DNA from: Lentzea tibetensis
GTDB lineage: Bacteria; Actinomycetota; Actinomycetes; Mycobacteriales; Pseudonocardiaceae
Assembly: GCF_007845675.1 (NCBI RefSeq)
Contig: NZ_VOBR01000004.1
Location: forward strand, 124,001 to 188,000
Length of the DNA stretch: 64,000 bases
Direction: 5' to 3'
The notes under the pieces were generated by a model. That model had not been told where the DNA came from. It saw only the letters and a list, made by a program, of their open reading frames with translations, and did no database searches. The position numbers were made by a program, and so were the translations under genes. Shown here piece by piece: positions 1 to 64,000 of this stretch; the stretch's first letter is position 1, and the number at the start of each line of letters is the position of its first letter.

Positions 1-265
1 TCGTCGGCTGGGACATCAGGAAAGCGAGTGGGCGGTCGCCGAGGCGGAACGTCGCGTCCCGCAGCGCGCGGTAGGTGGCCGGGCCGACGATGCCGTCGAT
101 GATGAGCCCCCGCTGCTGCTGGAACGCGCGCACGGCGTGCTCGACGATCTGGTCGAACACCGGCGGCGCCTGTGGGTCGGTCGGAGCCAGCAGCCCGAGC
201 CTGGTCAGGGTCGACCGGATCTCGGCTACTTCTGCTCCGATGTCCCCGCGGCGGAGTAGCGGCAT
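1..265 (-). CDS. cwlM: N-terminus of CwlM-like peptidoglycan amidase-fold protein (partial)
   Basis: The first 88 codons of a gene that runs off the left edge. The visible protein starts MPLLRRGDIGAEVAEIRSTL and reads through a peptidoglycan-binding domain 1 unit (FDQIVEHAVRAFQQQRGLII, then DGIVGPATYRAL), the usual N-terminus of actinobacterial CwlM. CwlM is an amidase-fold protein that in mycobacteria acts as a regulator of peptidoglycan precursor synthesis (activator of MurA). It follows trxA on the same strand, as in Mycobacterium (trxB-trxA-cwlM). The ATG at 265 has only a modest GAGGG ribosome site. A strong terminator separates it from trxA, so it probably has its own promoter in 266-395. 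The catalytic domain is outside the window. Confidence 0.85.
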   Translation of the reverse strand, partial: MPLLRRGDIGAEVAEIRSTLTRLGLLAPTDPQAPPVFDQIVEHAVRAFQQQRGLIIDGIVGPATYRALRDATFRLGDRPLAFLMSQPT

Positions 266-363
266 GCACCCTCGCTCGACTAGGGCGCCGAACTCCGTCG
301 GCGCGAAACGTGACGTCTTATTGTGCCCTGCCGCGCAGAGTGATCGATGCAGGGCTACTCACA

Positions 364-394
364 GTGGTCTCAAGACCACGTTCGTAGTACGAAC
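364..394. promoter_or_regulatory. Two adjacent perfect palindromes in the cwlM leader
   Basis: Positions 364-379 form GTGGTCT, CA, AGACCAC and positions 380-394 form GTTCGTA, G, TACGAAC. Each is a perfect 7-bp inverted repeat, and they abut with no spacer. They lie 100-130 bp upstream of the cwlM start and just past the trxA terminator. This is where a cwlM promoter and operators would be expected. No regulator is assigned. The second palindrome is not an SOS box, because its half sites have the opposite polarity (GTTC then GAAC). Confidence 0.45.
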
Positions 395-395
395 A

Positions 396-438
396 AACGT
401 GACCCGTCCGTCTTATCGAAAGACGGACGGGTCACGTT
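396..438 (-). terminator. Strong intrinsic terminator after trxA
   Basis: A perfect 19-bp stem (left arm 396-414, right arm 420-438, arm AACGTGACCCGTCCGTCTT) closes a 5-nt loop. It sits 22 bp past the trxA stop on the transcribed side. No long U-tract follows, which is common in high-GC actinobacteria. It should end the trxB-trxA transcript and insulate cwlM. Confidence 0.8.
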
Positions 439-459
439 GCGCGTTGCACTCGAATTTTG

Positions 460-789
460 TCAGGCGAGAACGTCCGACAGGTCCTTCAGGAGCGCTGCCT
501 TCGGCTTCGCACCCACGATCTGCTTCACCGGGCGACCACCCTGGAACAGGATGAGGGTCGGCACGGACATGATCTGGTAGTCGCGGGCGATCGACGGGTT
601 GGCGTCGATGTCGAGCTTCGCGACGGTGATCTTCTCGGCGTGCTCGGCCGCGATCTCCTCGAGCACCGGAGCGACCATCTTGCACGGCCCGCACCAGGTC
701 GCCCAGAAGTCGACCAGGACAGGCTTCTCGCTGGTCAGGACGTCGTCCGCGAACGACTTGTCGGTCACCGTGACGGTGGCGCCTGCCAT
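460..789 (-). CDS. trxA: Thioredoxin
   Basis: A 109-residue cytosolic thioredoxin that reduces protein disulfides and is itself reduced by TrxB. The redox motif WCGPC (residues about 32-36) is intact and preceded by the usual VDFWATWCGPC context; the conserved cis-proline is in SVPTLILF, near residue 76. Length matches the family. It lies 26 bp downstream of trxB on the same strand, so the two are probably one operon, and a strong hairpin follows the stop. The same pair precedes cwlM in mycobacteria. Confidence 0.96.
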   Translation of the reverse strand: MAGATVTVTDKSFADDVLTSEKPVLVDFWATWCGPCKMVAPVLEEIAAEHAEKITVAKLDIDANPSIARDYQIMSVPTLILFQGGRPVKQIVGAKPKAALLKDLSDVLA

Positions 790-815
790 GTTGTCTCCCT
801 AGATGATGTAGATCT

Positions 816-1796
816 TCAGTTGCCCTTGCCGTAACCGCCGCCGACTGCCTCCGCAGCGATCTCCGCGTGCGCCTCGCCCTGTTCGGCGAGCCAGCGCTCC
901 GCGTCGATCGCGGCCGAGCAGCCCGAGCCGGCCGCGGTGATGGCCTGGCGGTAGGTGTGGTCGACGAGGTCGCCAGCAGCGAACACGCCGTCCAGGTTCG
1001 TGTAGGTCGTCCGGCCCTTGGTCGCGACGTAACCCTCGCCGTCCAGCTCGACCTGGCCCTTGACCAACGCGCTGCGCGGGTCGTGGCCGATCGCCATGAA
1101 CACGCCGGTCACGGGCAGCTCGGACTCCTCGCCGGTGCGGGTGTCCTTGAGCTTCACACCGGACACGGTGCCGTCACCGAGGACGTCCGTGAGCTGTGAG
1201 TTCAGCTGCCACTTGATCTTCTCGTTGTTCCGCGCGCGCTCCAGCATGATCTTGGAAGCGCGGAACTCCTCGCGGCGGTGGATCACCGTGACGGACTTGG
1301 CGAACTTCGTGAGGAACGTCGCCTCCTCCATGGCCGAGTCGCCGCCGCCGACCACCGCGATGTCGTGGTCGCGGAAGAAGAAGCCGTCGCAGGTCGCGCA
1401 GGACGAGACGCCGCGGCCGAGCATCTCCTGCTCACCGGGCACGTAGAGGTAGCGGGGCGCGGCACCCATGGCCAGGATCACGGCCTTGGCCTCGTACTCG
1501 GTGCCGTTCGCGGTGACCTTCTTGACCGGACCGGTCAGGTCGACCGACTCCACGTCCTCGGAGCGCAGCTCGGCGCCGAAGCGCTGCGCCTGCTCGCGCA
1601 TCTCCTCCATGAGCTCGGGGCCCATGATGCCCTCGCGGAAACCGGGGTAGTTCTCGACCTCGGTGGTGGTCATCAGCGCGCCGCCGTACTGCGAGCCCTC
1701 GAAGACGAGCGGCTCGAGTTGGGCACGCGCGGCGTACACGGCAGCGGTGTAGCCGGCCGGGCCGGACCCGATGATGATGACGTTGCGCACGCTCAC
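816..1796 (-). CDS. trxB: Thioredoxin-disulfide reductase
   Basis: An FAD/NADPH flavoenzyme that reduces thioredoxin in the cytosol. It has the N-terminal FAD motif [14 protein letters not shown], the redox pair CATC in [11 protein letters not shown], the NADPH-binding motif [12 protein letters not shown], and the C-terminal FAD motif [11 protein letters not shown] place the start at the GTG at 1796 ([13 protein letters not shown]), giving 326 residues, the normal size. The frame stays open further upstream but that extension is arginine-rich and lacks family similarity. It is immediately upstream of trxA. Confidence 0.95.
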
Positions 1797-1874
1797 GGCC
1801 TCAGCAACTCCTCGATCTCGTCGTCTGTCTCGCACAACGGATCGTATGTGGAGCTAATTCCGTGAGTTGCGCTA

Positions 1875-2630
1875 CTACCTGGTCGGCTTGATGGTGGTGT
1901 CCGCTATGACGCCCTGCGGGTTGTCCGGACCGCACGTCTCCGGGTCCAGCACGACGATGCGGAACTGCCCCGCGACCGCTCCACCCGGCAGGATCGCCAT
2001 GACCGCCGGACGGCCGTCCAGGCTCACCGGGCTGATGCCGAGCGGCTTGGCCGTGCTGGTGATCCCGCCGCCCTTCAGGCAGCCGACCAGGCGGTCCTGG
2101 CTGTCCAGCGGGCCGTAGTTCTGCGCCTTCAGCACCTCGGGGACCGCCGCGCCGAGCTCCGTCTCCTTGACCGCCATCGGCGGCTGGGCCGAACCGACCG
2201 GCGTGTTCGACGCCTGCGTCGGCTGCGCGCCCGGCGGCTGGTCGGCCTGGTCGCCGCCCGGCACCACGACGAGCGCGATGCCGATGGCCGCGGCGGCCGC
2301 CGCGAGGACGCCACCACCCATGCCGAGCCTGCGGTTCCGGCGCTTGCGGGCCTCGTCGAGGCTCACGACCGGCGCCGCGGGCCGGGCCTCCTGGGCCAGC
2401 GCCGCGTCGATCCGGTCCGCGACCGCGCGCGGCATCGGGATCGGCGGCAACGACCTGAGGTCGGCCATCGTGGCGTCCAGCGCCGCCAGCACGGACCGCG
2501 CTTCGGGGTCCGCCATCACCCTCGGACGGAGGCGCGCATCGGCCTCCGGGTCGAGCACTCCGGCGTGCAGGTCCGCGAGGAGGTCCAACGACCAGGGCGG
2601 ATCAAGAGGCGTCCGCTCGGTGCCGGTCAT
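1875..2630 (-). CDS. rsmA: Anti-sigma factor of SigM (RsmA-like)
   Basis: A 251-residue membrane anti-sigma factor overlapping the sigM stop by ATGA (2627-2630), which fixes the start at the ATG at 2630. The N-terminal cytosolic part (WSLDLLADLHAGVLDPEADARLR and on) is a short helical anti-sigma domain. One transmembrane segment lies near residues 105-125 (GMGGGVLAAAAAAIGIALVVV). The extracytoplasmic part is Pro/Gln-rich then globular, ending in a domain with two cysteines (LVGCLKGG and PETCGPD). It is expected to hold SigM inactive at the membrane. Position and architecture match mycobacterial Rv3912; the trigger cannot be read from the sequence. Confidence 0.85.
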   Translation of the reverse strand: MTGTERTPLDPPWSLDLLADLHAGVLDPEADARLRPRVMADPEARSVLAALDATMADLRSLPPIPMPRAVADRIDAALAQEARPAAPVVSLDEARKRRNRRLGMGGGVLAAAAAAIGIALVVVPGGDQADQPPGAQPTQASNTPVGSAQPPMAVKETELGAAVPEVLKAQNYGPLDSQDRLVGCLKGGGITSTAKPLGISPVSLDGRPAVMAILPGGAVAGQFRIVVLDPETCGPDNPQGVIADTTIKPTR

Positions 2631-3244
2631 CGGTCCTCCCACTGACGTTGCTGTTGCACATTCACACCGTCAGCTGGGACGTTCGCATCTGCACTTCGGT
2701 TCCGGAGGTGTCCGAGAACTTTGGCGAGCTTCGCCCGGCCCCGTGCGCACCGGCTCTTGACCGTGCCCTCGGCGATGCCGAGCAGCTTCGCGGTCTCCGC
2801 GACCGAGTAGCCCTCAACGTCGACGAGGACGATCGGCGCGCGCTGCTCTTCCGGCAGCTCGGCCAGTGCGTCCTGGATGATCAACCGGGTCTCGCGCTCG
2901 GACATCGCGTCGCGGGGGGCGACGGGCTCGCCCGGTCCCGCCTCGGGCAGCGGGACTGTTGGTCTTGTTTGTCGCCGTCTCATCCGGTCGAGGCAGGCGT
3001 TGACCACGATCCGGTGAAGCCAGGTGGTCACCTGTGACTCAGCGCGGAACGACGACGCGGCGCGGAAGGCCGAGATGAACGCCTCCTGGAGCGCGTCCGC
3101 CGCCTCCTCCGGGTCGCGGAGCGTGCGCAGCGCGACTGCCCACATCCGGTCCCGGTGACGTTTGACCAGCTCCGAGAACGCGTAGGGGTCACCTGCGGCG
3201 TGAGCCGAGATGAGGTCTGCGTCCGAACTGGCTGCGGCGGTCAC
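2627..3244 (-). CDS. sigM: ECF RNA polymerase sigma factor SigM
   Basis: A 205-residue ECF sigma factor. Region 2 covers about residues 20-90 (FSELVKRHRDRMWAVALRTL, then DALQEAFISAFRA, then TTWLHRIVVNACLDRMRRR). Region 4 covers about 125-180 (LAELPEEQRAPIVLVDVEG, then GIAEGTVKSRCARGRAKL). The start is a GTG at 3244. It is translationally coupled to the anti-sigma factor downstream, so the pair should be made together. In mycobacteria SigM sits in the same place and responds late or under specific stress; targets here are unknown. Confidence 0.93.
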   Translation of the reverse strand: MTAAASSDADLISAHAAGDPYAFSELVKRHRDRMWAVALRTLRDPEEAADALQEAFISAFRAASSFRAESQVTTWLHRIVVNACLDRMRRRQTRPTVPLPEAGPGEPVAPRDAMSERETRLIIQDALAELPEEQRAPIVLVDVEGYSVAETAKLLGIAEGTVKSRCARGRAKLAKVLGHLRNRSADANVPADGVNVQQQRQWEDR

Positions 3245-3273
3245 GAACGGAGGATAGCGAGGGTGATCACCCG

Positions 3274-4794
3274 TTACTGCGCACGGGTGTAAAGGATCTC
3301 CCGCACTTCCGTTTTGTTGTTCCCCGCACCGGTGTTGCTCAGCGAGGTGATCCAGATCAGCACGTGCTGGGTCGGTTCGTGCTCCCCCAGCTGGATCTGC
3401 GTCTGCCCGGCCGACAGCTCGCCGGACGCGATGACCTTGGTCTCCTCCAGCGGCGCGTCGGCCGAGGCGGCGAGCCTGATCTCGACCTTCGTGCCCTTGC
3501 TCGGCGAGGTGATCGTGATCGACGCGAGCCGCACCGGTTCCGCGAACGACCCCATCAGGCCGATGCCGGGCTTCATCGCCGGGAACGGCTGGAAGTAGTT
3601 GTCCGTCGACCAGAACGTGTTGGCGTTGTTGTCGGCCGCCTTGTTCGCCTCACGCGAGTTGTCCGGCTGGTTCGTGACGTCGTAGATGCCGATCGACGCG
3701 GGCTGAACGGGACCGGCAGGCGTCGGCGCCGCCACGCTGCTCTGCCCGCTCGGCTGCGTCTGGCCGATGATCACGGTCGGGCCGCCGCCCTTGCTCGGCT
3801 CGTCGCTGAAGAAGCCGACGATCTGCACGCTCAGCCAGACGATCACGCCGAGCGTCGCGATGGCCAGCACCGCGACGCTGATCAGGAGCTTCTTGCGCTG
3901 CTCCTTGTTCTGCGTCGGCCGCTGGGTCGTCCACACCACGTCGTCGTCGGCGTCGTCCGAGACGGGCGTGATGAGCGCGGTCTCGCGCTCCTCGGCGGCG
4001 ATCTGGTCCAGCACCTGCAGGATCGCGGCGGACGTGCGGATACCGCCGACGCTGGTGTCCTCCAGCGAGCGCACCGCCACCGACGACAGCTCGTGCGGCA
4101 CGTACGGCTGCAGCGTGCTGGGTGCGACGACGCTGCCGTCCGGGCCGGTCGGCGCGGGCTGGATGCCGTCGGGGCCGCCCGGCAGCGCCCAGCGGCCGGT
4201 CAGCAGCAGGTACAGGATCGCGCCGAGGCCCTTGACGTCGTCACGGGCGATCGCGTCCGGGCGCGGGCCGGGGAACGCCAGCCGCAGCCTGCCGTCGGAC
4301 GTCACGCGGATGCGCTGCGGGTGGTCCGCGCCGAGCACGAGGCCGGCGTGGTGCGCGCCCTCGATGGCGGCGCCGAGCGGTTCGAGGAGCCTGGTCGCGG
4401 CACCCGCGGGCAGCGGGCCCTCGGCGACGAGGTCCATCAGGTCCGTGCCCTGCGTCCACTCCGCGACGACCATGCCGAGGATGCCCTCGTCCGCGCGGAT
4501 GCCGTTGCCCGGCGTCAGCACGTCGATCACGCGCGAGACACCGGGGTGCGTGAACGACGCGGCGTGCATCGCCCGTTCGACGGTGCGCCGCGCGCGACCG
4601 GCCGCCTCGGTGTCCGAGAGCTCGCCGAGCATGATCGTCAATGCCACGTCGCGGTTCAGCTGACCGTCCCTCGCGCGCCACAGCTCGGCACGGGATCGGT
4701 CGTCGGCGCCGGATTTGGCGAGCAGCCGGTAGCGACCAGTTCCGATGACCCCACCGGGTACCAGGGCGGCGCTCGTTCCGCTACTCACGGGCAC
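3274..4794 (-). CDS. Membrane pseudokinase with extracellular discoidin-like domain (MurJ partner)
   Basis: A 506-residue protein matching the C-terminal half of mycobacterial MviN (Rv3910), where it is fused to MurJ; here it is a separate gene 31 bp downstream of murJ. Residues about 15-270 follow a Ser/Thr kinase fold but lack catalysis: the VAIK lysine is replaced (VALTIML), the HRD aspartate segment reads VLGADHPQRI, and DFG is replaced by LAFPG. A transmembrane segment lies near 305-328 (LLISVAVLAIATLGVIVWLS). An extracellular beta-sandwich follows (about 365-506, with FWSTDNY and VRLASITITSPS). In mycobacteria the phosphorylated pseudokinase recruits FhaA to control peptidoglycan synthesis. 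The start may be the GTG at 4794 or at 4788. Confidence 0.85.
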   Translation of the reverse strand: MPVSSGTSAALVPGGVIGTGRYRLLAKSGADDRSRAELWRARDGQLNRDVALTIMLGELSDTEAAGRARRTVERAMHAASFTHPGVSRVIDVLTPGNGIRADEGILGMVVAEWTQGTDLMDLVAEGPLPAGAATRLLEPLGAAIEGAHHAGLVLGADHPQRIRVTSDGRLRLAFPGPRPDAIARDDVKGLGAILYLLLTGRWALPGGPDGIQPAPTGPDGSVVAPSTLQPYVPHELSSVAVRSLEDTSVGGIRTSAAILQVLDQIAAEERETALITPVSDDADDDVVWTTQRPTQNKEQRKKLLISVAVLAIATLGVIVWLSVQIVGFFSDEPSKGGGPTVIIGQTQPSGQSSVAAPTPAGPVQPASIGIYDVTNQPDNSREANKAADNNANTFWSTDNYFQPFPAMKPGIGLMGSFAEPVRLASITITSPSKGTKVEIRLAASADAPLEETKVIASGELSAGQTQIQLGEHEPTQHVLIWITSLSNTGAGNNKTEVREILYTRAQ

Positions 4795-4825
4795 GAGGGT
4801 ACGTCAAGGTCGTCACGGCCCGGAG

Positions 4826-6451
4826 TCACCGCCGCCGCACCAACCGGATGATCTTGTCGACCGCCGGTTTCATCTCCGGCACCCGGAACAGGGCCAACAG
4901 ACCGAAACTCAGCCCGAGCACGATCACCGACTCGACGACCACCTTCACCCATGCGGCCGATACCGGACCGGTGATGCCGAACAGGCTGATCAGAGCCTTG
5001 GCCGCGAGCATGCCCACCGCGCACGCGATCGCGGACGCCACGATGGTCAGGCAGACGGTCCAGACCGTGTAGCCGGTGCGGAGCCTGCCGAGCCGGATCC
5101 GCAGCCACACCTGGCCGACGATCGCGCCGACGACGAAGCTCAGCGACATCGCGATGGACGCGGCCACCGCCACCTCGTCCGGGTCGGCCACGTTCAGGAA
5201 CCAGAGGCTGATCGCGACCCGGAACGCGACCATGACCGCGTTGATCAGGGTCGGCGTGCGGGCGTCCTTCAGCGCGTAGAACACGCGCAGCTGCATCATC
5301 GTGATCGCGAACGGCACCAAGCCGAACGCCGACAACGCCAGCGCGATGCCGATCCGTTCGGCGGCGGCCGGGTCCGTCTTGCCGAAGGAGAACAGGACGA
5401 CGCCGATCGCCGGGCCCGCGATGGTCATGAGCGCCGCGATCGGCATCAGCAGCACCGACGACATCCGGTTGCCCAGAGCCAGGTCGCGGACGAGCTCGTC
5501 GTGGTCGTGGTTCGCCGCGGCCCGCGACATGCGCGGCATCAGCGCGGTCAGCAGCGACACGCCCAGCACGCCGTACGGCACCTGGGACAGCAGCCACGCG
5601 TAGGTGAAGACGCCGACGCCACCCTCGTCACCAGCGCCTGCGACGCGCAGCGTCACGATCATGCCGACCTGGCTGACCACGGTGTACAGCAGGACCCAGA
5701 ACGCCAGCCCGCCGAACTCCGACAGCCTGCGGTCCCAGCCCCACCGCCAGCGCAGCTTGAACCCGATGCGCCGCAGCGCGGGCACCATGATCGCGGTCTG
5801 CACACCGACGCCGAGCGCGGTGCCGATGCCGAGCACCAGCACCTTGACGTCGCCCATCCGCGCCGGGTTCAGCGACATCTCACCGGGCACGATCATGTAG
5901 ACGACGACCGTCGCGATGACCACGAGGTTGTTCAGCACCGGCGCCCACGCGGGCGGGCCGAAGACCTCACGCGCGTTGAGCACGGCACCGATCAGCGCGG
6001 ACAGGCCGTAGAAGATGATCCCCGGCAGGATCAGGTACGAGAACACCGTGGCCAGCTCGGCGGAGGCTTCCTTGCCCGCCGGGATGTACAGCCTGGTGAG
6101 CAGCGGTGCCAGCGCGACGGACACGACCGTGGCCACGCCCATCAGGACGGTGCCCATCGTGATCATCCACTGGGCGTAGGACTCGCCGTGGTCCGCGTCG
6201 TCCTTCTGCGCCCGCACCAGCAGCGGAATCGCGATGCTGGTGAGCACGCCGCCGAGCAGCAGCTCGTTGACGACCGTCGGCAGCGTGTTGGCGATCGTGT
6301 AGGCGTCGAGCCCGATCGTCACGCCCAGTGCGGACGCCACCAGCAGCTTGGACAGCAGGCCGGTGACCCGGCTGACGATCGTCGCGATCGCCATGCCCCC
6401 GCTGGCGCGGGCAACGGACTTGGGCTTCTCAGATGTGGCTGTCTCGCTCAA
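4826..6451 (-). CDS. murJ: Lipid II flippase MurJ (MviN)
   Basis: A 541-residue polytopic membrane protein of the MOP superfamily with about 14 hydrophobic segments. It moves lipid-linked peptidoglycan precursor across the cytoplasmic membrane. The N-terminus GMAIATIVSRVTGLLSKLLV and the following LDAYTIANTLPTVVNELL are typical MurJ sequences. It overlaps the DUF6049 gene by ATGA (6448-6451) and precedes the pseudokinase, so mutT4, DUF6049, murJ and pseudokinase look like one operon. The gene carries only the flippase, without the fused kinase domain of mycobacteria. Confidence 0.95.
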   Translation of the reverse strand: MSETATSEKPKSVARASGGMAIATIVSRVTGLLSKLLVASALGVTIGLDAYTIANTLPTVVNELLLGGVLTSIAIPLLVRAQKDDADHGESYAQWMITMGTVLMGVATVVSVALAPLLTRLYIPAGKEASAELATVFSYLILPGIIFYGLSALIGAVLNAREVFGPPAWAPVLNNLVVIATVVVYMIVPGEMSLNPARMGDVKVLVLGIGTALGVGVQTAIMVPALRRIGFKLRWRWGWDRRLSEFGGLAFWVLLYTVVSQVGMIVTLRVAGAGDEGGVGVFTYAWLLSQVPYGVLGVSLLTALMPRMSRAAANHDHDELVRDLALGNRMSSVLLMPIAALMTIAGPAIGVVLFSFGKTDPAAAERIGIALALSAFGLVPFAITMMQLRVFYALKDARTPTLINAVMVAFRVAISLWFLNVADPDEVAVAASIAMSLSFVVGAIVGQVWLRIRLGRLRTGYTVWTVCLTIVASAIACAVGMLAAKALISLFGITGPVSAAWVKVVVESVIVLGLSFGLLALFRVPEMKPAVDKIIRLVRRR

Positions 6452-8718
6452 CTCGTGCCCGACTTCTCCGGTGTGACGTTCTCGATCTGCGGTGCCTGGG
6501 CCGCGGCCTCACGTGCCGTGCGGACTCGCCGGTAGATCCGGCGCCCGGACAGCAGCACGAGCGCGATCGCGGCGGTGGCGGTGATGACGACGGTGATGGT
6601 GCCGTAGGCCGACGAGGACACCTCAAGCTTGACGGTGTCACCGAGCGCGACGCCGTCCGGGGTGGTGAGCCGGACGTTCACGCTGAACCGGCCGGAGCGC
6701 AGCACGTCGACCGGCACCCGCACCAGCCGTTCGCCGCGCGCGGGCAGGACCTGGTCGGCGAGCTCCCGCGGGCGGATGCCCGGCGTGTCCGCGACGACGA
6801 TCCGCACGTTGATGCGCACGTCGAGCTTGTTGGTGAGGGTCACCGGGATCGGGCTGTCGCCGGACCCGAGCAGGATCGGGCTGTTCGGCGGCGTGATCGT
6901 CACCTGCTTCTGCAGGTCGCCGAGCTCGGCGGAGCTGATCTCCGCGGCGCTGCGCGCGCCCGCCTCGTTCGACCGCCACGCGCCGGACACGGCGCGCAGG
7001 AGCCCGAGCCGCAACGGCGCGACCAGGTCCTTCGGTTCGGCGGACCCGGAGTCGGCCTGGGCCATCTCCTCGAAGATGCCCTGGATCGTGCCCCACTGCC
7101 TGGCCACCGAGCTGACGACCGACGGCGAGATCTCCCGCGCGCCCGCCTCGACCGGGTAGCTGATCTTGCCAGGCACGGGTGCGGCGGCGGAGAACAGCTC
7201 GCTGAGGCCGGCCTGCACGGCGTAGCCGCCGCTGAGCAGCTTCTGGAGCGTGTTCATGAACTCGTTCATCTCGGTCACCGGCGCGTTCCAGCGGCGCGGC
7301 GGCGCGATGACGACGTTGCGGCCCTCGCCCTGGAACCCGGCCCGGAACACGAGCGCGGCCAGCGCGTTCTGCACCGACACCGGCTGGTTCTCGACCGGCG
7401 TGGTGACGCCGCCGAGCGTGCGCGAGCGGTCGACGCCGGCGTGCAGCGCGTCGGACACCATCGCGTCGAGCCTGGTCACGGCGACCTTCTGCTCACCGGG
7501 CAGCAGGACGGGGCCGGTGCCGGGCGCGTCCGTGAGCCCGGACGGGTCCATGATCAGCGTCTTCACGCCCTTGGCGACCAGCGCGTCGAACGTCTGCTGG
7601 TCCAGCACGCCGTCCTCCGGCCACGCCAGGTTCGGCAGCGGCTGGACCTCGAGGACGTCGCGGATCACGTCTGCGCTGTCCAGCGCGATCGAGGCCAGGT
7701 CGGTGAGCTTGCCCCGCGACAACGCGACCAGGTCGGCGTCGGCGTAGGGCAGTGCGACGACGCAGCGGCCCGCCACGGCGAGGCGCAGCCGGTCGAGCCA
7801 CAGCGCGGCCTCTTCCTTGCCCTTGCCGGAGGCGCCGCCGCGCACCTTGTACCCGGTGCTCATCGCCTCGACGGTGCGCAGCAGGTCCGGGTCGACCGCG
7901 AGGCACAGCGAGGTGCTCATCGTCGGCACCGCGGACTCGTAGGCCTGCAACAGGCTGTACAGCCGTCCGCCGACCGAGAGCGAACCGGTCAGCTCGTCGT
8001 CGACCAGCACGGACTCGCCGGGACCCGCGCTGTGCACGAGCCGCGGCCGGTCGGCCATCGGCCACAGCATGGTGACCTTCGGCGGCGCGGCCGGCTTCTC
8101 CTTGCTCGCGGCGCCGGGCACGCCCAGCACCGGGAGCAGCGTGCTCAGCGCGGCGAGCCGCGCCTGGCCGCCGAAGTCCGGCTTGCCGTTGACGTTGGCG
8201 AGGATCGGGTAGATGCCCGGCTCCTCGATCGCGAGCGTGGACGACTCCGGCCCGCGCAGCGGCACCTCGAGGCTGAAGTCCTTGGTCTCGCCCGCCTCGA
8301 GCACCTTGGCGATCTCGGTGAACCTGGGCTGCACGAACTCGGCGCTCGCCGGTTCGCGCAACGCGTTGCGGACGTCTTCCTCGCTGGTCAGCGCCTCGCC
8401 GCGCTCCAGCCGCAGCACCACGTTGTCGATCTTGCGGTCACCGACGTTGACGACCTTGCCGGTGATCGTGACGGTGGGCGCGGAGTCGCTGAGCACAACG
8501 CGCTGGCTGAGCGTGGCGACCTCGAGCCGCAGGAACTGCGGCGGCTGCTGGCCGGGTTGCGCGGACGCCTGGCGGGTCGCCCAGACCTGGGTCGCGGGGA
8601 CGGGTGTGAACGGCAGCCGGTCCGACTCGGACGGAACGGCTGTGGCTGTCGCCGCCGCGGGTGCCGTGATCCAGAACAGGAACCCGGCAACAGCGGCTGT
8701 GCTCAGCAGCTTCCTCAC
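6448..8718 (-). CDS. DUF6049 family secreted, membrane-anchored protein (Rv3909-like)
   Basis: A 756-residue protein with an N-terminal signal peptide ([20 protein letters not shown], then AAATATA), a large exported region, and a C-terminal transmembrane helix near 705-725 ([18 protein letters not shown]) followed by a basic tail. The N-terminal exported part has beta-sandwich character ([20 protein letters not shown]); the middle resembles an alpha/beta domain ([17 protein letters not shown]). It is conserved next to murJ in actinobacteria and probably works in the envelope with MurJ, but no activity is established. It overlaps both neighbours by ATGA, so it is translationally coupled. Confidence 0.85.
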
Positions 8719-9230
8719 GCGGACTCAGCCCCGTTCGGGGAGCGTCCGGCGAGCAGTTCGGCGGCTCGGCGGACCAGTCGGCGCTCGTCGGCGTACGCGA
8801 GTCGCTCGTCCAGCTCGCCGAGTGGCACCCACGCCACCTCGGTGACCTCCACGTCTTCGTCGGAAAGTTCTCCGCCCAGCGCTTCCAGCAGGAAGTGGTG
8901 GACGGTCTTGTGCACCCTGCGGTCCTCGGCGACGAACCAGTAGTCGATGGACCCGAGAGGGTGAAGAACCCTGCTATGAATACCGGTCTCCTCGGCGACC
9001 TCGCGCACCGCGGTCTCCTCGGCCGTCTCACCAGCCTCGATGTGCCCCTTGGGCAACGACCACAACAGTCTGCCCCTGCGGTCCAGCCTGCCGATCACGG
9101 CCGCGTTGTTGTCACCGTCGAGGACGAGTCCGCCTGCCGACGTCTCGTCCACCGTCTTCAGCCTTCGACCCCGGCGCCTCTTGCGGCGCCCCGGCTTGGT
9201 ACCTCCGGAACGACCGGCTGACGGGGGCAT
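8715..9230 (-). CDS. Nudix hydrolase (MutT4-like)
   Basis: A 171-residue Nudix protein with a complete Nudix box: [20 protein letters not shown] followed by TGI. The basic N-terminus ([20 protein letters not shown]) is typical of the actinobacterial MutT4 group beside pcnA. I start it at the ATG at 9230 ([10 protein letters not shown]); the frame stays open far upstream over pcnA, but that is antisense sequence. It hydrolyses a nucleoside diphosphate-linked substrate that is not known here. It is the first gene of the murJ operon and diverges from pcnA across a 42-bp gap. Confidence 0.88.
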
Positions 9231-9239
9231 ACGGCCGAT

Positions 9240-9262
9240 CGTACTTACGAGAGGTAAGTACG
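9240..9262. promoter_or_regulatory. Palindrome between divergent mutT4 and pcnA
   Basis: A perfect 9-bp inverted repeat (arms CGTACTTAC and GTAAGTACG, 5-nt centre GAGAG) fills half of the 42-bp space between two divergent start codons. With so little room it must overlap promoter or leader sequence of one or both genes. It ends 11 bp before the pcnA start. It may be a protein-binding operator; the regulator is unknown. Confidence 0.5.
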
Positions 9263-9272
9263 CTGGTTTCTC

Positions 9273-10709
9273 GTGTCTCGATCGACCCAGCAGAATGTTG
9301 TAGTGGAACTCCTGCGCGTCTCCCCCGTCGCCGACGAGCTCGCGGAGCGGTTCGCCGCCGCGGGCAAGCGGTTGTACCTGGTCGGAGGCAGCGTTCGCGA
9401 CGCCGTGCTCGGCCGGTCCAGCAACGACCTCGACTTCACGACGGACGCCCGTCCCGACGAGATCCAGCGGATCCTGAAGGGCTGGGCCGACTCGCTCTGG
9501 GACACCGGCATCGCGTTCGGCACCATCGGCGCCAGCAAGAACGGGCTGACCGTGGAGATCACCACGTTCCGCGCGGACGTCTACGACGGCGTCACCCGCA
9601 ACCCCGAGGTCACGTTCGGCGACACCATCGACGGTGACCTGGTGCGCCGCGACTTCACCGTCAACGCGATGGCGTTCGACGTGGTCAAGCGCGAGTTCGT
9701 GGACCCGACCGGCGGCATGGCCGCGGTCGAGGCGCGTGTGCTGGACACCCCGGCGACCCCGCAGGAGTCGTTCGGCGACGACCCGCTGCGCATGCTGCGC
9801 GCCGCCCGGTTCGTGGCCCAGCTGGGCTTCACGGCCGCGCCGCGCGTGGTCGACGCGATGCGGTCCATGGCGGGTGAGCTCGCGCGCATCACGCCGGAGC
9901 GCGTGCAGGCGGAGCTGTCCAAGCTCCTCTGCTCCGCGCACCCGCGTCAGGGGATCGAGCTCATGGTCGACACCGGGCTCGCGGACATCGTCCTGCCCGA
10001 GCTGACGGCCATGAAGCTGGAAGTCGACGAACACCATCAGCACAAGGACGTCTTCCACCACTCGCTGGTTGTGCTCGACCAAGCAATTGATCTTGAAGAT
10101 GATGATCTTTCACCCGATCTGGTGCTGCGCCTCGCCGCGTTGCTGCACGACATCGGCAAGCCGGACACCCGGCGGTTCGAGTCCGGCGGCGGCGTCTCGT
10201 TCCACCACCACGAGGTGGTCGGCGCGAAGCTGGTGCGCAAGCGGTTGCGCGCGCTGCGGTACTCGAAGGAGATCGTCGAGGACGTCGCCAAGCTCGTGTA
10301 CCTCCACCTGCGGTTCCACGGCTACGGCAACGGCGAGTGGACGGACTCGGCGGTGCGCCGCTACGTCACCGACGCCGGCGACCTGCTGACCCGGTTGCAC
10401 AAGCTCGTCCGCGCGGACTGCACGACCCGCAACAAGCGCAAGGCGAACGCGTTGCAGCGGACCTACGACGGTCTCGAGGAGCGGATCGCCCGGATCGCGG
10501 CCGACGAGGACCTCGCGCGCGTGCGCCCGGACCTCGACGGCAACGAGATCATGAAGCTGCTCGGCCTGCCGCCGGGGCCGCAGGTCGGCGCCGCGTGGAA
10601 GTTCCTCAAGGAGCTGCGGCTGGACCGCGGTCCGCTCGACCACGACGAGGCGATCGCCGAGTTGCTGCAGTGGGCGCGCATTCAGGGGATCACGCCACCT
10701 GCTTCGTAA
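9273..10709 (+). CDS. pcnA: CCA tRNA nucleotidyltransferase
   Basis: A 478-residue class II nucleotidyltransferase that builds or repairs the 3' CCA end of tRNAs. The head domain has [13 protein letters not shown] and the metal-binding pair in [10 protein letters not shown]; the [11 protein letters not shown] and [11 protein letters not shown] motifs follow. A C-terminal HD domain is present ([11 protein letters not shown]), a common addition in bacteria. The start could be GTG 9273 or, 10 codons later, GTG 9303. A short stretch near 10080-10122 uses AT-rich rare codons unlike the rest of the gene. In mycobacteria the gene also stands beside mutT4. Confidence 0.94.
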
Positions 10710-10814
10710 CTCAACGTAGCCCGGTGAAATCCACGCGTTAGCGAGGTGACAGCGGGTCGCGTCACTATGACTGTGCGCTGTGGGCAGGGTGCCAGGCGCA
10801 CGGGGGTGGTTGCG

Positions 10815-11069
10815 ATGACCGCGTGGGGGCTTTCCGCTGGTCCTGACGTGCACGAGCTCGACGAGCTCACCGCTCGGCAGCGCGGGGTGCTGCGCTGTCT
10901 CGCGAGGGGGCTCGCCGACCACGAGATCGCGCGGGTGCTGGGCATCGGCATGCAGGTCGTCGCCGACGAAGTGGCCGACATCCTGCGCCGACTCGACCTA
11001 ACCGACCGAATGGCCGCGGTTGTCTTCGCCCATGAGACCGGGATGCTGCGCCTGCCCCTGCCGCGATAG
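10815..11069 (+). CDS. Small stand-alone LuxR-type helix-turn-helix protein
   Basis: An 84-residue protein that is almost entirely a LuxR/NarL DNA-binding domain: LDELTARQRGVLRCLARGL, then ADHEIARVLGIGMQVVADEV, then ADILRRLDLTDRMAAV. I choose ATG 10815 because a GGGGGTGG ribosome site precedes it by 6-7 bases; the frame is open to GTG 10746. It has no receiver or sensor domain, so it may be an orphan regulator or work with another protein. Its last 72 bases overlap the 3' end of the convergent MFS gene. Confidence 0.7.
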   Translation: MTAWGLSAGPDVHELDELTARQRGVLRCLARGLADHEIARVLGIGMQVVADEVADILRRLDLTDRMAAVVFAHETGMLRLPLPR

Positions 11070-12335
11070 GAACAGCAGGTACGTCGTTAGGCCGATCAGG
11101 TAGAACGCGGTGGCCGTGAGGATGAGCCCTGGGGAGCGCCCGTCCATCGGAACCACCGCGGCCGCGATGGTGACCGCGACGACCTGGGTGGTGTTGAAGA
11201 GGGTGTCGTAGAGGGCGAACACCCGGCCGCGCACCTCGTCGCCGATGTCGTGCTGGATGGCCGTGTCGACGTTGAGCTTCACGACCTGGCCGGAGAACGT
11301 GATCACGAACGCCGCGAGCAGGATCGTCGGCAGCGTCATGGGCAACCCGAGTGCGAGCTGCGAGACGGCCGCGAGGATCAACGCCGCGCAGATCGTGTTC
11401 CTGGTGCCCAGCCGGTCGACGATCCGGTCGGTCGTGACACCGGCGAGCAAGATGCCCGCGCCGCCGGCGATCGCGACCTCGCCCAGACCGGCGATGCCCG
11501 CTCTGAGCAGGCCCATGTCGGTGAACGAGTACCGCATCAGCAACAGCGTGATCAGCAACGACATGCCGAACGCGGCCCGGTGGGCGAGCAGCGCGCCCAG
11601 TGCGCCGACGACGCTCGGCGTGCGCCACGCGGCCTTCGCGCCGTCCCACAGACCGTGCGCCACGGCGGTGACGGTGCGGTTCGGCTCGTCCACCTCGTCC
11701 GGACCGAGCACGCCAGCCACGAACTTGCTCGCGACCCAGGCGCAGGCGACCGAGGCGATGGCGCCGGTGGCCGTCGTCCACGCGGAACCGCCGTCGCCTG
11801 CTCCGAGCAGCGCGCGCAGCCCGATCGCGCAGCCGCCGCCGAACACGGCGACCAGCGCGCCGAGGGTCGCGGACAGCGCGTTCGCCTCGACGAGGTGGTC
11901 CTCGGGGACGACGTGCGGCAGCGAGGCGGACAGGCCTGCGCCGATGAACCGGCTGAAGCCCGTGACGACGAGCGCGGAGAAGTAGAGCGGCAGACCGGCC
12001 AGGCCGGTGCCGACGGCGATGGCCGTGAGCAGCACGAACGCGCCCCTGGCGAGGCTCGCGATCGTGATCACCCGGCGCCGGTCCCAGCGGTCGAGCAGCG
12101 CGCCCGCGAACGGTCCGACCAGCGAGTACGGCAGCAGGAGCACGGCGAACCCGGCGGCGATGGCGAGCGGGTCGGCCTGGCGCTCCGGGTTGAAGATGAC
12201 GGCACCCGCGAGACCTGCCTGGAACAGGCCGTCACCCCACTGGGAGACCAGCCTCGTCGCCAGCAGCCTGCGGAATTCGGGTATGCCGATGAACCGCCGG
12301 GAACCCCAGTGGTGCTTGGCAACAGCCGTCGTCAC
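10998..12335 (-). CDS. MFS transporter, probable exporter
   Basis: A 445-residue major facilitator with about 12 hydrophobic segments. The first cytosolic loop carries GPFAGALLDRWDRRRVI, the usual motif A region. It resembles the enterobactin-exporter-like MFS_3 group; the substrate is unknown. The start is GTG 12335, where the stop of a 55-codon upstream reading frame overlaps it by GTGA. A terminator-like hairpin lies about 30 bases before the start, so expression may be controlled by attenuation. The 3' end overlaps the convergent HTH gene by 72 bases. Confidence 0.85.
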   Translation of the reverse strand: MTTAVAKHHWGSRRFIGIPEFRRLLATRLVSQWGDGLFQAGLAGAVIFNPERQADPLAIAAGFAVLLLPYSLVGPFAGALLDRWDRRRVITIASLARGAFVLLTAIAVGTGLAGLPLYFSALVVTGFSRFIGAGLSASLPHVVPEDHLVEANALSATLGALVAVFGGGCAIGLRALLGAGDGGSAWTTATGAIASVACAWVASKFVAGVLGPDEVDEPNRTVTAVAHGLWDGAKAAWRTPSVVGALGALLAHRAAFGMSLLITLLLMRYSFTDMGLLRAGIAGLGEVAIAGGAGILLAGVTTDRIVDRLGTRNTICAALILAAVSQLALGLPMTLPTILLAAFVITFSGQVVKLNVDTAIQHDIGDEVRGRVFALYDTLFNTTQVVAVTIAAAVVPMDGRSPGLILTATAFYLIGLTTYLLFLSRQGQAQHPGLMGEDNRGHSVG

Positions 12336-12499
12336 CCCGACAGCCTAGGCGCAAAAACCAGCGAAGCCGGACCCTCGAAGGGTCCGGCTCCTCTGGATCG
12401 GATGCCCGGTCGCCTCACGGCGATTGGCACGACGCGGTTCCAGCCGAACGGTATTCCGCGAAGGCGGTTGTCTGTTGAGCCCGGGGGACACGAAGACAT
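12332..12499 (-). CDS. Possible leader ORF of the MFS gene
   Basis: A 55-codon frame begins with ATG at 12499 (MSSCPPGSTDNRLRG and on) and stops in a TGA that overlaps the MFS GTG start as GTGA. It runs straight through the hairpin at 12365-12389, so translation of this frame would stop the hairpin folding. There is no clear Shine-Dalgarno sequence, and the protein has no recognisable domain. It could be a regulatory leader ORF or chance; I favour neither strongly. Confidence 0.3.
   Translation of the reverse strand: MSSCPPGSTDNRLRGIPFGWNRVVPIAVRRPGIRSRGAGPFEGPASLVFAPRLSG
12365..12389 (-). terminator. Hairpin with U-tract in the MFS leader (candidate attenuator)
   Basis: The arms AGCCGGACCC (12365-12374) and GGGTCCGGCT (12380-12389) pair perfectly, and in the minus-strand direction they are followed by a GGTTTTTG run. 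This is an intrinsic terminator in the orientation of the MFS gene, but it lies upstream of its start codon and no gene ends there. It therefore looks like a leader terminator. The rest of 12390-12566 holds no tRNA or other gene that I recognise. Confidence 0.55.
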
Positions 12500-12566
12500 C
12501 CGACAAGAGCTACAACGTGGCGCGGCCCTGACTTGTTCCAGCGATCACGGATGAAATCATGGCGGC

Positions 12567-13139
12567 GTGCGTCCCGATGACGAAGTCGAGCCAGGCTCCC
12601 TGTTGGTTGCCGCCCCGAGCCTGACCGACTCGAACTTCAAGCGCACGGTCGTGTACGTGATCGACCACCGGCCGGAGGGCACGCTCGGCGTCGTGCTGAA
12701 CCGTCCGTCCGAGGTCGCGGTGCACGACGTGCTGCCGGCGTGGGGTCCGCACGCGACCAAGCCGCAGGCCATCTACATCGGCGGACCGGTCGAGCAGAAG
12801 ACCGCGTTGTGCCTGGCCGCGCTGCGCACGGGCTTCGACCTCGAGTCCATCGACGGGCTGGTCGGCGTGCACGGGCCGGTCGCGCTGATCGACCTCGACT
12901 CGGATCCGGACGACCTGGCGCCGAAGGTCCGCGGGCTGCGGGTGTTCGCCGGCTACTCGGGCTGGGGCGAGGAACAGCTGGCCGGCGAGATCGACCGCGG
13001 TGACTGGATGGTCGTGTCCGGGCTGCCCGACGACATACTCAGCCCGGCGAACACCGACCTGTGGGGGCGGGTGCTGCGCAGGCAGGGCATGCCGCTGGCG
13101 CTGCTCTCCACCTTCCCGACGGACGTTCGGCTGAACTAG
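12567..13139 (+). CDS. YqgE/AlgH family protein (UPF0301, DUF179)
   Basis: A 190-residue cytosolic protein of the YqgE/AlgH family. It shows the family signatures PGSLLVAAPSLTDSNFKRTV, then GTLGVVLNRP, IYIGGPVEQ, and FAGYSGWGEEQLAGEI. Length is normal. The biochemical function of the family is not settled. The start is GTG 12567. The LuxR/TPR gene begins 10 bases after its stop, suggesting co-transcription. Confidence 0.93.
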   Translation: MRPDDEVEPGSLLVAAPSLTDSNFKRTVVYVIDHRPEGTLGVVLNRPSEVAVHDVLPAWGPHATKPQAIYIGGPVEQKTALCLAALRTGFDLESIDGLVGVHGPVALIDLDSDPDDLAPKVRGLRVFAGYSGWGEEQLAGEIDRGDWMVVSGLPDDILSPANTDLWGRVLRRQGMPLALLSTFPTDVRLN

Positions 13140-13148
13140 TTTTGGCAC

Positions 13149-14744
13149 GTGGAGGCCGAGGCGCTCGTCGCTGAGGGCTCAGGCGCGTTGCGGACCGGCG
13201 ACTGGGCGGCTGCCTCGCGGTCGTTCACCGCCGCCCTCGAGCTCGAGGAGCACCCCGCGGCACTGGCCGGACTGGCCGACGCGCTGTGGTGGCTCGGTGA
13301 CCTCGCCGGCTCGATGGCCCGGCGGGAACGCGCGTACGTGCTGCTCAGGGACGTCGACCTGGTCATGGCCGCGGTCACCGCGCTGGGCCTCTGCGCCGAT
13401 CACTGGAAGCACGTCGGCGACGAGGCCGTCACGCTCGGCTGGCTCGCCCGCGCCACCCGGCTGATCGAGGAGTCCGGCCTCGACGAGGTGCGCGGCTGGC
13501 TGCTGCTGGTGCGGTCGTTCGTCGGTGCCGATCCGGTCGCCGGTGAGTCGTTCGCCCGCGCGGCTCTCGACCACGCCCGTTCGTCCGGTGACCGCGACCT
13601 CGAGCTGTGCTCGTTGAGCGAGATCGGCGCCGCGCTGGTGCGCCAGGGCCGGGTCGGCGAGGGCCTGACCTGGCTCGACGAGTCGATGGCCGGGTCGCTC
13701 GCCGGTGAGGGCTCGTCGCTGGACACGGTCGTGCTCTGCAGCTGCAACATGATCACCTCGTGCACGCAGTCCGCCGAGTTCGGCCGGGTCGTCGAGTGGA
13801 TCCGCGCGTCGGACCGGTTCACGCAGCGCTACGGCTGCCCGTTCCTCTACGCCGAGTGCCGGATGTACTACGGCAGCGTGCTGGTCGCGACCGGCGACTG
13901 GCCGCGCGCCGAGGAAGAGCTGCGGGCGGCGATCGAGATCTCGCGCGGTTCCGTCCCCGTCTACCAGCGGCAGGCGCTCACGTACCTGGCAGAGCTGCGG
14001 CTGGCGCAGGGCCGGGTCGAGGAGGCCGAACGACTGGTCGCGGACTTCGCCGAACACGGGTCCGCCGCCGGTGTGGTGGCCCGGATCCACCTGGTGCGCG
14101 GGCATCCGAGCCTCGCCGTGTCGGTGCTGCGGCGCCGGTTGGACGAGGTCGCGGCGCCGCTGGAGAGCGCACTGCTGCACGAGCTGTTCGGCGAGGCGGA
14201 GATCGCGTCCGGGCAGGCGTCCGCCGCCGCCGAACGCGGGCGTGCGCTGGTGTCGTTGGACTGCCTGGTGATCTCCGCACGCGGTGAGCGGCTGGTCGGC
14301 AGGGCGACCGGTGACACCCGTGCGCTGAACCGCGCGCTGTCGGCGTTCCTCAAGCTGGAGATGCCGCTCGAGGCGGCCAGGACCCGGATGCTGATCGCCG
14401 CTCTCGCCGAACCCGAGGTGGCCGAGTCCGAGGCGTTCACCGCGCTGGGCGTGTTCGAGGAGCTGGGTGCTTCCGGTGACGCCGACGCCGCCGCGGCGCT
14501 GCTGCGTTCGCTCGGCGTGCACGCGGCCCGGCTCGGCCCGCGCGGCGCGGGGGCGTTGACCAAGCGGGAACGCGAGGTGCTCGTGCTGCTGGGCGAGGGG
14601 CTGTCCAACCCGGCGATCGCCGCGCGGCTGTGCCTGAGCCGCAAGACCGTCGAGCACCACGTCGCGCGGGTGCTGGCGAAGCTCGGCCTGCGCGGACGGG
14701 CGGAAGCTGCGGCCGAGGCGGTGCGCATGTCCGCCGGTGAATAG
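13149..14744 (+). CDS. TPR-containing LuxR family transcriptional regulator
   Basis: A 531-residue regulator. Residues about 1-450 are alpha-helical repeats of TPR type (for example RTGDWAAASRSFTAALELEE and ALAGLADALWWLGDLAGSMA). Residues about 465-525 form a LuxR helix-turn-helix (TKREREVLVLLGEGLSNPAI, then RLCLSRKTVEHHVARVLAKL). There is no ATPase domain as in MalT/LAL regulators, so it resembles only their C-terminal half. The next gene is a methyltransferase 47 bp downstream, a possible target. Confidence 0.85.
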   Translation: MEAEALVAEGSGALRTGDWAAASRSFTAALELEEHPAALAGLADALWWLGDLAGSMARRERAYVLLRDVDLVMAAVTALGLCADHWKHVGDEAVTLGWLARATRLIEESGLDEVRGWLLLVRSFVGADPVAGESFARAALDHARSSGDRDLELCSLSEIGAALVRQGRVGEGLTWLDESMAGSLAGEGSSLDTVVLCSCNMITSCTQSAEFGRVVEWIRASDRFTQRYGCPFLYAECRMYYGSVLVATGDWPRAEEELRAAIEISRGSVPVYQRQALTYLAELRLAQGRVEEAERLVADFAEHGSAAGVVARIHLVRGHPSLAVSVLRRRLDEVAAPLESALLHELFGEAEIASGQASAAAERGRALVSLDCLVISARGERLVGRATGDTRALNRALSAFLKLEMPLEAARTRMLIAALAEPEVAESEAFTALGVFEELGASGDADAAAALLRSLGVHAARLGPRGAGALTKREREVLVLLGEGLSNPAIAARLCLSRKTVEHHVARVLAKLGLRGRAEAAAEAVRMSAGE

Positions 14745-14791
14745 GTGAGCTCACCGATGCTGTTTCCGCTGGTCGGTGCCAGTGTGGTGGC

Positions 14792-15868
14792 ATGACCATC
14801 GCCCTTGATGAACAACGGGTCGAGGAGTTCGCGGGACGCGTCTTCGGCCTCTACAGCGACGGGATGCTGACCTTCATGGTCGACATCGGGTACCGCACCG
14901 GCCTGTTCGAGGCGGCCGCGGACGGCTCTTCCCTGACTTCCGGTGAGCTGGCCGCGAGAGCCGGGCTGTCCGAGCGCTACGTGCGGGAGTGGCTCGGCGC
15001 GCTGACGTCGGCCGGGATCTTCACGTACTCGGACGGGACCTACTCGCTCCCCGCCGAGCACGCCGCGTGCCTGACCGGGGCCGGCGCCGAGAACCTCGCC
15101 GTGCTCGCCCAGCTCACGACGCACCTCGGCAAGCACGTGCACGAGGTCGCGGACGCGTTCCGCACCGGCGGCGGCGTGCCGTACTCGGCGTTCCGGCCGG
15201 AGTTCACCGGCGTGATGGACAGCCTCAGCCGCGGCATCTACGACCAGCACCTGGTGTCGTCGTACGTGCCGCTCGTGCCGGGACTGCGCGAGCGGCTCGT
15301 CGCGGGCTGCCGGCTGGCCGACGTCGGGTGCGGGAGCGGGCACGCGCTGGTCGTGCTGGCGCGGGAGTTCCCCGCCTCGGTGTTCGTGGGCTACGACATC
15401 TCGGCCGAGGCGATCGCGGTCGCTCGTGAGGAAGCGCTCGGGCTGCCCAACGTGCGGTTCGAGGTGTGCGATGCGGCGGCGCTGGCGGTCGACACGCCGT
15501 TCGACCTGATCATGACCTTCGACGCGATCCACGACCAGGCGGATCCAGCGGGCGCGTTGCGGGCGATCCACTCGGCACTCGCGCCGGACGGCACCTACCT
15601 GATGGCGGAGCCCGCCGCGTCCAGCAACCTCGAGGACAACATCGGCAACCCGATGGCCGGGTTCCTGTACTCGGTCAGCACGCTGCACTGCCTGACGGTG
15701 TCGCTGGCCGAGGGCGGAGCGGGCCTCGGCACGGCGTGGGGCGAACAGCTGGCGCGGACGATGCTCAGCGACGCCGGTTTCGGACAGGCCGTCCGGCACG
15801 ACGCGCCGGGAGACCCGTCGAACGCCGTGTTCGTGGTTTCACGTGAATCAAAGGCCAACGGCGGGTGA
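14792..15868 (+). CDS. SAM-dependent methyltransferase with winged-helix N-terminus
   Basis: A 358-residue class I methyltransferase. The N-terminal 90 residues form a winged-helix dimerisation domain (TSGELAARAGLSERYVREWL). The Rossmann part holds the SAM motif LADVGCGSGHALVVLA and the acidic motif FVGYDISAEAI, followed by LIMTFDAIHD. This arrangement is typical of small-molecule O-methyltransferases and related actinobacterial transcriptional-like methyltransferases; the substrate is unknown. No other biosynthetic gene is adjacent. The stop overlaps the open frame of the next gene but not its likely start. Confidence 0.83.
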   Translation: MTIALDEQRVEEFAGRVFGLYSDGMLTFMVDIGYRTGLFEAAADGSSLTSGELAARAGLSERYVREWLGALTSAGIFTYSDGTYSLPAEHAACLTGAGAENLAVLAQLTTHLGKHVHEVADAFRTGGGVPYSAFRPEFTGVMDSLSRGIYDQHLVSSYVPLVPGLRERLVAGCRLADVGCGSGHALVVLAREFPASVFVGYDISAEAIAVAREEALGLPNVRFEVCDAAALAVDTPFDLIMTFDAIHDQADPAGALRAIHSALAPDGTYLMAEPAASSNLEDNIGNPMAGFLYSVSTLHCLTVSLAEGGAGLGTAWGEQLARTMLSDAGFGQAVRHDAPGDPSNAVFVVSRESKANGG

Positions 15869-15915
15869 TCACGTGCCACCATGACGCCCGCCCGTGTCGA
15901 GCGAGGGGAACATCG

Positions 15916-16554
15916 GTGGCAGCGAAGGAAGAAACCAAGAAGGATCGGAGCTGGGTCGGGCCGATCGTCGGTGCGGTGATCGCGGGCATCTTCGCGATCG
16001 TCGTCGCGGTGATCAACTTAGCCGGAACCAGCAAGAATCAGAGCCAGGCCGGTACGACGACGACCACGACACAGGCGTCCGCGAGCACGACGGCGTCGTC
16101 GGCCGGATCGGCTGGCAAGAAGGTCGTGTCGGGGAAGCAGCTGACGCTGCCATCACCGGGGCAGGGCTGCATGGGCAAGGCGGAGATCGACTTCGACACG
16201 ATGAAGGTCGCACCGAACGTCCCCGAGATCCACCGGGAAACCGCTGATCTGAGCTACCAGTCGTGCACAGGCATCATGGTCGTCGAGGGTGGCATGGCCC
16301 AGTTGGACACGCCGCCCTCGTCGGCCGAGGACTGCGCGCAGGCGAGCGAGACGAACCCGTTGCGGAATCCGATCACTCACGAGCTGATCAGGAACGAGAT
16401 GCCGCTGGTGAAGGGCAAGCACCTGTGCCTGAAGACCAAGCTGGGCAAGATCGTCCACCTGGCCATCGACGAGGTGACGCCCGTCGCACCCGACGGCTCG
16501 TCCCTGCCGCCGTTGAAGGACTACGCCTTCACGGTCGACGTCTGGGAGCCCTAG
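15916..16554 (+). CDS. Single-pass membrane-anchored protein of unknown function
   Basis: A protein of 212 residues from GTG 15916, chosen because GCGAGGGGA stands 7 bases upstream. A short lysine-rich N-terminus is followed by one transmembrane segment (WVGPIVGAVIAGIFAIVVAV), a Thr/Ser/Ala-rich linker, and an exported domain of about 140 residues with four cysteines (GQGCMGK, YQSCTG, AEDCAQA, KHLCLKT), probably two disulfides. I do not recognise the family. Its stop codon overlaps the stop of the convergent SdpI-like gene in the bases CTAG. Confidence 0.65.
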   Translation: MAAKEETKKDRSWVGPIVGAVIAGIFAIVVAVINLAGTSKNQSQAGTTTTTTQASASTTASSAGSAGKKVVSGKQLTLPSPGQGCMGKAEIDFDTMKVAPNVPEIHRETADLSYQSCTGIMVVEGGMAQLDTPPSSAEDCAQASETNPLRNPITHELIRNEMPLVKGKHLCLKTKLGKIVHLAIDEVTPVAPDGSSLPPLKDYAFTVDVWEP

Positions 16555-16955
16555 AGACCCGCGAGAGGCGAGCAGCCGCCGCCACCGCAGGCGCAGCCGC
16601 CACAACCCTTGGGAGCCTCGGGAGCCGGCAGCGCCTCGGCGGCGCGGTGGCCCATGACCCCACCGGCGACCGCGATCGCGAGCGCGCCGACGAGTCCGAT
16701 CAGGCCGACCGTCACGGCGGCGGCGGGCACGAGGAACGTGCCGAGGCCGGCACCGAGTGCCACGAGGCCCGCGACCAGGTTCGGCAGACCGGCGACCCGG
16801 TTGGCCAGCTGGAACGTGTCCTCGTCGCGCAGCGCCGCGCCCGTCCGCACCCCGACGAACCGGTTGCGGTGGAGCTTGCCCTGCAGACCCAGGATTCCGA
16901 CGGCCGCGAGGACGACGCCGAGCGGGCCGAGTACGACAGGCAGCACGATGTTCAC
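16551..16955 (-). CDS. SdpI family integral membrane protein with cysteine-rich tail
   Basis: A 134-residue membrane protein from GTG 16955. The SdpI signature is visible: LHRNRFVGVRTGAALRDEDT then FQLANRVAGLPNLVAG, with three or four hydrophobic segments. SdpI of Bacillus gives immunity to a toxin and transmits a signal; most relatives have no known role. The C-terminus ends in a short tail rich in Cys and Gly (GCGGCACGGGGCSPLAGL) with five cysteines, which may bind metal. The frame is open upstream to 17075, but that part does not look like this family. Confidence 0.75.
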   Translation of the reverse strand: MNIVLPVVLGPLGVVLAAVGILGLQGKLHRNRFVGVRTGAALRDEDTFQLANRVAGLPNLVAGLVALGAGLGTFLVPAAAVTVGLIGLVGALAIAVAGGVMGHRAAEALPAPEAPKGCGGCACGGGGCSPLAGL

Positions 16956-17067
16956 GCGTTCGAGGGTAGGTCCGACCCGCCGGAACCGTCGCATCGGGCC
17001 CGCCGCGGTGTGCTGCACGCCATGCCCGAGGGCTCCGGCCTTGCGGCGCGCTGATACCGTTGAGGAC

Positions 17068-17097
17068 ATGAGCACGGCCCGCCTGCTCCTTATTTAG
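17068..17097 (+). CDS. Leucine leader peptide upstream of leuS
   Basis: A nine-codon reading frame, MSTARLLLI then TAG, with three consecutive leucine codons (CTG CTC CTT) just before the stop. It is preceded by TGAGGA. It lies 109 bp upstream of leuS and directly before two hairpins. A ribosome stalled on the leucine codons when charged leucyl-tRNA is short would change folding of the following RNA, the classical attenuation arrangement. Leader-peptide control is known for amino-acid genes in actinobacteria; here the assignment rests on the codons and structure. Confidence 0.72.
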   Translation: MSTARLLLI

Positions 17098-17163
17098 CCG
17101 CGCAGACCTGATCGGAAGACGGTCGGCGCGGCAACCCCTCATGCCTGTCTGGGCTGAGGGGTT
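17097..17163 (+). promoter_or_regulatory. leuS attenuator: pause hairpin and terminator
   Basis: Immediately after the leader peptide stop there is a hairpin with arms GCCGCGC (17097-17103) and GCGCGGC (17126-17132), extended by GACC/GGTC inside. It abuts a terminator hairpin with arms AACCCCTCA (17133-17141) and TGAGGGGTT (17155-17163), followed by TTT. The layout fits transcription attenuation of leuS by leucine supply. The alternative antiterminator pairing was not computed. Confidence 0.65.
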
Positions 17164-17205
17164 TCGTCATGTCAGGGGCAGGTACTTGATGGAGAGGGAC
17201 GTTCG

Positions 17206-19998
17206 ATGAGCACCGACGCGGCGGAGATCCCCGCCCACCGCTACACCGCAGAGCTGGCAGGCAAGATCGAGCAGCGGTGGCAGCAGTACTGGGAAGAGCA
17301 CGGCACCTACCACGCGCCCAACCCCGTTGGACCGCTCAAGGGCGACGTCCCGGACGACAAGCTGTTCGTCCAGGACATGTTCCCGTACCCGTCGGGCGCC
17401 GGCCTGCACGTGGGGCACCCGCTGGGCTTCATCGGCACGGACGTCTTCGCCCGGTACCACCGGATGAACGGCCGCAACGTGCTGCACACGATGGGCTTCG
17501 ACGCGTTCGGCCTGCCCGCGGAGCAGTACGCGGTGCAGACCGGCCAGCACCCGCGCAAGACCACTGAGGACAACATCCAGACGTACCTGCGGCAGATCCG
17601 CAGGCTGGGACTGGGCCACGACGAGCGGCGCCGCATCTCGACGATCGACCCCGGCTACTACAAGTGGACCCAGTGGATCTTCCTGCAGATCTTCAACTCC
17701 TGGTACGACGCGGATCTGAAGCAGGCTCGTCCGATCACCGAGCTGGAGTCCGCCTTCGCCGACGGCTCGCGGTCCACCTCGGACGGTCGTCCCTGGGCCG
17801 AGCTGACCAAAAAGGACCAGCAGCAGGAGCTGGGGCGGTACCGTCTGGCTTATCTGTCCGAGGCGCCGGTGAACTGGTGCCCCGGACTGGGTACGGTGCT
17901 GGCGAACGAGGAAGTCACGGCCGACGGTCGCAGTGAGCGCGGCAACTTCCCGGTCTTCCGGCGGAACCTGCGCCAGTGGATGATGCGCATCACTGCGTAC
18001 TCCGACCGGTTGATCGACGACCTGGACCGGCTGGACTGGCCGGAAAAAGTCAAGGCCATGCAGCGGAACTGGATCGGCCGCTCGCACGGTGCCCGAGTCC
18101 GATTCGCGGTGGGAGACGAGAACATTGAGGTCTTCACGACCCGTCCGGACACGTTGTTCGGCGCGACCTACATGGTCCTGGCACCGGAACACCAGCTGGT
18201 GGACCAGATTGCGACGCCCGATCGCGTGGCAGACATCGCCGCGTACCGGCGCGCCGCGTCCCTGAAGTCCGAACTGGACCGTCAGGAGAACAAGGAGAAG
18301 ACCGGCGTCTTCACCGGCGCCTACGCGGTGAACCCGGTGAACGGCCAGGAAATCCCGGTCTACGTCGCGGACTACGTGCTGATGGGCTACGGCACCGGCG
18401 CGATCATGGCCGTGCCCGGCCAGGACCAGCGCGACTGGGACTTCGCGACGAAGTTCGACCTGCCCATCATCCGCACCGTGCAGCCGTCCGAGGGTTTCGA
18501 GGGCGACGCGTACACGGGGCAGGGCCCCGCGATCAACTCGCGCCAAGAAAATGGACTCAGCCTGGACGGCATGGACATCGCCGAGGCCAAGAAGACGATC
18601 ATCACGTGGCTGGAGGAGCAGGGCTGCGGCGAGGGCACCGTCCAGTACAAGCTGCGCGACTGGCTGTTCTCGCGGCAGCGCTACTGGGGTGAGCCGTTCC
18701 CGGTCGTCTACGACGAGGACGGCGCGCCCATCGCGCTGCCCGAGTCGATGCTGCCGATCGAGCTGCCCGAGGTCGACGACTACTCGCCGCGGACGTTCGA
18801 GCCGGAGGACGCGAACAGCGAGCCGTCGCCTCCGCTGTCCCGCGCCACCGAGTGGACCGAGGTCGAGCTGGACCTGGGCGACGGGCCGAAGAAGTACCGC
18901 CGCGACACGAACACGATGCCCAACTGGGCCGGTTCGTGCTGGTACCAGCTGCGCTACGTCGACCCGACCGAGACCGAGCGGTTCGTCAACGCGGAGAACG
19001 AGAAGTACTGGCTGGGTCCGCGCACCGAGCAGCACGGCTCGAACGACCCCGGCGGCGTCGACCTGTACATCGGCGGCGTCGAGCACGCGGTGCTGCACCT
19101 GCTGTACTCGCGCTTCTGGCAGAAGGTGCTGTTCGACCTGGGCCACCTGTCCGGTGACGAGCCGTACCGCCGCCTGTTCAACCAGGGCTACATCCAGGCG
19201 TACGCGTACACCGACGCGCGTGGTTCCTACGTGCCCGCTGAGCACGTCACCGAGGAGGACGGCAAGTTCTTCTACGAGGGTGAAGAGGTCAAGCGCGAGT
19301 ACGGGAAGATGGGCAAGAGCCTGAAGAACGTGGTCACGCCGGACGAGATGGCGGAGACGTACGGCGCGGACGTCTTCCGGTTCTACGAGATGTCGATGGG
19401 CCCGATGGACGTCTCTCGTCCCTGGGCCACGAAGGACGTCGTCGGCGCACAGCGGTTCTTGCAGCGGCTGTGGCGCAACCTGGTCGACGAGGCCGACGGG
19501 TCGACGAGGGTCACCGAGGACGCACCGTCCGAGGAAGCGCTGCGGCTGCTGCACAAGACGATCGCCGGCGTGCACGACGACTACGCGAACCTGCGCTACA
19601 ACACGGCGGGCGCGAAGCTGATCGAGCTGAACAACTTCGTCACCAAGCACTACTCCGCGGGCACGCCGCGCGTGCTGGCCGAGGCGATGGCGCTGATGCT
19701 GGCTCCGCTGAGCCCGCACGTCGCCGAGGAGCTGTGGGCCAAGCTGGGCCACGCGGACTCGCTGGCGCACGGGCCGTTCCCGGCCGCCGAGGAGAAGTAC
19801 CTGGTCGAGGACACCGTCGAGTACCCGATCCAGGTCAACGGCAAGGTGCGGTCGCGGGTCGTCGTGCCCGCCTCGTTCGGACAGGACGAGGTCAAGGCCG
19901 CCGCGCTGGCCGAGGAGAAGGTGGCCGAGCTGGTCGCGGGCGGGACCCCGAAGAAGGTCATCGTGGTGCCCGGCCGCCTGGTCAACGTCGTGCTGTAA
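17206..19998 (+). CDS. leuS: Leucyl-tRNA synthetase
   Basis: A 930-residue class Ia synthetase that charges tRNA-Leu. The HIGH motif is present as HVGH in [20 protein letters not shown], and the KMSKS loop reads KMGKS in [13 protein letters not shown], as in other actinobacteria. The editing domain shows [19 protein letters not shown], and the C-terminal part includes [10 protein letters not shown]-like sequence ([13 protein letters not shown]). The ATG at 17206 has GGAGAGGGA upstream. A leucine leader peptide and attenuator precede it, so expression probably follows leucyl-tRNA charging. The stop is 3 bp from that of the convergent TetR gene. Confidence 0.97.
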
Positions 19999-20001
19999 CC
20001 G

Positions 20002-20721
20002 CTAGTCCCCGAAGCCGATGTCCGTCAGCATCTGATCGATCATGCGGTCGAACATCGGCTCGGGGTTGGCCACGGCGAACGGGAAGCGTCCGAACACCTC
20101 CAGCGCGACGTGCCCGTAGAGCCGGACCCACGACTGCACGATGTGGTAGATCGCGCCCAGGCTGAGCTCCGCGGCGCTCACCTCGCAGCCGTGCGAAGCG
20201 ACGGCCTGGATCAGCACCTCCTGGAACGACGCCAGGTCGCCGTGCAACGTCGAGGGCACGTCGGCGTGCTCCTGCTCCGGTGCCGGGTGGCTGGCGATGA
20301 GCCGTGCCGCCACCTCGAGGAACACCGAGCCGAACTGGTCGGGCTTGGGCCCCAGCGCGTCCTGCGGCGACGCGAACACCAGTGAGAACTCCTGCGGGTG
20401 CGCGAGCGCCCACCGGCGGAACGCGTGGCACACCGCCCTGACCTGGTCGCGGACCTGGTCCTCGCCGAGGTCGGCGATGTCCTTGTAGAGCTCGTGCGAC
20501 ATGTCCTGGCAGATGTCGTCGCACAGCTGGCGCAGCAGGTCCTCGTGCGAGTTGTAGTACCGGTAGAGCGCGGGGGCGGTGATCCCCAGCTCCCGGGCGA
20601 TGGCACGCAGCGTGACAGCTTCTCGACCCTGTGTGACGAGGAGTGTGCGAGCCGCCTGCCGAATCTCACGCTCGGTTTCAGCGCGTAGCCGTTCTCGGCG
20701 AGTGGCCTCGGTCATATTCAC
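20002..20721 (-). CDS. TetR/AcrR family transcriptional regulator
   Basis: A 239-residue repressor with an N-terminal TetR helix-turn-helix (AARTLLVTQGREAVTLRAIA, then RELGITAPALYRYYNSHEDL) and a C-terminal ligand domain of the WHG type seen in regulators of exporters. It diverges from an MMPL family gene across 101 bp, so it very likely represses that transporter and itself. Candidate start codons are ATG 20721 and ATG 20715. Confidence 0.88.
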   Translation of the reverse strand: MNMTEATRRERLRAETEREIRQAARTLLVTQGREAVTLRAIARELGITAPALYRYYNSHEDLLRQLCDDICQDMSHELYKDIADLGEDQVRDQVRAVCHAFRRWALAHPQEFSLVFASPQDALGPKPDQFGSVFLEVAARLIASHPAPEQEHADVPSTLHGDLASFQEVLIQAVASHGCEVSAAELSLGAIYHIVQSWVRLYGHVALEVFGRFPFAVANPEPMFDRMIDQMLTDIGFGD

Positions 20722-20758
20722 TCCATCGGGTTGTAAGCCCCGTCCGTGACCACGTACG

Positions 20759-20769
20759 GTTCAGTGAAC
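20759..20769. promoter_or_regulatory. Candidate TetR operator between tetR and MMPL genes
   Basis: GTTCA, G, TGAAC is a perfect short palindrome at 20759-20769 in the 101-bp divergent region, flanked by ACG and GGT. Its central position fits an operator controlling both promoters. The half site is short and other imperfect repeats exist nearby, so the exact site is uncertain. A strong AGGAGGGA ribosome site for the MMPL gene is at 20809-20816. Confidence 0.4.
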
Positions 20770-20822
20770 GGTGTTTACAAAGTTGACGCCTTTTACTCAA
20801 CCGTAACCCAGGAGGGACGCGC

Positions 20823-22949
20823 ATGTTCGCGAAGTGGGGGTCGCTGGCATACCGCCGCCGCTGGGTGGTGCTCGTCGCGACGGTACTGCTCGCTGTCGTC
20901 GGAGGTGTGTGGGGACTCGGCGTGTTCGACAAGCTGAGTCAAGGTGGTTATGAAGCCCCGACCAGCGAGGCCGCCCGCGCGAACCAGATCGCCGAGCAGA
21001 CGTTCGGCCGCCAGGGCGGTGACGTGTTCGTCGTCTACGGCGGCGACATCGCGGATCCGCTGGTGCAGAAGAAGATCGCGGACCACGTCGGCGGCCTGTC
21101 GAAGGACCTCGTGTCCAAGGCCGTCGGGCCGGTGCCGTCGGACGACCGCAAGCAGGCGCTCGTCGCGATCACGCTGACGTCCAGCGACTCGAACACGCAG
21201 ATCAAGCTGTACAAGGACCTCGCGCCGCTGCTCGACATCGACGGGCTCACCGAGCAGGTCGGCGGGCTCGTGCCGACGCAGAAGGCCATCAGCGAGATGT
21301 CGCAGGACGACCTCACCAAGGCCGAGGCCGTCTCGCTGCCGCTGGTGCTGATCCTGCTCGTCGTCATCTTCGGCGGCCTCGTCGCCGCGTCGCTGCCGGT
21401 GCTCGTCGGCGGTCTCGCGATCATGGGCTCGCTCGGCGTGCTGCACGCGATCTCGCTCGGCGTCACGGTCAACTCGTTCGCGGTCAACGTCGCCAGCCTG
21501 CTGGGGCTCGGCATGGCGATCGACTACGGCCTCTTCATGGTCGGCCGGTTCCGCGAGGAGCTCGCCGCGGGCCGCAGCACCGAGGACGCCGTGCGCCGCA
21601 CCGTCGGCTCGGCCGGTCGCACCGTCGTGTTCTCGGCGACGCTGCTGGTCATCGCGCTGGCCGGCCTGCTGCTGTTCCCGCAGGGCTTCCTCAAGTCGCT
21701 GAGCTACGGCGGCATGTCCGCGGTCGCGATCGCGGCGGTCGTCTCGCTGACCCTGCTGCCCGCGTTGCTCGGCATCCTCGGCCACCGGGTCGACAAGCTG
21801 TCCCTGCCGTGGCGGAAGAAGCAGCCGAGCGAGAACGGCTGGCGCAAGCTCGCGGGCAAGGTCATGAAGCGCCCGGTGCTCATCGCGGTGCCGATCGTCG
21901 CCGTGCTGCTCGGCCTCGGCGCGCCGTTCCTCGGCGTCCAGTTCGGCCAGGTCACCGAGAAGGTCCTGCCCGAGGGCAACTCCGCGCGGGTCGCCGTCGA
22001 GACGATCAACAAGAACTTCTCCGCGCTGTCCAGCAGCGGCTTCAAGATCGTGATCACCGGCGCCGACGACCCGGTGGCGATGCAGGACCTCATGAAGAGG
22101 ATCGGTGACGTCCAGGGCGTCGGCGAGGTCCGGCCGGGTGCCGAGCCGAAGGACGGCACGTGGCTGCTGTCCGCCGGGCTCGACAGCGACGCGCTGAGCG
22201 AGCAGTCCAAGCAGGCGCTGAAGGACGTCCGCGCGCTCGAACCGCCGGTCGGTGCCGAGATGTACGTCGGCGGCAACACCGCGGTGGTCAGCGACAGTCT
22301 CGACGCGATCGCGGCGAAGCTGCCGTTGATGATCGCCCTGCTGGTCGGCGCGACGCTGGTGCTGATGTTCCTGGCGTTCGGCTCGGTCGTGCTGCCGCTC
22401 AAGGCGGTGCTGATGAGCGCGTTCAGCCTGTCGGCGACGTTCGGCGTGCTGGTGTGGATCTTCCAGGAGGGCCACGGCGCGTCGTGGCTCGGCGTCACGC
22501 CCGCACCGCTGGAGTCCGGCATCGTCGTGCTGATGGCGGCCGTCGTGTTCGGCCTGTCGACGGACTACGAGGTGTTCCTGCTGTCCCGCATGGTCGAGGC
22601 GCGCGGCAAGGGCGCGTCGACCGAGGAGGCGGTCACCACGGGTCTCGCCAAGACCGGCCGGGTGATCACCGCCGCCGCGCTGCTGCTGATCGTCGTCACG
22701 GGTGCGTTCGCGTTCTCGCAGGTCGCGATGATGCGGTTCGTCGGCGTCGGCATGATCCTCGCGCTGGTGCTCGACGCGACGATCGTCCGCATGTTGCTCG
22801 TCCCGGCCGTGATGAAGATGCTCGGCAACGCGGTCTGGTGGGCTCCCGGCCCGCTGCGCCGCATCCAGGAGCGGATGGCGATCCACGAGGGCGACGACCC
22901 GGACGAGGAGCTCGCCCGGCTCGAGCGCACCCCGCAACCGGTCGGCTAA
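20823..22949 (+). CDS. MMPL/RND family transporter
   Basis: A 708-residue proton-driven membrane transporter with two repeats, each one transmembrane helix, a periplasm-side domain and a five-helix bundle. Signatures include MGLGMAIDYGLFMVGRFREEL-like sequence in the first half (LGMAIDYGLFMVGRFREELA) and VFGLSTDYEVFLLSRMVEA in the second; the Asp-Tyr pairs lie in the proton-relay helices. In actinobacteria such proteins export lipids or antibiotics; the cargo here is unknown. It is divergent from and probably repressed by the TetR gene. Its stop overlaps the stop of the convergent propeller gene. Confidence 0.92.
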   Translation: MFAKWGSLAYRRRWVVLVATVLLAVVGGVWGLGVFDKLSQGGYEAPTSEAARANQIAEQTFGRQGGDVFVVYGGDIADPLVQKKIADHVGGLSKDLVSKAVGPVPSDDRKQALVAITLTSSDSNTQIKLYKDLAPLLDIDGLTEQVGGLVPTQKAISEMSQDDLTKAEAVSLPLVLILLVVIFGGLVAASLPVLVGGLAIMGSLGVLHAISLGVTVNSFAVNVASLLGLGMAIDYGLFMVGRFREELAAGRSTEDAVRRTVGSAGRTVVFSATLLVIALAGLLLFPQGFLKSLSYGGMSAVAIAAVVSLTLLPALLGILGHRVDKLSLPWRKKQPSENGWRKLAGKVMKRPVLIAVPIVAVLLGLGAPFLGVQFGQVTEKVLPEGNSARVAVETINKNFSALSSSGFKIVITGADDPVAMQDLMKRIGDVQGVGEVRPGAEPKDGTWLLSAGLDSDALSEQSKQALKDVRALEPPVGAEMYVGGNTAVVSDSLDAIAAKLPLMIALLVGATLVLMFLAFGSVVLPLKAVLMSAFSLSATFGVLVWIFQEGHGASWLGVTPAPLESGIVVLMAAVVFGLSTDYEVFLLSRMVEARGKGASTEEAVTTGLAKTGRVITAAALLLIVVTGAFAFSQVAMMRFVGVGMILALVLDATIVRMLLVPAVMKMLGNAVWWAPGPLRRIQERMAIHEGDDPDEELARLERTPQPVG

Positions 22950-23968
22950 CCAGCCGTCGGAGCGAAAGCGATCATGGTCGCGTCGAAGTCGCGGCCGCGG
23001 GGACCGGCGAACCCGGTCGAGCTCAACGAGTACCTGCTGAGGACCGCGTCGTCCGCGCTGTCCAGCACGGTGGTCGTCGAGCCGGTGGCCAGGAAGATCC
23101 GCCGGTCCCCCGGTGCCGTCGCGACGCCGGGGGCCGCGATCGCCAGCGTCCGGCGCACGGTCCGCGTCGCCACGTCGACCACGGCGACCGCGCGTTCCTT
23201 CGGCAGCGCCACGTAGACGGTCGCGCCGTCCGGCGTGACCGCGACGCTGCCCGCACCCTTCCCGACCGGGATCGAGCCGACGACCTCGCTCTTCGCCGTG
23301 TCGATGACGGTCAGCGTGCCGGGCGTCTGCGCACCCAGCCGCATGCCGCTGACGTACAGGAACGCGCCGTCCGGCGAGATCGCCACCTGCTGCGGCAGCC
23401 CACCGACCTTGATCGTCCTGAGCTGGCTGGCGGTCTCGGTGTCGACGACGCTGACGGTGCCGTCCTGCGCGTTCGCCACGTAGAGCACCCGCCCGTCCGG
23501 CGACACCGCGAGACCCTGCGGCTGCCCGCCGACCCTGATCGCCGCGACCAGCCGGAACGTCTGCGGCTCCACCACGGCCACGCTGCCCGCCGCGGTCACG
23601 TACAGCCGCTCGCCGTCCGGCCGCATCGCCGCCTGGGCGAGCTGGACCTGCGTGTGCATCCGGTCGACCACGGCGCCCGTGCGCGGGTTCACCACCGCGA
23701 TCGAGCCGGACCAGCCGTTCACCACGTACAGCCGCTCGCCGTCCGGCGACACGGCGACGCCGGTCGCGCGGCCGGTCGTGTCCGCCGTCGAGAGGATCGT
23801 GCCGTGCTCCGTGTCGATCACCTGGACGAGCCCGGTTCGTCCGACCACGTAGGCGCGGCCCGACGATCCACTCGCTGTGTGATTCACCGGTGTCTGCGAT
23901 CCGACACCAATCGCCGCGACGGCCGCCGACAGCGTCAACAACACGGCCACCAGGCGTGCTCTTGCCAT
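22946..23968 (-). CDS. Secreted YVTN-type beta-propeller protein
   Basis: A 340-residue protein with a signal peptide (ARARLVAVLLTLSAAVAAIG) and about seven YVTN/NHL-like blades. The repeated motif is VAVSPDGERLYVVN, for example GVAVSPDGERLYVVNGWSG and GLAVSPDGRVLYVANAQDG. Such propellers are exported or surface binding proteins without a known enzymatic role. No lipobox is seen, so it may be released or remain attached by its signal anchor. The gene is downstream of DUF2339 but separated from it by a hairpin and 215 bp. Confidence 0.85.
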   Translation of the reverse strand: MARARLVAVLLTLSAAVAAIGVGSQTPVNHTASGSSGRAYVVGRTGLVQVIDTEHGTILSTADTTGRATGVAVSPDGERLYVVNGWSGSIAVVNPRTGAVVDRMHTQVQLAQAAMRPDGERLYVTAAGSVAVVEPQTFRLVAAIRVGGQPQGLAVSPDGRVLYVANAQDGTVSVVDTETASQLRTIKVGGLPQQVAISPDGAFLYVSGMRLGAQTPGTLTVIDTAKSEVVGSIPVGKGAGSVAVTPDGATVYVALPKERAVAVVDVATRTVRRTLAIAAPGVATAPGDRRIFLATGSTTTVLDSADDAVLSRYSLSSTGFAGPRGRDFDATMIAFAPTAG

Positions 23969-24010
23969 GTCGCGAATGGGAACACTTCCGGGTGCTTTCG
24001 ATCCACTTCC

Positions 24011-24028
24011 TTCACCCTGGAGAGTGAA
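24011..24028. promoter_or_regulatory. Imperfect palindrome upstream of the propeller gene
   Basis: TTCACCCTGGAGAGTGAA is an 18-bp palindrome with a single mismatched pair, 43 bp before the start of the YVTN gene on its promoter side. It could be an operator. Nothing nearby identifies a regulator. The rest of 23969-24110 shows no gene. Confidence 0.35.
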
Positions 24029-24112
24029 CTAATTCCCCCGTCGAAGTATCTGGGCTCTAAAAGCGCCCGGCGCCGATCGCTCGGGGGGCGAAACGACCGG
24101 CACCGGGCTCCT

Positions 24113-24133
24113 CCCGGCGTGCGCGACGCCGGG
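24113..24133 (-). terminator. Hairpin after the DUF2339 gene
   Basis: Arms CCCGGCGT (24113-24120) and ACGCCGGG (24126-24133) form an 8-bp perfect stem about 50 bp beyond the stop of the DUF2339 gene. There is no U-tract, but the position suits termination before the next same-strand gene. Confidence 0.45.
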
Positions 24134-24183
24134 CGGTCCGTCCCCCATCAACAGATTGACGCATGAAATACCACTTTGGACCC

Positions 24184-25962
24184 TTACGACCAGCCGTTCG
24201 CGGAAATTTTTCTGTTCGCAACCAACTTGGCGTAGCGCGTGCCCGCGGTCAGGAGCACCAGACCGGCGCCGAGGAAGGCCGCGACCCGCGCGATTCCATC
24301 CAGCGCGGCCAGGTCGAAGAGCAGCAGTTTCAGCACCGCCGCGCCCACGAGAACGAGTCCGGCGACCCGCAGCGGGAGCACGTCGATACCGCGCACGAGC
24401 AGAACGAGCGCCGCGATCGTCCACGAAACCGTGACCACGGAGTGACCGAACAGGAAGCCGGTCTCGTCCGGCGACAACAGCAATGCGGCGCACAGGACGA
24501 ATCCAGCCGCGCCGTACAGCAACACCACACCGGAGGCGAACCACGGCACCGGGTGCTTTCCGGGCTCGCGAACGACGCTCAACTTCGTGGCGGCCCACGG
24601 CAGCACTCCCGCGAATACCGCGAGCACGAGCGCGGTCACCATCCCGGCCACCAGATCGGCGGTGGCGACGAAACCCGGTGAGTCGAGCAGCCAGCGCGGC
24701 GGAACCGCACCCGCGAGCGTCATCAGCAGGCCGATCGCACCGAACACCGCGGACGCCAGCAGCGCGCTCCTGCGCTCCAGCTTCACCGCGACGAACGCCA
24801 GCAGCACCGCCTCGGCGAGCACGACCGCGGTGCGCGACGTGCCGTCCAGCGCGATCACGGTCGCCTGGAACAGCGCGAGCATGCCGACCGCACCGGCCGA
24901 CGTCGCGAACGGGCGCGGCAGGTCGGGGACCATCCACAGCGCGAGCAGCGCGGCCGCGACCACACCGGCGAGCGCGCTCGCCACGGGCTTCTCCAGCAGC
25001 GACGTCGCGATGAGCGCGGGGAACGCCGAGCCCGCGACCAGCAGCACCGGCACCACGTCGTCCGGCCTGCGCCGCACGGTCAGGATGGCCACGCCGACGC
25101 CCAGCACGGCGGTGAGCACGGCCATGCCCGCCGTCGCCCACGCCTCGGGGGTGCCGACGTGCGTCCCGGTCGCCGCGATGGACGCGATGATCGGCGGCAC
25201 GCCACCGGCGACCGCCAGCGACGGCCAGCTGCGCTGCAGCTGGATCGGGGTGCTCGCCATCTTCAGCACCAGCAGGAACGCCACGAGCATCGGCGTGAAC
25301 CCGTCGGTGAGCACCGGCGCGCAGAACGCGCACGCGGCGACCACGCCGGTCGCCAGCACCGGCGAGTCCCAGCGCATCGCGAGCCACAGGCCGCCACCGG
25401 CGACCGCGAGCCCGACGAGCAGACCGGCCCAGCCCGGCAGGTACTCGTACAGCGAGGTCGCCGCGATGACGTCCAGGTACATCCCGGCGATACCGGTCGC
25501 GACCAGCGCGAACGCGCCGGTGCGCGACGCGGGCGTCCGGTGCAGGCGCAGGCCGATGCCGATCAGGACGCCGCTGAAGACCGCGCCCGCGAGCACCCGA
25601 GGCAGCGGGCCGAGGTAACCGCGCTGCACGGCGAGCACCAGCAGCATCACGACGCCGAGCACGGTGATCGCGCCACCGACCCAGGCGAGCAGCTTGCTGC
25701 CCGCGCCGTCCTTGCCGAGCTTCTCCAGCACGGACTCGCGCGGCGGTGGCGGCTGCGGCGGTGCCCACTGCGGCGGGAACGCCTGCTGAGGCTGCGGCAC
25801 CGGCTGTGGCGGCGGCGGGAAGGCCGGCTGAGGAGCCGGCATCTGCACGGGCGCGGGCATCGGGGCCGGCGCGGGGAGCGGCACGCGCAGCTCCGCGCTG
25901 ATCGCGACGAGGCGCTGCCCGATGGCGGCGAGCTCGTCGGCAAAGCGGTCCTGACCTGTCAT
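24184..25962 (-). CDS. DUF2339 multi-pass membrane protein
   Basis: A 592-residue protein from ATG 25962 (MTGQDRFADELAAIGQRLVA). An N-terminal cytosolic helix is followed by a Pro/Gln-rich linker (residues about 30-80) and then a long run of about 15-18 hydrophobic segments, beginning LLAWVGGAITVLGVVMLLVL. This is the DUF2339 layout, whose role is unknown. The frame is open upstream into the LacI region, but that part is antisense to the LacI start. It is divergent from the LacI gene. Confidence 0.8.
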   Translation of the reverse strand: MTGQDRFADELAAIGQRLVAISAELRVPLPAPAPMPAPVQMPAPQPAFPPPPQPVPQPQQAFPPQWAPPQPPPPRESVLEKLGKDGAGSKLLAWVGGAITVLGVVMLLVLAVQRGYLGPLPRVLAGAVFSGVLIGIGLRLHRTPASRTGAFALVATGIAGMYLDVIAATSLYEYLPGWAGLLVGLAVAGGGLWLAMRWDSPVLATGVVAACAFCAPVLTDGFTPMLVAFLLVLKMASTPIQLQRSWPSLAVAGGVPPIIASIAATGTHVGTPEAWATAGMAVLTAVLGVGVAILTVRRRPDDVVPVLLVAGSAFPALIATSLLEKPVASALAGVVAAALLALWMVPDLPRPFATSAGAVGMLALFQATVIALDGTSRTAVVLAEAVLLAFVAVKLERRSALLASAVFGAIGLLMTLAGAVPPRWLLDSPGFVATADLVAGMVTALVLAVFAGVLPWAATKLSVVREPGKHPVPWFASGVVLLYGAAGFVLCAALLLSPDETGFLFGHSVVTVSWTIAALVLLVRGIDVLPLRVAGLVLVGAAVLKLLLFDLAALDGIARVAAFLGAGLVLLTAGTRYAKLVANRKISANGWS

Positions 25963-26033
25963 GGGATCACTGTGAGGCCAGGCGGGGTGGAAAGCATCAG
26001 TACAGCTACTCATCCGATTTGACCAAGGAGTGT

Positions 26034-26046
26034 GTAATCGATTGAC
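26034..26046. promoter_or_regulatory. Candidate LacI-family operator
   Basis: GTAATCGATTGAC at 26034-26046 contains the perfect palindrome AATCGATT with the central CG typical of LacI-family operators. It lies 10 bp before the LacI start and inside the 93-bp divergent region with DUF2339. It fits autoregulation of the LacI-ribokinase pair. Confidence 0.4.
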
Positions 26047-26055
26047 TAGCCCCTC

Positions 26056-27024
26056 GTGACGACCATGAGGGACGTCGCGCAGCACGCGGGGGTCTCCACG
26101 GCCACCGTGTCGCGCGTGCTCAACGGCCACGCCGCGCCGACGCAGGCGACCCGCACCCGCGTGCTGGCCGCGATCGACGAGCTCGGCTACCGGCCGAACG
26201 CACTGGCCCGGTCGTTGCGCACCACCAGCACGAAAACACTGGGGCTGGTCATCAGCGACCTGCTCAACCCGTTCTTCGCCGAGATCGCCCGAGCGGTCGA
26301 GGACGAAGCCCGGTCACACGGCTACTGCGTCGTGATCGGGAACGCCGACGAGAACGCCGAGCAGGAAGCGACCTACGTGCGCACCCTGCTCGACCGCCGG
26401 GTGGACGGGCTCCTGCTCTGCCCCGCCACCGATGACCCGAGCCTGGTGCGCGAGGTCGTAGCGGGAGGCGTGCCGCTCGTGCTGCTCGACCGGACCGTGC
26501 GGGGCGCGACGTGCCCCGTGGTCCGCGCCGACGGCGCTGACGCGCTCACCCAGCTCGCCCGGCGGCTCGTCGGCGCCGGACACACCCGGATCGGCGTGAT
26601 CGCCGGACCGGCCGACACCAGCACCGGCCGCGAACGCCTCGACGCGTTCGCGGCCGCGCTCGGCCCGCTGCTCAGCCAGGACCTCGTCGTGCACGGCGAC
26701 TTCCGGCAGGACAGCGGCAGCCAGGCGGCGGCCGTGCTGGTCGAGCGGAACGCGACCGCGCTGGTCGCCATGGACAACCTGATGGGACTCGGCGCGCTGG
26801 CCGAGCTGCGCCGCGCAGGCCTGCGCGTGCCGGACGACGTGGCGGTCGCCGTGTACGACGACCAGCCGTGGTTCCCGCTGGTCGACCCGCCGGTCACGGT
26901 GATCGCCCAGCCGACCGTCGAGATGGGGCGTGCCGCGGCGCGCAGCCTGCTCGCGCTCGTCAACGGCGACCAGCCGGAGGACGTCCACCTCAGCGCCCGG
27001 CTCGTCGTCCGGGCGTCGTGCTGA
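26056..27024 (+). CDS. LacI family transcriptional regulator (RbsR-like)
   Basis: A 322-residue sugar-responsive repressor. The N-terminal helix-turn-helix and hinge read TMRDVAQHAGVSTATVSRVL, then NELGYRPN-type sequence (DELGYRPNALARSLRTT). The rest is a periplasmic-binding-protein fold (LGLVISDLLNPFFAEIARAV). The start is GTG 26056 or ATG 26065. The ribokinase gene begins 41 bp after its stop, so ribose or a related sugar is the likely ligand. No transporter genes are adjacent. Confidence 0.9.
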   Translation: MTTMRDVAQHAGVSTATVSRVLNGHAAPTQATRTRVLAAIDELGYRPNALARSLRTTSTKTLGLVISDLLNPFFAEIARAVEDEARSHGYCVVIGNADENAEQEATYVRTLLDRRVDGLLLCPATDDPSLVREVVAGGVPLVLLDRTVRGATCPVVRADGADALTQLARRLVGAGHTRIGVIAGPADTSTGRERLDAFAAALGPLLSQDLVVHGDFRQDSGSQAAAVLVERNATALVAMDNLMGLGALAELRRAGLRVPDDVAVAVYDDQPWFPLVDPPVTVIAQPTVEMGRAAARSLLALVNGDQPEDVHLSARLVVRASC

Positions 27025-27065
27025 TTCCCGGTCGTGATCGAGAACGACGTGGCAGAGTTCGGGAA

Positions 27066-27920
27066 GTGACTCTCCTCGTACTGGGATCAGCGAACGCCGA
27101 CCTGGTCGTCACCGTCGAGCGGCGGCCCGCGGGCGGCGAGACCGTGCTGGGCGGCGACACCGTCGTGATGCCGGGCGGGAAGGGTGCCAACACGGCCGTC
27201 GCCGCCGGGCGCATCGGCGCGTCGGTGTCGTTGCTCGGCGCCGTCGGTTCCGATGGCTACGGCTCGCTGCTGCGGGATTCCCTGTCGTCGTCGGGTGTCG
27301 ACACGTCGCTGCTGATCTCGTCCTCGCGGCCGACCGGCATCGCGTACATCACGGTCACGCCGGACGGCGAGAACTCCATCGTGGTGTCGCCCGGCGCGAA
27401 CTCGGCCGTCGCACCGTCCGATGTGGATGCGGTGGACTGGTCGTCCGTGCGGGTGCTGGCGTGTTCGCTCGAGGTGCCGCTGGAGACGGTGGCGCACGCC
27501 GTTTCCGCCGCCGCGGCCGCCGGTGTGCGGCCGGTGCTGAACCTGTCGCCGGTGGCCGACCTGCCCGCGGAGACGCTGGCAGTGCTCGACCCTCTAGTGG
27601 TCAACGAGCACGAGGCCGCGCAGCTCGCACCTTCGTTCCCCGCGCTGCTGGACCTGGGGCCCAAGTCGGTCGTGGTCACGCTGGGCGCGCGCGGCGCGGC
27701 CGTGGTGACGCCTGCGGGCGTGACCGAGGTGGCCGCGCCGTCCGTCGAGGTCGTGGACACGACGGGGGCCGGTGACGCGTTCGCCGGTGCTCTGTCGGCA
27801 CGTCTCGCGGCCGGGGACGCGTTGGAGGAAGCGGCTTCCTACGCGGTGCGGGTGGCCGCGCTGTCGGTCGCCAAGGCGGGCGCGCAGCCGTCCTACCCGA
27901 CGGCCGCCGACCTAGATTGA
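27066..27920 (+). CDS. rbsK: Ribokinase (PfkB family)
   Basis: A 284-residue PfkB sugar kinase from GTG 27066, which phosphorylates ribose at O5 if the assignment is right. Motifs are GSANADLVVTVERRPAGGET at the N-terminus, GGKGANTAVAAGRIGASVSL, and the C-terminal anion hole and catalytic base in DTTGAGDAFAGALSARLA. The frame upstream overlaps lacI but lacks family sequence. It is co-directional with lacI. The last 9 bases overlap the end of the convergent lipoprotein gene. Confidence 0.9.
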   Translation: MTLLVLGSANADLVVTVERRPAGGETVLGGDTVVMPGGKGANTAVAAGRIGASVSLLGAVGSDGYGSLLRDSLSSSGVDTSLLISSSRPTGIAYITVTPDGENSIVVSPGANSAVAPSDVDAVDWSSVRVLACSLEVPLETVAHAVSAAAAAGVRPVLNLSPVADLPAETLAVLDPLVVNEHEAAQLAPSFPALLDLGPKSVVVTLGARGAAVVTPAGVTEVAAPSVEVVDTTGAGDAFAGALSARLAAGDALEEAASYAVRVAALSVAKAGAQPSYPTAADLD

Positions 27921-28589
27921 CGGCGGTTTCGGCAGCGGCGCACCGGATCCGGTGAAGTCGAAGACGGCGAACTCGGTCTGGTCGCCGAGCCGGGCTTCGA
28001 GTCGTCGCAGCTTGCCGTCCGCGTCGACCCAGTAGCGCAGCCGCGCGGTGTCGGACGCCTTCTTGCCCGCCTGCTGCGGGCCTTCGAGCACGTCGACGGT
28101 GGTGTCACCGATCTTGTCGGACCGCATCCAGCGGGCGGAGCTCTGCAGCAGCAGCTGCGCGTTGTCCGGCCGGTCGGCGCCGAGGTTGACCAGCAGCCGC
28201 AGCGCGCCGTCCAACTCGGAACCCTTCTCCTGCAGCTCGCGCACCTGCCACTCCGCGTCCGGCGGCGGGTCGACCGCGACGGCGGACGGGTTCATCGCGA
28301 ACGCCAGCCGCCCCAGGTTCCACATCAGCAGGCCGCGCGAGAACTCGTCCGTGCGGCCGTCGGTCCGCATGCCCGCGTACCCGAGGTGGTTGACGAAGTC
28401 GACCCGCCCGTCGAGCACGAGCTTGCCGCCCGCGCTCGGCACCGCGGCGGTGAACTTCTGCACGCCCGCCGAGTAGTTGGTGAAGCGGACGAGCGCCAGC
28501 CGTTCGGCCTCGGTCGTGGTCAGCGAACGCGGCTCGGGCTCGGAACCGCACGCCGTCAGCACCAGCAGCAGGACCAGGAACCGCTTCAC
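27912..28589 (-). CDS. Lipoprotein of unknown function
   Basis: A 225-residue protein with a lipoprotein signal, MKRFLVLLLVLTACGSEPEP, with Cys14 in the lipobox LTAC. The mature part resembles the LolA/LppX-like beta fold of actinobacterial lipoproteins (KLVLDGRVDFVNHLGYAGMR, and later RLRYWVDADGKLRRLEARLG), a shape that binds lipids in other members; that function is only inferred. It overlaps the preceding beta-helix lipoprotein gene by ATGA, so the two are translated together and probably act together at the cell surface. Confidence 0.75.
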   Translation of the reverse strand: MKRFLVLLLVLTACGSEPEPRSLTTTEAERLALVRFTNYSAGVQKFTAAVPSAGGKLVLDGRVDFVNHLGYAGMRTDGRTDEFSRGLLMWNLGRLAFAMNPSAVAVDPPPDAEWQVRELQEKGSELDGALRLLVNLGADRPDNAQLLLQSSARWMRSDKIGDTTVDVLEGPQQAGKKASDTARLRYWVDADGKLRRLEARLGDQTEFAVFDFTGSGAPLPKPPSI

Positions 28590-29800
28590 AGCTGCACCGC
28601 CGCGCGGTCGGCGAGCAGGTCCGCGGACGGCACGGAGTACGAGTCGACCCGCGGGTCACGCGGTTTCGCCTCACCGCTCGGCATCTCCGGTTGCGGTGGT
28701 GGCGCGACGACCTGGTTGAACGGGATCCCGCGCGGCGCGGCGGCCCTGGGCAGCACCACACCGGGACCGCTGAAGCACTTGCCGTCGTCGAAGCAGTTCC
28801 CGGAACCGGGGGCGCGCGTGGAGGCCGCGTACACGACGTCCGTGCCGTTGCCGGTGATCACGTTGCCCGCGAACCGGTTGTCCACCGGCGGCATGTCCTC
28901 CGACGAGCCCAGCGCGAGCCCCATGCCGGGGTTGCCGGTGATCAGGTTGCGGGACAGCAGGTTCTTCGTGCCGCCCGCGATGCCGACGCCGAGCCCGAAC
29001 GCGCCGTCCGCCTGCGCGGGCGACATCGCCTCGGCGTTCGCGGCGACCAGGTTGCCGACGAACGTCGCGTCCGTCTGCGGCACCAGCGCCTCCTGGTAGT
29101 CCGAGTTCGAGGTCATGCCGACGCGGTTGCCGACGAACCTGTTGCCCAGCACGAACATCTGCCCGGACGCGTTGGTGCCCTCGTACCCGACGGCGTTGCG
29201 CTCGGCCACGTTGTCCCGCACGACGACGTCGCACGGCTTGCACTGGCCGACGTAGAAGCCGGAGTCCGCGCTGCCGGACGCGTAGCTCTGCTCGATCACG
29301 CCGTGCTGCGCGTCGAACGCGTAGATGCCGTACAGCGCGTTGTTGCTGGCCGTCACGTACGCGACGCGGAAACCCTGCAGCGGAGGGAACTTCTGCGGGT
29401 CGAGCTTCTGGTAGCCCTGGCTGCCGCGGCCCATCCCCCCGCTCTCGGACAGCCCGGTGACCAGCACACCGTTCAGCGTGTGGTTGCGGACCGTCAGGTT
29501 CTCCACGGTCACGTTCGGCGCGGTGACCACGATCCCGTTGGCGCGCCGCACTTCCCCGTCGATCACGACCTCGCCGCGCGACTTGCCGCGCAGCACCAGG
29601 TTCGGCGTCCTGATCTGCACGGACTCCTTGTAGACCCCCGGCGACACCACGACGGTGGCACCGTCGGCAGCCCGGTCGACGGCCTCCTGGATCGTCCCGA
29701 CGTCCTGGGGAACCTGGACGGTCGGGCCGAGGCGGGGGGTGCCGGCCGAGGCGCAACCAGCGGCGAGCACAACGACGGCGAGAGCGGTCAACGAACGCAC
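28586..29800 (-). CDS. Right-handed beta-helix lipoprotein (NosD-like)
   Basis: A 404-residue surface lipoprotein. The signal ends in the lipobox LAAGC (RSLTALAVVVLAAGCASAGT). The mature protein starts QDVGTIQEAVDRAADGATVV then VSPGVYKESVQIRTPNLVLR, the typical entry into a parallel beta-helix, and continues with repeated strand-turn units (GIVVTAPNVTVENLTVRNHT). Such folds bind or cleave carbohydrate, or scaffold copper sites (NosD). Two cysteine pairs occur (GQCKPCD and NCFDDGKCF). It is coupled to the downstream lipoprotein. Confidence 0.8.
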   Translation of the reverse strand: MRSLTALAVVVLAAGCASAGTPRLGPTVQVPQDVGTIQEAVDRAADGATVVVSPGVYKESVQIRTPNLVLRGKSRGEVVIDGEVRRANGIVVTAPNVTVENLTVRNHTLNGVLVTGLSESGGMGRGSQGYQKLDPQKFPPLQGFRVAYVTASNNALYGIYAFDAQHGVIEQSYASGSADSGFYVGQCKPCDVVVRDNVAERNAVGYEGTNASGQMFVLGNRFVGNRVGMTSNSDYQEALVPQTDATFVGNLVAANAEAMSPAQADGAFGLGVGIAGGTKNLLSRNLITGNPGMGLALGSSEDMPPVDNRFAGNVITGNGTDVVYAASTRAPGSGNCFDDGKCFSGPGVVLPRAAAPRGIPFNQVVAPPPQPEMPSGEAKPRDPRVDSYSVPSADLLADRAAVQL

Positions 29801-29876
29801 AGCCGGTCAACCTACTGCGCCGAACGGCCCAGTCCCGCATGCCGTCACCCGCCAGAGTGACTGTCAGACTGGGCCG

Positions 29877-30725
29877 GTGAGCCCACTCTCGCGCCGCCGT
29901 TTGTTCCACGGTGCTGCGGCGCTCGGACTACTCAGCGGTTGCGCCACTCCCGCGCAACGACAGCCCGGTGTCGTCACGCCGCAGCAACTGCACTGCGACA
30001 TCTCCGTGTGGGACGCGGCCGAGGTGCCGAAGGCGCAGGTCAGCGAAACCGTCACGGTCACCGTCGGGAGTGGTGTCGACGGGCTGCCCGAGTTCCCCGG
30101 CGACCAGGTCGCGCCGCAGCACCGCGGCGGGCGGACGTTGCTGCAGATCTGCGGCGACGACCCGCTCGCCGTGCAGGACGCGTTCGGCCGGCTCTCCCCC
30201 TCGGGTGGACTGCGGTGGCGGGAGCAGGGCTTCCGCAGGCACGACAACCGGAACACGCTCGGCTTCGTCGACGGCATCGTGGTGCCGAAGACGCCGGACG
30301 AGTTCGCGCAGGAGGTGTGGCTGCCGGACGGGTCGACGATCGCGGTGGTGCGCCGGATGCGGCTCGACGTCGCCGGGTTCACCGCGTTGCCGGTCGAGGA
30401 GCAGGAGCGGATCTTCGGCAGGAGCAAGGACGAGGCGCTGCCGCTGTCCGGTCCCGGCGAGGTCAACCTGATGGCGAAGACGCCGGACGGGCAGTACCTC
30501 ATCCCGGTCGACGCGCACGTCCGCCGGGCGCACCCGTTGTCGTCCGGATCAGGCCTGATGCTGCGCCGTTCGTACAACTACGCGGACGGGTTGCTCTTCA
30601 TCTCGTTCCAGCGCGAGCTGAAGACGTTCGTCAACACCATGTTTCGGATGGTTGACGGTGATGCTCTGCTGAGGTTCGCCACGACGACGAGTTCGGCGGC
30701 GTTCCGCATTCCGCCCGTTTCTTAG
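29877..30725 (+). CDS. Compact DyP-type peroxidase, Tat-exported lipoprotein
   Basis: A 282-residue heme peroxidase from GTG 29877. The N-terminus combines a twin-arginine motif (SRRRLFHG) with a lipobox (LLSGC). The DyP signature GFVDG (in TLGFVDGIVVPKTP) supplies the catalytic aspartate; the likely proximal histidine is in AHVRRAHP and the distal arginine in LRRSYNYADG. Compared with usual DyP/EfeB proteins (about 380-430 residues) the N-terminal ferredoxin-like domain is shortened, passing directly from VTPQQLHCDISVWDAAE to VTVTVGSGVDGLPEFPGDQ. No EfeU/EfeO iron genes are adjacent, so a role outside iron uptake is possible. Confidence 0.8.
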   Translation: MSPLSRRRLFHGAAALGLLSGCATPAQRQPGVVTPQQLHCDISVWDAAEVPKAQVSETVTVTVGSGVDGLPEFPGDQVAPQHRGGRTLLQICGDDPLAVQDAFGRLSPSGGLRWREQGFRRHDNRNTLGFVDGIVVPKTPDEFAQEVWLPDGSTIAVVRRMRLDVAGFTALPVEEQERIFGRSKDEALPLSGPGEVNLMAKTPDGQYLIPVDAHVRRAHPLSSGSGLMLRRSYNYADGLLFISFQRELKTFVNTMFRMVDGDALLRFATTTSSAAFRIPPVS

Positions 30726-30760
30726 TCACACTGGACGTCCCCGGTTCTCCATCGAAGGGT

Positions 30761-30774
30761 ATGGTCTAGACCAT
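30761..30774. promoter_or_regulatory. DasR-type operator (dre) over the ptsI start codon
   Basis: ATGGTCTAGACCAT is a perfect 14-bp palindrome containing GGTCTAGACC, the core of the DasR response element of streptomycetes (AGTGGTCTAGACCACT). It overlaps the ptsI ATG at 30773. DasR is a GntR-family repressor released by glucosamine-6-phosphate that controls the phosphotransferase system and chitin use. Binding here would block transcription of ptsI, particularly if the transcript is leaderless. Confidence 0.8.
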
Positions 30775-32404
30775 GTCGAGCGCGCGGCTGAACGGTGTCG
30801 GTGTCAGTTCTGGCCGGGCCTCCGGTCCTGTCGTCCGGGTGGCGGAGTCGCTGCCCGAACCGCCTGCCGGGCCGCGTCCCGACGATCCCAAGGCCGAGGC
30901 CTCGCGGATCAGGCCGGCCACTGAGATCGTCGCGCAGCGCCTGATGGAGCGCGCGAAGCACGTCGAGGGCGACGCCCGCGCGGTGCTGGAGACGACCGCC
31001 GCGATGGCCGGTGACCCGTCGCTGATCAAGTCGGCGGAGAAGCTCGTGGTCGACGACGGCCTGCCCGCCGCCCGCGCCGTTCACCAGGCGGCGCAGAAGT
31101 TCGTCACCGCACTGGAAGCCGCAGGCGGCTACATGGCCGAACGCGCCCGCGACGTGCAGGACGTCCGCGACCGCGTCGTCGCCGAACTGCTCGGGCTCGC
31201 CCCGCCCGGAGTACCGGACCTCGCCTCGCCGAGCGTCCTCGTCGCCCGCGACCTGGCACCCGCCGACACCGCCGGACTCGACCCGTCGAAGGTGCTCGCG
31301 CTGGTCACCGAGGAGGGCGGCCCCACCTCGCACACCGCGATCCTGGCCCGCTCGCTGGGCATCCCGGCCGTCGTCGCGTGCAAGGGCGTGCTGAGCCTGG
31401 AGACCGCAGGCCTCGAGGTCGACGGCGACACCGGCGTCGTGCGCGAGTCGGACGGCAAGGTCCGCGCCACCGCGACCACCAAGCGCGCCACGTGGAACGG
31501 CGTCGGCATCCTCAAGGACGGCCACCGCGTGAAGGTGCTCGGCAACGTCGGCTCACCCGCCGACGCCGCCGCTGCCGCGGCCTCCGGAGCCGAGGGCGTC
31601 GGCCTCTTCCGCACCGAGTTCTGCTTCCTCGACGCGTCCGACGAGCCTTCGGTGGAGGAGCAGACCGCCGCCTACGCGGCCGTGCTCGCGCCGTTCGCAG
31701 GCAAGCCGGTCGTCGTGCGCACCCTGGACGCGGGCGCGGACAAGCCGCTCGCGTTCCTCAGCCCGGACCCCGAGCCCAACCCGGCGCTGGGCGTGCGCGG
31801 CCTGCGAGTCGCGTTCGACCGGCCGGAGGTGCTGGACCGCCAGCTCGCGGCCATCGCAGCGGCCGCCGCGCAGACCGGTGCCGACGTGTCCGTGATGGCG
31901 CCGATGGTGGCGCTCGCGTCCGAGGCCGCCTGGTTCGTCGAACGAGCTCGCGCCGCAGGCATCGCCCGCGCGGGCGTCATGGTCGAGGTACCCGCCGCGG
32001 CGCTGGCCGCTCGCGAGATCCTGCAGGTCGTCGACTTCGTGTCGATCGGCACGAACGACCTGGCGCAGTACGTGTTCGCGGCCGACCGCCAGCTCGGTGG
32101 CGTGGCCGCGTTGAACGACCCGTGGCAGCCGCCGCTGCTCCGGCTGATCGCGCTCGTCGGCGAGGCCGGTGTCGCTTTGGGCAAGCCGGTCGGTGTCTGC
32201 GGTGAGGCCGCGGCCGACCCGCTGCTCGCGTGCGTGCTGATCGGGTTGGGCATCACGAGTCTGTCGATGAACCACACCGCGTTGGCTGATGTCGGCGCCA
32301 AGCTGGCCACCTCCAGCATGGACCTGTGCCAGCTCGCGGCACGTGGTGCTTTGGCCGCTCACGACCCCGGCTCAGCGAAGCTCGCCGCCCGCGCCCCGCA
32401 CTAG
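30773..32404 (+). CDS. ptsI: Phosphoenolpyruvate-protein phosphotransferase, enzyme I of the PTS
   Basis: A 543-residue enzyme I that passes phosphate from phosphoenolpyruvate to HPr. The N-terminal domain carries the phosphorylated histidine in EEGGPTSHTAILARSLGIPA; the C-terminal PEP-binding barrel has GVGLFRTEFCFLD, VVVRTLDAGADKPLAF and the catalytic cysteine in VGVCGEAAADPLL. Length is slightly shorter than the usual 550-575. No HPr or EIIA gene is adjacent. A DasR box overlaps the start codon and no normally spaced ribosome site is present, consistent with a short or absent leader. Confidence 0.93.
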   Translation: MSSARLNGVGVSSGRASGPVVRVAESLPEPPAGPRPDDPKAEASRIRPATEIVAQRLMERAKHVEGDARAVLETTAAMAGDPSLIKSAEKLVVDDGLPAARAVHQAAQKFVTALEAAGGYMAERARDVQDVRDRVVAELLGLAPPGVPDLASPSVLVARDLAPADTAGLDPSKVLALVTEEGGPTSHTAILARSLGIPAVVACKGVLSLETAGLEVDGDTGVVRESDGKVRATATTKRATWNGVGILKDGHRVKVLGNVGSPADAAAAAASGAEGVGLFRTEFCFLDASDEPSVEEQTAAYAAVLAPFAGKPVVVRTLDAGADKPLAFLSPDPEPNPALGVRGLRVAFDRPEVLDRQLAAIAAAAAQTGADVSVMAPMVALASEAAWFVERARAAGIARAGVMVEVPAAALAAREILQVVDFVSIGTNDLAQYVFAADRQLGGVAALNDPWQPPLLRLIALVGEAGVALGKPVGVCGEAAADPLLACVLIGLGITSLSMNHTALADVGAKLATSSMDLCQLAARGALAAHDPGSAKLAARAPH

Positions 32405-32432
32405 TTGTCCACAGGCCGCTAGTTGTCCACAG
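32401..32432 (+). repeat. Direct repeat carrying two DnaA boxes
   Basis: The 14-mer CTAGTTGTCCACAG occurs twice, at 32401-32414 and 32419-32432, separated by 4 bp. Each copy holds TTGTCCACA (32405-32413 and 32423-32431), the actinobacterial DnaA-box sequence. The repeat begins inside the ptsI stop codon (TAG). Confidence 0.65.
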
Positions 32433-32521
32433 ATCGCTGAGCGGCGCCTTGACCAGCGGTTATGTTGGTAGGCTGGAGCAGGGACGCCCCCCCAGAGGTG
32501 GGTGGGGGCTGCCCTGGGGCG

Positions 32522-32603
32522 GCTTCGAGCCGGCCAGTGCGAGTTCGGGGCTGCTCGTGTCAGTTGCTTGAGCGCCAGGCGGATCAGCGGGTGGTCGGGG
32601 CTA
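32522..32603 (-). pseudogene. Remnant of the 3' end of a second LysR gene
   Basis: This stretch is close to 90% identical to the 3' end of the intact LysR gene (33023-33104), at an offset of 501 bp. On the minus strand it reads DHPLIRLALKQLTRAAPNSH then WPA, against EHPLIRLVLEQLTRAAPSSH then WPA in the gene. The stop codon TGA has become CGA, and no upstream LysR sequence remains. It is the relic of a duplicated or replaced paralogue. Confidence 0.75.
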
Positions 32604-32613
32604 TCTCTGGCGG

Positions 32614-32922
32614 ATGTCGGATCTGTGGACTGGCGGGGTGTGCGACATCCGGCTGGCGTCGATGCTGACGCTGGCGGCAGTCCCGATGGCAGCCGCGACC
32701 CGGTTGGTCACCGCGATCTAGGAGCAGGCCATCGATGCGCCACAGCGGGCGTTGCGGCCGGCAGGAGGCAGGTTCGATCCGCAGCACCGCCGATTCGTCG
32801 AGCCCGCCGAGGCGACGCGCCGGCCGCGGCCCAACGCGATCACGCGCGCTTCCGATGACGCGACCAGCCCGTTCGGCCCCAGCAACCACGACGGCGTGAA
32901 TCCGGCTACCGGCATCTCGTGA
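32614..32922 (+). pseudogene. Possible broken reading frame of unknown identity
   Basis: A frame of 102 sense-length codons from ATG 32614 to TGA 32922 is interrupted once, by TAG at 32719-32721. The first part reads MSDLWTGGVCDIRLASMLTL and the second EQAIDAPQRALRPAGGRFDP. The second part has GC-rich third positions, as in real genes here, but I recognise no family. It may be a decayed gene inserted where the second LysR gene was lost, or noncoding. Confidence 0.3.
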
Positions 32923-33025
32923 AAGCTGCTGGGCGGGTACGCCGCTGCCACAACGTCAAGGCCACCGACGAAGATCTGCACGCGGGACCGCAGGAGCCTG
33001 GCTCGCGATCTGCGTCAACCTCGCT

Positions 33026-33910
33026 TCAAGCCGGCCAGTGCGAGCTGGGGGCTGCTCGTGTCAGCTGCTCGAGCACCAGGCGGATCAACGGGTGCTCCTC
33101 GCTGCCCATCCGGACAGCGGCGAACACCCGCCGCAACGGAGCGTTGCCCCGCACCGGCACACCGGGCAACGCGTTGCGCGGCACCAGGGCGACCCCGGCA
33201 CCGGCGGCGACCAGCGCGCCGATGGCCCGGAAGTCGTCAGAGGTGTGCGTGATCCGCGGCTCGAACCCGGCGCTCTCGCAGGCCAGCACGACGACGTCGC
33301 GGACGGGGTTGCCGGGCAGCGTGGTGACCCAGTCCTCGTCGGCGAGTGCACGGAGATCCACCTCCGGGCCCGCGAAGAGGTGCCCCGGCGGCAGCACGAC
33401 GTCGAACGGCTCGGTGTACAGCGGGAACCGGGTCACCCGGCGGTCGGTGCGCGACGAGCGGTACTCCTCGGTGATCGCCACGTCGACCTCGCCGTCGAGC
33501 AGCAGCGGCACCGAACCGTGCCCCTCGACGTCCCGCACGACGACCGACACGGACGGCGCGCTGGTTCGCAGAGCGCCGATCGCCGGTGCGACGACCTGGG
33601 TGATCGCCGACGCGAAGCTGGCGACCTCGACCCGGCCGGACGTGCCGGAGGAGAACGAGTCGAGCGTCGCCTGAGCGCGTTCCAGCTCGGCGGCGACGGC
33701 GTTCGCGTGCACGACCAGCAGCTCGCCCGCGGTGGTCAGCGACACCCGGCGGCCGCGGCGGCGCAGCAGGCTGTGGCCCGCCTCGGACTCCAGCGCGGCG
33801 AGTTGCTGCGACACCGCGGACGGCGTGAGGTGCAGCGCGTGCGCCGCCGCGGTCACCGTGCCGTGGTCGGCGAGCGCGCGCAGCACCCGGAGCCGTCGAG
33901 GATCGATCAC
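33026..33910 (-). CDS. LysR family transcriptional regulator
   Basis: A 294-residue LysR-type regulator. The N-terminal helix-turn-helix reads RRLRVLRALADHGTVTAAAH, then ALHLTPSAVSQQLAALESEA. A LysR substrate-binding domain follows from about residue 90 (GRVEVASFASAITQVVAPAI). It starts 12 bp after the kbl stop and on the same strand, so it may be the third gene of a tdh-kbl-lysR transcript and regulate threonine breakdown. A partial second copy of its 3' end lies 420 bp downstream. Confidence 0.9.
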   Translation of the reverse strand: MIDPRRLRVLRALADHGTVTAAAHALHLTPSAVSQQLAALESEAGHSLLRRRGRRVSLTTAGELLVVHANAVAAELERAQATLDSFSSGTSGRVEVASFASAITQVVAPAIGALRTSAPSVSVVVRDVEGHGSVPLLLDGEVDVAITEEYRSSRTDRRVTRFPLYTEPFDVVLPPGHLFAGPEVDLRALADEDWVTTLPGNPVRDVVVLACESAGFEPRITHTSDDFRAIGALVAAGAGVALVPRNALPGVPVRGNAPLRRVFAAVRMGSEEHPLIRLVLEQLTRAAPSSHWPA

Positions 33911-33922
33911 ACGACTACGTGA

Positions 33923-35101
33923 TCACATCTTGGTGCGTGCTGCCACGAAGGCGTCCACCGCGCGGTTGACGTCGTCGAGCGAGTGCGCGGCCGACATCTG
34001 CGTGCGGATGCGCGCCTTGCCGTGCGGCACCACCGGGTAGGAGAAGCCGATCACGTAGATGCCCTGCTCCAGCAGGAGGTCGGCCATCTTGGACGCCTCG
34101 GCCGCGTCACCGATCATCACCGGGATGATCGGGTGCTCACCGGGCAGCAGGTCGAAGCCCTCCTCGGTCATCCGCGAGCGGAACAGCGCGGTGTTCTCCC
34201 GCAGCCGGTCCAGCAGCTCACCGGACGAGCTCAGCAGGTCCAGCGTGGCGATCGCGGCAGCCGTGATCGACGGCGCGAGCGAGTTCGAGAACAGGTACGG
34301 CCGCGACCGCTGGCGCAGCATCTCGACGATCTCCGCGCGCCCGGACGTGTACCCGCCGGACGCGCCGCCGAGCGCCTTGCCGAGCGTGCCGGTGACGATG
34401 TCGACCTTGTCCTGCACGCCGAACAGCTCTGGCGTGCCGCGACCGGTCGGGCCGGTGAACCCGACGGCGTGCGAGTCGTCGACCATCACCAGCGCGTCGT
34501 ACCGCTCGGCCAGCGCGCAGATCTCGTCGAGCGGCGCGAGGTAGCCGTCCATGGAGAACACGCCGTCGGTGGCGATCAGCCGGTACCGCGCGTCGGCCGC
34601 GTCCTTGAGCTGACGCTCCAGGTCGTCCATGTCGCGGTTCTTGTAGCGGTAGCGCCGAGCCTTGCACAGCCGCACGCCGTCGATGATCGACGCGTGGTTG
34701 AGCTCGTCGGAGATCACCGCGTCCTCAGCGCCGAGCAGCGTCTCGAACAGGCCGCCGTTGGCGTCGAAGCACGAGCTGTAGAGGATCGTGTCCTCGGTGC
34801 CGAGGAACTCGGAGAGCTTGGCCTCCAGCTCCTTGTGCGGTTCCTGCGTGCCGCAGATGAACCGCACCGACGCCATGCCGAAGCCCCACCGGTCGAGCGC
34901 GGACTTCGCCGCCTCGATCAGCCGCGGGTGGTCGGCGAGCCCGAGGTAGTTGTTGGCGCAGAAGTTGAGGACCTCGTCGCCGGAGCCGACGCGCACCGCG
35001 GCGTTCTGCGGCGTGCCGATCACCCGCTCGGCCTTGTACAGGCCGGCCGCGCGGATCTCCTCGAGACCGGCACGCAGGTCGTTCTTCATGTCGCCGTACA
35101 T
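33923..35101 (-). CDS. kbl: Glycine C-acetyltransferase (2-amino-3-ketobutyrate CoA ligase)
   Basis: A 392-residue PLP enzyme of the alpha-oxoamine synthase family that converts 2-amino-3-ketobutyrate and CoA to glycine and acetyl-CoA. Visible motifs: [60 protein letters not shown], and the PLP lysine in [23 protein letters not shown] 35101 overlaps the tdh stop as TGATG, which fixes the start; another ATG lies 4 codons on. It acts directly after Tdh in threonine degradation. Confidence 0.95.
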
Positions 35102-36132
35102 CAGGCTCCCGTCCAGTCGAGGATGACCTTGCCGCACTTGCCTTCCCGAGCGGTGGCGAACGCCTCCGCGTGCTGGGTGAAGTCGTACCGGTGGGTGATC
35201 ACCGGGGTGAGGTCGAGCCCGCGCTGCAGCAGCACGGTCATCGAGTACCAGGTCTCGAACATCTCGCGGCCGTAGATCCCCTTGATGTGCAGCATCTTCA
35301 GCACGACGCTGCTCCAGTCGACGGGGAACTCCTCTGCGGGCAGCCCGAGCATCGCGATGCGGCCGCCGTGCGCCATGTTGGAGATCATCTCGCGCAGCGC
35401 GACCGGCTTGCCGGACATCTCCATGCCGACGTCGAAGCCCTCGGCCATGCCCAGCTCGGCCTGCGCGTCCGCGATCGTCTTGCCCGCGACGTTCAACGCG
35501 AGGTCGACGCCGACCTTGCGCGCCAGCTCCAGCCGGTGCTCGCTGATGTCGGTGATCACGACGTTGCGCGCACCCGCGTGCTTGGCGACGGCCGCGGCCA
35601 TGATCCCGATCGGCCCGGCGCCCGTGATGATCACGTCCTCGCCGATGACCGGGAAGCTCAGCGCGGTGTGCACGGCGTTGCCGAACGGATCGAAGATCGC
35701 CGCGACGTCCAGGTCGACCTCGGTGCGGTGCACCCACGCGTTCTGCTCGGGCAGCACGACGTACTGCGCGAACGCGCCGTCGCTGTGCACGCCGAGTCCC
35801 TTGGTGTTGGCGCACAGGTGGCGCCTGCCCGCCTTGCAGTTGCGGCAGTGGCCGCACACCAGGTGACCCTCGCCGCTGACCAGGTCACCGACCTTCACGT
35901 TGGACGCCGCGGCACCGGTCTCGACGACCTCGCCCACGAACTCGTGCCCGAGCACGAGCGGCGCCTTGATGTTCTGCGCCGCCCAGTCGTCCCACGAGTC
36001 GATGTGGAGGTCGGTGCCGCAGATGCCGGTGCGCAGGACGCGCACGACCACGTCGTTGGGGCCAGGCGTGGGGTCGGGAACCTCGGTGAGTTCGAGTCCC
36101 GGCCCTGCCGCGAGCTTGACCAGTGCCTTCAT
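35101..36132 (-). CDS. tdh: L-threonine 3-dehydrogenase
   Basis: A 343-residue zinc-dependent medium-chain dehydrogenase that oxidises L-threonine to 2-amino-3-ketobutyrate with NAD. The catalytic zinc site begins [20 protein letters not shown], with [11 protein letters not shown] following; the structural zinc cysteines are in [20 protein letters not shown]. The NAD motif is [20 protein letters not shown]. It is the first gene of the tdh-kbl pair and overlaps kbl by one base. Confidence 0.95.
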
Positions 36133-36168
36133 GCGGGAAGTGTCACCCCACCCCGCTTGTGCAGTCCA

Positions 36169-37626
36169 TCAGGACTTTCTGAATTCACTTGTTAGCTCCG
36201 CTTCACTGGTGATGTTGCGGACCATGCCGCCGAAGACGATGCCGTGGAACGGCAGGACGAGCCACCAGTAGAGGTGCCCGACCAGCCCGCGCGGCACGAA
36301 CACCGCGCGTTGCCGGTAAGTGGACTCGCCCGCGTCGGCGCCCGCCACCTGGAGCTCCAGCCACGCCCCGCCGGGCACCTTCATCTCCGCGCGCAGCCGC
36401 AGCAACCGGCCGCGGTCCAGCTCCTCGACCCGCCACCAGTCCAGCGCTTCACCGACCTGCAAGCGCTGGGGATCACGCCGTCCGCGCCGCAGCCCGACCC
36501 CGCCCGCCAGCCGGTCGGCCCAGCCGCGCACCGCCCAGGCCAGCGGGAACGAGTACCAGCCGCGCTCACCACCGATGCCTTCGACGACCTCCCACAGCCG
36601 TTCGGGAGACGCGGTCGTGCGCTGCTCGCGCACGTCGGTGTACATCGAGCCGCCCGACCACTCCGGGTCGGTGGGCAGCGGGTCCGACGGCGCGCCGGGG
36701 AGCGAGGCACCCGACCAGCGCGTCTCGACGTCGGCGTCGCGGATCTTGGTCAGCGCGAGCCCGACCGCCCGGTCGTAGCCGATGTTCGCCCCCGGCAGCA
36801 GCGAAGCGATGTCGTTCTCCCGGCACACCACCTCGTGCACCAGCGACTCGATCAACGGTGCCGCGATCGATCTCGGCACGGGCGTCACCAGGTTGACCCA
36901 GTGCGAGGACAGCTTCGGGGTCAGCACCGGCACCGGCAGCACCCGGCGCTTGGGCAGGCCGGCGACCTCGGCGTACCGGAGCATCATCTCCAGGTAGGTC
37001 AGGACGTCCGGCCCGCCGATGTCGAACGTCCGGTTCGCGTCCGGCGGCAGCGTCACGCAGTCGACCAGGTAGCGCAGCACGTCCCGCACCGCGATGGGCT
37101 GGATCCTGTTGTGCACCCAGCGCGGCGTGACCATGACCGGCAGGCGCTCGGTCAGGTACCGCAGCATCTCGAAGCTGGCCGAGCCCGAGCCGATGATCAC
37201 CGCTGCCTGGAGCACCACCGACGGCACACCGGAGGCCAGGAAGATCTCGCCGACCTCCTTGCGCGACGCGAGGTGCGGCGACAGCTCGACGTCCGGCGGG
37301 TGCAGCCCGCCCAGGTAGACGATCCGGCCGACGCCGGCCTCGCGAGCGGCCTGCGCGGTGTTCCGCGCGGCCCTGCGGTCGGCGTCGGCGAAGTCGTCGT
37401 CGTTGAGCGAGTGCACGAGGTAGTGCACGACCTCGATGCCGCGCATCGCGGATCCCAGGTCGGCGAGCACGTCGCCGCGCACGATCTCGACGTCACCGGC
37501 CCACGGGACGTCGCGCAGCTTGCCGGGATCGCGCACGAGGCAGCGGACGTCGTGCCCGGCCGCGAGCAGCCGGGGAACGAGTCGTCCGCCCAGGTATCCG
37601 GTCGATCCGGTGACGAGACAGCGCAT
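36169..37626 (-). CDS. NAD(P)-binding SDR protein fused to DUF2867
   Basis: A 485-residue two-domain protein. Residues about 1-290 are an atypical extended SDR/NmrA-like fold with the dinucleotide motif LVTGSTGYLGGRLVPRLLAA and the later YLGGLHPP. Residues about 330-480 are a DUF2867 domain (SPERLWEVVEGIGGERGWYS and RGLVGHLYWWLVLPFHGIVF), a START-like fold with a hydrophobic end. Proteins of this layout are common in actinobacteria and have no firm function. It is a single gene, separated from its neighbours by about 36 bp on each side. Confidence 0.82.
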   Translation of the reverse strand: MRCLVTGSTGYLGGRLVPRLLAAGHDVRCLVRDPGKLRDVPWAGDVEIVRGDVLADLGSAMRGIEVVHYLVHSLNDDDFADADRRAARNTAQAAREAGVGRIVYLGGLHPPDVELSPHLASRKEVGEIFLASGVPSVVLQAAVIIGSGSASFEMLRYLTERLPVMVTPRWVHNRIQPIAVRDVLRYLVDCVTLPPDANRTFDIGGPDVLTYLEMMLRYAEVAGLPKRRVLPVPVLTPKLSSHWVNLVTPVPRSIAAPLIESLVHEVVCRENDIASLLPGANIGYDRAVGLALTKIRDADVETRWSGASLPGAPSDPLPTDPEWSGGSMYTDVREQRTTASPERLWEVVEGIGGERGWYSFPLAWAVRGWADRLAGGVGLRRGRRDPQRLQVGEALDWWRVEELDRGRLLRLRAEMKVPGGAWLELQVAGADAGESTYRQRAVFVPRGLVGHLYWWLVLPFHGIVFGGMVRNITSEAELTSEFRKS

Positions 37627-37662
37627 ACATCGATACTCGGCGCCCCGAGCAGGCCCCGCAGA

Positions 37663-38229
37663 TCAGCGGAACAGGCCGCGCTTCTTCCGCCGGATCGCCA
37701 CCGACCCACCCCGGATGGCACCGGAGAGCACGAAGTGGGGCTGCCCCATCCCGTCGCCGATCTTGTCCGACAGGTCGCCCATGGTCATCTCGAGAGCGTC
37801 CGTGTTCACCGTGGCGCCGTCCGGCACCACGAGCTTCACCGACCCGGCCGTCACGTCCAGCTCGATGCTCACCACCGGGTACGGGATCTCGGCGTCGGTG
37901 AAGTCGATGTCCGTCGACCCCAGCTTGTTGTGGATGACCAGCTCGCGCGGCACGGCCCAGCGGCCCTTGCGGCTGGTGGACGACATGGTGTTCTTCAGCT
38001 CGACCCGCTCGCTCGCGGGCACGACCGGCCTCAGCTCGGTGTTCACCATCCCCGGCAGGTCGACCACCACGGCGTTGAGGTCGGCGCGGGTGACGGCCGC
38101 CAGCGCGGTGTCCGTGCGGGAGGTGAACTCGTCGAGGGTGATCAGCCCCCGCCCGACGGCCTTGTTCAGCAGACTGACGACGTGCTCGCGCTCGGCGTCA
38201 GAGACGCGTAAGTCTCTCGGTTCGGTCAT
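37663..38229 (-). CDS. DUF1707 protein (SHOCT-like) with a putative bactofilin-like/LiaF-like C-terminal domain
   Basis: A 188-residue protein. The N-terminus RDLRVSDAEREHVVSLLNKA, then VGRGLITLDEFTSRTDTALA, is a DUF1707 domain. The C-terminal half is beta-rich (KLGSTDIDFTDAEIPYPVVS, then LDVTAGSVKLVVPDGATVNT) like the cell-wall-active antibiotic response domain of LiaF-type proteins. It overlaps the response regulator stop by ATGA, so it is the last gene of the two-component operon and may sense or report envelope stress with it. That role is inferred from context. Confidence 0.8.
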   Translation of the reverse strand: MTEPRDLRVSDAEREHVVSLLNKAVGRGLITLDEFTSRTDTALAAVTRADLNAVVVDLPGMVNTELRPVVPASERVELKNTMSSTSRKGRWAVPRELVIHNKLGSTDIDFTDAEIPYPVVSIELDVTAGSVKLVVPDGATVNTDALEMTMGDLSDKIGDGMGQPHFVLSGAIRGGSVAIRRKKRGLFR

Positions 38230-38888
38230 CTCTCTGCCTCCGGTTCGCTGTCGAGACCGTGCTCGATTGCATAACGCGCCAGCTCCACCCGGTTGTGCAG
38301 TTGCAGTTTGCGCAATGTCGACTGCACGTGGTTCTCCACGGTGCGGTGCGAGATCACCAGGCGGTTGGCGATCTGTCGTGCGGTGAGCCCCTTGGCGACC
38401 AACCGGAGCACCTCGGTCTCGCGATCGGTCAGCTGCGGCTTGTCCTCCGCGTCGTCCGGTGCGGCGGCCATCCTGCGGTACTCGCCGAGCACCAGACCGG
38501 CGAGCCCGGCGGTGAACACCGCGTCGCCCGCCGCCGTGCGGTTCACGGCCTCGACCAGTTCCTCGGCCGACGCCGACTTCACCAGGTAACCCGACGCGCC
38601 CGCCTTCACGGCCTGGAGCACGTCGTCGTGCTCGCCGCTGGCGGACAGCACGAGCACCCTGGTCTCCGGCAACTCGCCGGTGATCATCAACGTCGCGTCG
38701 ACGCCGGACAGCTCACCGAGGTTGAGGTCCATGAGCACCACGTTCGGCCGCACCGCCTTGGCGATCCGCATCGCGGACGCGGCGTCACCGGCCGTGGCCA
38801 CGACCTCGAAGCCGCGTTCGGCCAGGTCCCTCGCCACGCCTTCGCGCCACATCGGGTGGTCGTCGACGACCATCACCGAAACCGTCAC
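38226..38888 (-). CDS. NarL/LuxR-type response regulator
   Basis: A 220-residue response regulator. The receiver domain has the acidic pair VVDDHP, the phosphoacceptor Asp54 in VVLMDLNLG, Thr/Ser in VLVLSASG and Lys104 in GYLVKS. The C-terminal LuxR helix-turn-helix is LTDRETEVLRLVAKGLTARQ, then IANRLVISHRTVENHVQSTL. It overlaps the sensor kinase upstream by ATGA and the DUF1707 gene downstream by ATGA. It is similar in arrangement to MacR-type regulators of streptomycetes. Confidence 0.93.
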   Translation of the reverse strand: MTVSVMVVDDHPMWREGVARDLAERGFEVVATAGDAASAMRIAKAVRPNVVLMDLNLGELSGVDATLMITGELPETRVLVLSASGEHDDVLQAVKAGASGYLVKSASAEELVEAVNRTAAGDAVFTAGLAGLVLGEYRRMAAAPDDAEDKPQLTDRETEVLRLVAKGLTARQIANRLVISHRTVENHVQSTLRKLQLHNRVELARYAIEHGLDSEPEAER

Positions 38889-39883
38889 GTGAGCACCCCC
38901 TTCCTCTGCACCCGAACTTCCCGTTCCCCGTCGCCATCGTCCCGGATGCTGATCACGACCTCGTCGCCGAGGTCCTCCACCAGCACCCAGGCCCGCCCGG
39001 TCACCCCGGACAGGAACTCCCGCACCTGAGCGGTCAGCTCGTCGGCGACGGCGGAGTCCAGCAGGACCCGCGTGGCGGGCGCCGACACCTGCACGGCGGG
39101 CGTAGCCAGCACCCGCAGCGCCGACCGCAGGTCCACCTCGCCGTCCTCGGTCGACTCACCGGGTGCCGCGAGCAGCGCGCGCAACGCGATCTCCTGCTCG
39201 CCGGCGAGCCGGGCGAGCTCGGCCGTCTCGCCGCCGACCTCGAGTCCGCGCTTGTGGATGCGGGCCAGCACCTGCAGCACACCGTCGTGGATCGACCGCG
39301 CGAGCCGTTCCCGTTCGCCCGCCGCCGCTTCCGCGCGCAACGCCTCCGCCATCCGGCTGGACGACTGCCTGGCCATCGTCGCGGACCTGCCGACGCTCGC
39401 CGCCAGCCCGACGACCACCGCCGCGCCCATCAGCAGCACGACGTCGCGCATCAGCCCGACGGTCAGCGCGCCCTCGGTGAGGTACGTGCTCAGCCCGATC
39501 ACCAGCGCCGCGGGCAGACCCCAGCGCTGCCCGCCGAGCGCACCGGCCGCCAGCGCGGGCACGCTCGCCCACACCGTCGTCGTCAGCGGCACGTTCCAGT
39601 ACTGGAGCTGGAGGTCCGTCATCGTCAGCGGGGACAACGCCATCAGCACGCAGATCACCGCCACGTCGGCCACGACGACCGGCTTGGTCCGGCCCCACCC
39701 GCCCCAGTAGGCGAACCCGGTGAACACGGTCCAGAAGGCCATCGCGCCGAGGATGGTCCAGGCCAGCCACGGCCGTTGGTACGCCTCCGACTCGGCGATC
39801 ACGTGGACCACCGCGAAGCACAGCGTGAACACGCGCACCACGACGGTGCCGCGCCACAGCGGTGTGGCCGGGTCCTTGGTCAC
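38885..39883 (-). CDS. Second sensor kinase paralogue, ATP-binding domain incomplete
   Basis: A 332-residue paralogue of the kinase encoded just upstream, overlapping it by GTGA (39880-39883), which fixes the GTG start. The N-terminal membrane domain (about six helices) and the dimerisation helix with ERLARSIHDGVLQVLARIHK are well kept, including the phosphoacceptor His. The catalytic domain is not: the N-box (in the paralogue EALSNVDKHA) is replaced by EFLSGVTGRA, and after IRDDG the 40-odd residues holding the ATP lid and GRMGI box are missing, the chain ending DGEREVRVQRKGVLT. There is no frameshift. It can probably not bind ATP alone and may serve as a regulatory or phosphoacceptor partner. 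Confidence 0.82.
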   Translation of the reverse strand: MTKDPATPLWRGTVVVRVFTLCFAVVHVIAESEAYQRPWLAWTILGAMAFWTVFTGFAYWGGWGRTKPVVVADVAVICVLMALSPLTMTDLQLQYWNVPLTTTVWASVPALAAGALGGQRWGLPAALVIGLSTYLTEGALTVGLMRDVVLLMGAAVVVGLAASVGRSATMARQSSSRMAEALRAEAAAGERERLARSIHDGVLQVLARIHKRGLEVGGETAELARLAGEQEIALRALLAAPGESTEDGEVDLRSALRVLATPAVQVSAPATRVLLDSAVADELTAQVREFLSGVTGRAWVLVEDLGDEVVISIRDDGDGEREVRVQRKGVLT

Positions 39884-41040
39884 GCGAGCTGCGCCTTCGT
39901 GAACACCCTGACCTCCCACTCGGTGCCCTCGCCGGGTCCGGTCTGCAGCTCAAGGGTCCCACCCAGCGAGGCGACGCGGCCGCGAATCGACTTCGCGATC
40001 CCCATTCGGCCCTCGGCCTCGGCGTCGGCGATGCGGCCGTCCGGGATGCCGGGGCCGTCGTCGCGGACGCTCAGCACGACCTCGTCGCCGAGGTCCTCCA
40101 GCAGCACCCACGCCCGCGCGCTCGGACCGGCGTGCTTGTCCACATTGGACAACGCCTCGCGCACCAGCGACGTCAGTTCGGTCGCGACGGCGGACTTCAG
40201 CATCACCTGCGTGGCGGGCGTCGACACCTGGATCCTCGGCGTGGCCAGCAGTTGCAGTCCCGGCCGCACGTCGACCTCGCCGTCCACGGTGGACTCGGTC
40301 GGCGCGGCGGCGACCAGCGCGCGCAACGCGACCTCCTGCTCACCGGCGAGCATCGCGAGCTCAGCGGCCTCGCCGCCCACCTCGAGTCCGCGCTTGCGCA
40401 CCCGTGCGAGCACCTGGAGCACGCTGTCGTGGATCGAGCGGGCGAGCCGTTCGCGTTCGGCCGTGGCGGCCTCCGTGCGCAACGCCTGCGCCAGCCGGAC
40501 CGCCGAGCGCCGCGCCGTCGTCGCCGCCATGCCGACGACCAGGCCCGCACCCGCGAGCAGCACGACGTCGCGCATCAGGTCGACGCTCATCTGCCCCTTG
40601 GACAAATACGTCGACAACCCGACCGCGAGGCCACCGGCGAAACCCCACCGCTTGCCTCCGACCGCACCCGCGGCGACCGCGGGCACGCTCGCCCAGATCG
40701 TGGTGATCAGCGGCGTGTTCCACTCCAGCAGCTGCCGGTCGCTGAGGATCCACGGCGACAACGACATCAGCCCGCACGTCAGCAGCAGGTCGACGAGCAC
40801 GATCCAGCGCTTGCGGCCCGCCTCGCTGCTGTACAGCCTGCTCGTCACGACCGACCACAGCGCCATCGCGCCGATCACGGTCCACGCCAGCCACGCCCGT
40901 TTGTAGTCGTCCTGCTGGACGATCACGGCGCCGGTCGCGAAGAGGAATGTGACTATGCGTAGCGCCACCACCCCGCGCCACAGCGGCGCGACGGGATCCT
41001 CGATCACCTTGGTCCCCGGAATGGCAGGCTTTGCGCGCAC
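39880..41040 (-). CDS. MacS-like membrane sensor histidine kinase
   Basis: A 386-residue kinase with an N-terminal membrane domain of about six helices (DUF5931 type, starting VAPLWRGVVALRIVTFLFAT), a dimerisation helix with the His in ERLARSIHDSVLQVLARVRK, and a complete HATPase domain: N-box EALSNVDKHAGPS, G1 VRDDGPGIPDG, G2 GRMGIAKSIRGRVASLGG. It is the first gene of an operon of kinase, second kinase-like protein, response regulator and DUF1707 protein, each overlapping the next by 4 bases. It probably senses a membrane or envelope cue. MacS family is my best assignment. Confidence 0.88.
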   Translation of the reverse strand: MRAKPAIPGTKVIEDPVAPLWRGVVALRIVTFLFATGAVIVQQDDYKRAWLAWTVIGAMALWSVVTSRLYSSEAGRKRWIVLVDLLLTCGLMSLSPWILSDRQLLEWNTPLITTIWASVPAVAAGAVGGKRWGFAGGLAVGLSTYLSKGQMSVDLMRDVVLLAGAGLVVGMAATTARRSAVRLAQALRTEAATAERERLARSIHDSVLQVLARVRKRGLEVGGEAAELAMLAGEQEVALRALVAAAPTESTVDGEVDVRPGLQLLATPRIQVSTPATQVMLKSAVATELTSLVREALSNVDKHAGPSARAWVLLEDLGDEVVLSVRDDGPGIPDGRIADAEAEGRMGIAKSIRGRVASLGGTLELQTGPGEGTEWEVRVFTKAQLA

Positions 41041-41177
41041 GGTGTGCTCCTTTCGCCACCATCCTGCCGCGTGAACGTGGGCTGGCTAACCCCCAGGTGG
41101 CCGTCTTCTGCCGAACGGCCGAATGTGCGACGCTTGCGCGGTCCGGTGAGCGCTCCCGTTTCGGGGGAGGGCAGAGA

Positions 41178-42374
41178 GTGCGCGACTGGCCATTGTGGAC
41201 CTTGCGCACACCCGCGCTCTGCTACTGGCTCGTGATCGACGCCCTGGCGCTCGCGGTGATCAGCTACGTCATCGCGTCGTCCGCACCACCGACACCGTCC
41301 GAGATCGGCAGGTTCGCCGCGATCGCGGGCACCGCGGGTGCCGTGATCATCGGCAGCTCGATCTACAGTCACCGCCTCCGCGAGACCGAGCGCAACCCGT
41401 GGGCCGCGCACCTCTGCTACCTGACGGCCGGCATCTGCGCCCTCCCGCCCAACCTCCTGGTGCTGCTCCTGTTCGGCCCGGCGCTGCACTGCGTGCTCGC
41501 GCAACGGCCGGAGGCCTACCGCTGGATCTTCACGCTCTCCGCCACCGCGCTGGCCGTCTTCGGCACGCGTTACCTGGTCGGCTGGCACCACCCGACGTCC
41601 GAGATCGCGATGATGGTGCTCGGCGCGACGATCGTGCTGGTGGTCCGCGCCGGACTGATCGCGCTCGGGTTGAAGCTGCGCCGCCCGGAGGCCACGTTCG
41701 AGCAGAACGTCGGCGAGCCGATCGACGCGGTGCTCGGCGTCGTCGCCGTCAGCATCGGCGGACTGATGGGTTGCGTCGCCGCGGCGAACCCGGTGCACGC
41801 GCTGATCGCGGGCCCGCCGATGGCGTTGCTGGAACGCGCCGCGCAGCTCCCGCAGTGGCGCCGGTCCGCGCAGCGCGACGCGAAGACCGGCCTGTCCAAC
41901 GCGGTGCACTGGGACAGCCGCGCCCGCTACGAGCTCACGAAGGCGAACGAGCAGGCGAGGTCGTCGGCGGTCATGCTGCTCGATCTCGACCACTTCAAGC
42001 GGGTCAACGACGAGGTCGGCCACCTCGCCGGTGACGCCGCGCTGAGCGCGATCGCGCTGCTGCTGCGCGGCACCGTCCGAGGCGGTGACCTGGTCGGGCG
42101 GTTCGGCGGCGAGGAGTTCGTCGTGCTGCTGCCCGAGGCCACGCCCGAGGTGGCGGAGGCCGTCGCGGAACGCATGCGCAAGGCCGTCGCGGCGCTGCGC
42201 GTGCCCACGATGGCCACCGACGGTCACCCGCACGAGCTGCACGGGCTGACCGTCAGCATCGGCGTCGCCACCACCAGCCGGTTCGGCTACGAGCTGCCCG
42301 ACCTGCTGGTCGCGGCCGACGCCGCACTGCTCTCCGCGAAGGCGTACGGCCGCAACCTGGTCTCGATGGCCTGA
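41178..42374 (+). CDS. Membrane-bound diguanylate cyclase (GGDEF)
   Basis: A 398-residue protein from GTG 41178 (GGGGGAGG stands 7 bases upstream). The N-terminal half has about six or seven membrane segments (LVIDALALAVISYVIASSAP and on). The GGDEF domain starts at AQRDAKTGLSNAVHWDSRAR and has the active site GGEEF in RFGGEEFVVLLPEA. An RxxD inhibitory site (RGGD) lies five residues before it, so product inhibition is likely intact. It should make c-di-GMP from GTP. It diverges from the two-component operon and may share its regulation. Confidence 0.9.
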   Translation: MRDWPLWTLRTPALCYWLVIDALALAVISYVIASSAPPTPSEIGRFAAIAGTAGAVIIGSSIYSHRLRETERNPWAAHLCYLTAGICALPPNLLVLLLFGPALHCVLAQRPEAYRWIFTLSATALAVFGTRYLVGWHHPTSEIAMMVLGATIVLVVRAGLIALGLKLRRPEATFEQNVGEPIDAVLGVVAVSIGGLMGCVAAANPVHALIAGPPMALLERAAQLPQWRRSAQRDAKTGLSNAVHWDSRARYELTKANEQARSSAVMLLDLDHFKRVNDEVGHLAGDAALSAIALLLRGTVRGGDLVGRFGGEEFVVLLPEATPEVAEAVAERMRKAVAALRVPTMATDGHPHELHGLTVSIGVATTSRFGYELPDLLVAADAALLSAKAYGRNLVSMA

Positions 42375-42377
42375 GTA

Positions 42378-43568
42378 CTACTTCTTCTTCTCGGGCTTGG
42401 AGTCCTCGCCCAGCTCCTCGACGCGGTCGCTGTCGTCGTCGGCAGGGCCCGTGTCCTGGGGTTTGAGCACGTCGACCTGTTTCGGATCGATGTCCGCGTC
42501 CGACTCCGACAGCAGCGACCGCACGCCGGAGTTGAGCACCGCCAGCAGCGGGACGGCCAGCAGCGCACCCGAGATGCCGCCGACGATCAACCCGGTGGTG
42601 ATCGCCAGCACGACGGCCAGCGGGTGCAGCTTCACCGCGCGCCCGAGCAGGATCGGCTGGAGCACGTGCGACTCCAGCTGCATCACGCCGATCAGCACGG
42701 CGAGCACGATCAACGCGGCCAGCGGGCCCTTCGCCACCAGCGCGACGAGTACGGCCACCACACCGGTCACGACAGCACCGATGATCGGGATGAACGCGCC
42801 GAGGAACACCAGCGCGGACAGCGGCACCACCAGCGGCACGCCGATCACGGCCAAGCCGATGCCGACACCGAGCGCGTCGACCACCGCCACCGCGGCCGTC
42901 GCCCGCACGTACGACACCAGCGACGCGAAACCGCGGCGACCGGCCACGTCCGCGCGGTCGCGCACGTCGGACGGCACGGCGCGGGTCATGAACCGCCAGA
43001 TCCCGTCACCGTCGTGCAGGAAGAAGATGAGGGTGAACAGCGCCAGCAGCAGCCCGGTCAGCACCTCGCCGACGGTCGCGGCCGTCGTCAGCGCACCGGA
43101 CGTGATCGCCGACTGGTTCTCCTTGACCGTCTTGACCACCTGGTCGAGGTAGTTCTGCAGCTGCAGGTCGCTCAGCTGGAGCGGGCCGTCGTGCAGCCAC
43201 TTCCTGATCGCGTCCAGCGACGCGGACACCTGCGACTCCAGCTCGGGGAGACCCCTGGTGAACTCGGTGATCACGAACGTCAGCACGCCGCCGACGGCCC
43301 CGATCCCACCGATCAGCACCACGGTCGTCGCGACGCCCCGCGGCACCCGCCACCGCACGAGCTGCGACACCGCGGGCGACAGCAGCGCCGCGAGCAGCAG
43401 TGCGATGGCGACGGGGATCACTATCGTCGCGAGGAACCCGAAGACGTAGGCGACCACGTACAGCGCCGCGATGATGACCACGAAACGCCAGCTCAACGCG
43501 GCACTGACGCGCAGCAGCCGCGGAACCCGATTGCTGATGTCCGAATCCTGTGCGCTCACGCGGATCAC
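42378..43568 (-). CDS. AI-2E family (PerM-like) membrane protein
   Basis: A 396-residue membrane protein with about eight helices and the AI-2E family layout: FVVIIAALYVVAYVFGFLAT at the start, a soluble loop in the middle (residues about 110-170), and GAFIPIIGAVVTGVVAVLVA followed by LESHVLQPILLGRAVKLHPL in the second half. Members export or exchange varied small molecules or ions; the substrate here is unknown. The tail is charged (EELGEDSKPEKKK). The start is GTG 43568 or GTG 43559. Its stop is 3 bp from the convergent GGDEF stop. Confidence 0.88.
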   Translation of the reverse strand: MIRVSAQDSDISNRVPRLLRVSAALSWRFVVIIAALYVVAYVFGFLATIVIPVAIALLLAALLSPAVSQLVRWRVPRGVATTVVLIGGIGAVGGVLTFVITEFTRGLPELESQVSASLDAIRKWLHDGPLQLSDLQLQNYLDQVVKTVKENQSAITSGALTTAATVGEVLTGLLLALFTLIFFLHDGDGIWRFMTRAVPSDVRDRADVAGRRGFASLVSYVRATAAVAVVDALGVGIGLAVIGVPLVVPLSALVFLGAFIPIIGAVVTGVVAVLVALVAKGPLAALIVLAVLIGVMQLESHVLQPILLGRAVKLHPLAVVLAITTGLIVGGISGALLAVPLLAVLNSGVRSLLSESDADIDPKQVDVLKPQDTGPADDDSDRVEELGEDSKPEKKK

Positions 43569-43639
43569 CGTAACCGCTCAACCCCTGGCCAACCCCGATG
43601 TCGGAATGATCGGATTGACGCGTCACAGGGGGAGGGACA

Positions 43640-45817
43640 GTGCTGAAGCCCGACGAGTTCACCGAACTCGAACGCCAGGTGTGCGTCGCGTTCGCCGGGG
43701 GCCGCGAGCTGGACCTCGACGGCGGCACCGTGCGCGGCGTCGTCGTCACCGGGTTGCTCACCGGTCTCTACCGGCTGCGGCGGACCGGACTGCCGTCGAT
43801 GAAGCTGCGCAACGCGCGCATCGCCGGCCCGTTCGACCTGGAAGGCGCACGGGTCGCGCACGTCATCGACCTCTACCACTGCGTGTTCTCGCAGACCCCC
43901 GACCTGCGGATGGCCAACCTCGTCGGGCTGCGCCTGCGCGGCTGCCGCATGCCCGGCCTGTCCGGCCGCAACCTGCGGGTCACCAGCGACCTCGTGCTCG
44001 AAGCCGGCTTCACGTCCGACGGCACGGTCGACATCACCGACGCCGCCGTCGAGGGCACGCTGCGGCTCGCGGGCTCCGTGCTGCGCGGCAACGCGTCGCA
44101 CGCGCTGCTCGGCGCGAGGCTGCGCGTGTCCGGCTCGATCCAGGCCATCGCGATGCGGGCCTACGGCGAGGTCCGGCTGCGCGGCGCGAACATCGGCGGC
44201 AGCGTGCACCTCGGCGGTGCCCGGCTGATGAACCCCGGCGCGGACGCGCTGGAGGCGTCCGGGATCGTCGTCGCCGGCAACCTCTTCTGCAACGCCGAGG
44301 GCGGCCGGTTCACCACCGACGGCCGGATCCTGCTCGACGGCGCGCGCGTCGGCGGGAACCTCGAGTTCACCGGCGCCCGGCTGCACTCCAACCACCAGGT
44401 CGACAACCGCGTGCTGGTCATCCCGCACGGACTGGCCGACGAGGCCGCGACGCTCGTCGCCGACCGCGTCCGGGTCGAGGGCAACGTCGAGCTCGACGAC
44501 GGCTTCACCAGCTCCGGCACCGTCCGGCTGCCCAACGCGCTGGTCGGCGGCTACCTGCGGCTGTCCGGCGCGGTGATCGGGCCGCGCGAGATCGCCGAGG
44601 AGCTGGCAGGCGACATCACCAACCGCATCCCGGTCGCGCTGCACGCGGACGGCCTCAACGTCCGCGGCGACCTGGAGGCGCGCGGCACGCACAACGGCGA
44701 CGGCAAGCGCTCGAGGCCGCTGCACTGCTACGGCCAGGTGCGGCTGTCGAACGCGCGGATCAGGGGCAGCGCCAGCATGTCCGGCGTGATGCTGCACGGA
44801 CCGGGCATCGACGTCCTGTTCGCCGACCGCATCGACGTCGGCGGCACCCTCTTCCTGCGCGACCTGAACGCCAAGGGCTCGATCCGGCTGCAGAACGCGA
44901 CCATCGGCTCCACCCTCGACTGCTCGGGCGCCCAGCTGCTGCTCCCCCGGCTGCGGACCAACGGCACGCTCAAGCCGTCGCTCGACGCGCGCGTCGCCAC
45001 CATCGGCAAGGACCTCCTGTGCAGCCGCGGCTTCAAGGCCGTCGGCGGCGTCCGGATCCGGCTGGCCGAGGTCGGCAAGATGGCGACGTTCAGCGACTCG
45101 CAGCTCGGCGGGCCGAACACCGAGATCGCGCTCAACGCGTACGGCCTCACCGTGCACCAGCTCCGCCTGCACATCTCCGACGAGCACGCGCCGCAGGGCC
45201 GCGTGACGCTGAGCCGGGTCAAGGCGACGTCGGTGACCGACGGCCCCGGCCTGTGGGCGGCGACCGGCGGCGTCGAGGTCGACGACTTCACGTTCGAGGG
45301 CATCAGCGCCGAGCCCGACGTCGGCGTGCACACCCGGCTCGCCTGGCTGCTCAGGATCCAGCCGGACTTCGCGCCCGGACCGTACGAGCAGCTCGCCGCC
45401 GTCTACCGCGAGGGCGGCGAGGAGGAGCTGGCCCAGCACGTCCAGCTGGAGAAGCAGCGCCGTCGCTACTCCGAGCTCGGCAGGGCGGGCCGGTTCTGGG
45501 GCTTCCTCCAGCGCTGGACGGTCGGCTACGGCTACCGGCCGTGGCTGGCGATCTGCTGGCTCGGCATCTTCTGGCTGTGCGGGTCGCTCTGGTTCCTCGC
45601 GCACCCCATGGTGAAGCTGAACGCCGACGAGGACCCGGTGTGGAACGCCTGGCTGCTCTCGCTCGACCTGCTGATCCCCATCATCAGCATCGGGCACGAC
45701 GGCAGGTGGCAGTTCACCGGAGCGTCCCAGTGGATCTCCGCGGTGCTCGTGGCCGTCGGCTGGATCCTCGCGTCCACCGCCGCGGCAGGTGCCGCACGCG
45801 TCCTCAAGCGGGCCTGA
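43640..45817 (+). CDS. Large beta-helix (bactofilin-like repeat) protein with C-terminal membrane helices
   Basis: A 725-residue protein. Residues about 30-600 are made of short repeats such as LRLAGSVLRGNASHALLGAR, VRLRGANIGGSVHLGGARLM and VRLPNALVGGYLRLSGAVIG, with hydrophobic residues every few positions and frequent small-residue turns. This pattern predicts a long right-handed beta-helix resembling bactofilin or pentapeptide-like solenoids. The C-terminus holds a helical segment and about three transmembrane helices (WLAICWLGIFWLCGSLWFLA and WISAVLVAVGWILASTAAAG). No enzymatic motif is visible. Start ATG/GTG at 43640 follows GGGGGAGGGA. I do not recognise a named family. Confidence 0.8.
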   Translation: MLKPDEFTELERQVCVAFAGGRELDLDGGTVRGVVVTGLLTGLYRLRRTGLPSMKLRNARIAGPFDLEGARVAHVIDLYHCVFSQTPDLRMANLVGLRLRGCRMPGLSGRNLRVTSDLVLEAGFTSDGTVDITDAAVEGTLRLAGSVLRGNASHALLGARLRVSGSIQAIAMRAYGEVRLRGANIGGSVHLGGARLMNPGADALEASGIVVAGNLFCNAEGGRFTTDGRILLDGARVGGNLEFTGARLHSNHQVDNRVLVIPHGLADEAATLVADRVRVEGNVELDDGFTSSGTVRLPNALVGGYLRLSGAVIGPREIAEELAGDITNRIPVALHADGLNVRGDLEARGTHNGDGKRSRPLHCYGQVRLSNARIRGSASMSGVMLHGPGIDVLFADRIDVGGTLFLRDLNAKGSIRLQNATIGSTLDCSGAQLLLPRLRTNGTLKPSLDARVATIGKDLLCSRGFKAVGGVRIRLAEVGKMATFSDSQLGGPNTEIALNAYGLTVHQLRLHISDEHAPQGRVTLSRVKATSVTDGPGLWAATGGVEVDDFTFEGISAEPDVGVHTRLAWLLRIQPDFAPGPYEQLAAVYREGGEEELAQHVQLEKQRRRYSELGRAGRFWGFLQRWTVGYGYRPWLAICWLGIFWLCGSLWFLAHPMVKLNADEDPVWNAWLLSLDLLIPIISIGHDGRWQFTGASQWISAVLVAVGWILASTAAAGAARVLKRA

Positions 45818-45977
45818 TTACGAATCGTGAGATCGAGCTACACGCTGTGTTCGTCACACGATGTAGTTAACCGGGTGCGTTGGGCGTGCATTCGGGGAGG
45901 CGTGACTGGCAGGCTCACGCCGTCGACTTGATCACTTGGATCGTCGGCGTTTCCCCCGAATCGTGGAGGTACCCAGG

Positions 45978-46724
45978 TTGTCCGCTGACGGCGTGCGAGT
46001 GACGGGAGTGGCCGGCATCCGCCGGTTCGCTCGCCGTGCGCTCCTCGCCGTCGGCGGTGCGGTGGCCGGAACGGCCGTCGCCTGGGCACTCACCACCTCC
46101 TCGGCGCAGGCCGCCGAGGAGATCCCGCAGGCCGACTTGTTCTCGAAGGTCGTCACCAGTGACGTCCTCGCCGTCGAGCCCGCGAAGAAGTTCGTCGACA
46201 ACGTCGACGAGACGCTGCGCGCCGAGCAGCAGAAGGCTCGCGCCGCTCTGCCGGCGGGCCAGGTCCAGGACGTCGTCGGCAAGGTCGCCGACCTCGTCCA
46301 GCCTCGCCTCGGCGCGGTCGTCCCCACCGGCAAGATTCTCGGTGCCGAGACGAACGCGCTGCCCGCGCCGGCAACCACGACCGTCGAGCAGGCTCCGGCC
46401 GCGCCCGTCGTCGTGGCACCGCAGTCCGCCGGCTACTCCGGCATCCAGTGGACGAAGCTGCTCGAGACGCACCACTCCGTGGTGTCCGACGAACAGCACC
46501 CGTCTCTTCCCGCCGACCCGTCTCGGAAGCTCCCGGTCCCGGCGCACATCCCCGTGCACTGCGGCTGCTCTTCCGACGGCTCGGGTTCTGCAGGCGGCAG
46601 CAACTCCGCTGCTCAGGCTGCGTCCGGCACCGCTCACGACATCGCGGTGGCGCGTGCTCTCACGCCGTCCACCGACGAGGTTTCCGTGACGCCGGGCAAG
46701 CAGCCCGGTATCACCCCCGACTGA
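45978..46724 (+). CDS. Secreted protein of unknown function
   Basis: A protein of 248 residues. I start it at TTG 45978 because GGAGGT lies 7 bases upstream; the open frame begins at 45936. The signal peptide is RRFARRALLAVGGAVAGTAV then AWALTTSSAQA, with cleavage before AEE. The mature part has a helical segment (residues about 45-110), a low-complexity Ala/Pro/Val region and a C-terminal Ser/Gly/Ala-rich tail with two cysteines (HCGC). I recognise no family. It directly precedes the multi-chaplin gene with a terminator between, suggesting another surface protein. Confidence 0.7.
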   Translation: MSADGVRVTGVAGIRRFARRALLAVGGAVAGTAVAWALTTSSAQAAEEIPQADLFSKVVTSDVLAVEPAKKFVDNVDETLRAEQQKARAALPAGQVQDVVGKVADLVQPRLGAVVPTGKILGAETNALPAPATTTVEQAPAAPVVVAPQSAGYSGIQWTKLLETHHSVVSDEQHPSLPADPSRKLPVPAHIPVHCGCSSDGSGSAGGSNSAAQAASGTAHDIAVARALTPSTDEVSVTPGKQPGITPD

Positions 46725-46727
46725 TTC

Positions 46728-46783
46728 AAGCGCGCGGTCCGCGGCAGCTCCACGCTGCCCGGTAATCGACCGACGCGCTTTTT
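46728..46783 (+). terminator. Terminator after the secreted-protein gene
   Basis: Left arm AAGCGCGCGGTC (46728-46739) pairs with GACCGACGCGCTT (46768-46780) with one bulge; a second stem (GCAGC with GCTGC) fits inside. A TTTTT run completes it at 46779-46783. The remaining gap to 46893 holds the promoter and leader of the chaplin-like gene. Confidence 0.7.
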
Positions 46784-46893
46784 CTCATGCGCTCCTGTGG
46801 TCGAGACGCCGCGCCTCCCCCCGATGACGCTTCCTGCGTCCGGCCACCCAAAAGCCCCCTTTTACCCAAAAGGGACATGGAAAAGGAGACCCA

Positions 46894-49800
46894 ATGCAGA
46901 CCTGGGCAAAGCGCGGCATTCAGTCCGCGTTTGTCACTGGTGGTTTGCTGATGCTCGGTACGGGCATCGCTTCTGCCCAGGAGAACGTCAACCCCGACGC
47001 AGCACCGCCGGCAGTTGACGCAGGCGTCGCCGTTCCGATCAAGGTCGAGCAGACCAACCTCGGGACGCCGCTCAAGAACATCGACGCCCCCAAGATCGAC
47101 CGGACCATCAGCACGGACCGCGTCACCAGCGCGGTGCCCACTCGGACGGCCGCTCCGGCGACCAACCCGCTGGTCCGCAAGGCCGGAGAGCGCCTGCAGG
47201 GCACTGCCCTCTCGGGCCTCATCCGCGGCAACACGGTTCAGGCGCACGTCGATGTGCCGATCCACATCTGCGGCAACGCGATCGCCGTCCTCGGTGACGC
47301 GCACGCCGAGGGTGACTGCACGCAGGAGTCGCACCGCGACACCGGCATCGTCACCGACGGCGAGGGCAACGCGCTCGCCGGCAACATCGTCGCGGTCAAC
47401 TGGGTCGCGCCGTTCCAGATCACCGGCAACGCGATCGCGGCTGGCGGCAACGCCTCCACCGACACGACCGCGACGCAGGAAGCCACCACCGGCGGCGACT
47501 ACCGCACGTCCGGTGAGAAGGGCGCGGTCTCCGGCAACGCGATCGTCGGCCAGTGGGCCACGCCGTTCCAGATCACCGGCAACGGTGTCGGTGGCGCGGG
47601 CATCGCGGACGCGAAGTCCGAGGCCGACACCACCGCCGTGTCCGACGGCTCGATCCAGACGACCGGTGAGAACAGCACTCTCAGCGGCAACGTCGGCGGC
47701 GTGCCCCTGGCCCCGCTGGTCGAGGTCAACGGCAACTCGGTCGCCGGTGCGGGCAACGCCAGCACGGACTCGGTGCAGACCGGCAAGGCGCAGGCCGGTG
47801 GCACGCACACCGGTATCAACGACATCCAGACCTGGGTCGAGACCAACGGTGACCCCGCCACCGGCGCGGGCAACGTGGTCCAGCCCCAGCTCGCCGGCCC
47901 GATCACGGTCGACGACAACGCGGCCGCCGCGGTCGGCAACTCGGACGCGTCGTCCGAGACCACCAACGACGCCGACGCGGGTGGCTTCACCAGCACCTCG
48001 GGTGAGGGCTCGACGGCTTCCGGCAACATCGCGGACGCCCCGATCGCGCTTCCGGTCTCGGCCGGTGGCGACTCGGCGGTCGCGGTCGGCAACGCCACGA
48101 CCGACCACACCAACACCTCGGACACGGACGCCGGCTCCGGCACCTACACCAACGGTGACGACTCGGTCCTGTCCGCGAACACCGCGTCCGTGCCTCCGGC
48201 CACGGCCGTGGACGTGTGCGGCGACAGCGCTGCGGGTGGCGGCCAGGCCGCGGGCACCTGCACCAACGACGTCGAGTCGACCACGGGTGGCTACAACGGC
48301 ACCACGGGCAACGACAGCGTCGGTTCCGGCAACATCGGCACCGTCCCGGTCGCCGTTCCGGTCGAGACCTACGGCACCACGGCCGCCGCAGCTGGTGGCT
48401 CTTCGTCGACCGCCGACGAGGAGAAGGACGTCCGCTCCAGCGGCACGCCCAACACCGAGGACGACAACGGCACGGTGTCGAGCAACGTCGTCACCGCTCC
48501 GACCGCCGCGGCGGCTCAGGTCTTCGGCGACACCGCCGGCGTGGTGGGCAACACCACGACCGACACCAAGCAGGACACCGAGGCGATCGCCGGTGGCGAC
48601 CCGCACGCGACCGGCAAGAAGAGCTCGGTCTCGGGCAACATCGTCCAGGCTCCGACCTCGACGCCCGCCCAGGTCTTCGGCACCGGTGCCACCGCGGTCG
48701 GCAACAACACCGCCGCGGCGGACAACGCCACCAACATGGCAGCGGGCGGCGACGCCTCCTCCACCGGTGAGCAGGGCTCGATCGCGGGCAACATCGTCTC
48801 GGCTCCGGTCGGCTCCGGCACCCAGGTGCAGGGCGAGTCGGTCGGCGCGGGCAGCAACGTCGACGCGACGTCGGTCAACGACCTCGACTCGGTCGCCGGT
48901 GGCGACGTCACCAGCAACGCCGATGGCGGCTCTGTCTCCGGCAACCTGATCGGTGCGCAGGCCGTTCCGTTCGCGGCGACGCCGGGTGACACCGTGTCGG
49001 GTGCGGGCATCACCAACTCCGACGCGACGACCGACACGAACGTCGTCGCCGGTGGCAACAGCGACAGCTCGGCCGAGGACGCCTCGGTGTCCGGCAACCT
49101 GATCCACGTCCCCGCGAACGCCGAGCCCGGCGTCTACGGCGACGCGGTGGCGGCGGCCGGCAAGGCCACCACGGTCACCGACAAGGTGTCGTACACGCAG
49201 GCCGGTGGCGACATGCAGACGGCGGGCAACGGCCCGCTGACCGCTCGCGAGATCACGGTTCCGGCCGAGGCCGCTGCCAAGGTCAAGGAAGTTCCGGCCG
49301 AGGTGCTCGGCCAGGCGACGACCACCGTGTCGGACGACAACACGCAGATCACCGGCGAGGAGACCGACGCCGTTCGGTCCGCCAACCTGAAGGGCATCGA
49401 GCTCCCCAAGGGCGTTGACCACTTGGCGCCCGCGAACCAGGTCCCCAACCTGGACTCGCTGAAGAAGCTCCCGGTGAACCAGCTGCCCGACCCGGCCCAG
49501 GCCGCGTCGCTCGCGGGCCAGCTGCCCACCCAGGGTCTGCCCGTCGGCCTGCCCCAGGAGCGCACCGAGGTTCCGGTTGCCGGCTCGCTCGCCAACCTGA
49601 ACCCGAACGTGAACGGCATCTCGCTGCCGAAGCTCCCGGCCGTGCCGACCCAGGCACTGCCGCTGGACGCGGTGACCGGTCTCGTCGGTGGCCAGGCGCG
49701 CTCCATGCCGACCCTGCCGAACGTGCCGGTTCTGCCGTCCCTGCCGGTGACGGCTCCGGCCCTGCCGGTGACCGCCCCCGCGCTGCCGGTTGCCACCGAG

Positions 49801-49980
49801 CGCTCGCTGCCCGCGACCCCGAAGCTGCCGCTCGGCGGCCCGGCTTCGCTGAGCGGTCTGCAGCTCAACCCGGCCGGTGACCTGGGTGCCGCCAAGGCGC
49901 GCAACCTGCCCGTCGACGGCTCGGCACTGAGCGCGCTCGACACGGAGAAGGCGTTCGAGAAGGTCTCCGGCCGTCTCTGA
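46894..49980 (+). CDS. Giant secreted protein with about 13 chaplin-like repeats
   Basis: A 1028-residue secreted protein. ATG 46894 has AAGGAGA 5 bases upstream. The signal peptide ends near IASAQ (residue 28). From about residue 107 to 790 there are about 13 repeats, spaced 50-60 residues, each resembling the chaplin domain: SGNIVxxPxxxPxxVxGNAxxxxGN. The first (GNTVQAHVDVPIHICGNAIA then VLGDAHAEGDC) and the seventh keep the paired cysteines of true chaplins; the others lack them. A Pro/Leu-rich C-terminal region follows (LPTQGLPVGLPQ and PNVPVLPSLPVTAPALPVTA). No LPXTG sorting motif is present. Chaplins form amyloid-like surface films on aerial hyphae, so a surface hydrophobin-like or adhesive role is likely. 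Codon use matches the neighbours. Confidence 0.85.
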   Translation: MQTWAKRGIQSAFVTGGLLMLGTGIASAQENVNPDAAPPAVDAGVAVPIKVEQTNLGTPLKNIDAPKIDRTISTDRVTSAVPTRTAAPATNPLVRKAGERLQGTALSGLIRGNTVQAHVDVPIHICGNAIAVLGDAHAEGDCTQESHRDTGIVTDGEGNALAGNIVAVNWVAPFQITGNAIAAGGNASTDTTATQEATTGGDYRTSGEKGAVSGNAIVGQWATPFQITGNGVGGAGIADAKSEADTTAVSDGSIQTTGENSTLSGNVGGVPLAPLVEVNGNSVAGAGNASTDSVQTGKAQAGGTHTGINDIQTWVETNGDPATGAGNVVQPQLAGPITVDDNAAAAVGNSDASSETTNDADAGGFTSTSGEGSTASGNIADAPIALPVSAGGDSAVAVGNATTDHTNTSDTDAGSGTYTNGDDSVLSANTASVPPATAVDVCGDSAAGGGQAAGTCTNDVESTTGGYNGTTGNDSVGSGNIGTVPVAVPVETYGTTAAAAGGSSSTADEEKDVRSSGTPNTEDDNGTVSSNVVTAPTAAAAQVFGDTAGVVGNTTTDTKQDTEAIAGGDPHATGKKSSVSGNIVQAPTSTPAQVFGTGATAVGNNTAAADNATNMAAGGDASSTGEQGSIAGNIVSAPVGSGTQVQGESVGAGSNVDATSVNDLDSVAGGDVTSNADGGSVSGNLIGAQAVPFAATPGDTVSGAGITNSDATTDTNVVAGGNSDSSAEDASVSGNLIHVPANAEPGVYGDAVAAAGKATTVTDKVSYTQAGGDMQTAGNGPLTAREITVPAEAAAKVKEVPAEVLGQATTTVSDDNTQITGEETDAVRSANLKGIELPKGVDHLAPANQVPNLDSLKKLPVNQLPDPAQAASLAGQLPTQGLPVGLPQERTEVPVAGSLANLNPNVNGISLPKLPAVPTQALPLDAVTGLVGGQARSMPTLPNVPVLPSLPVTAPALPVTAPALPVATERSLPATPKLPLGGPASLSGLQLNPAGDLGAAKARNLPVDGSALSALDTEKAFEKVSGRL

Positions 49981-50010
49981 CGATCAAGACCACTTTCCTC
50001 CGGTAAGAAA

Positions 50011-50052
50011 CTGAGCCCCCCGGCGACGCGACGGTGTCGCCGGGGGGCTCAG
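50011..50052. terminator. Bidirectional terminator after the chaplin-like gene
   Basis: A perfect 17-bp stem, arms CTGAGCCCCCCGGCGAC (50011-50027) and its complement (50036-50052), with an 8-nt loop, followed by CCCTTTTC on the plus strand. It ends the chaplin-like gene and, in the other direction, overlaps the last codon of the GGDEF-like fragment gene. Confidence 0.85.
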
Positions 50053-50411
50053 CCCTTTTCCGGTACTTTCGCGAACGCCAGCACGTCGTCCGTGGTCGTG
50101 TCGCCGTCACTGGTCACCCAGTGGATGTGCGCCTTCGGTGCGAGCTCCTTGATCCGCTCCGCAACCGGTTCCCCATCGCCGAACGCGTGCTCCGCCACCA
50201 CCGCGAGCGTCCGGTCCTGATACCGCGCGACCGTGAAGTCGGCGCGCAGACCGTCACGAAGTGCGTGCGCGACGTCGATCAACCCGTCGTCCACGCGCAC
50301 CAGCACCAGCGAGACCAACGTCCCTCGGGTCCGCGCCCTGATCAACGCCTGGTCCAGCCGGTCGAGCAGCAGTGCGTGACCGGGCAGCCCGGTCAACGGG
50401 TCGTGCAGCAC
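50049..50411 (-). CDS. Small degenerate GGDEF-type protein
   Basis: A 120-residue protein that resembles a GGDEF domain at its start (LHDPLTGLPGHALLLDRLDQ, then ALIRARTRGTLVSLVLVRVD) but has no GGDEF motif, the corresponding strand reading ARYQDRTLAVVAEH. It has no membrane or sensor part. It cannot make c-di-GMP; it may bind a nucleotide or another GGDEF protein, or be decaying. The start is GTG 50411, 13 bp after the VOC gene, so both may be co-transcribed. Its stop sits inside the shared terminator. Confidence 0.6.
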   Translation of the reverse strand: MLHDPLTGLPGHALLLDRLDQALIRARTRGTLVSLVLVRVDDGLIDVAHALRDGLRADFTVARYQDRTLAVVAEHAFGDGEPVAERIKELAPKAHIHWVTSDGDTTTDDVLAFAKVPEKG

Positions 50412-50424
50412 CCTGCAATAACTA

Positions 50425-50919
50425 TCACCTGCGCGGGATGATGTCCGAGCCCTGGATGTAGTTCATCGCCTCGACGAACTTCGGGTCCTCCGCCCGCCGC
50501 GCCAACTCGGCCTCGTCGACGTTCTCGATCCGCGTGTGCAACCACCACAGGTTCCCCTGCGGATCCAGAATCCGGCCGACCCGCTCACCCCACGGCGCGT
50601 GCGTCATCCGCGTGACCGCCGTGGCCCCGGCGTTGATCGCCTTCTCGAACGTGGCGTCCGCGTCGTCCAGGTAGAGACGCAGGAACGCGGGCGTGTCGAT
50701 CCAGTGGTCCCGCGAGTCGAACATCATCACGATCGACGTGCCGATGCGCGCTTCGGCGTGACCGATGGTGCCGTCCTCACCGACCACTCGGAAGATCTCT
50801 TCAGCGTCGAACGCCTTCGTCATGAACTCGATCTGGGCGTTGGTGTCCCTCGTGATGATCCACGGGGTGACCGTCGTGTACCCGTCCGGGATGGTCTTGA
50901 CCTGCTCGTTCGTCGTCAT
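50425..50919 (-). CDS. VOC family protein (glyoxalase/PhnB-like)
   Basis: A 164-residue vicinal oxygen chelate protein. It starts YTTVTPWIITRDTNAQIEFM with the PhnB-like order TKAFDAEEIFRVVGEDGTIG, GHAEARIG, and ends in the second beta-alpha-beta unit (PWGERVGRILDPQGNLWWLH). Metal-binding residues are partly conserved (His in GHAEARIG, Glu in WGERV). The substrate is unknown. A DnaA-box sequence overlaps the upstream edge (50919-50927). Confidence 0.88.
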   Translation of the reverse strand: MTTNEQVKTIPDGYTTVTPWIITRDTNAQIEFMTKAFDAEEIFRVVGEDGTIGHAEARIGTSIVMMFDSRDHWIDTPAFLRLYLDDADATFEKAINAGATAVTRMTHAPWGERVGRILDPQGNLWWLHTRIENVDEAELARRAEDPKFVEAMNYIQGSDIIPRR

Positions 50920-50957
50920 GTGGACAACGCTAGGGACGAACTAGGCCAGATCTGGTC

Positions 50958-51332
50958 CTATTTCGCGAGGTACTTGGCCAGCACTTCTGCCTCGGCGCGC
51001 AGCCGTGCGGCCTCATCGGCACGACCGAGCTGCTCGTACTCCTCCGCGGCGGTCGTGCGGTCCCGCGCTTCCTTCGCCACGATCGCGAGCACGTCCGCCT
51101 CGGTCAGCTCCTTGCGCACCGCTTCGGCCGCACCAAGTCCGGCCGTGGCACCCGCGAAGTGCTCGTTCCCCGTGAGCGGGAGTGAGGAGTCCTCGACCGG
51201 CACGGCCTCGGCGTTCTCGATCGCCGACAGGGCGGATCGGAGCGCCGAGATGGCCACTCGGTCACGGGCCTTGAGGGCTGTCTTCAGTGCGTCACGCAGG
51301 CTGGCGATCACCAGTCCATTGTCCACGTACAT
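50958..51332 (-). CDS. GatB/YqeY domain protein
   Basis: A 124-residue cytosolic protein shorter than the usual YqeY (about 150). It shows LRDALKTALKARDRVAISAL, then RSALSAIENAEAVP at the N-terminus and the helical tail ELTEADVLAIVAKEARDRTT, then AAEEYEQLGRADEAARLRAE. YqeY resembles the C-terminal tRNA-binding region of GatB; its cellular role is unclear. It stands alone, divergent from the DHFR-like gene. Confidence 0.85.
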   Translation of the reverse strand: MYVDNGLVIASLRDALKTALKARDRVAISALRSALSAIENAEAVPVEDSSLPLTGNEHFAGATAGLGAAEAVRKELTEADVLAIVAKEARDRTTAAEEYEQLGRADEAARLRAEAEVLAKYLAK

Positions 51333-51423
51333 CGCGAAGCGCGGCCGACCACGCGCTCACCGATGAGTTTCCCGCGCCGCGCCGGTCTGCACGCCGGAGA
51401 CCGACACACGGAAGGCTGGCCCC

Positions 51424-51987
51424 ATGCGGAAACTGATCTACGGCATGAACGTGACCCTGGACGGCTACATCGCCGCCCCCGGCGACGACATCGGCTGGGG
51501 CGGGCCGAGCGACGAGCTGTTCGGGTGGTGGCTCGACCAGGAGCGGGCGAGCGGACTGTCGCTGTACGGGCGCAAGCTGTGGGAGACGATGAGCTCCCAC
51601 TGGCCGACCGGCGACCAGCAGCCGGGCGCCACCCCGGCGGAGATCGAGTTCGCGCGGAACTGGCGGGAGACGCCGAAAGTGGTGTTCTCCTCGACGATCG
51701 ACGAGGTCGACTGGAACACCCGCGTGGTCACCGGCGACGCGGTCACCGAGATCACCCGGCTCAAGGCCGAGGACGGCGGCCCGATGGGCATCGGCGGCGC
51801 AACGCTCGCCGGGGCGGCCATGCGGGCCGGGCTGATCGACGAGTACGTGCTGGCCACTCACCCGGTCCTGGTGGGCGGCGGCACGCCGTTCTTCACCGCG
51901 CTGGACAGCTGGGTCAACGTGAACCCGGTGGAGACGCGGACGTTTCCCGGCGGCGTGCTCCTGACCAGGTACGAGACGAAGCGCTGA
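51424..51987 (+). CDS. Dihydrofolate reductase family protein (RibD C-terminal-like)
   Basis: A 187-residue protein of the RibD-C/DHFR-like superfamily, common as stand-alone NADPH-binding reductases in actinobacteria. It starts RKLIYGMNVTLDGYIAAPGD and has LYGRKLWETMSSHWP, the nucleotide-binding GPMGIGGATLAGAAMRAGLI and TRFPG-like ending TFPGGVLLTRYE. It is not the essential folate reductase; the substrate is unknown. Confidence 0.85.
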   Translation: MRKLIYGMNVTLDGYIAAPGDDIGWGGPSDELFGWWLDQERASGLSLYGRKLWETMSSHWPTGDQQPGATPAEIEFARNWRETPKVVFSSTIDEVDWNTRVVTGDAVTEITRLKAEDGGPMGIGGATLAGAAMRAGLIDEYVLATHPVLVGGGTPFFTALDSWVNVNPVETRTFPGGVLLTRYETKR

Positions 51988-52005
51988 GCGCTCACCCGCG
52001 AGACG

Positions 52006-54057
52006 TCAGCCCTGCGCGAGATCCGCGAACCGCGAGTAGTGCAGCTGGTGAGCCACGGTGATCGTGGCCGTCGGCCCGGCACGGTGCTTGGCCACGATCA
52101 GGTCCGCCTCGCCTGCGCGAGGGTCGTCCCGCTCCCACGCATCAGGACGGTTGATCAGGATCACCATGTCGGCGTCCTGCTCCAGCGACCCGGACTCACG
52201 CAGGTCGGACAGCTGCGGCCGCTTGTCGGTGCGCTGTTCCGGACCGCGGTTCAGCTGCGAGATCGCGATGACCGGTACCTCGAGCTCCTTGGCGATCAGC
52301 TTGAGGTTTCGGGAGAACTCGGAGACTTCCTGCTGACGTGACTCGGACTTCTTGCCGGACGACATCAGCTGGAGGTAGTCGACGACCATGAGCTTGAGGT
52401 CGTGCCGCTGCTTCAGGCGGCGGGCCTTGGCGCGGATCTCCATCATCGTCAGGTTCGGCGAGTCGTCGACGAAGAGCGGGGCCTCGGAGATCTCGCTCAT
52501 CCGGCGGGCGAGACGGGTCCAGTCGTCGTCGCTCATCTTGCCGCCTCGCATGTCGCCGAGGCGGATGCGCGCCTCGGCGGAGAGCATGCGCATGACGATC
52601 TCGGTGCGGCTCATTTCCAGCGAGAAGATGGCGCTGGTCATGCCGTGCTTCACCGAGCACGACCGCGCGAAGTCGAGGCCCAGCGTCGAGTTGTGGGTCG
52701 GGATCATCGACTCGCCCGCGAGGTACAGGTGGTCGTGGTTGTCGACCTCGACGCAGCGCACCGGCACCGAAGCGACCGGGCGCACCGCGCGGATCTCGAC
52801 CCGCTCGGTGCTGCCGAGGGTGCCCTCGAGCTCCTCGATGTCGCGGCGCAGGCGGGCGAAGCGGCCGTCGACCGTGAGCGACGCCAGCAGGTCGCGGCGC
52901 TGGTAGCGGCTCGCCCGCAGGTACGCCGCCGGGATGTGCGGGTCCTCGTCGAGGCCGAGTTCCTTCGCGGTGCGGAGCTCGGCGTCGGTCAGCTCGAGGT
53001 CGCCGAAGCCGGACAGGAACAGGCCGAGCGAGGTCGGGGTCAGCGGGAGCGACGTGGCGGGCAGGTCCCACATCGGCGACATGCGGATGTAGTGCCGGGA
53101 CAGGCCCGCGGTCTCGAACAGCTGCGCGGTCGTGCGGATCGCCCAGAAGCCACCCGTCTCGCTGCACGACTCGGTCAGCCACTGGTGCTCCGCGTCGGCC
53201 ACGATCACCGTGCCGTCGGAGAACTCCACCGAGAAGCACGGGCGGCCGGGCATCACCTCGGTCGCGGCGACCACCGTCGTCGGGCGGCCGTCCGCACCCA
53301 TCAGCTGCGAGCCGACGGTGACCTCGCCCATCGTGGTCCAGCCGGTCGGCGTCGGCAGCGGCGTGTCGAGCGCCAGCGCCTTGCCGACACCGGGACGCGC
53401 GGCGACGATGATCATCTGGCCGGGGTGCAGGCCGTTCGTCAGCTCGTCCAGGTCGGCGAAGCCGGTCGGGATGCCGAGCGACGAGCCACCGCGCGACGCG
53501 ATCGCGTCGATCTCGTCCATCGTCGGCTGGAGCAGGTCCTCCAGCGCCACGTAGTCCTCGGTGGTGCGGCGGTCCGTGACCTCGTAGATCGCGGCTTGCG
53601 CGCGGTCGACCACCTCGTCGACGTCCGCGCCCTCGGCACCGTTGTAACCGAGCTGCACGATGCGCGTGCCCGCCTCGACGAGACGGCGGAGCACCGCCTT
53701 CTCGGCGACGATCTCCGCGTAGTAGCCGGCGTTCGCGGCCGTCGGCACCGTCGCGATCAGCGTGTGCAGGTACGGGGCACCGCCGACGCGCAGCAGCTCG
53801 CCGCGGCGTTCCAGCTCGGCGGACACCGTGATCGGGTCGGCGGGCTCGCCCCTGCCGTACAGGTCGAGCACGCAGTCGTAGATCGCCTGGTGCGCGGGAC
53901 GGTAGAAGTCGTTCGGCGCGAGCGCCTCGATGACGTCCGCGATCGCGTCCTTCGACAGCAGCATGCCGCCGAGCACCGACTGCTCGGCAGCAAGATCCTG
54001 CGGAGGCTGGCGCTCGAATCCGGGCTCCGCCATGCCCCGGTCGTCTACCAGCGCCAC
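52006..54057 (-). CDS. dnaB: Replicative DNA helicase DnaB containing an intein
   Basis: A 683-residue reading frame made of DnaB exteins (226 + 227 residues) and a 230-residue intein. The N-terminal domain reads RQPPQDLAAEQSVLGGMLLS; the ATPase domain has the Walker A motif split by the intein (RPGVGK before, STLGLDFARS after) and Walker B in LKLMVVDYLQLMSSG. C-terminal motifs include AISQLNRGPEQRTDKRPQLS and DLRESGSLEQDADMV. Splicing is needed to restore GVGKST and an active helicase. The start MALVDDRGMAEPG matches actinobacterial DnaB. A DnaA-box-rich gap separates it from rplI, as the next gene upstream. Confidence 0.97.
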   Translation of the reverse strand: MALVDDRGMAEPGFERQPPQDLAAEQSVLGGMLLSKDAIADVIEALAPNDFYRPAHQAIYDCVLDLYGRGEPADPITVSAELERRGELLRVGGAPYLHTLIATVPTAANAGYYAEIVAEKAVLRRLVEAGTRIVQLGYNGAEGADVDEVVDRAQAAIYEVTDRRTTEDYVALEDLLQPTMDEIDAIASRGGSSLGIPTGFADLDELTNGLHPGQMIIVAARPGVGKALALDTPLPTPTGWTTMGEVTVGSQLMGADGRPTTVVAATEVMPGRPCFSVEFSDGTVIVADAEHQWLTESCSETGGFWAIRTTAQLFETAGLSRHYIRMSPMWDLPATSLPLTPTSLGLFLSGFGDLELTDAELRTAKELGLDEDPHIPAAYLRASRYQRRDLLASLTVDGRFARLRRDIEELEGTLGSTERVEIRAVRPVASVPVRCVEVDNHDHLYLAGESMIPTHNSTLGLDFARSCSVKHGMTSAIFSLEMSRTEIVMRMLSAEARIRLGDMRGGKMSDDDWTRLARRMSEISEAPLFVDDSPNLTMMEIRAKARRLKQRHDLKLMVVDYLQLMSSGKKSESRQQEVSEFSRNLKLIAKELEVPVIAISQLNRGPEQRTDKRPQLSDLRESGSLEQDADMVILINRPDAWERDDPRAGEADLIVAKHRAGPTATITVAHQLHYSRFADLAQG
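52690..53379 (-). other. In-frame class 3 mini-intein in DnaB
   Basis: A 230-residue insertion in the Walker A motif, between GK and ST (protein residues 227-456). It begins with Ala (ALALDTPLPTPTGW), not Cys or Ser, and ends MIPTHN followed by Ser. The class 3 signature is complete: Trp67 in DAEHQW (block B), Cys209 in VPVRCVEVDN (block F) and Thr228 in PTHN (block G), with His229 and Asn230. The central 90 residues still resemble a LAGLIDADG endonuclease (HIPAAYLRASRYQRRDLLAS) but its catalytic blocks are lost (LTVDG instead of LMDTDG), so homing is probably dead. Class 3 inteins use the internal Cys as first nucleophile. Confidence 0.88.
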
Positions 54058-54454
54058 CGTGAGATCACCCCATCGACTCGTGCCTGCACCTCAGGTTTGT
54101 ACCCCGAGGGTCTGACAATTTCGGAGATTTCGGCCCGGCCACACTGCGCGATGGGCGATGTCCGCGAGGCGACGCTAGAGGGACCCATCCGGAGCAAGCA
54201 AACCAGCCTGTGGACAACTCGGTGGACATCCTGTGGATGTGCGCCCGCAGCCGGGTAGAAGGTGGGGACAACCTGGGGACAACCACAATCGTGACATGGA
54301 GACCCGCAGGTCAGCGGCTGTGCACAACTTGTGGAGAAACTAGTCGGTGACACCCTCGGCGTGTCGCGTCAAACCGTCTCTTCGGCGTGTCGCGAGCCTC
54401 GTGTCACATCGACTTATCCACAGGCGAGCCGTGTCGAGACGCTACTCCAAACGT
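54058..54454. promoter_or_regulatory. Noncoding region with a cluster of DnaA-box-like sites
   Basis: A 397-bp gap without a gene between dnaB and rplI. It has an exact TGTGGACAA (54209-54217), an exact TTATCCACA (54414-54422), and near matches TGTGGATGT (54232-54240), TGTGCACAA (54319-54327) and TGTGGAGAA (54330-54338). The cluster could titrate DnaA or regulate dnaB. The dnaB promoter must also lie here. Confidence 0.5.
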
Positions 54455-54498
54455 GCAAAAGCGCCACCCGACCAGACCAACCTGGCCAGGTGGCGCTT
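54455..54498 (-). terminator. Terminator of the rpsF-ssb-rpsR-rplI operon
   Basis: Arms AAGCGCCACC (54459-54468) and GGTGGCGCTT (54489-54498) form a perfect stem, with a further CCTGGCC pairing inside, followed on the minus strand by TTTTGCACG. It lies 10 bp after the rplI stop. Confidence 0.85.
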
Positions 54499-54508
54499 CC
54501 ATGAAGCA

Positions 54509-54964
54509 CTACGCCGAAGCGGTCACCACGAGGGGGAGCGCGACGGTGACCTCCGGGTGCAGCCGGATGGTGACCGAGTGCTTGCCGGTGGTCTTGATGT
54601 GACCCGGCAGCTCGATCGCGCGCTTGTCCAGAACCGGACCACCGGCGGACTTCACCGCGGCGGCGATGTCCGAGACGGTGACCGAGCCGAACAGCTTCGA
54701 CGAGCCGGCGGCGGCCTTGGCCTTCAGCGTGACGCCGCCGAGGCCCTCGAGGGTCGCCTTGATCTCCTTGGCGTGGTCCAGGTCCCGCACGCGGCGGGTG
54801 TCCTGGGCGCGCTGGATGACCTGGATCTGCTTCTGCGCGCCCTTGGTCGCGACGATCGCGAGACCGCGGGGGAGCAGGTAGTTGCGGCCGTAGCCGTCCT
54901 TGACCTCGACAACGTCGCCGGGGGCACCGAGGCCGGACACGTCAGCGGTGAGGATGAGCTTCAT
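54509..54964 (-). CDS. rplI: 50S ribosomal protein L9
   Basis: A 151-residue ribosomal protein. It starts [20 protein letters not shown] then [20 protein letters not shown], the conserved L9 N-terminal domain that binds 23S rRNA, followed by the long helix and C-terminal domain ([20 protein letters not shown]). ATG 54964 has AAAGGAGA upstream. The open frame reaches 55021 but that part is outside the family. It is the last gene of the ribosomal cluster. Confidence 0.97.
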
Positions 54965-54980
54965 CGTTGCGTCTCCTTTC

Positions 54981-55220
54981 TCAGCGAGCGGTCGAGGTGT
55001 AGGGCAGCAGCGCCATCTCACGGGCGTTCTTCACGGCAACAGCGACGTCGCGCTGGTGCTGCGAGCAGTTGCCGGTGACGCGGCGGGCACGGATCTTGCC
55101 GCGGTCGGAGATGAACTTCCGAAGCAGCGTCGTGTCCTTGTAGTCGATCAGGCTCGCGCTCTTGTCCTTGCAGAAGGCGCAGACCTTCTTCTTGGGCTTG
55201 CGCACAGGCGGCTTGGCCAT
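54981..55220 (-). CDS. rpsR: 30S ribosomal protein S18
   Basis: A 79-residue S18 protein starting [20 protein letters not shown]. It keeps the CxxC pair (CAFC) with further Cys and His in NCSQHQRD, so it is the zinc-binding C+ form used in zinc-replete cells. S18 pairs with S6, encoded upstream in the same operon. It lies 16 bp before rplI. Confidence 0.97.
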
Positions 55221-55280
55221 GTGTCTCTAACTCCTGGAATTACGCGGTGAATGAATGTCTGGATGACCGGTGCGGTCGGT

Positions 55281-55781
55281 CTAGAAGGGGGGCTCGTCGG
55301 CGAAGCCGCCACCGGAGCCGGCCGGCGGGGCGGAACCCCACGGGTCGTCAGCGGGGGCGCCACCGCCACGGGACTGAGGAGCGCCGCCGCCGAAGCCGCC
55401 GCCTCCACCGTCTCCACGGCTGACCTTGTTGACCTTCGCGGTCGCGTAGCGCAGCGAGGGGCCGATCTCGTCGACCTCCAGCTCCACGACAGTGCGCTTC
55501 TCGCCTTCCTTCGTCTCGAAGGAACGCTGGCGCAGCCGTCCGGTGACGAGCACGCGCGAACCGCGGGTGAGCGACTCGGCCACGTTCTCGGCGACCTGCC
55601 GCCACACGTTGCACCGCAGGAACAGCGCTTCGCCGTCCTTCCACTCGCCGGACTGGCGGTCGAAGGTGCGGGGCGTGGATGCGACCGTGAAGGACGCAAC
55701 CGCGGCACCCGACTGGGTGAAGCGGAGTTCCGGGTCGGCGGTCAGGTTCCCGACCACCGTGATCGTCGTCTCACCAGCCAT
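55281..55781 (-). CDS. ssb: Single-stranded DNA-binding protein
   Basis: A 166-residue SSB with the OB fold at residues 1-110 ([20 protein letters not shown], then [20 protein letters not shown], then [20 protein letters not shown]). A Gly-rich linker follows and the acidic tip FADEPPF matches the consensus that binds partner proteins. It binds single-stranded DNA at replication forks. It lies between rpsF and rpsR, the usual place. Confidence 0.97.
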
Positions 55782-55810
55782 GGCTTGGGAGCTCCCCTAT
55801 CCGAGGTTCG

Positions 55811-56119
55811 TCAGGCCTTGACGGCCGACTTGGCGGGCTCGCGGCGCAGGACCTTCGTCCGGAGCACCGTCTCCTGCAGACCGAGCTGGCGGTCCAGTTC
55901 CTTCACCGCGTCGGGAGTCGAGGTCAGGTCGAGCACCGCGTAGATACCCTCGGTGTTCTTGTTGATCTCAAAGCTCAGCCGGCGCTTGCCCCAAACCTCG
56001 ACCTTCTCAACGTTTCCGCCAGTGGTGCGGATGACGTTGAGGAACGTGTCGAGAGACGGCGCGATCGTGCGCTCGTCGAGACTGGGGTCGAGGATGACCA
56101 TCACTTCGTAATGACGCAT
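55811..56119 (-). CDS. rpsF: 30S ribosomal protein S6
   Basis: A 102-residue S6 protein starting [20 protein letters not shown], with [20 protein letters not shown] typical of S6. I use ATG 56119; a GTG at 56128 in frame, close to AGGAGG, is an alternative. It is the first gene of rpsF-ssb-rpsR-rplI. A leader hairpin precedes it. Confidence 0.96.
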
Positions 56120-56148
56120 GAGGACCACTCACCTCCTGTGGACTCGCG

Positions 56149-56167
56149 GCCACGGGCTCTCCGTGGC
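56149..56167 (-). promoter_or_regulatory. Hairpin in the rpsF leader
   Basis: Arms GCCACGG and CCGTGGC with loop GCTCT form a perfect 7-bp stem 30 bp upstream of the rpsF start, just before the AGGAGG ribosome site. S6 and S18 autoregulate such operons through leader RNA in many bacteria, so this is a candidate for that. I could not test the known S6:S18 consensus. Confidence 0.4.
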
Positions 56168-56235
56168 AGGAGGGTCGTCGCGTCAGCAACTGACAAAGAG
56201 TAACAAGGAGCGCTCGCCGGGCTTTTTCGGGGTGG

Positions 56236-57171
56236 TCACGCCGGGGTGCGACGCAGCACCCAGGTGCGCACCAGCGCACCGGTCACGCAGGACAGCGCGA
56301 GCACCGCGACCAGCACCGGAAGGCCCACACCGCCGACGCCGCGCAACCGCGGCAGCGCCTGCGCCCGGCCCGCCGTGTGCACCGGGTCGCCGTTGTAGCC
56401 CTGGCCCGTCGTCGACCTCGGCACCGCGGAGCCGTACCGGACGCCGGGCGACGGCGAGTAGACGCCGGGCATCGCGAACGGCAGCGAGCCGTAGCTGAAC
56501 AGCGGCACGCGGCCGAAGTTGTTGCCGAGCGAGTAGAGGCTGAAGTTCCCGTTGGACGCGGCCACGCCGCCGACCGGCGTCGCACCGGTCTGGTTGCCGG
56601 GCGGGGTGCTGCCCGGAGGCGTCGTCCCCGGCTGGCCCGCGGGCGGCTGCGTGCCGGGCGGGACGGTCGGTGCGGTGGTCCCGGCGCCGGGCAGGTTCGG
56701 CAGCGCCTTGGGCGCGTCCTGTATCGGCGCGGCCACCTTGTTCACGCCGGTCACGACGACGCCGCAGCCGTTCGTCAGCGTCGTCTGCACGGACGACGCG
56801 AGCGTGCCGATGATCGGCCCGAGCAGCGGCATCTTCCTGAGCTCGGCGACGACCTGGTTGGCGATGGTGGCGCCGGAGATGGTCGTGGTGCCCGTCTGCA
56901 CTGCGCCGATCGGGATCGGCGGCAGCGCGGTGAACGCCTGCTTGAACGGCGCGGCGAGCGGCGGTCCGAGCAGCGGGATCTTGTTGATCAGGTCGGTGAC
57001 GGGACCGACGACGGCCGACGGGCTCAGCGAGACGGGCTGACCAGGCGTTCCCTGCACGGACGTCGCGCAGCTGCCCACGACGATCGGGTCAGCGGCCGCA
57101 GCCGTCCCCGCACCGATCGAGGCCGATACCAAGGTCACGAGCAACGCGGCGGTCGCGCTCGCCAGTCTCAT
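56236..57171 (-). CDS. Secreted, Pro/Gly-rich surface protein of unknown function
   Basis: A 311-residue protein with a signal peptide (RLASATAALLVTLVSASIGA then GTAAAA), a mature domain with two or three cysteines (VGSCATS and TNGCGVV) and repeated hydrophobic turns, a Pro/Gly/Thr-rich linker (residues about 165-205), and a C-terminal transmembrane helix (LPVLVAVLALSCVTGALVRT) with an Arg-rich end. It looks anchored at the outside of the membrane. I recognise no family. It lies upstream of the ribosomal cluster with a 107-bp gap and is convergent with no gene. Confidence 0.65.
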   Translation of the reverse strand: MRLASATAALLVTLVSASIGAGTAAAADPIVVGSCATSVQGTPGQPVSLSPSAVVGPVTDLINKIPLLGPPLAAPFKQAFTALPPIPIGAVQTGTTTISGATIANQVVAELRKMPLLGPIIGTLASSVQTTLTNGCGVVVTGVNKVAAPIQDAPKALPNLPGAGTTAPTVPPGTQPPAGQPGTTPPGSTPPGNQTGATPVGGVAASNGNFSLYSLGNNFGRVPLFSYGSLPFAMPGVYSPSPGVRYGSAVPRSTTGQGYNGDPVHTAGRAQALPRLRGVGGVGLPVLVAVLALSCVTGALVRTWVLRRTPA

Positions 57172-57305
57172 GTGCCGTCCACCTTTCCTACTTACAAGTA
57201 ACGAACGTACGGCCAGGTGGTGACGCCGGTCATGTCTCCTTTTGACAATTACTCCTATCGGCGGCGGTCGCAGGTGCGTTGCAGACGCCGACTACCCTCC
57301 TTGGC

Positions 57306-58076
57306 ATGCGCATCGGGGCACATGTCCGCGACGACGACCCAGTTGACGCCGCGGCGGAACGCGGTGCCGAGGTCGTCCAGTTCTTCCTGTCCGATCCGCA
57401 GGGCTGGAAAGCACCCAAGCCGCACCCCCAGACCGAGGCGTTGCTGGCGAGCGACCTCACCGTGTTCATCCACGCCCCGTACATGATCAACGTCGCGTCG
57501 CTGAACAACAAGATCCGCATCCCGTCGCGCAAGAACGTGCTCCAGCACGCCAAGGCGGCGAAGGCGGTCGGCGCGCAGGGCCTGATCGTGCACGGCGGCC
57601 ACGTCACCAAGGGCGAGGACCCGGCCGAGGGCTTCCAGAACTGGCGCAAGTTCTTCGAGCGGCAGGTGGCCGACGGCGGCTTCGACGTCCCGATCCTGAT
57701 CGAGAACACCGCTGGCGGCGACAACGCCATGGCGCGCAGCTTCGACGCGCTGGCCAGGCTGTGGGACGCGGTCGGTGAGTTCGGCGCGGGGTTCTGCCTG
57801 GACACCTGCCACGCGTTCGCCGCGGGCGAGGACCTGGTCGGCATCGTCGACCGGGTGAAGGCCATCACCGGCCGGATCGACCTGGTGCACCTCAACAGCT
57901 CTCGTGATGAGTTCGCGTCCTCCCGCGACCGGCACGCCAACATCAATACTGGCACCATCGACCCTGACCAGCTGGTGGCCGTTTGCGCCAGCGCCGACGC
58001 CCCGGTCGTGGTGGAGACACCCGACGAGGGTCAGGCCGGCGACATCGCGTTCCTGCGCGACCAGCTCGGCCGGTGA
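57306..58076 (+). CDS. AP endonuclease family 2 (endonuclease IV-like)
   Basis: A 256-residue TIM-barrel zinc endonuclease for abasic sites. It starts RIGAHVRDDDPVDAAAERGA and has the zinc ligands in FIHAPYMINVAS, LIVHGGHVTKG, ILIENTAGGDN, FCLDTCHAFAAG, and LVHLNSSRDEFASSRDRHAN. Length is slightly short for Nfo (about 280). The GT87 gene overlaps its stop by GTGA, so both are co-translated. Confidence 0.93.
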   Translation: MRIGAHVRDDDPVDAAAERGAEVVQFFLSDPQGWKAPKPHPQTEALLASDLTVFIHAPYMINVASLNNKIRIPSRKNVLQHAKAAKAVGAQGLIVHGGHVTKGEDPAEGFQNWRKFFERQVADGGFDVPILIENTAGGDNAMARSFDALARLWDAVGEFGAGFCLDTCHAFAAGEDLVGIVDRVKAITGRIDLVHLNSSRDEFASSRDRHANINTGTIDPDQLVAVCASADAPVVVETPDEGQAGDIAFLRDQLGR

Positions 58077-59518
58077 GACTTGTGCACGAGGTGGTGGCCG
58101 TGGTTCCCGAGCAGCGTGATGCCGGGCGCCGAGGCAACCGCTTCGGGCGCACCGCCCTCGCCGTGCTGGTCATGCTCTGCGGGCTCACCCTGCTGATCGG
58201 GTTCGCGAACAAGGACCGCTGCACCGGCCCGTCGTTCGACGAGTGGGGCCGCACGCAGCCGGACTACGACAAGCGCAACAAGGCCGAGGTCTGCTACTCG
58301 GACATCCAGCACCTGTGGATCGGCAGGGACATCGACCGGCACGTCTTCCCGTACGTCGACGGCGGCATCAACGACAGGGGCCTGCTCGTCGGCGGCTCGG
58401 TCGAGTACCCGGTGCTGACCGGCCTGCTGATCTGGGCAGGCGCGCTGTTCGCGCACAACGACGCGGAGTTCCTGCTGTACTCGGCGCTGCTGATGATGCC
58501 GTTCGGCCTGCTGACCGGTTGGCTGCTCGGCAAGCTGGCCCGCTGGCGCGCGCTGCTGTGGGCGATCGGTCCACCGCTCGTGCTGTACGCGTTCCACAAC
58601 TGGGACCTGCCGGTCGTGCTGTGCTCGGTCGCGGCCGTCTACGTCGTGCACCGCTGGAAACGGCCGCTCGTCGAACGCTCGGTCGTCGCGTCCGTGCTGC
58701 TCGCGCTCGGCTTCGCGTTCAAGATCTACTCCGGCATCTTCGTGCTGCCGCTGATGCTCTACGTCCTCACCGGCGGCCGCGACGGCAAGGAACTGCCCGA
58801 CGGCAAGAAGTACGACCTCGCCGGCGCGTGGCGGGTCGCGATCGCGGCGGTCATCACCGTGGTGCTGGTGAACCTGCCGTTCGCGATCGCCGGCTACGAG
58901 GGCTGGAAGGCGTCGTTCACGTTCCAGCAGCTGCGCCGGGTGGACATCACCACGAACTCGGTCTGGTACTGGGGCCTGCGCCCGTTCATCAGCGACGACG
59001 AGATGCAGTCGCTGGTCGGCGTGCTCTCCCCCGTCACGATCATCATCTCGTTCGCCGTCGCGTGCTGGCTCGGCTGGCGGCGCTACCAGTCCGAGGGCAC
59101 CTACCCGTGGATCCCGGTGTCCGGCGCGATGCTGTGCGGGTTCATGCTGCTGCACAAGGTCCACTCGCCGCAGTACACGCTGTGGCTGGTCCCGATGCTC
59201 GTGCTGCTCAGGGTGCCGCTGCGGTGGGCGTTCGCGTACTTCGCCGCCGATCTCGCGATGGGCATCGGCATCTTCCGCTGGTTCTACGCGATCGAGTTCA
59301 ACCAGCCGGCGGGCATCTACGACAGCTTCTCCGCGCAGGCCGTGATGATCGGCGTGTGGGGACGCGCCGCGCTGCTCGTGGCCCTGTTCGTCGCGTTCCT
59401 CAAGGCCCGCGACGTAGTTTCTGACGATGACGACGAGCGCGGGGTACTCGGGGAAGCCGCTCCACGTGAAGTTGGGCGCAAAACCCGGCTCCCGCGTGCT
59501 TCTGGTGAGCCCGCCTGA
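58073..59518 (+). CDS. GT87/DUF2029 family membrane glycosyltransferase-like protein
   Basis: A 481-residue integral membrane protein with about 11-12 helices, of the polyprenyl-phosphate-mannose-dependent (DUF2029/GT87) group. The first extracytoplasmic loop carries an acidic site in PSFDEWGRTQPDYDKRNKAE, and the loop near KVHSPQYTLWLVPMLVLLRV is typical. GTG 58073 overlaps the nfo stop. A second family member lies at 60888-62480. The last 92 bases overlap the DUF3052 gene in another frame. In mycobacteria Rv0051 holds a similar place near rpsF. Confidence 0.85.
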   Translation: MRLVHEVVAVVPEQRDAGRRGNRFGRTALAVLVMLCGLTLLIGFANKDRCTGPSFDEWGRTQPDYDKRNKAEVCYSDIQHLWIGRDIDRHVFPYVDGGINDRGLLVGGSVEYPVLTGLLIWAGALFAHNDAEFLLYSALLMMPFGLLTGWLLGKLARWRALLWAIGPPLVLYAFHNWDLPVVLCSVAAVYVVHRWKRPLVERSVVASVLLALGFAFKIYSGIFVLPLMLYVLTGGRDGKELPDGKKYDLAGAWRVAIAAVITVVLVNLPFAIAGYEGWKASFTFQQLRRVDITTNSVWYWGLRPFISDDEMQSLVGVLSPVTIIISFAVACWLGWRRYQSEGTYPWIPVSGAMLCGFMLLHKVHSPQYTLWLVPMLVLLRVPLRWAFAYFAADLAMGIGIFRWFYAIEFNQPAGIYDSFSAQAVMIGVWGRAALLVALFVAFLKARDVVSDDDDERGVLGEAAPREVGRKTRLPRASGEPA

Positions 59519-59822
59519 GGGCTTCGCACTCGACTGCCCGCACCACACGCGCGCCGGCCGTGAGCCGTACGACGTGCTGCTCGTGTTCTGCCCGATGCTC
59601 GCGGACCTGCACCGCCAGTGGGAGAAGTCGGTCGCCCGGATGACCACGGCGGGCGCGCTGTGGATCTCCTGGCCGAAGAAGTCGTCCGGTTTCGGCTCCG
59701 ATCTCGACGAGAACCTGGTGCGTGAACACGCGCTCGCACACGGGCTCGTCGACGTGAAAGTGTGTGGGGTCGACCAGACGTGGTCCGGGTTGAAGCTGGT
59801 CAGGCGCCTGAAGGACCGGTAG
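59427..59822 (+). CDS. DUF3052 domain protein
   Basis: A 131-residue small cytosolic protein. It starts MTTSAGYSGKPLHVKLGAKP, then GSRVLLVSPPEGF, and continues DVLLVFCPMLADLHRQWEKS, then GALWISWPKKSSG, the usual order of DUF3052. The function is unknown. It begins inside the 3' end of the GT87 gene in a different frame (59427-59518), so it is very likely co-transcribed. Confidence 0.85.
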   Translation: MTTSAGYSGKPLHVKLGAKPGSRVLLVSPPEGFALDCPHHTRAGREPYDVLLVFCPMLADLHRQWEKSVARMTTAGALWISWPKKSSGFGSDLDENLVREHALAHGLVDVKVCGVDQTWSGLKLVRRLKDR

Positions 59823-59872
59823 CCCCCGGACGGCCGATGCGTCAGATCCACTTCCCGGCGCATCCTGGGTGA

Positions 59873-60976
59873 GTGCGGATGATCGGCCTGGTTTCCGCGG
59901 GGGTGGCGTCGCTGCTCCTGCTGACCGGTGCTTCCGACGCACAGGAGCCGCAGGCCCCGCGCTGGGTGCCGACGTGGCACGCCGTGCCCAACGAGGCGTC
60001 GGCCAACTCCAGCCAGACGATCCGCACCCTGGTCCGGATCACCGCGGGCGGCACGTCCGTGCGCGTCCGGCTGTCCAACGCGCTCGGCACCAGGCCGGTG
60101 CGCGTCGACCGGGTCACCGTGGCGCTGTCCGCGGGCGGGGCGAACGTGCAGGAGGGCTCGCTGCGCGAGGTCCGCTTCCGCGGCGCGCGCGGCACCACGA
60201 TCCGCACCCGCGGCGCGGTGTTCTCCGACCCGATCGCGCTCAACGCGTCGGAGCGCGCGCTCCTGCTCGTGTCGACCTACGTGCCCGCCGGCTCGCCGTG
60301 CCACGCGCGGGCGCACCGCACGAACTACGCGGCACCCAGCGGCGACCACACCGGTGACCTGACCGGTGCCGCGTTCACCGCGAACCACACGTCCGTCTGC
60401 CTCGTCGGCGGCGTCGACGTCACGGGCACCGACGCACCCGGCGCGGTGGTGGCGCTCGGCGACTCGATCACCGAGGGCGACTCGGGCAGCTGGCCCGGCT
60501 ACCTCGACACGTCCAGCGCGGTGCTGAACTCCGGCATCTCGGGCAACTGCGTGACGCTGCACGGCGACGCGATGGTCGTCCGGCTGTACCGGGACGCGCT
60601 GTTCAGCCCGCAGGTGCGCACGGTCGTCCTGCTGGGCGGCATCAACGACATCCAGCAGGACGTGCACGCCGACACGATCATCGCCGCGCTGCGCACGATC
60701 CGCGCCCGCACCCAGCTCGCCGGGGTGAAGCTCGTCGTCGGCACGGTCACGCCGTGGCGCGGCTGGGGCGCCTACAACGACAAGCGCGAGTCGCAGCGCC
60801 AGACGCTCAACGAGTTCATCCGCACCGCGGGCATCTTCGACGGCGTCGTCGACTTCGACGAGCTGCTGCGCGACCCGGCCGACGTGCTCAGACTGCGTCC
60901 TGAGTTCGACTCCGGTGACCACCTGCATCCGAATGACGCGGCTTTCCGGACGATGGCACGAGCCGTCGACGTGTGA
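59873..60976 (+). CDS. Secreted SGNH hydrolase
   Basis: A 367-residue protein with an N-terminal signal ([20 protein letters not shown]). The N-terminal domain of about 160 residues is beta-rich ([20 protein letters not shown], and [20 protein letters not shown]). The SGNH catalytic part has the nucleophile Ser in [12 protein letters not shown], Gly in SGISG, Asn in LLGGINDIQ and the Asp/His pair in DHLHPND. It is probably an esterase or lipase acting outside the cell, substrate unknown. The start is GTG 59873 or ATG 59879. Its 3' end overlaps the convergent GT87 gene by 89 bases. Confidence 0.88.
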
Positions 60977-62480
60977 CCAGCCGCCGGTCCGGCGCACCCT
61001 CCAGCACCCCGGCGAGCGGGTCGCCATCGCTGGCCTGCCGCACCAGGTCGAGCTCGGGCCGGTAGATCTCCCGCACGACCATCGCGCACAACGCGATCAC
61101 CGCGACGTCCCGCACGACCACCGCACCGAGGAACCAGTCGATGGGCAGTCCCTTGTTGTCCGTGCCGAGGTAGAAGTACATCCGCGGCGCCCACACCAGC
61201 GCGTCCAGCGTCATCCACGCGAGCACCGGCTTCCACCGCGGGATCGCCAGCACGGCGAGCGGCACGAGCCACAGCGAGTACTGCGGACTCCACACCTTGT
61301 TCGTCAGCAGGAACGCCGCCACCACCAGGAACCCGAGCTGTGCCAGGCGCGGCCTGGTCGGCGCGGACAGCGTCACGTACCCGATGCCGATGCAGCACAG
61401 CACGAACAGCACCGCGCTCACCGTGTTCAGCACCTCGGGCGCCTGCCCCTGCTGCAGTCCGGGGTCGAAGCCGGGCCACCCGGTGAACTGGCTGATCACG
61501 TTGTACAGCGAGTCCGGGTCGACGCCGCGCTCGGTGTTGAGCCGGAAGAACTCCTTCCAGCCCCTCGCCGTGTCCGGGTTCAGCGCGATCGGCAGGTTCA
61601 CCGCCGCCCACGCCAGTGCCGCGGACACGGTCGTGATGATCCCAGCCCGCATCCGGTCCGATCTCCAGCACAGCAGGAGCAGCGGCCCGAGCAGGAACAA
61701 CGGGTACAGCTTCGCCGCGCCGCCGATGCCGAGCAGCACGCCGGCGAGCACCGGTTTCCGCCGCGCCCACGCCAGCAGCCCACCGGCGGCGAACGCGGTC
61801 GCGAGCGCGTCGAAGTTCGTGAACGCGTGGACGATCACCAATGGCGACACCGCGACCAGCGCCGCGTCCCACACCCGTTGCCGCGCACTCCGCGCGACCG
61901 CCCACACGGTGACCAGCCAGGCCAGCGCGAGCCAGAACGCGGTGACGTCGAAGAACACGATCACCGTCATCGGCAGGCCGGGCACGAGCGCGACGAGACC
62001 CTGCGCGACGCGCGCGTTGAGCCACTGGAACAGCCCCGTGAGCACCGGGTACTCCATGTACCTGACGTGCTCGGTCGGCTTGCCCTCGTCGTCCTTCCAC
62101 GAGGTCTTGTACGGGAACGCGCCGGGCTGGTCGAGCCGCTCCGCCGTGTACAGCGGCACCGTGTCCGAGTAGCACAGCGCGGTGAACTGCCTGCTGCCGC
62201 GCCAGTCCAGCTGCACGACGCCGTTCTCGTCGACGTACTGCTGGATGCACGGCGCCTTCTGCAGCCACCCCAGCGCCAGCATCACCACCGCCAGCAGCAA
62301 CACCACCCGCAGCGGCGACCAGAACCAGTGCCTGCCGATCTGCGCGTGCCTGCCGAGCGGCCCGCCGAACGGCCTGCTCGCGTGCCGCGCGATCGACTCG
62401 GTCCACGTCGGCGGGATCCGCTCGGCCGTGGTCAGCGACTCGTCGTCCTCGGCTGGCAACTCCGCGGGGCTGGTTGGCAC
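60888..62480 (-). CDS. GT87/DUF2029 family membrane glycosyltransferase-like protein (second)
   Basis: A 530-residue membrane protein with about 10-12 helices, related to the one at 58073-59518. The extracytoplasmic loop [20 protein letters not shown] then CYSDTVPLY and [20 protein letters not shown] resemble the paralogue. The N- and C-termini are long and polar. Substrate and acceptor are unknown; family members add mannose or arabinose from a polyprenyl donor. It is convergent with the SGNH gene. Confidence 0.83.
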
Positions 62481-62522
62481 GTCGCGGATGCTAACCGGAT
62501 CAGCGTGGTCGCGCGGTCAAAC

Positions 62523-62556
62523 GGAAAGGGGCGGCACCCTCGTGCCGCCCCTTTCC
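62523..62556 (-). terminator. Strong terminator after the M15-like gene
   Basis: A perfect 15-bp stem (62523-62537 with 62542-62556, arm GGAAAGGGGCGGCAC) with a 4-nt loop, then GTTTG on the minus strand. It lies 6 bp beyond the stop of the downstream end of the Tat-exported gene. Confidence 0.85.
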
Positions 62557-62562
62557 GGTGCC

Positions 62563-63219
62563 TCAGCCCGTGGCGATCTGCTTGTCCGCCAGCGTCCGCG
62601 CGCGGAACTTCCGGGTGGCGTCGAACAGGTCCTCGGGTGCTCCGGCACCCACGCCCTGCTTCAGGTCCCAGCCGCCGATCTTGGCCGCGACCTTCTTGAG
62701 CAGGGGCGATCCGGGCTTGACGTCGATCTGGAAGTGGCCTTCCTGCGGCGTCTTCTTGTTGTCGCCGCCCCAGCGCACGACACCCTCGCAGTCAGCGAGG
62801 ATGTCCCGGATGGCCGCCACCTGGTGCTTGAGGAAGCCGCCCTTGGCCCCGGCCGGGTACACCTTGGGCTGGATGGCGAACGCCGTGCCGGACAGGTAGT
62901 TCGTCTGGTGCGGCGCGTCGGTCGTCTTGGCGGCGCTGAGGTGCCCCGCCTCCAGTGCGGCGACCTCGTAGTGGAACCGGCGCGCGACGTGCAGCAGCAC
63001 CGTCGCGACCTCGCCGGACCGCAGTGCGACGGAGGCCGCGGAGCCTTCGACGACGTGCGGCGCGACGGCCTTCGGGTCGACGGACCAGCCGTTGGCCGAC
63101 TTCGCCGCCTGCGCTTCCGCGACGGCGGGCACGCCGAACCCGACGGTGGCCGCGGCGGCCAGCCCGCCCGTTACGGCGAGGAACCGCCTGCGCCCGAGTC
63201 CCCCAGTGGTGTTGTTCAT
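62563..63219 (-). CDS. Tat-exported protein resembling an M15 D-Ala-D-Ala carboxypeptidase
   Basis: A 218-residue protein from ATG 63219. The N-terminus RRRFLAVTGGLAAAATVGFG is a twin-arginine signal. The mature part resembles peptidase M15 (HQTNYLSGTAFAIQP, then HQVAAIRDILADCEG, VVRWGGDNKKTPQEGHFQID) that cleaves peptidoglycan peptides. The zinc ligand pattern is only partly kept: HFQI matches the second His, but the Asp normally in AxDI is replaced in TAFAI. It may bind peptidoglycan rather than cut it. It lies 23 bp after the partial gene at the right edge and is probably co-transcribed with it. Confidence 0.6.
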   Translation of the reverse strand: MNNTTGGLGRRRFLAVTGGLAAAATVGFGVPAVAEAQAAKSANGWSVDPKAVAPHVVEGSAASVALRSGEVATVLLHVARRFHYEVAALEAGHLSAAKTTDAPHQTNYLSGTAFAIQPKVYPAGAKGGFLKHQVAAIRDILADCEGVVRWGGDNKKTPQEGHFQIDVKPGSPLLKKVAAKIGGWDLKQGVGAGAPEDLFDATRKFRARTLADKQIATG

Positions 63220-63242
63220 GATCTTCCTTCCCCCTGGTGTGG

Positions 63243-64000
63243 TCAGCCGCGGACGAGCCGGTCGATGGTGTCGACGAAGCCCTGGATGAACGGGTCGAGC
63301 TTGTAGGCGGGCAGGTGCTTCGGCAGAACCGCAGGCCCACCGGCGTCGTCGTAGACGACTCCCTCGTGCATGCCCTCCATGACGGGGTCGTTCTGGGCCG
63401 TCTTGGGGATCAGCGCGTTCCTCGCCGCCTCGGCGACGTTGGCCAGGCTGCCGCCGAAGCGCAGGTTGTAGAACGTCCTGAACCGGTTGACGTGCCCGTT
63501 GCCGGTGAGGTGCGCGCGGAGCGCCTCGTTGATCTTGGCGCCCCTCTTGATCGCATCCAGCATGATCACCGCGTCGGCATCCGCGACGATGTCCTCGAGC
63601 TTGTAGGGGGAGTCCACGTTGACCTTCATCAGGCGGTCCGTGCAGTACTGGTAGCCGGAGGCGTACTCCTCGTCGAAGCGGCGCCACGAGCCGTAGAACG
63701 AGACGAGGTCGCCCGCCCAGCCGGCGAAGTCGCCGCGGCTGAACAGGTTGCCCGGTCCGAGGCCCCAGATGTGGCCGAGACTCGCCGCGGCGCCGAAGTG
63801 CGGAGCATCGAAGTTGACGCCGAACGAGGGCTCCTGACAACCGAAGATCCACTCGGTCCGGGGGATGCGGTTGGCCACGAACTCGATCCAGTCCTCGCTG
63901 ACACCACCGCCCGCGAGGACGTCCCACGGAATGCTGTTGTAGGCCTGCACGCGCAGGAACTCCATCACCCGGAGGTTCGCGTACCGCTCGTCCCCGTTGT
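63243..64000 (-). CDS. C-terminal part of a protein of unknown function (partial)
   Basis: The frame is open to the right edge (NGDERYANLRVMEFLRVQAY), so the gene starts outside the window; about 252 residues are visible. There is no recognised family. Visible features are a Gly/Trp-rich segment (ASLGHIWGLGPGNLFSRGDF, then AGWAGDLVSFYGSWRRFDEE), an Asp/Val/Ala-rich segment (YKLEDIVADADAVIMLDAIK) and no transmembrane helix. It shares a transcript with the Tat-exported M15-like protein and may act with it on the cell wall. Confidence 0.6.
   Translation of the reverse strand, partial: NGDERYANLRVMEFLRVQAYNSIPWDVLAGGGVSEDWIEFVANRIPRTEWIFGCQEPSFGVNFDAPHFGAAASLGHIWGLGPGNLFSRGDFAGWAGDLVSFYGSWRRFDEEYASGYQYCTDRLMKVNVDSPYKLEDIVADADAVIMLDAIKRGAKINEALRAHLTGNGHVNRFRTFYNLRFGGSLANVAEAARNALIPKTAQNDPVMEGMHEGVVYDDAGGPAVLPKHLPAYKLDPFIQGFVDTIDRLVRG

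Follow-up and report, generated by a model that had tools for sequence, protein, structure and literature searches.

The dnaB locus and its insert

The window, by which is meant the whole stretch of 64,000 nucleotides analysed from Lentzea tibetensis (contig NZ_VOBR01000004.1), carries the gene for the replicative helicase DnaB, interrupted in frame at its P-loop by an insert whose residues assign it to the class 3 inteins (Table 1). The open reading frame contains a single stop, at its end, and the insert occupies residues 227-456 of the product, with flanks that total 453 aa once it is subtracted. The GTG start is uncertain, and the matches of relatives begin at residue 2. The DnaB model TIGR00665 scores 521 bits (cut-off 385) and spans the insert, the NCBIfam model TIGR01443 (intein_Cterm) exceeds its cut-off of 15.6 bits with 17.2-17.4 bits, and the Pfam DnaB_C match is interrupted around the insert; with the insert alone, Pfam gives no match above cut-off. 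The genes rplI and ssb lie upstream on the same strand, which is the usual chromosomal setting of dnaB. The gene contains one intein only, and a search of its genome (G000; 9.36 Mb, 105 contigs) at E 1e-30 returned no further dnaB match.

Table 1 Features of the interrupted dnaB gene, in window coordinates.
Feature	Position	Strand	Evidence
dnaB (replicative helicase) with in-frame intein, 683 aa	52006..54057	-	open reading frame and TIGR00665
Class 3 intein, 230 aa, DnaB P-loop (site b)	52690..53379	-	alignment, PDB sequence and fold matches
N-extein, ends ARPGVGK	53380..54057	-	
C-extein, starts STLGLD, includes stop; Ser+1 = 52687-52689	52006..52689	-	
Ala1, position 1 without nucleophile	53377..53379	-	A in 84/84
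Cys48, equivalent of M. smegmatis redox partner position	53236..53238	-	C in 25/25 of genus
Trp67 (B:12 of WCT), Asp62 and His65 just ahead	53179..53181	-	W, D, H in 84/84
Residues 76-190, eroded LAGLIDADG endonuclease	52810..53154	-	alignment to full-length relatives; pN/pS; confident model fold
Cys209 (F:4 of WCT), predicted internal nucleophile	52753..52755	-	C in 84/84
Thr228-His229-Asn230 (block G end)	52690..52698	-	T, H, N in 84/84

A first-pass annotation of this DNA had described a 230-residue insertion that splits the Walker A motif between GVGK and ST, and reading of the frame bears out its reality, its position, its Ala start, the C-terminal junction PTHN/S and the individual residues A1, W67, C209, T228, H229, N230 and S+1. 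The junction and Ser+1 are likewise confirmed by intein-free dnaB genes of a sister genus (L202, L203 and L206), which read straight through an uninterrupted GVGK-ST at the exact insertion point. Second DnaB-like genes, 39-73% identical to the DnaB of the window, are present in three Lentzea genomes (L028 and L032 in G006:C21, L030 in G022:C41 and L031 in G019:C28); the matches to the two halves of those in G006 and G019 adjoin directly, which leaves no room for such a P-loop intein.

A class 3 intein of a known kind

Class 3 inteins splice from an internal cysteine, and the insert has the features that go with this. Residue 1 is an alanine and hence a non-nucleophile, the WCT triplet stands at B:12, F:4 and G:5, the B-block His65 and the terminal H229-N230 are in place, and S+1 follows. 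Insertion between the Lys and the Ser of the DnaB Walker A motif places it at the P-loop site of DnaB-b inteins. The W67, C209 and T228 named in the first-pass annotation align with W67, C118 and T137 of Mycobacterium smegmatis DnaBi1, and in an alignment of 84 inteins (80 from DnaB and four from a second host) eight checked positions, 1 (A), 62 (D), 65 (H), 67 (W), 209 (C), 228 (T), 229 (H) and 230 (N), are invariant in all 84, which means that these residues are not due to chance. The best PDB sequence matches are M. chimaera DnaB1 (6rix, 6riy) and M. smegmatis DnaBi1 (6bs8, 6own), which match at both ends with E 2e-45 to 3e-43; the next is a gp41-1 variant at E 0.17. An AlphaFold2 model, computed from 18 aligned relatives and with a pLDDT of 92.8, takes the Hedgehog/intein fold, and Foldseek returns the same DnaB chains as best (E 4.7e-16 to 7.3e-15; the match to 6rix_B, at E 4.7e-16, has a TM of 0.88 by target length), followed at 9e-8 by PI-SceI, an endonuclease-containing intein. 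On these grounds the insert is, by its sequence, a class 3 intein in the Walker A loop of a chromosomal dnaB, and of an already known kind.

The closest described counterpart is DnaBi1, which passages of PMC6195587 present as a solved chromosomal P-loop intein with Ser+1, W67, C118, T137, D62 and H65 and without an endonuclease. It shares with the intein of the window the host, the P-loop site, Ser+1, A1, D62, H65, Cys48, the WCT triplet and the lack of a working endonuclease. It differs in being 139 aa long, with a linker some 90 residues shorter, whereas the intein of the window keeps a constrained and folded endonuclease remnant of 115 residues; moreover, M. smegmatis dnaB carries two inteins and the dnaB of the window one. 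The M. chimaera DnaB1 intein, assigned to class 3 in the part of PMC7664689 that deals with it, is the best match in both sequence and fold but is a 145-residue chain with a shorter linker. This DnaBi1 or DnaB-b type is better suited as comparator than the mycobacteriophage Bethlehem intein, which the first-pass annotation had proposed. Nor did its description of class 3 inteins as rare, with the novelty that this implied, survive comparison: a pattern scan finds at least 518 related stretches, of which 80 were kept, all with a DnaB-type P-loop junction (visible in L284 on the downstream side only), a same-site intein with Ser+1 is already solved in M. smegmatis, and a passage of PMC7891396 counts 1701 class 3 inteins in 2020. 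Class 3 inteins are not rare, and the intein of the window is ordinary for Actinobacteria.

What remains of the endonuclease

The central part of the intein was described at first reading as a shrunken LAGLIDADG endonuclease with broken motifs, a description that alignment to full-length relatives upholds, as does the absence of any Pfam endonuclease match. Mobile LAGLIDADG inteins have two motifs with an acid before the Gly, the acid being presumably the catalytic one. At the corresponding places the window reads LGLFLSGFGD and LLASLTVDG, and the full-length L154 reads LGVWLGDGHS and LLAGLLDTDGT; against the full-length relatives the intein of the window thus has a Gly at the first motif acid and a gap, that is a deletion, at the second, and so lacks the two acid-bearing motifs of a mobile intein, with an Asp-Gly still readable in its shortened second motif. 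The full-length class 3 DnaB P-loop inteins of the family (L154 and L161, 412 aa) have the same site and splicing residues and are 57-58% identical to it, yet unlike it they pass the Pfam LAGLIDADG_3 cut-off, as the intein of the window and L142 do not, and they come from genera in which the site is polymorphic.

Mean pN/pS within Lentzea is 0.054 for the N-extein, 0.125 for the C-extein, 0.19 for both splicing parts and 0.305 for residues 76-190, and the latter fold confidently in the AlphaFold2 model. The remnant is therefore still under purifying selection, less constrained than the rest but far from neutral. A pN/pS of about 0.3 is not what decay alone predicts, unless the fold matters for splicing, and it counts against the explanation favoured below.

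As an observation apart, the full-length DnaB inteins L149, L154, L161 and L185 have in their endonuclease a Cys-rich, zinc-ribbon-like stretch which is absent from the eroded inteins shown; the Pfam DZR_2 match in L154 is only a hint (0.068, below cut-off).

Distribution in Lentzea and its family

All 25 Lentzea genomes sampled carry the intein, 24 at 230 aa and one at 227, with no internal stops and with the endonuclease motifs broken in every one. Over 300 pairs the splicing-domain pS is 0.231 and the extein pS 0.226 (r = 0.68), an equality that is expected under joint descent of intein and host gene. A record titled Nocardia sp. NRRL S-836 (L238) groups with the genus, and its name is probably wrong.

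The wider sample comprises 298 genomes of the family, one per species and drawn from a larger group, and 152 of them have some related intein. Of the 139 loci read from the matches listed and the genus set, 132 hold such an intein, which sits in the DnaB P-loop in 127 cases and in a second host in five; the other seven (L197, L339, L370, L371, L372, L374 and L375) lack such a junction and were dropped. Among the matches listed the DnaB inteins run from 227 to 416 aa; outside this range are eight at 130-190 aa and two near 500 aa. Inteins of some 400 aa with apparently intact motifs occupy the same site in related genera, where their presence varies among DnaBs with identical extein proteins. 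A genome was counted as interrupted if its dnaB match had an E above 1e-156; this count took 240 of the 298 genomes, the other 58 lying in genera read as without such a P-loop intein and including G147 and G177 (genus g24; match broken), the fragmentary G034, and G099, which has no match. The P-loop intein was verified by sequence in 127 of the 132 interrupted genomes, the exceptions lying in g3 (three), g10 and g42 (one each). The open-licence literature yielded no earlier report of these distributions (Lentzea, Pseudonocardiaceae, VirB4, conjugative hosts). The new element here is thus the comparison across genus and family, the intein itself being of a known kind.

Fixation and the loss of the endonuclease

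The homing cycle, as set out in a portion of PMC1654191, predicts that the endonuclease is kept while empty sites exist and lost after fixation. Here a single insertion site spans motif-bearing polymorphic inteins of some 400 residues and genus-wide remnants of 230, which can be compared side by side, so that the prediction becomes testable in bacteria. Seventeen genera qualify, with at least three genomes, at least one interrupted genome and at least one intein sequence. Five of them are interrupted in every sampled genome (g1, which is Lentzea, 25/25; g22, 3/3; g34, 3/3; g38, 10/10; g46, 6/6), and all 47 of their inteins are sequence-verified. Among the matches listed, both motif acids are present in none of these 47 as against 44 of the 66 inteins from the 12 polymorphic genera, and neither acid is kept at the aligned place in any of the 47. 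A pattern-based count of motifs gives 37/66 against 0/47, with strict and relaxed pattern alike. At least one intein keeping both acids occurs in 10 of the 12 polymorphic genera, and Fisher's test by genus gives p 0.0034, a value that treats genera as independent, which they are not. The lost motif places hold different residues in g34, g38 and g46, and g1 and g22 share one loss. The pattern matches the homing-cycle prediction. Loss of the endonuclease is nevertheless insufficient for fixation, because one or both acids are missing in 22 of the 66 polymorphic-genus inteins too, and these are not fixed. The final step of the cycle, loss of the intein, was not seen among the 47 fixed-genus genomes. 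Five DnaB P-loop inteins of only 130-147 aa in the polymorphic genus g25 are mini-inteins that likewise occur without fixation.

Relatives in other hosts

The genome of the window provides its own control for the homing-cycle comparison in the form of a second class 3 intein, of 341 aa, in the P-loop of RecG (GSGK/A...VVTHN/T; L002:862-1884, reverse strand, equivalent to G000:C46:21874-22896). It has the motifs LLGLLLGDG and LLQGLLDTDG and a Pfam LAGLIDADG_3 match, and Val at the place of Cys48. A recG intein is present in seven of the 25 Lentzea genomes, recG being uninterrupted in the other 18; both motif acids are retained in six of these inteins, and L382, the exception, reads LDTGG at its second motif. 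The strict LAGLIDADG pattern missed six of these seven owing to an Ile. Within the same 25 genomes, then, a decayed dnaB intein is found in 25 as against a motif-bearing recG intein in seven. Lentzea frames of 667-733 aa also contain intein-like matches (L383-L394) that are 37-45% identical to the RecG intein.

Close relatives of the DnaB intein also sit in the P-loop of a second host (GLGGGK/S; L198, L199, L200, L201 and L373). They are 395-400 aa long, with endonuclease motifs present, and are 69-77% identical to the intein of the window over about 72 N-terminal residues. The C-extein of L199 matches Pfam AAA_10, and this second host is perhaps a conjugation-type ATPase. Four of these inteins were placed in the tree, where they form one starred branch among the DnaB inteins, which suggests a jump between the P-loops of unrelated proteins. 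Plasmid dnaB genes with P-loop class 3 inteins are found in M. avium and M. intracellulare records (L320 and L321, C48 present), so plasmids can carry the element.

Descent of the eroded intein

In the splicing-domain tree, which has few columns and leaves many other forks open, the inteins of g1, g22 and g32 form one clade (SH-aLRT 99), with g22 and g32 falling among the Lentzea rows (93, not starred). The DnaB extein tree groups g1 with g22 at 84 and places g32 outside, within a starred clade (97) of which g21 is a member too, so g1, g22 and g32 alone form no clade there. Judged from the intein sequences, a single shared erosion of the endonuclease across the three genera is likely; the trees disagree on descent, and a transfer of the intein to g32 or g22 is possible. 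Comparison of divergence between genera is powerless on this point, because Lentzea shows much the same pS in intein and extein whether it is compared with g22 and g32 or with the full-length inteins of g21 and g45.

Within g21 the history is of another sort. Intein-bearing and intein-free rows with identical extein proteins are found (L164 and L206; L174, L207 and L208), and among five pairs compared the lowest extein pS that separates an interrupted gene from an intein-free one is 0.030 (L163, L202). In seven pairs of intein-bearing genes, six of them within g21, the inteins are always more diverged than the exteins (0.286 against 0.161, for example), an excess that contrasts with Lentzea. 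Phages as a near source were considered and rejected: the best segment identity in IMG/VR is 65%, and no close donor emerged from a phage collection, in which 312 records gave only partial matches, below 60% identity in 311 cases and at 64% over 70 residues in one.

Why is the intein retained?

The explanation that fits these observations best, and very probably holds, is that of a class 3 intein which is no longer mobile, whose endonuclease has decayed and which has been inherited with its host dnaB and kept in every sampled Lentzea species. By analogy with its solved relatives the intein would splice through attack of Cys209 on the Lys(-1)-Ala1 bond, after which the N-extein would pass to Ser+1, Asn230 would cyclise and the joined flanks would give a normal P-loop helicase. 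The homing endonuclease would have been lost, probably in an ancestor common with the inteins of two nearby genera, which would put the intein in that phase of the homing cycle in which the element is fixed and degenerate. Since DnaB is essential, splicing must work. With or without a regulatory role in addition, the simplest reason for persistence is that no loss of the intein other than an exact one would be tolerated.

Set against this picture of a decayed but splicing intein are two readings in which one of its activities is misjudged. That the insert is dead and does not splice has a precedent in the class 3-like Arth_1007 of Arthrobacter, but the pages of PMC3196547 that describe this dead intein place it outside a real helicase and note that it lacks the F:4 Cys and the B:10 His; here both residues are intact, dnaB lies near rplI and ssb and the genome gave no further dnaB match at E 1e-30, which makes a dead insert very improbable. 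Continued mobility, by means of a helper or of an endonuclease that has diverged yet is still active, could appeal to the mobile look of the related full-length inteins of the family and to the Asp-Gly that survives in LLASLTVDG, but the first motif has lost its acid, a deletion affects the second, Pfam finds no endonuclease and across Lentzea the intein has diverged to the same extent as its host gene, so that this reading is extremely improbable.

A third reading, that the intein is kept as a switch, concerns its benefit to the cell. A disulfide between Cys48 and the Cys at F:4, or a bound zinc, would pause splicing and hence replication under stress, as has been proposed for M. smegmatis DnaBi1, for which passages of PMC6195587 report an oxidant-induced C48-C118 disulfide seen by mass spectrometry and a section of PMC7360933 reports inhibition of splicing by zinc. 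Cys48 is present in all 25 Lentzea inteins, in 126 of the 127 family DnaB inteins among the matches listed (L189 has Thr) and in all 80 kept scan loci, which overlap the family set; the M. leprae DnaB intein has it too (according to an excerpt of PMC8557812), and no loss of the intein is seen among 29 sampled genomes from g1, g22 and g32, whose inteins form the eroded clade. Yet the residue does not mark DnaB inteins in particular, a possibility ruled out by its presence in 64 of 75 members of a comparison set, mostly viral contigs and phages, in which a redox role is not obvious (the set comprises 64 of 80 viral loci, 16 having been left out by hand, mostly as apparent repeats, together with eight phage and two plasmid loci and the recG intein). 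Many residues neighbouring Cys48 are equally invariant, and every substitution tried at position 48 in M. smegmatis abolished splicing, as the same passages of PMC6195587 report, which fits a structural role. Given its conservation well beyond helicases and its invariant neighbours, a structural need for Cys48 is at least as likely as a sensor, and the difficulty of exact loss is by itself enough to explain persistence. A switch is therefore unlikely as the reason for retention.

The near-invariance of Cys48 bears on this question of sensor or structure in its own right, since it stands against the description of the residue as non-conserved in the passages of PMC6195587, and those parts of the DnaB-intein literature consulted on the point hold no report of its conservation across class 3. 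A still stronger proposal is that the intein, after losing its mobility, was turned, across whole genera of actinomycetes, into a permanent component of DnaB that is under selection, as a built-in replication checkpoint that senses oxidants or zinc through Cys48 and Cys209; this is quite unlikely. Were it true, Lentzea and its relatives would separate fixed regulatory inteins from polymorphic selfish ones at one and the same insertion site.

Two of the viral-contig inteins, L126 and L130, have Cys at position 1 in addition to a full W-C-T triplet and may link class 1 to class 3.
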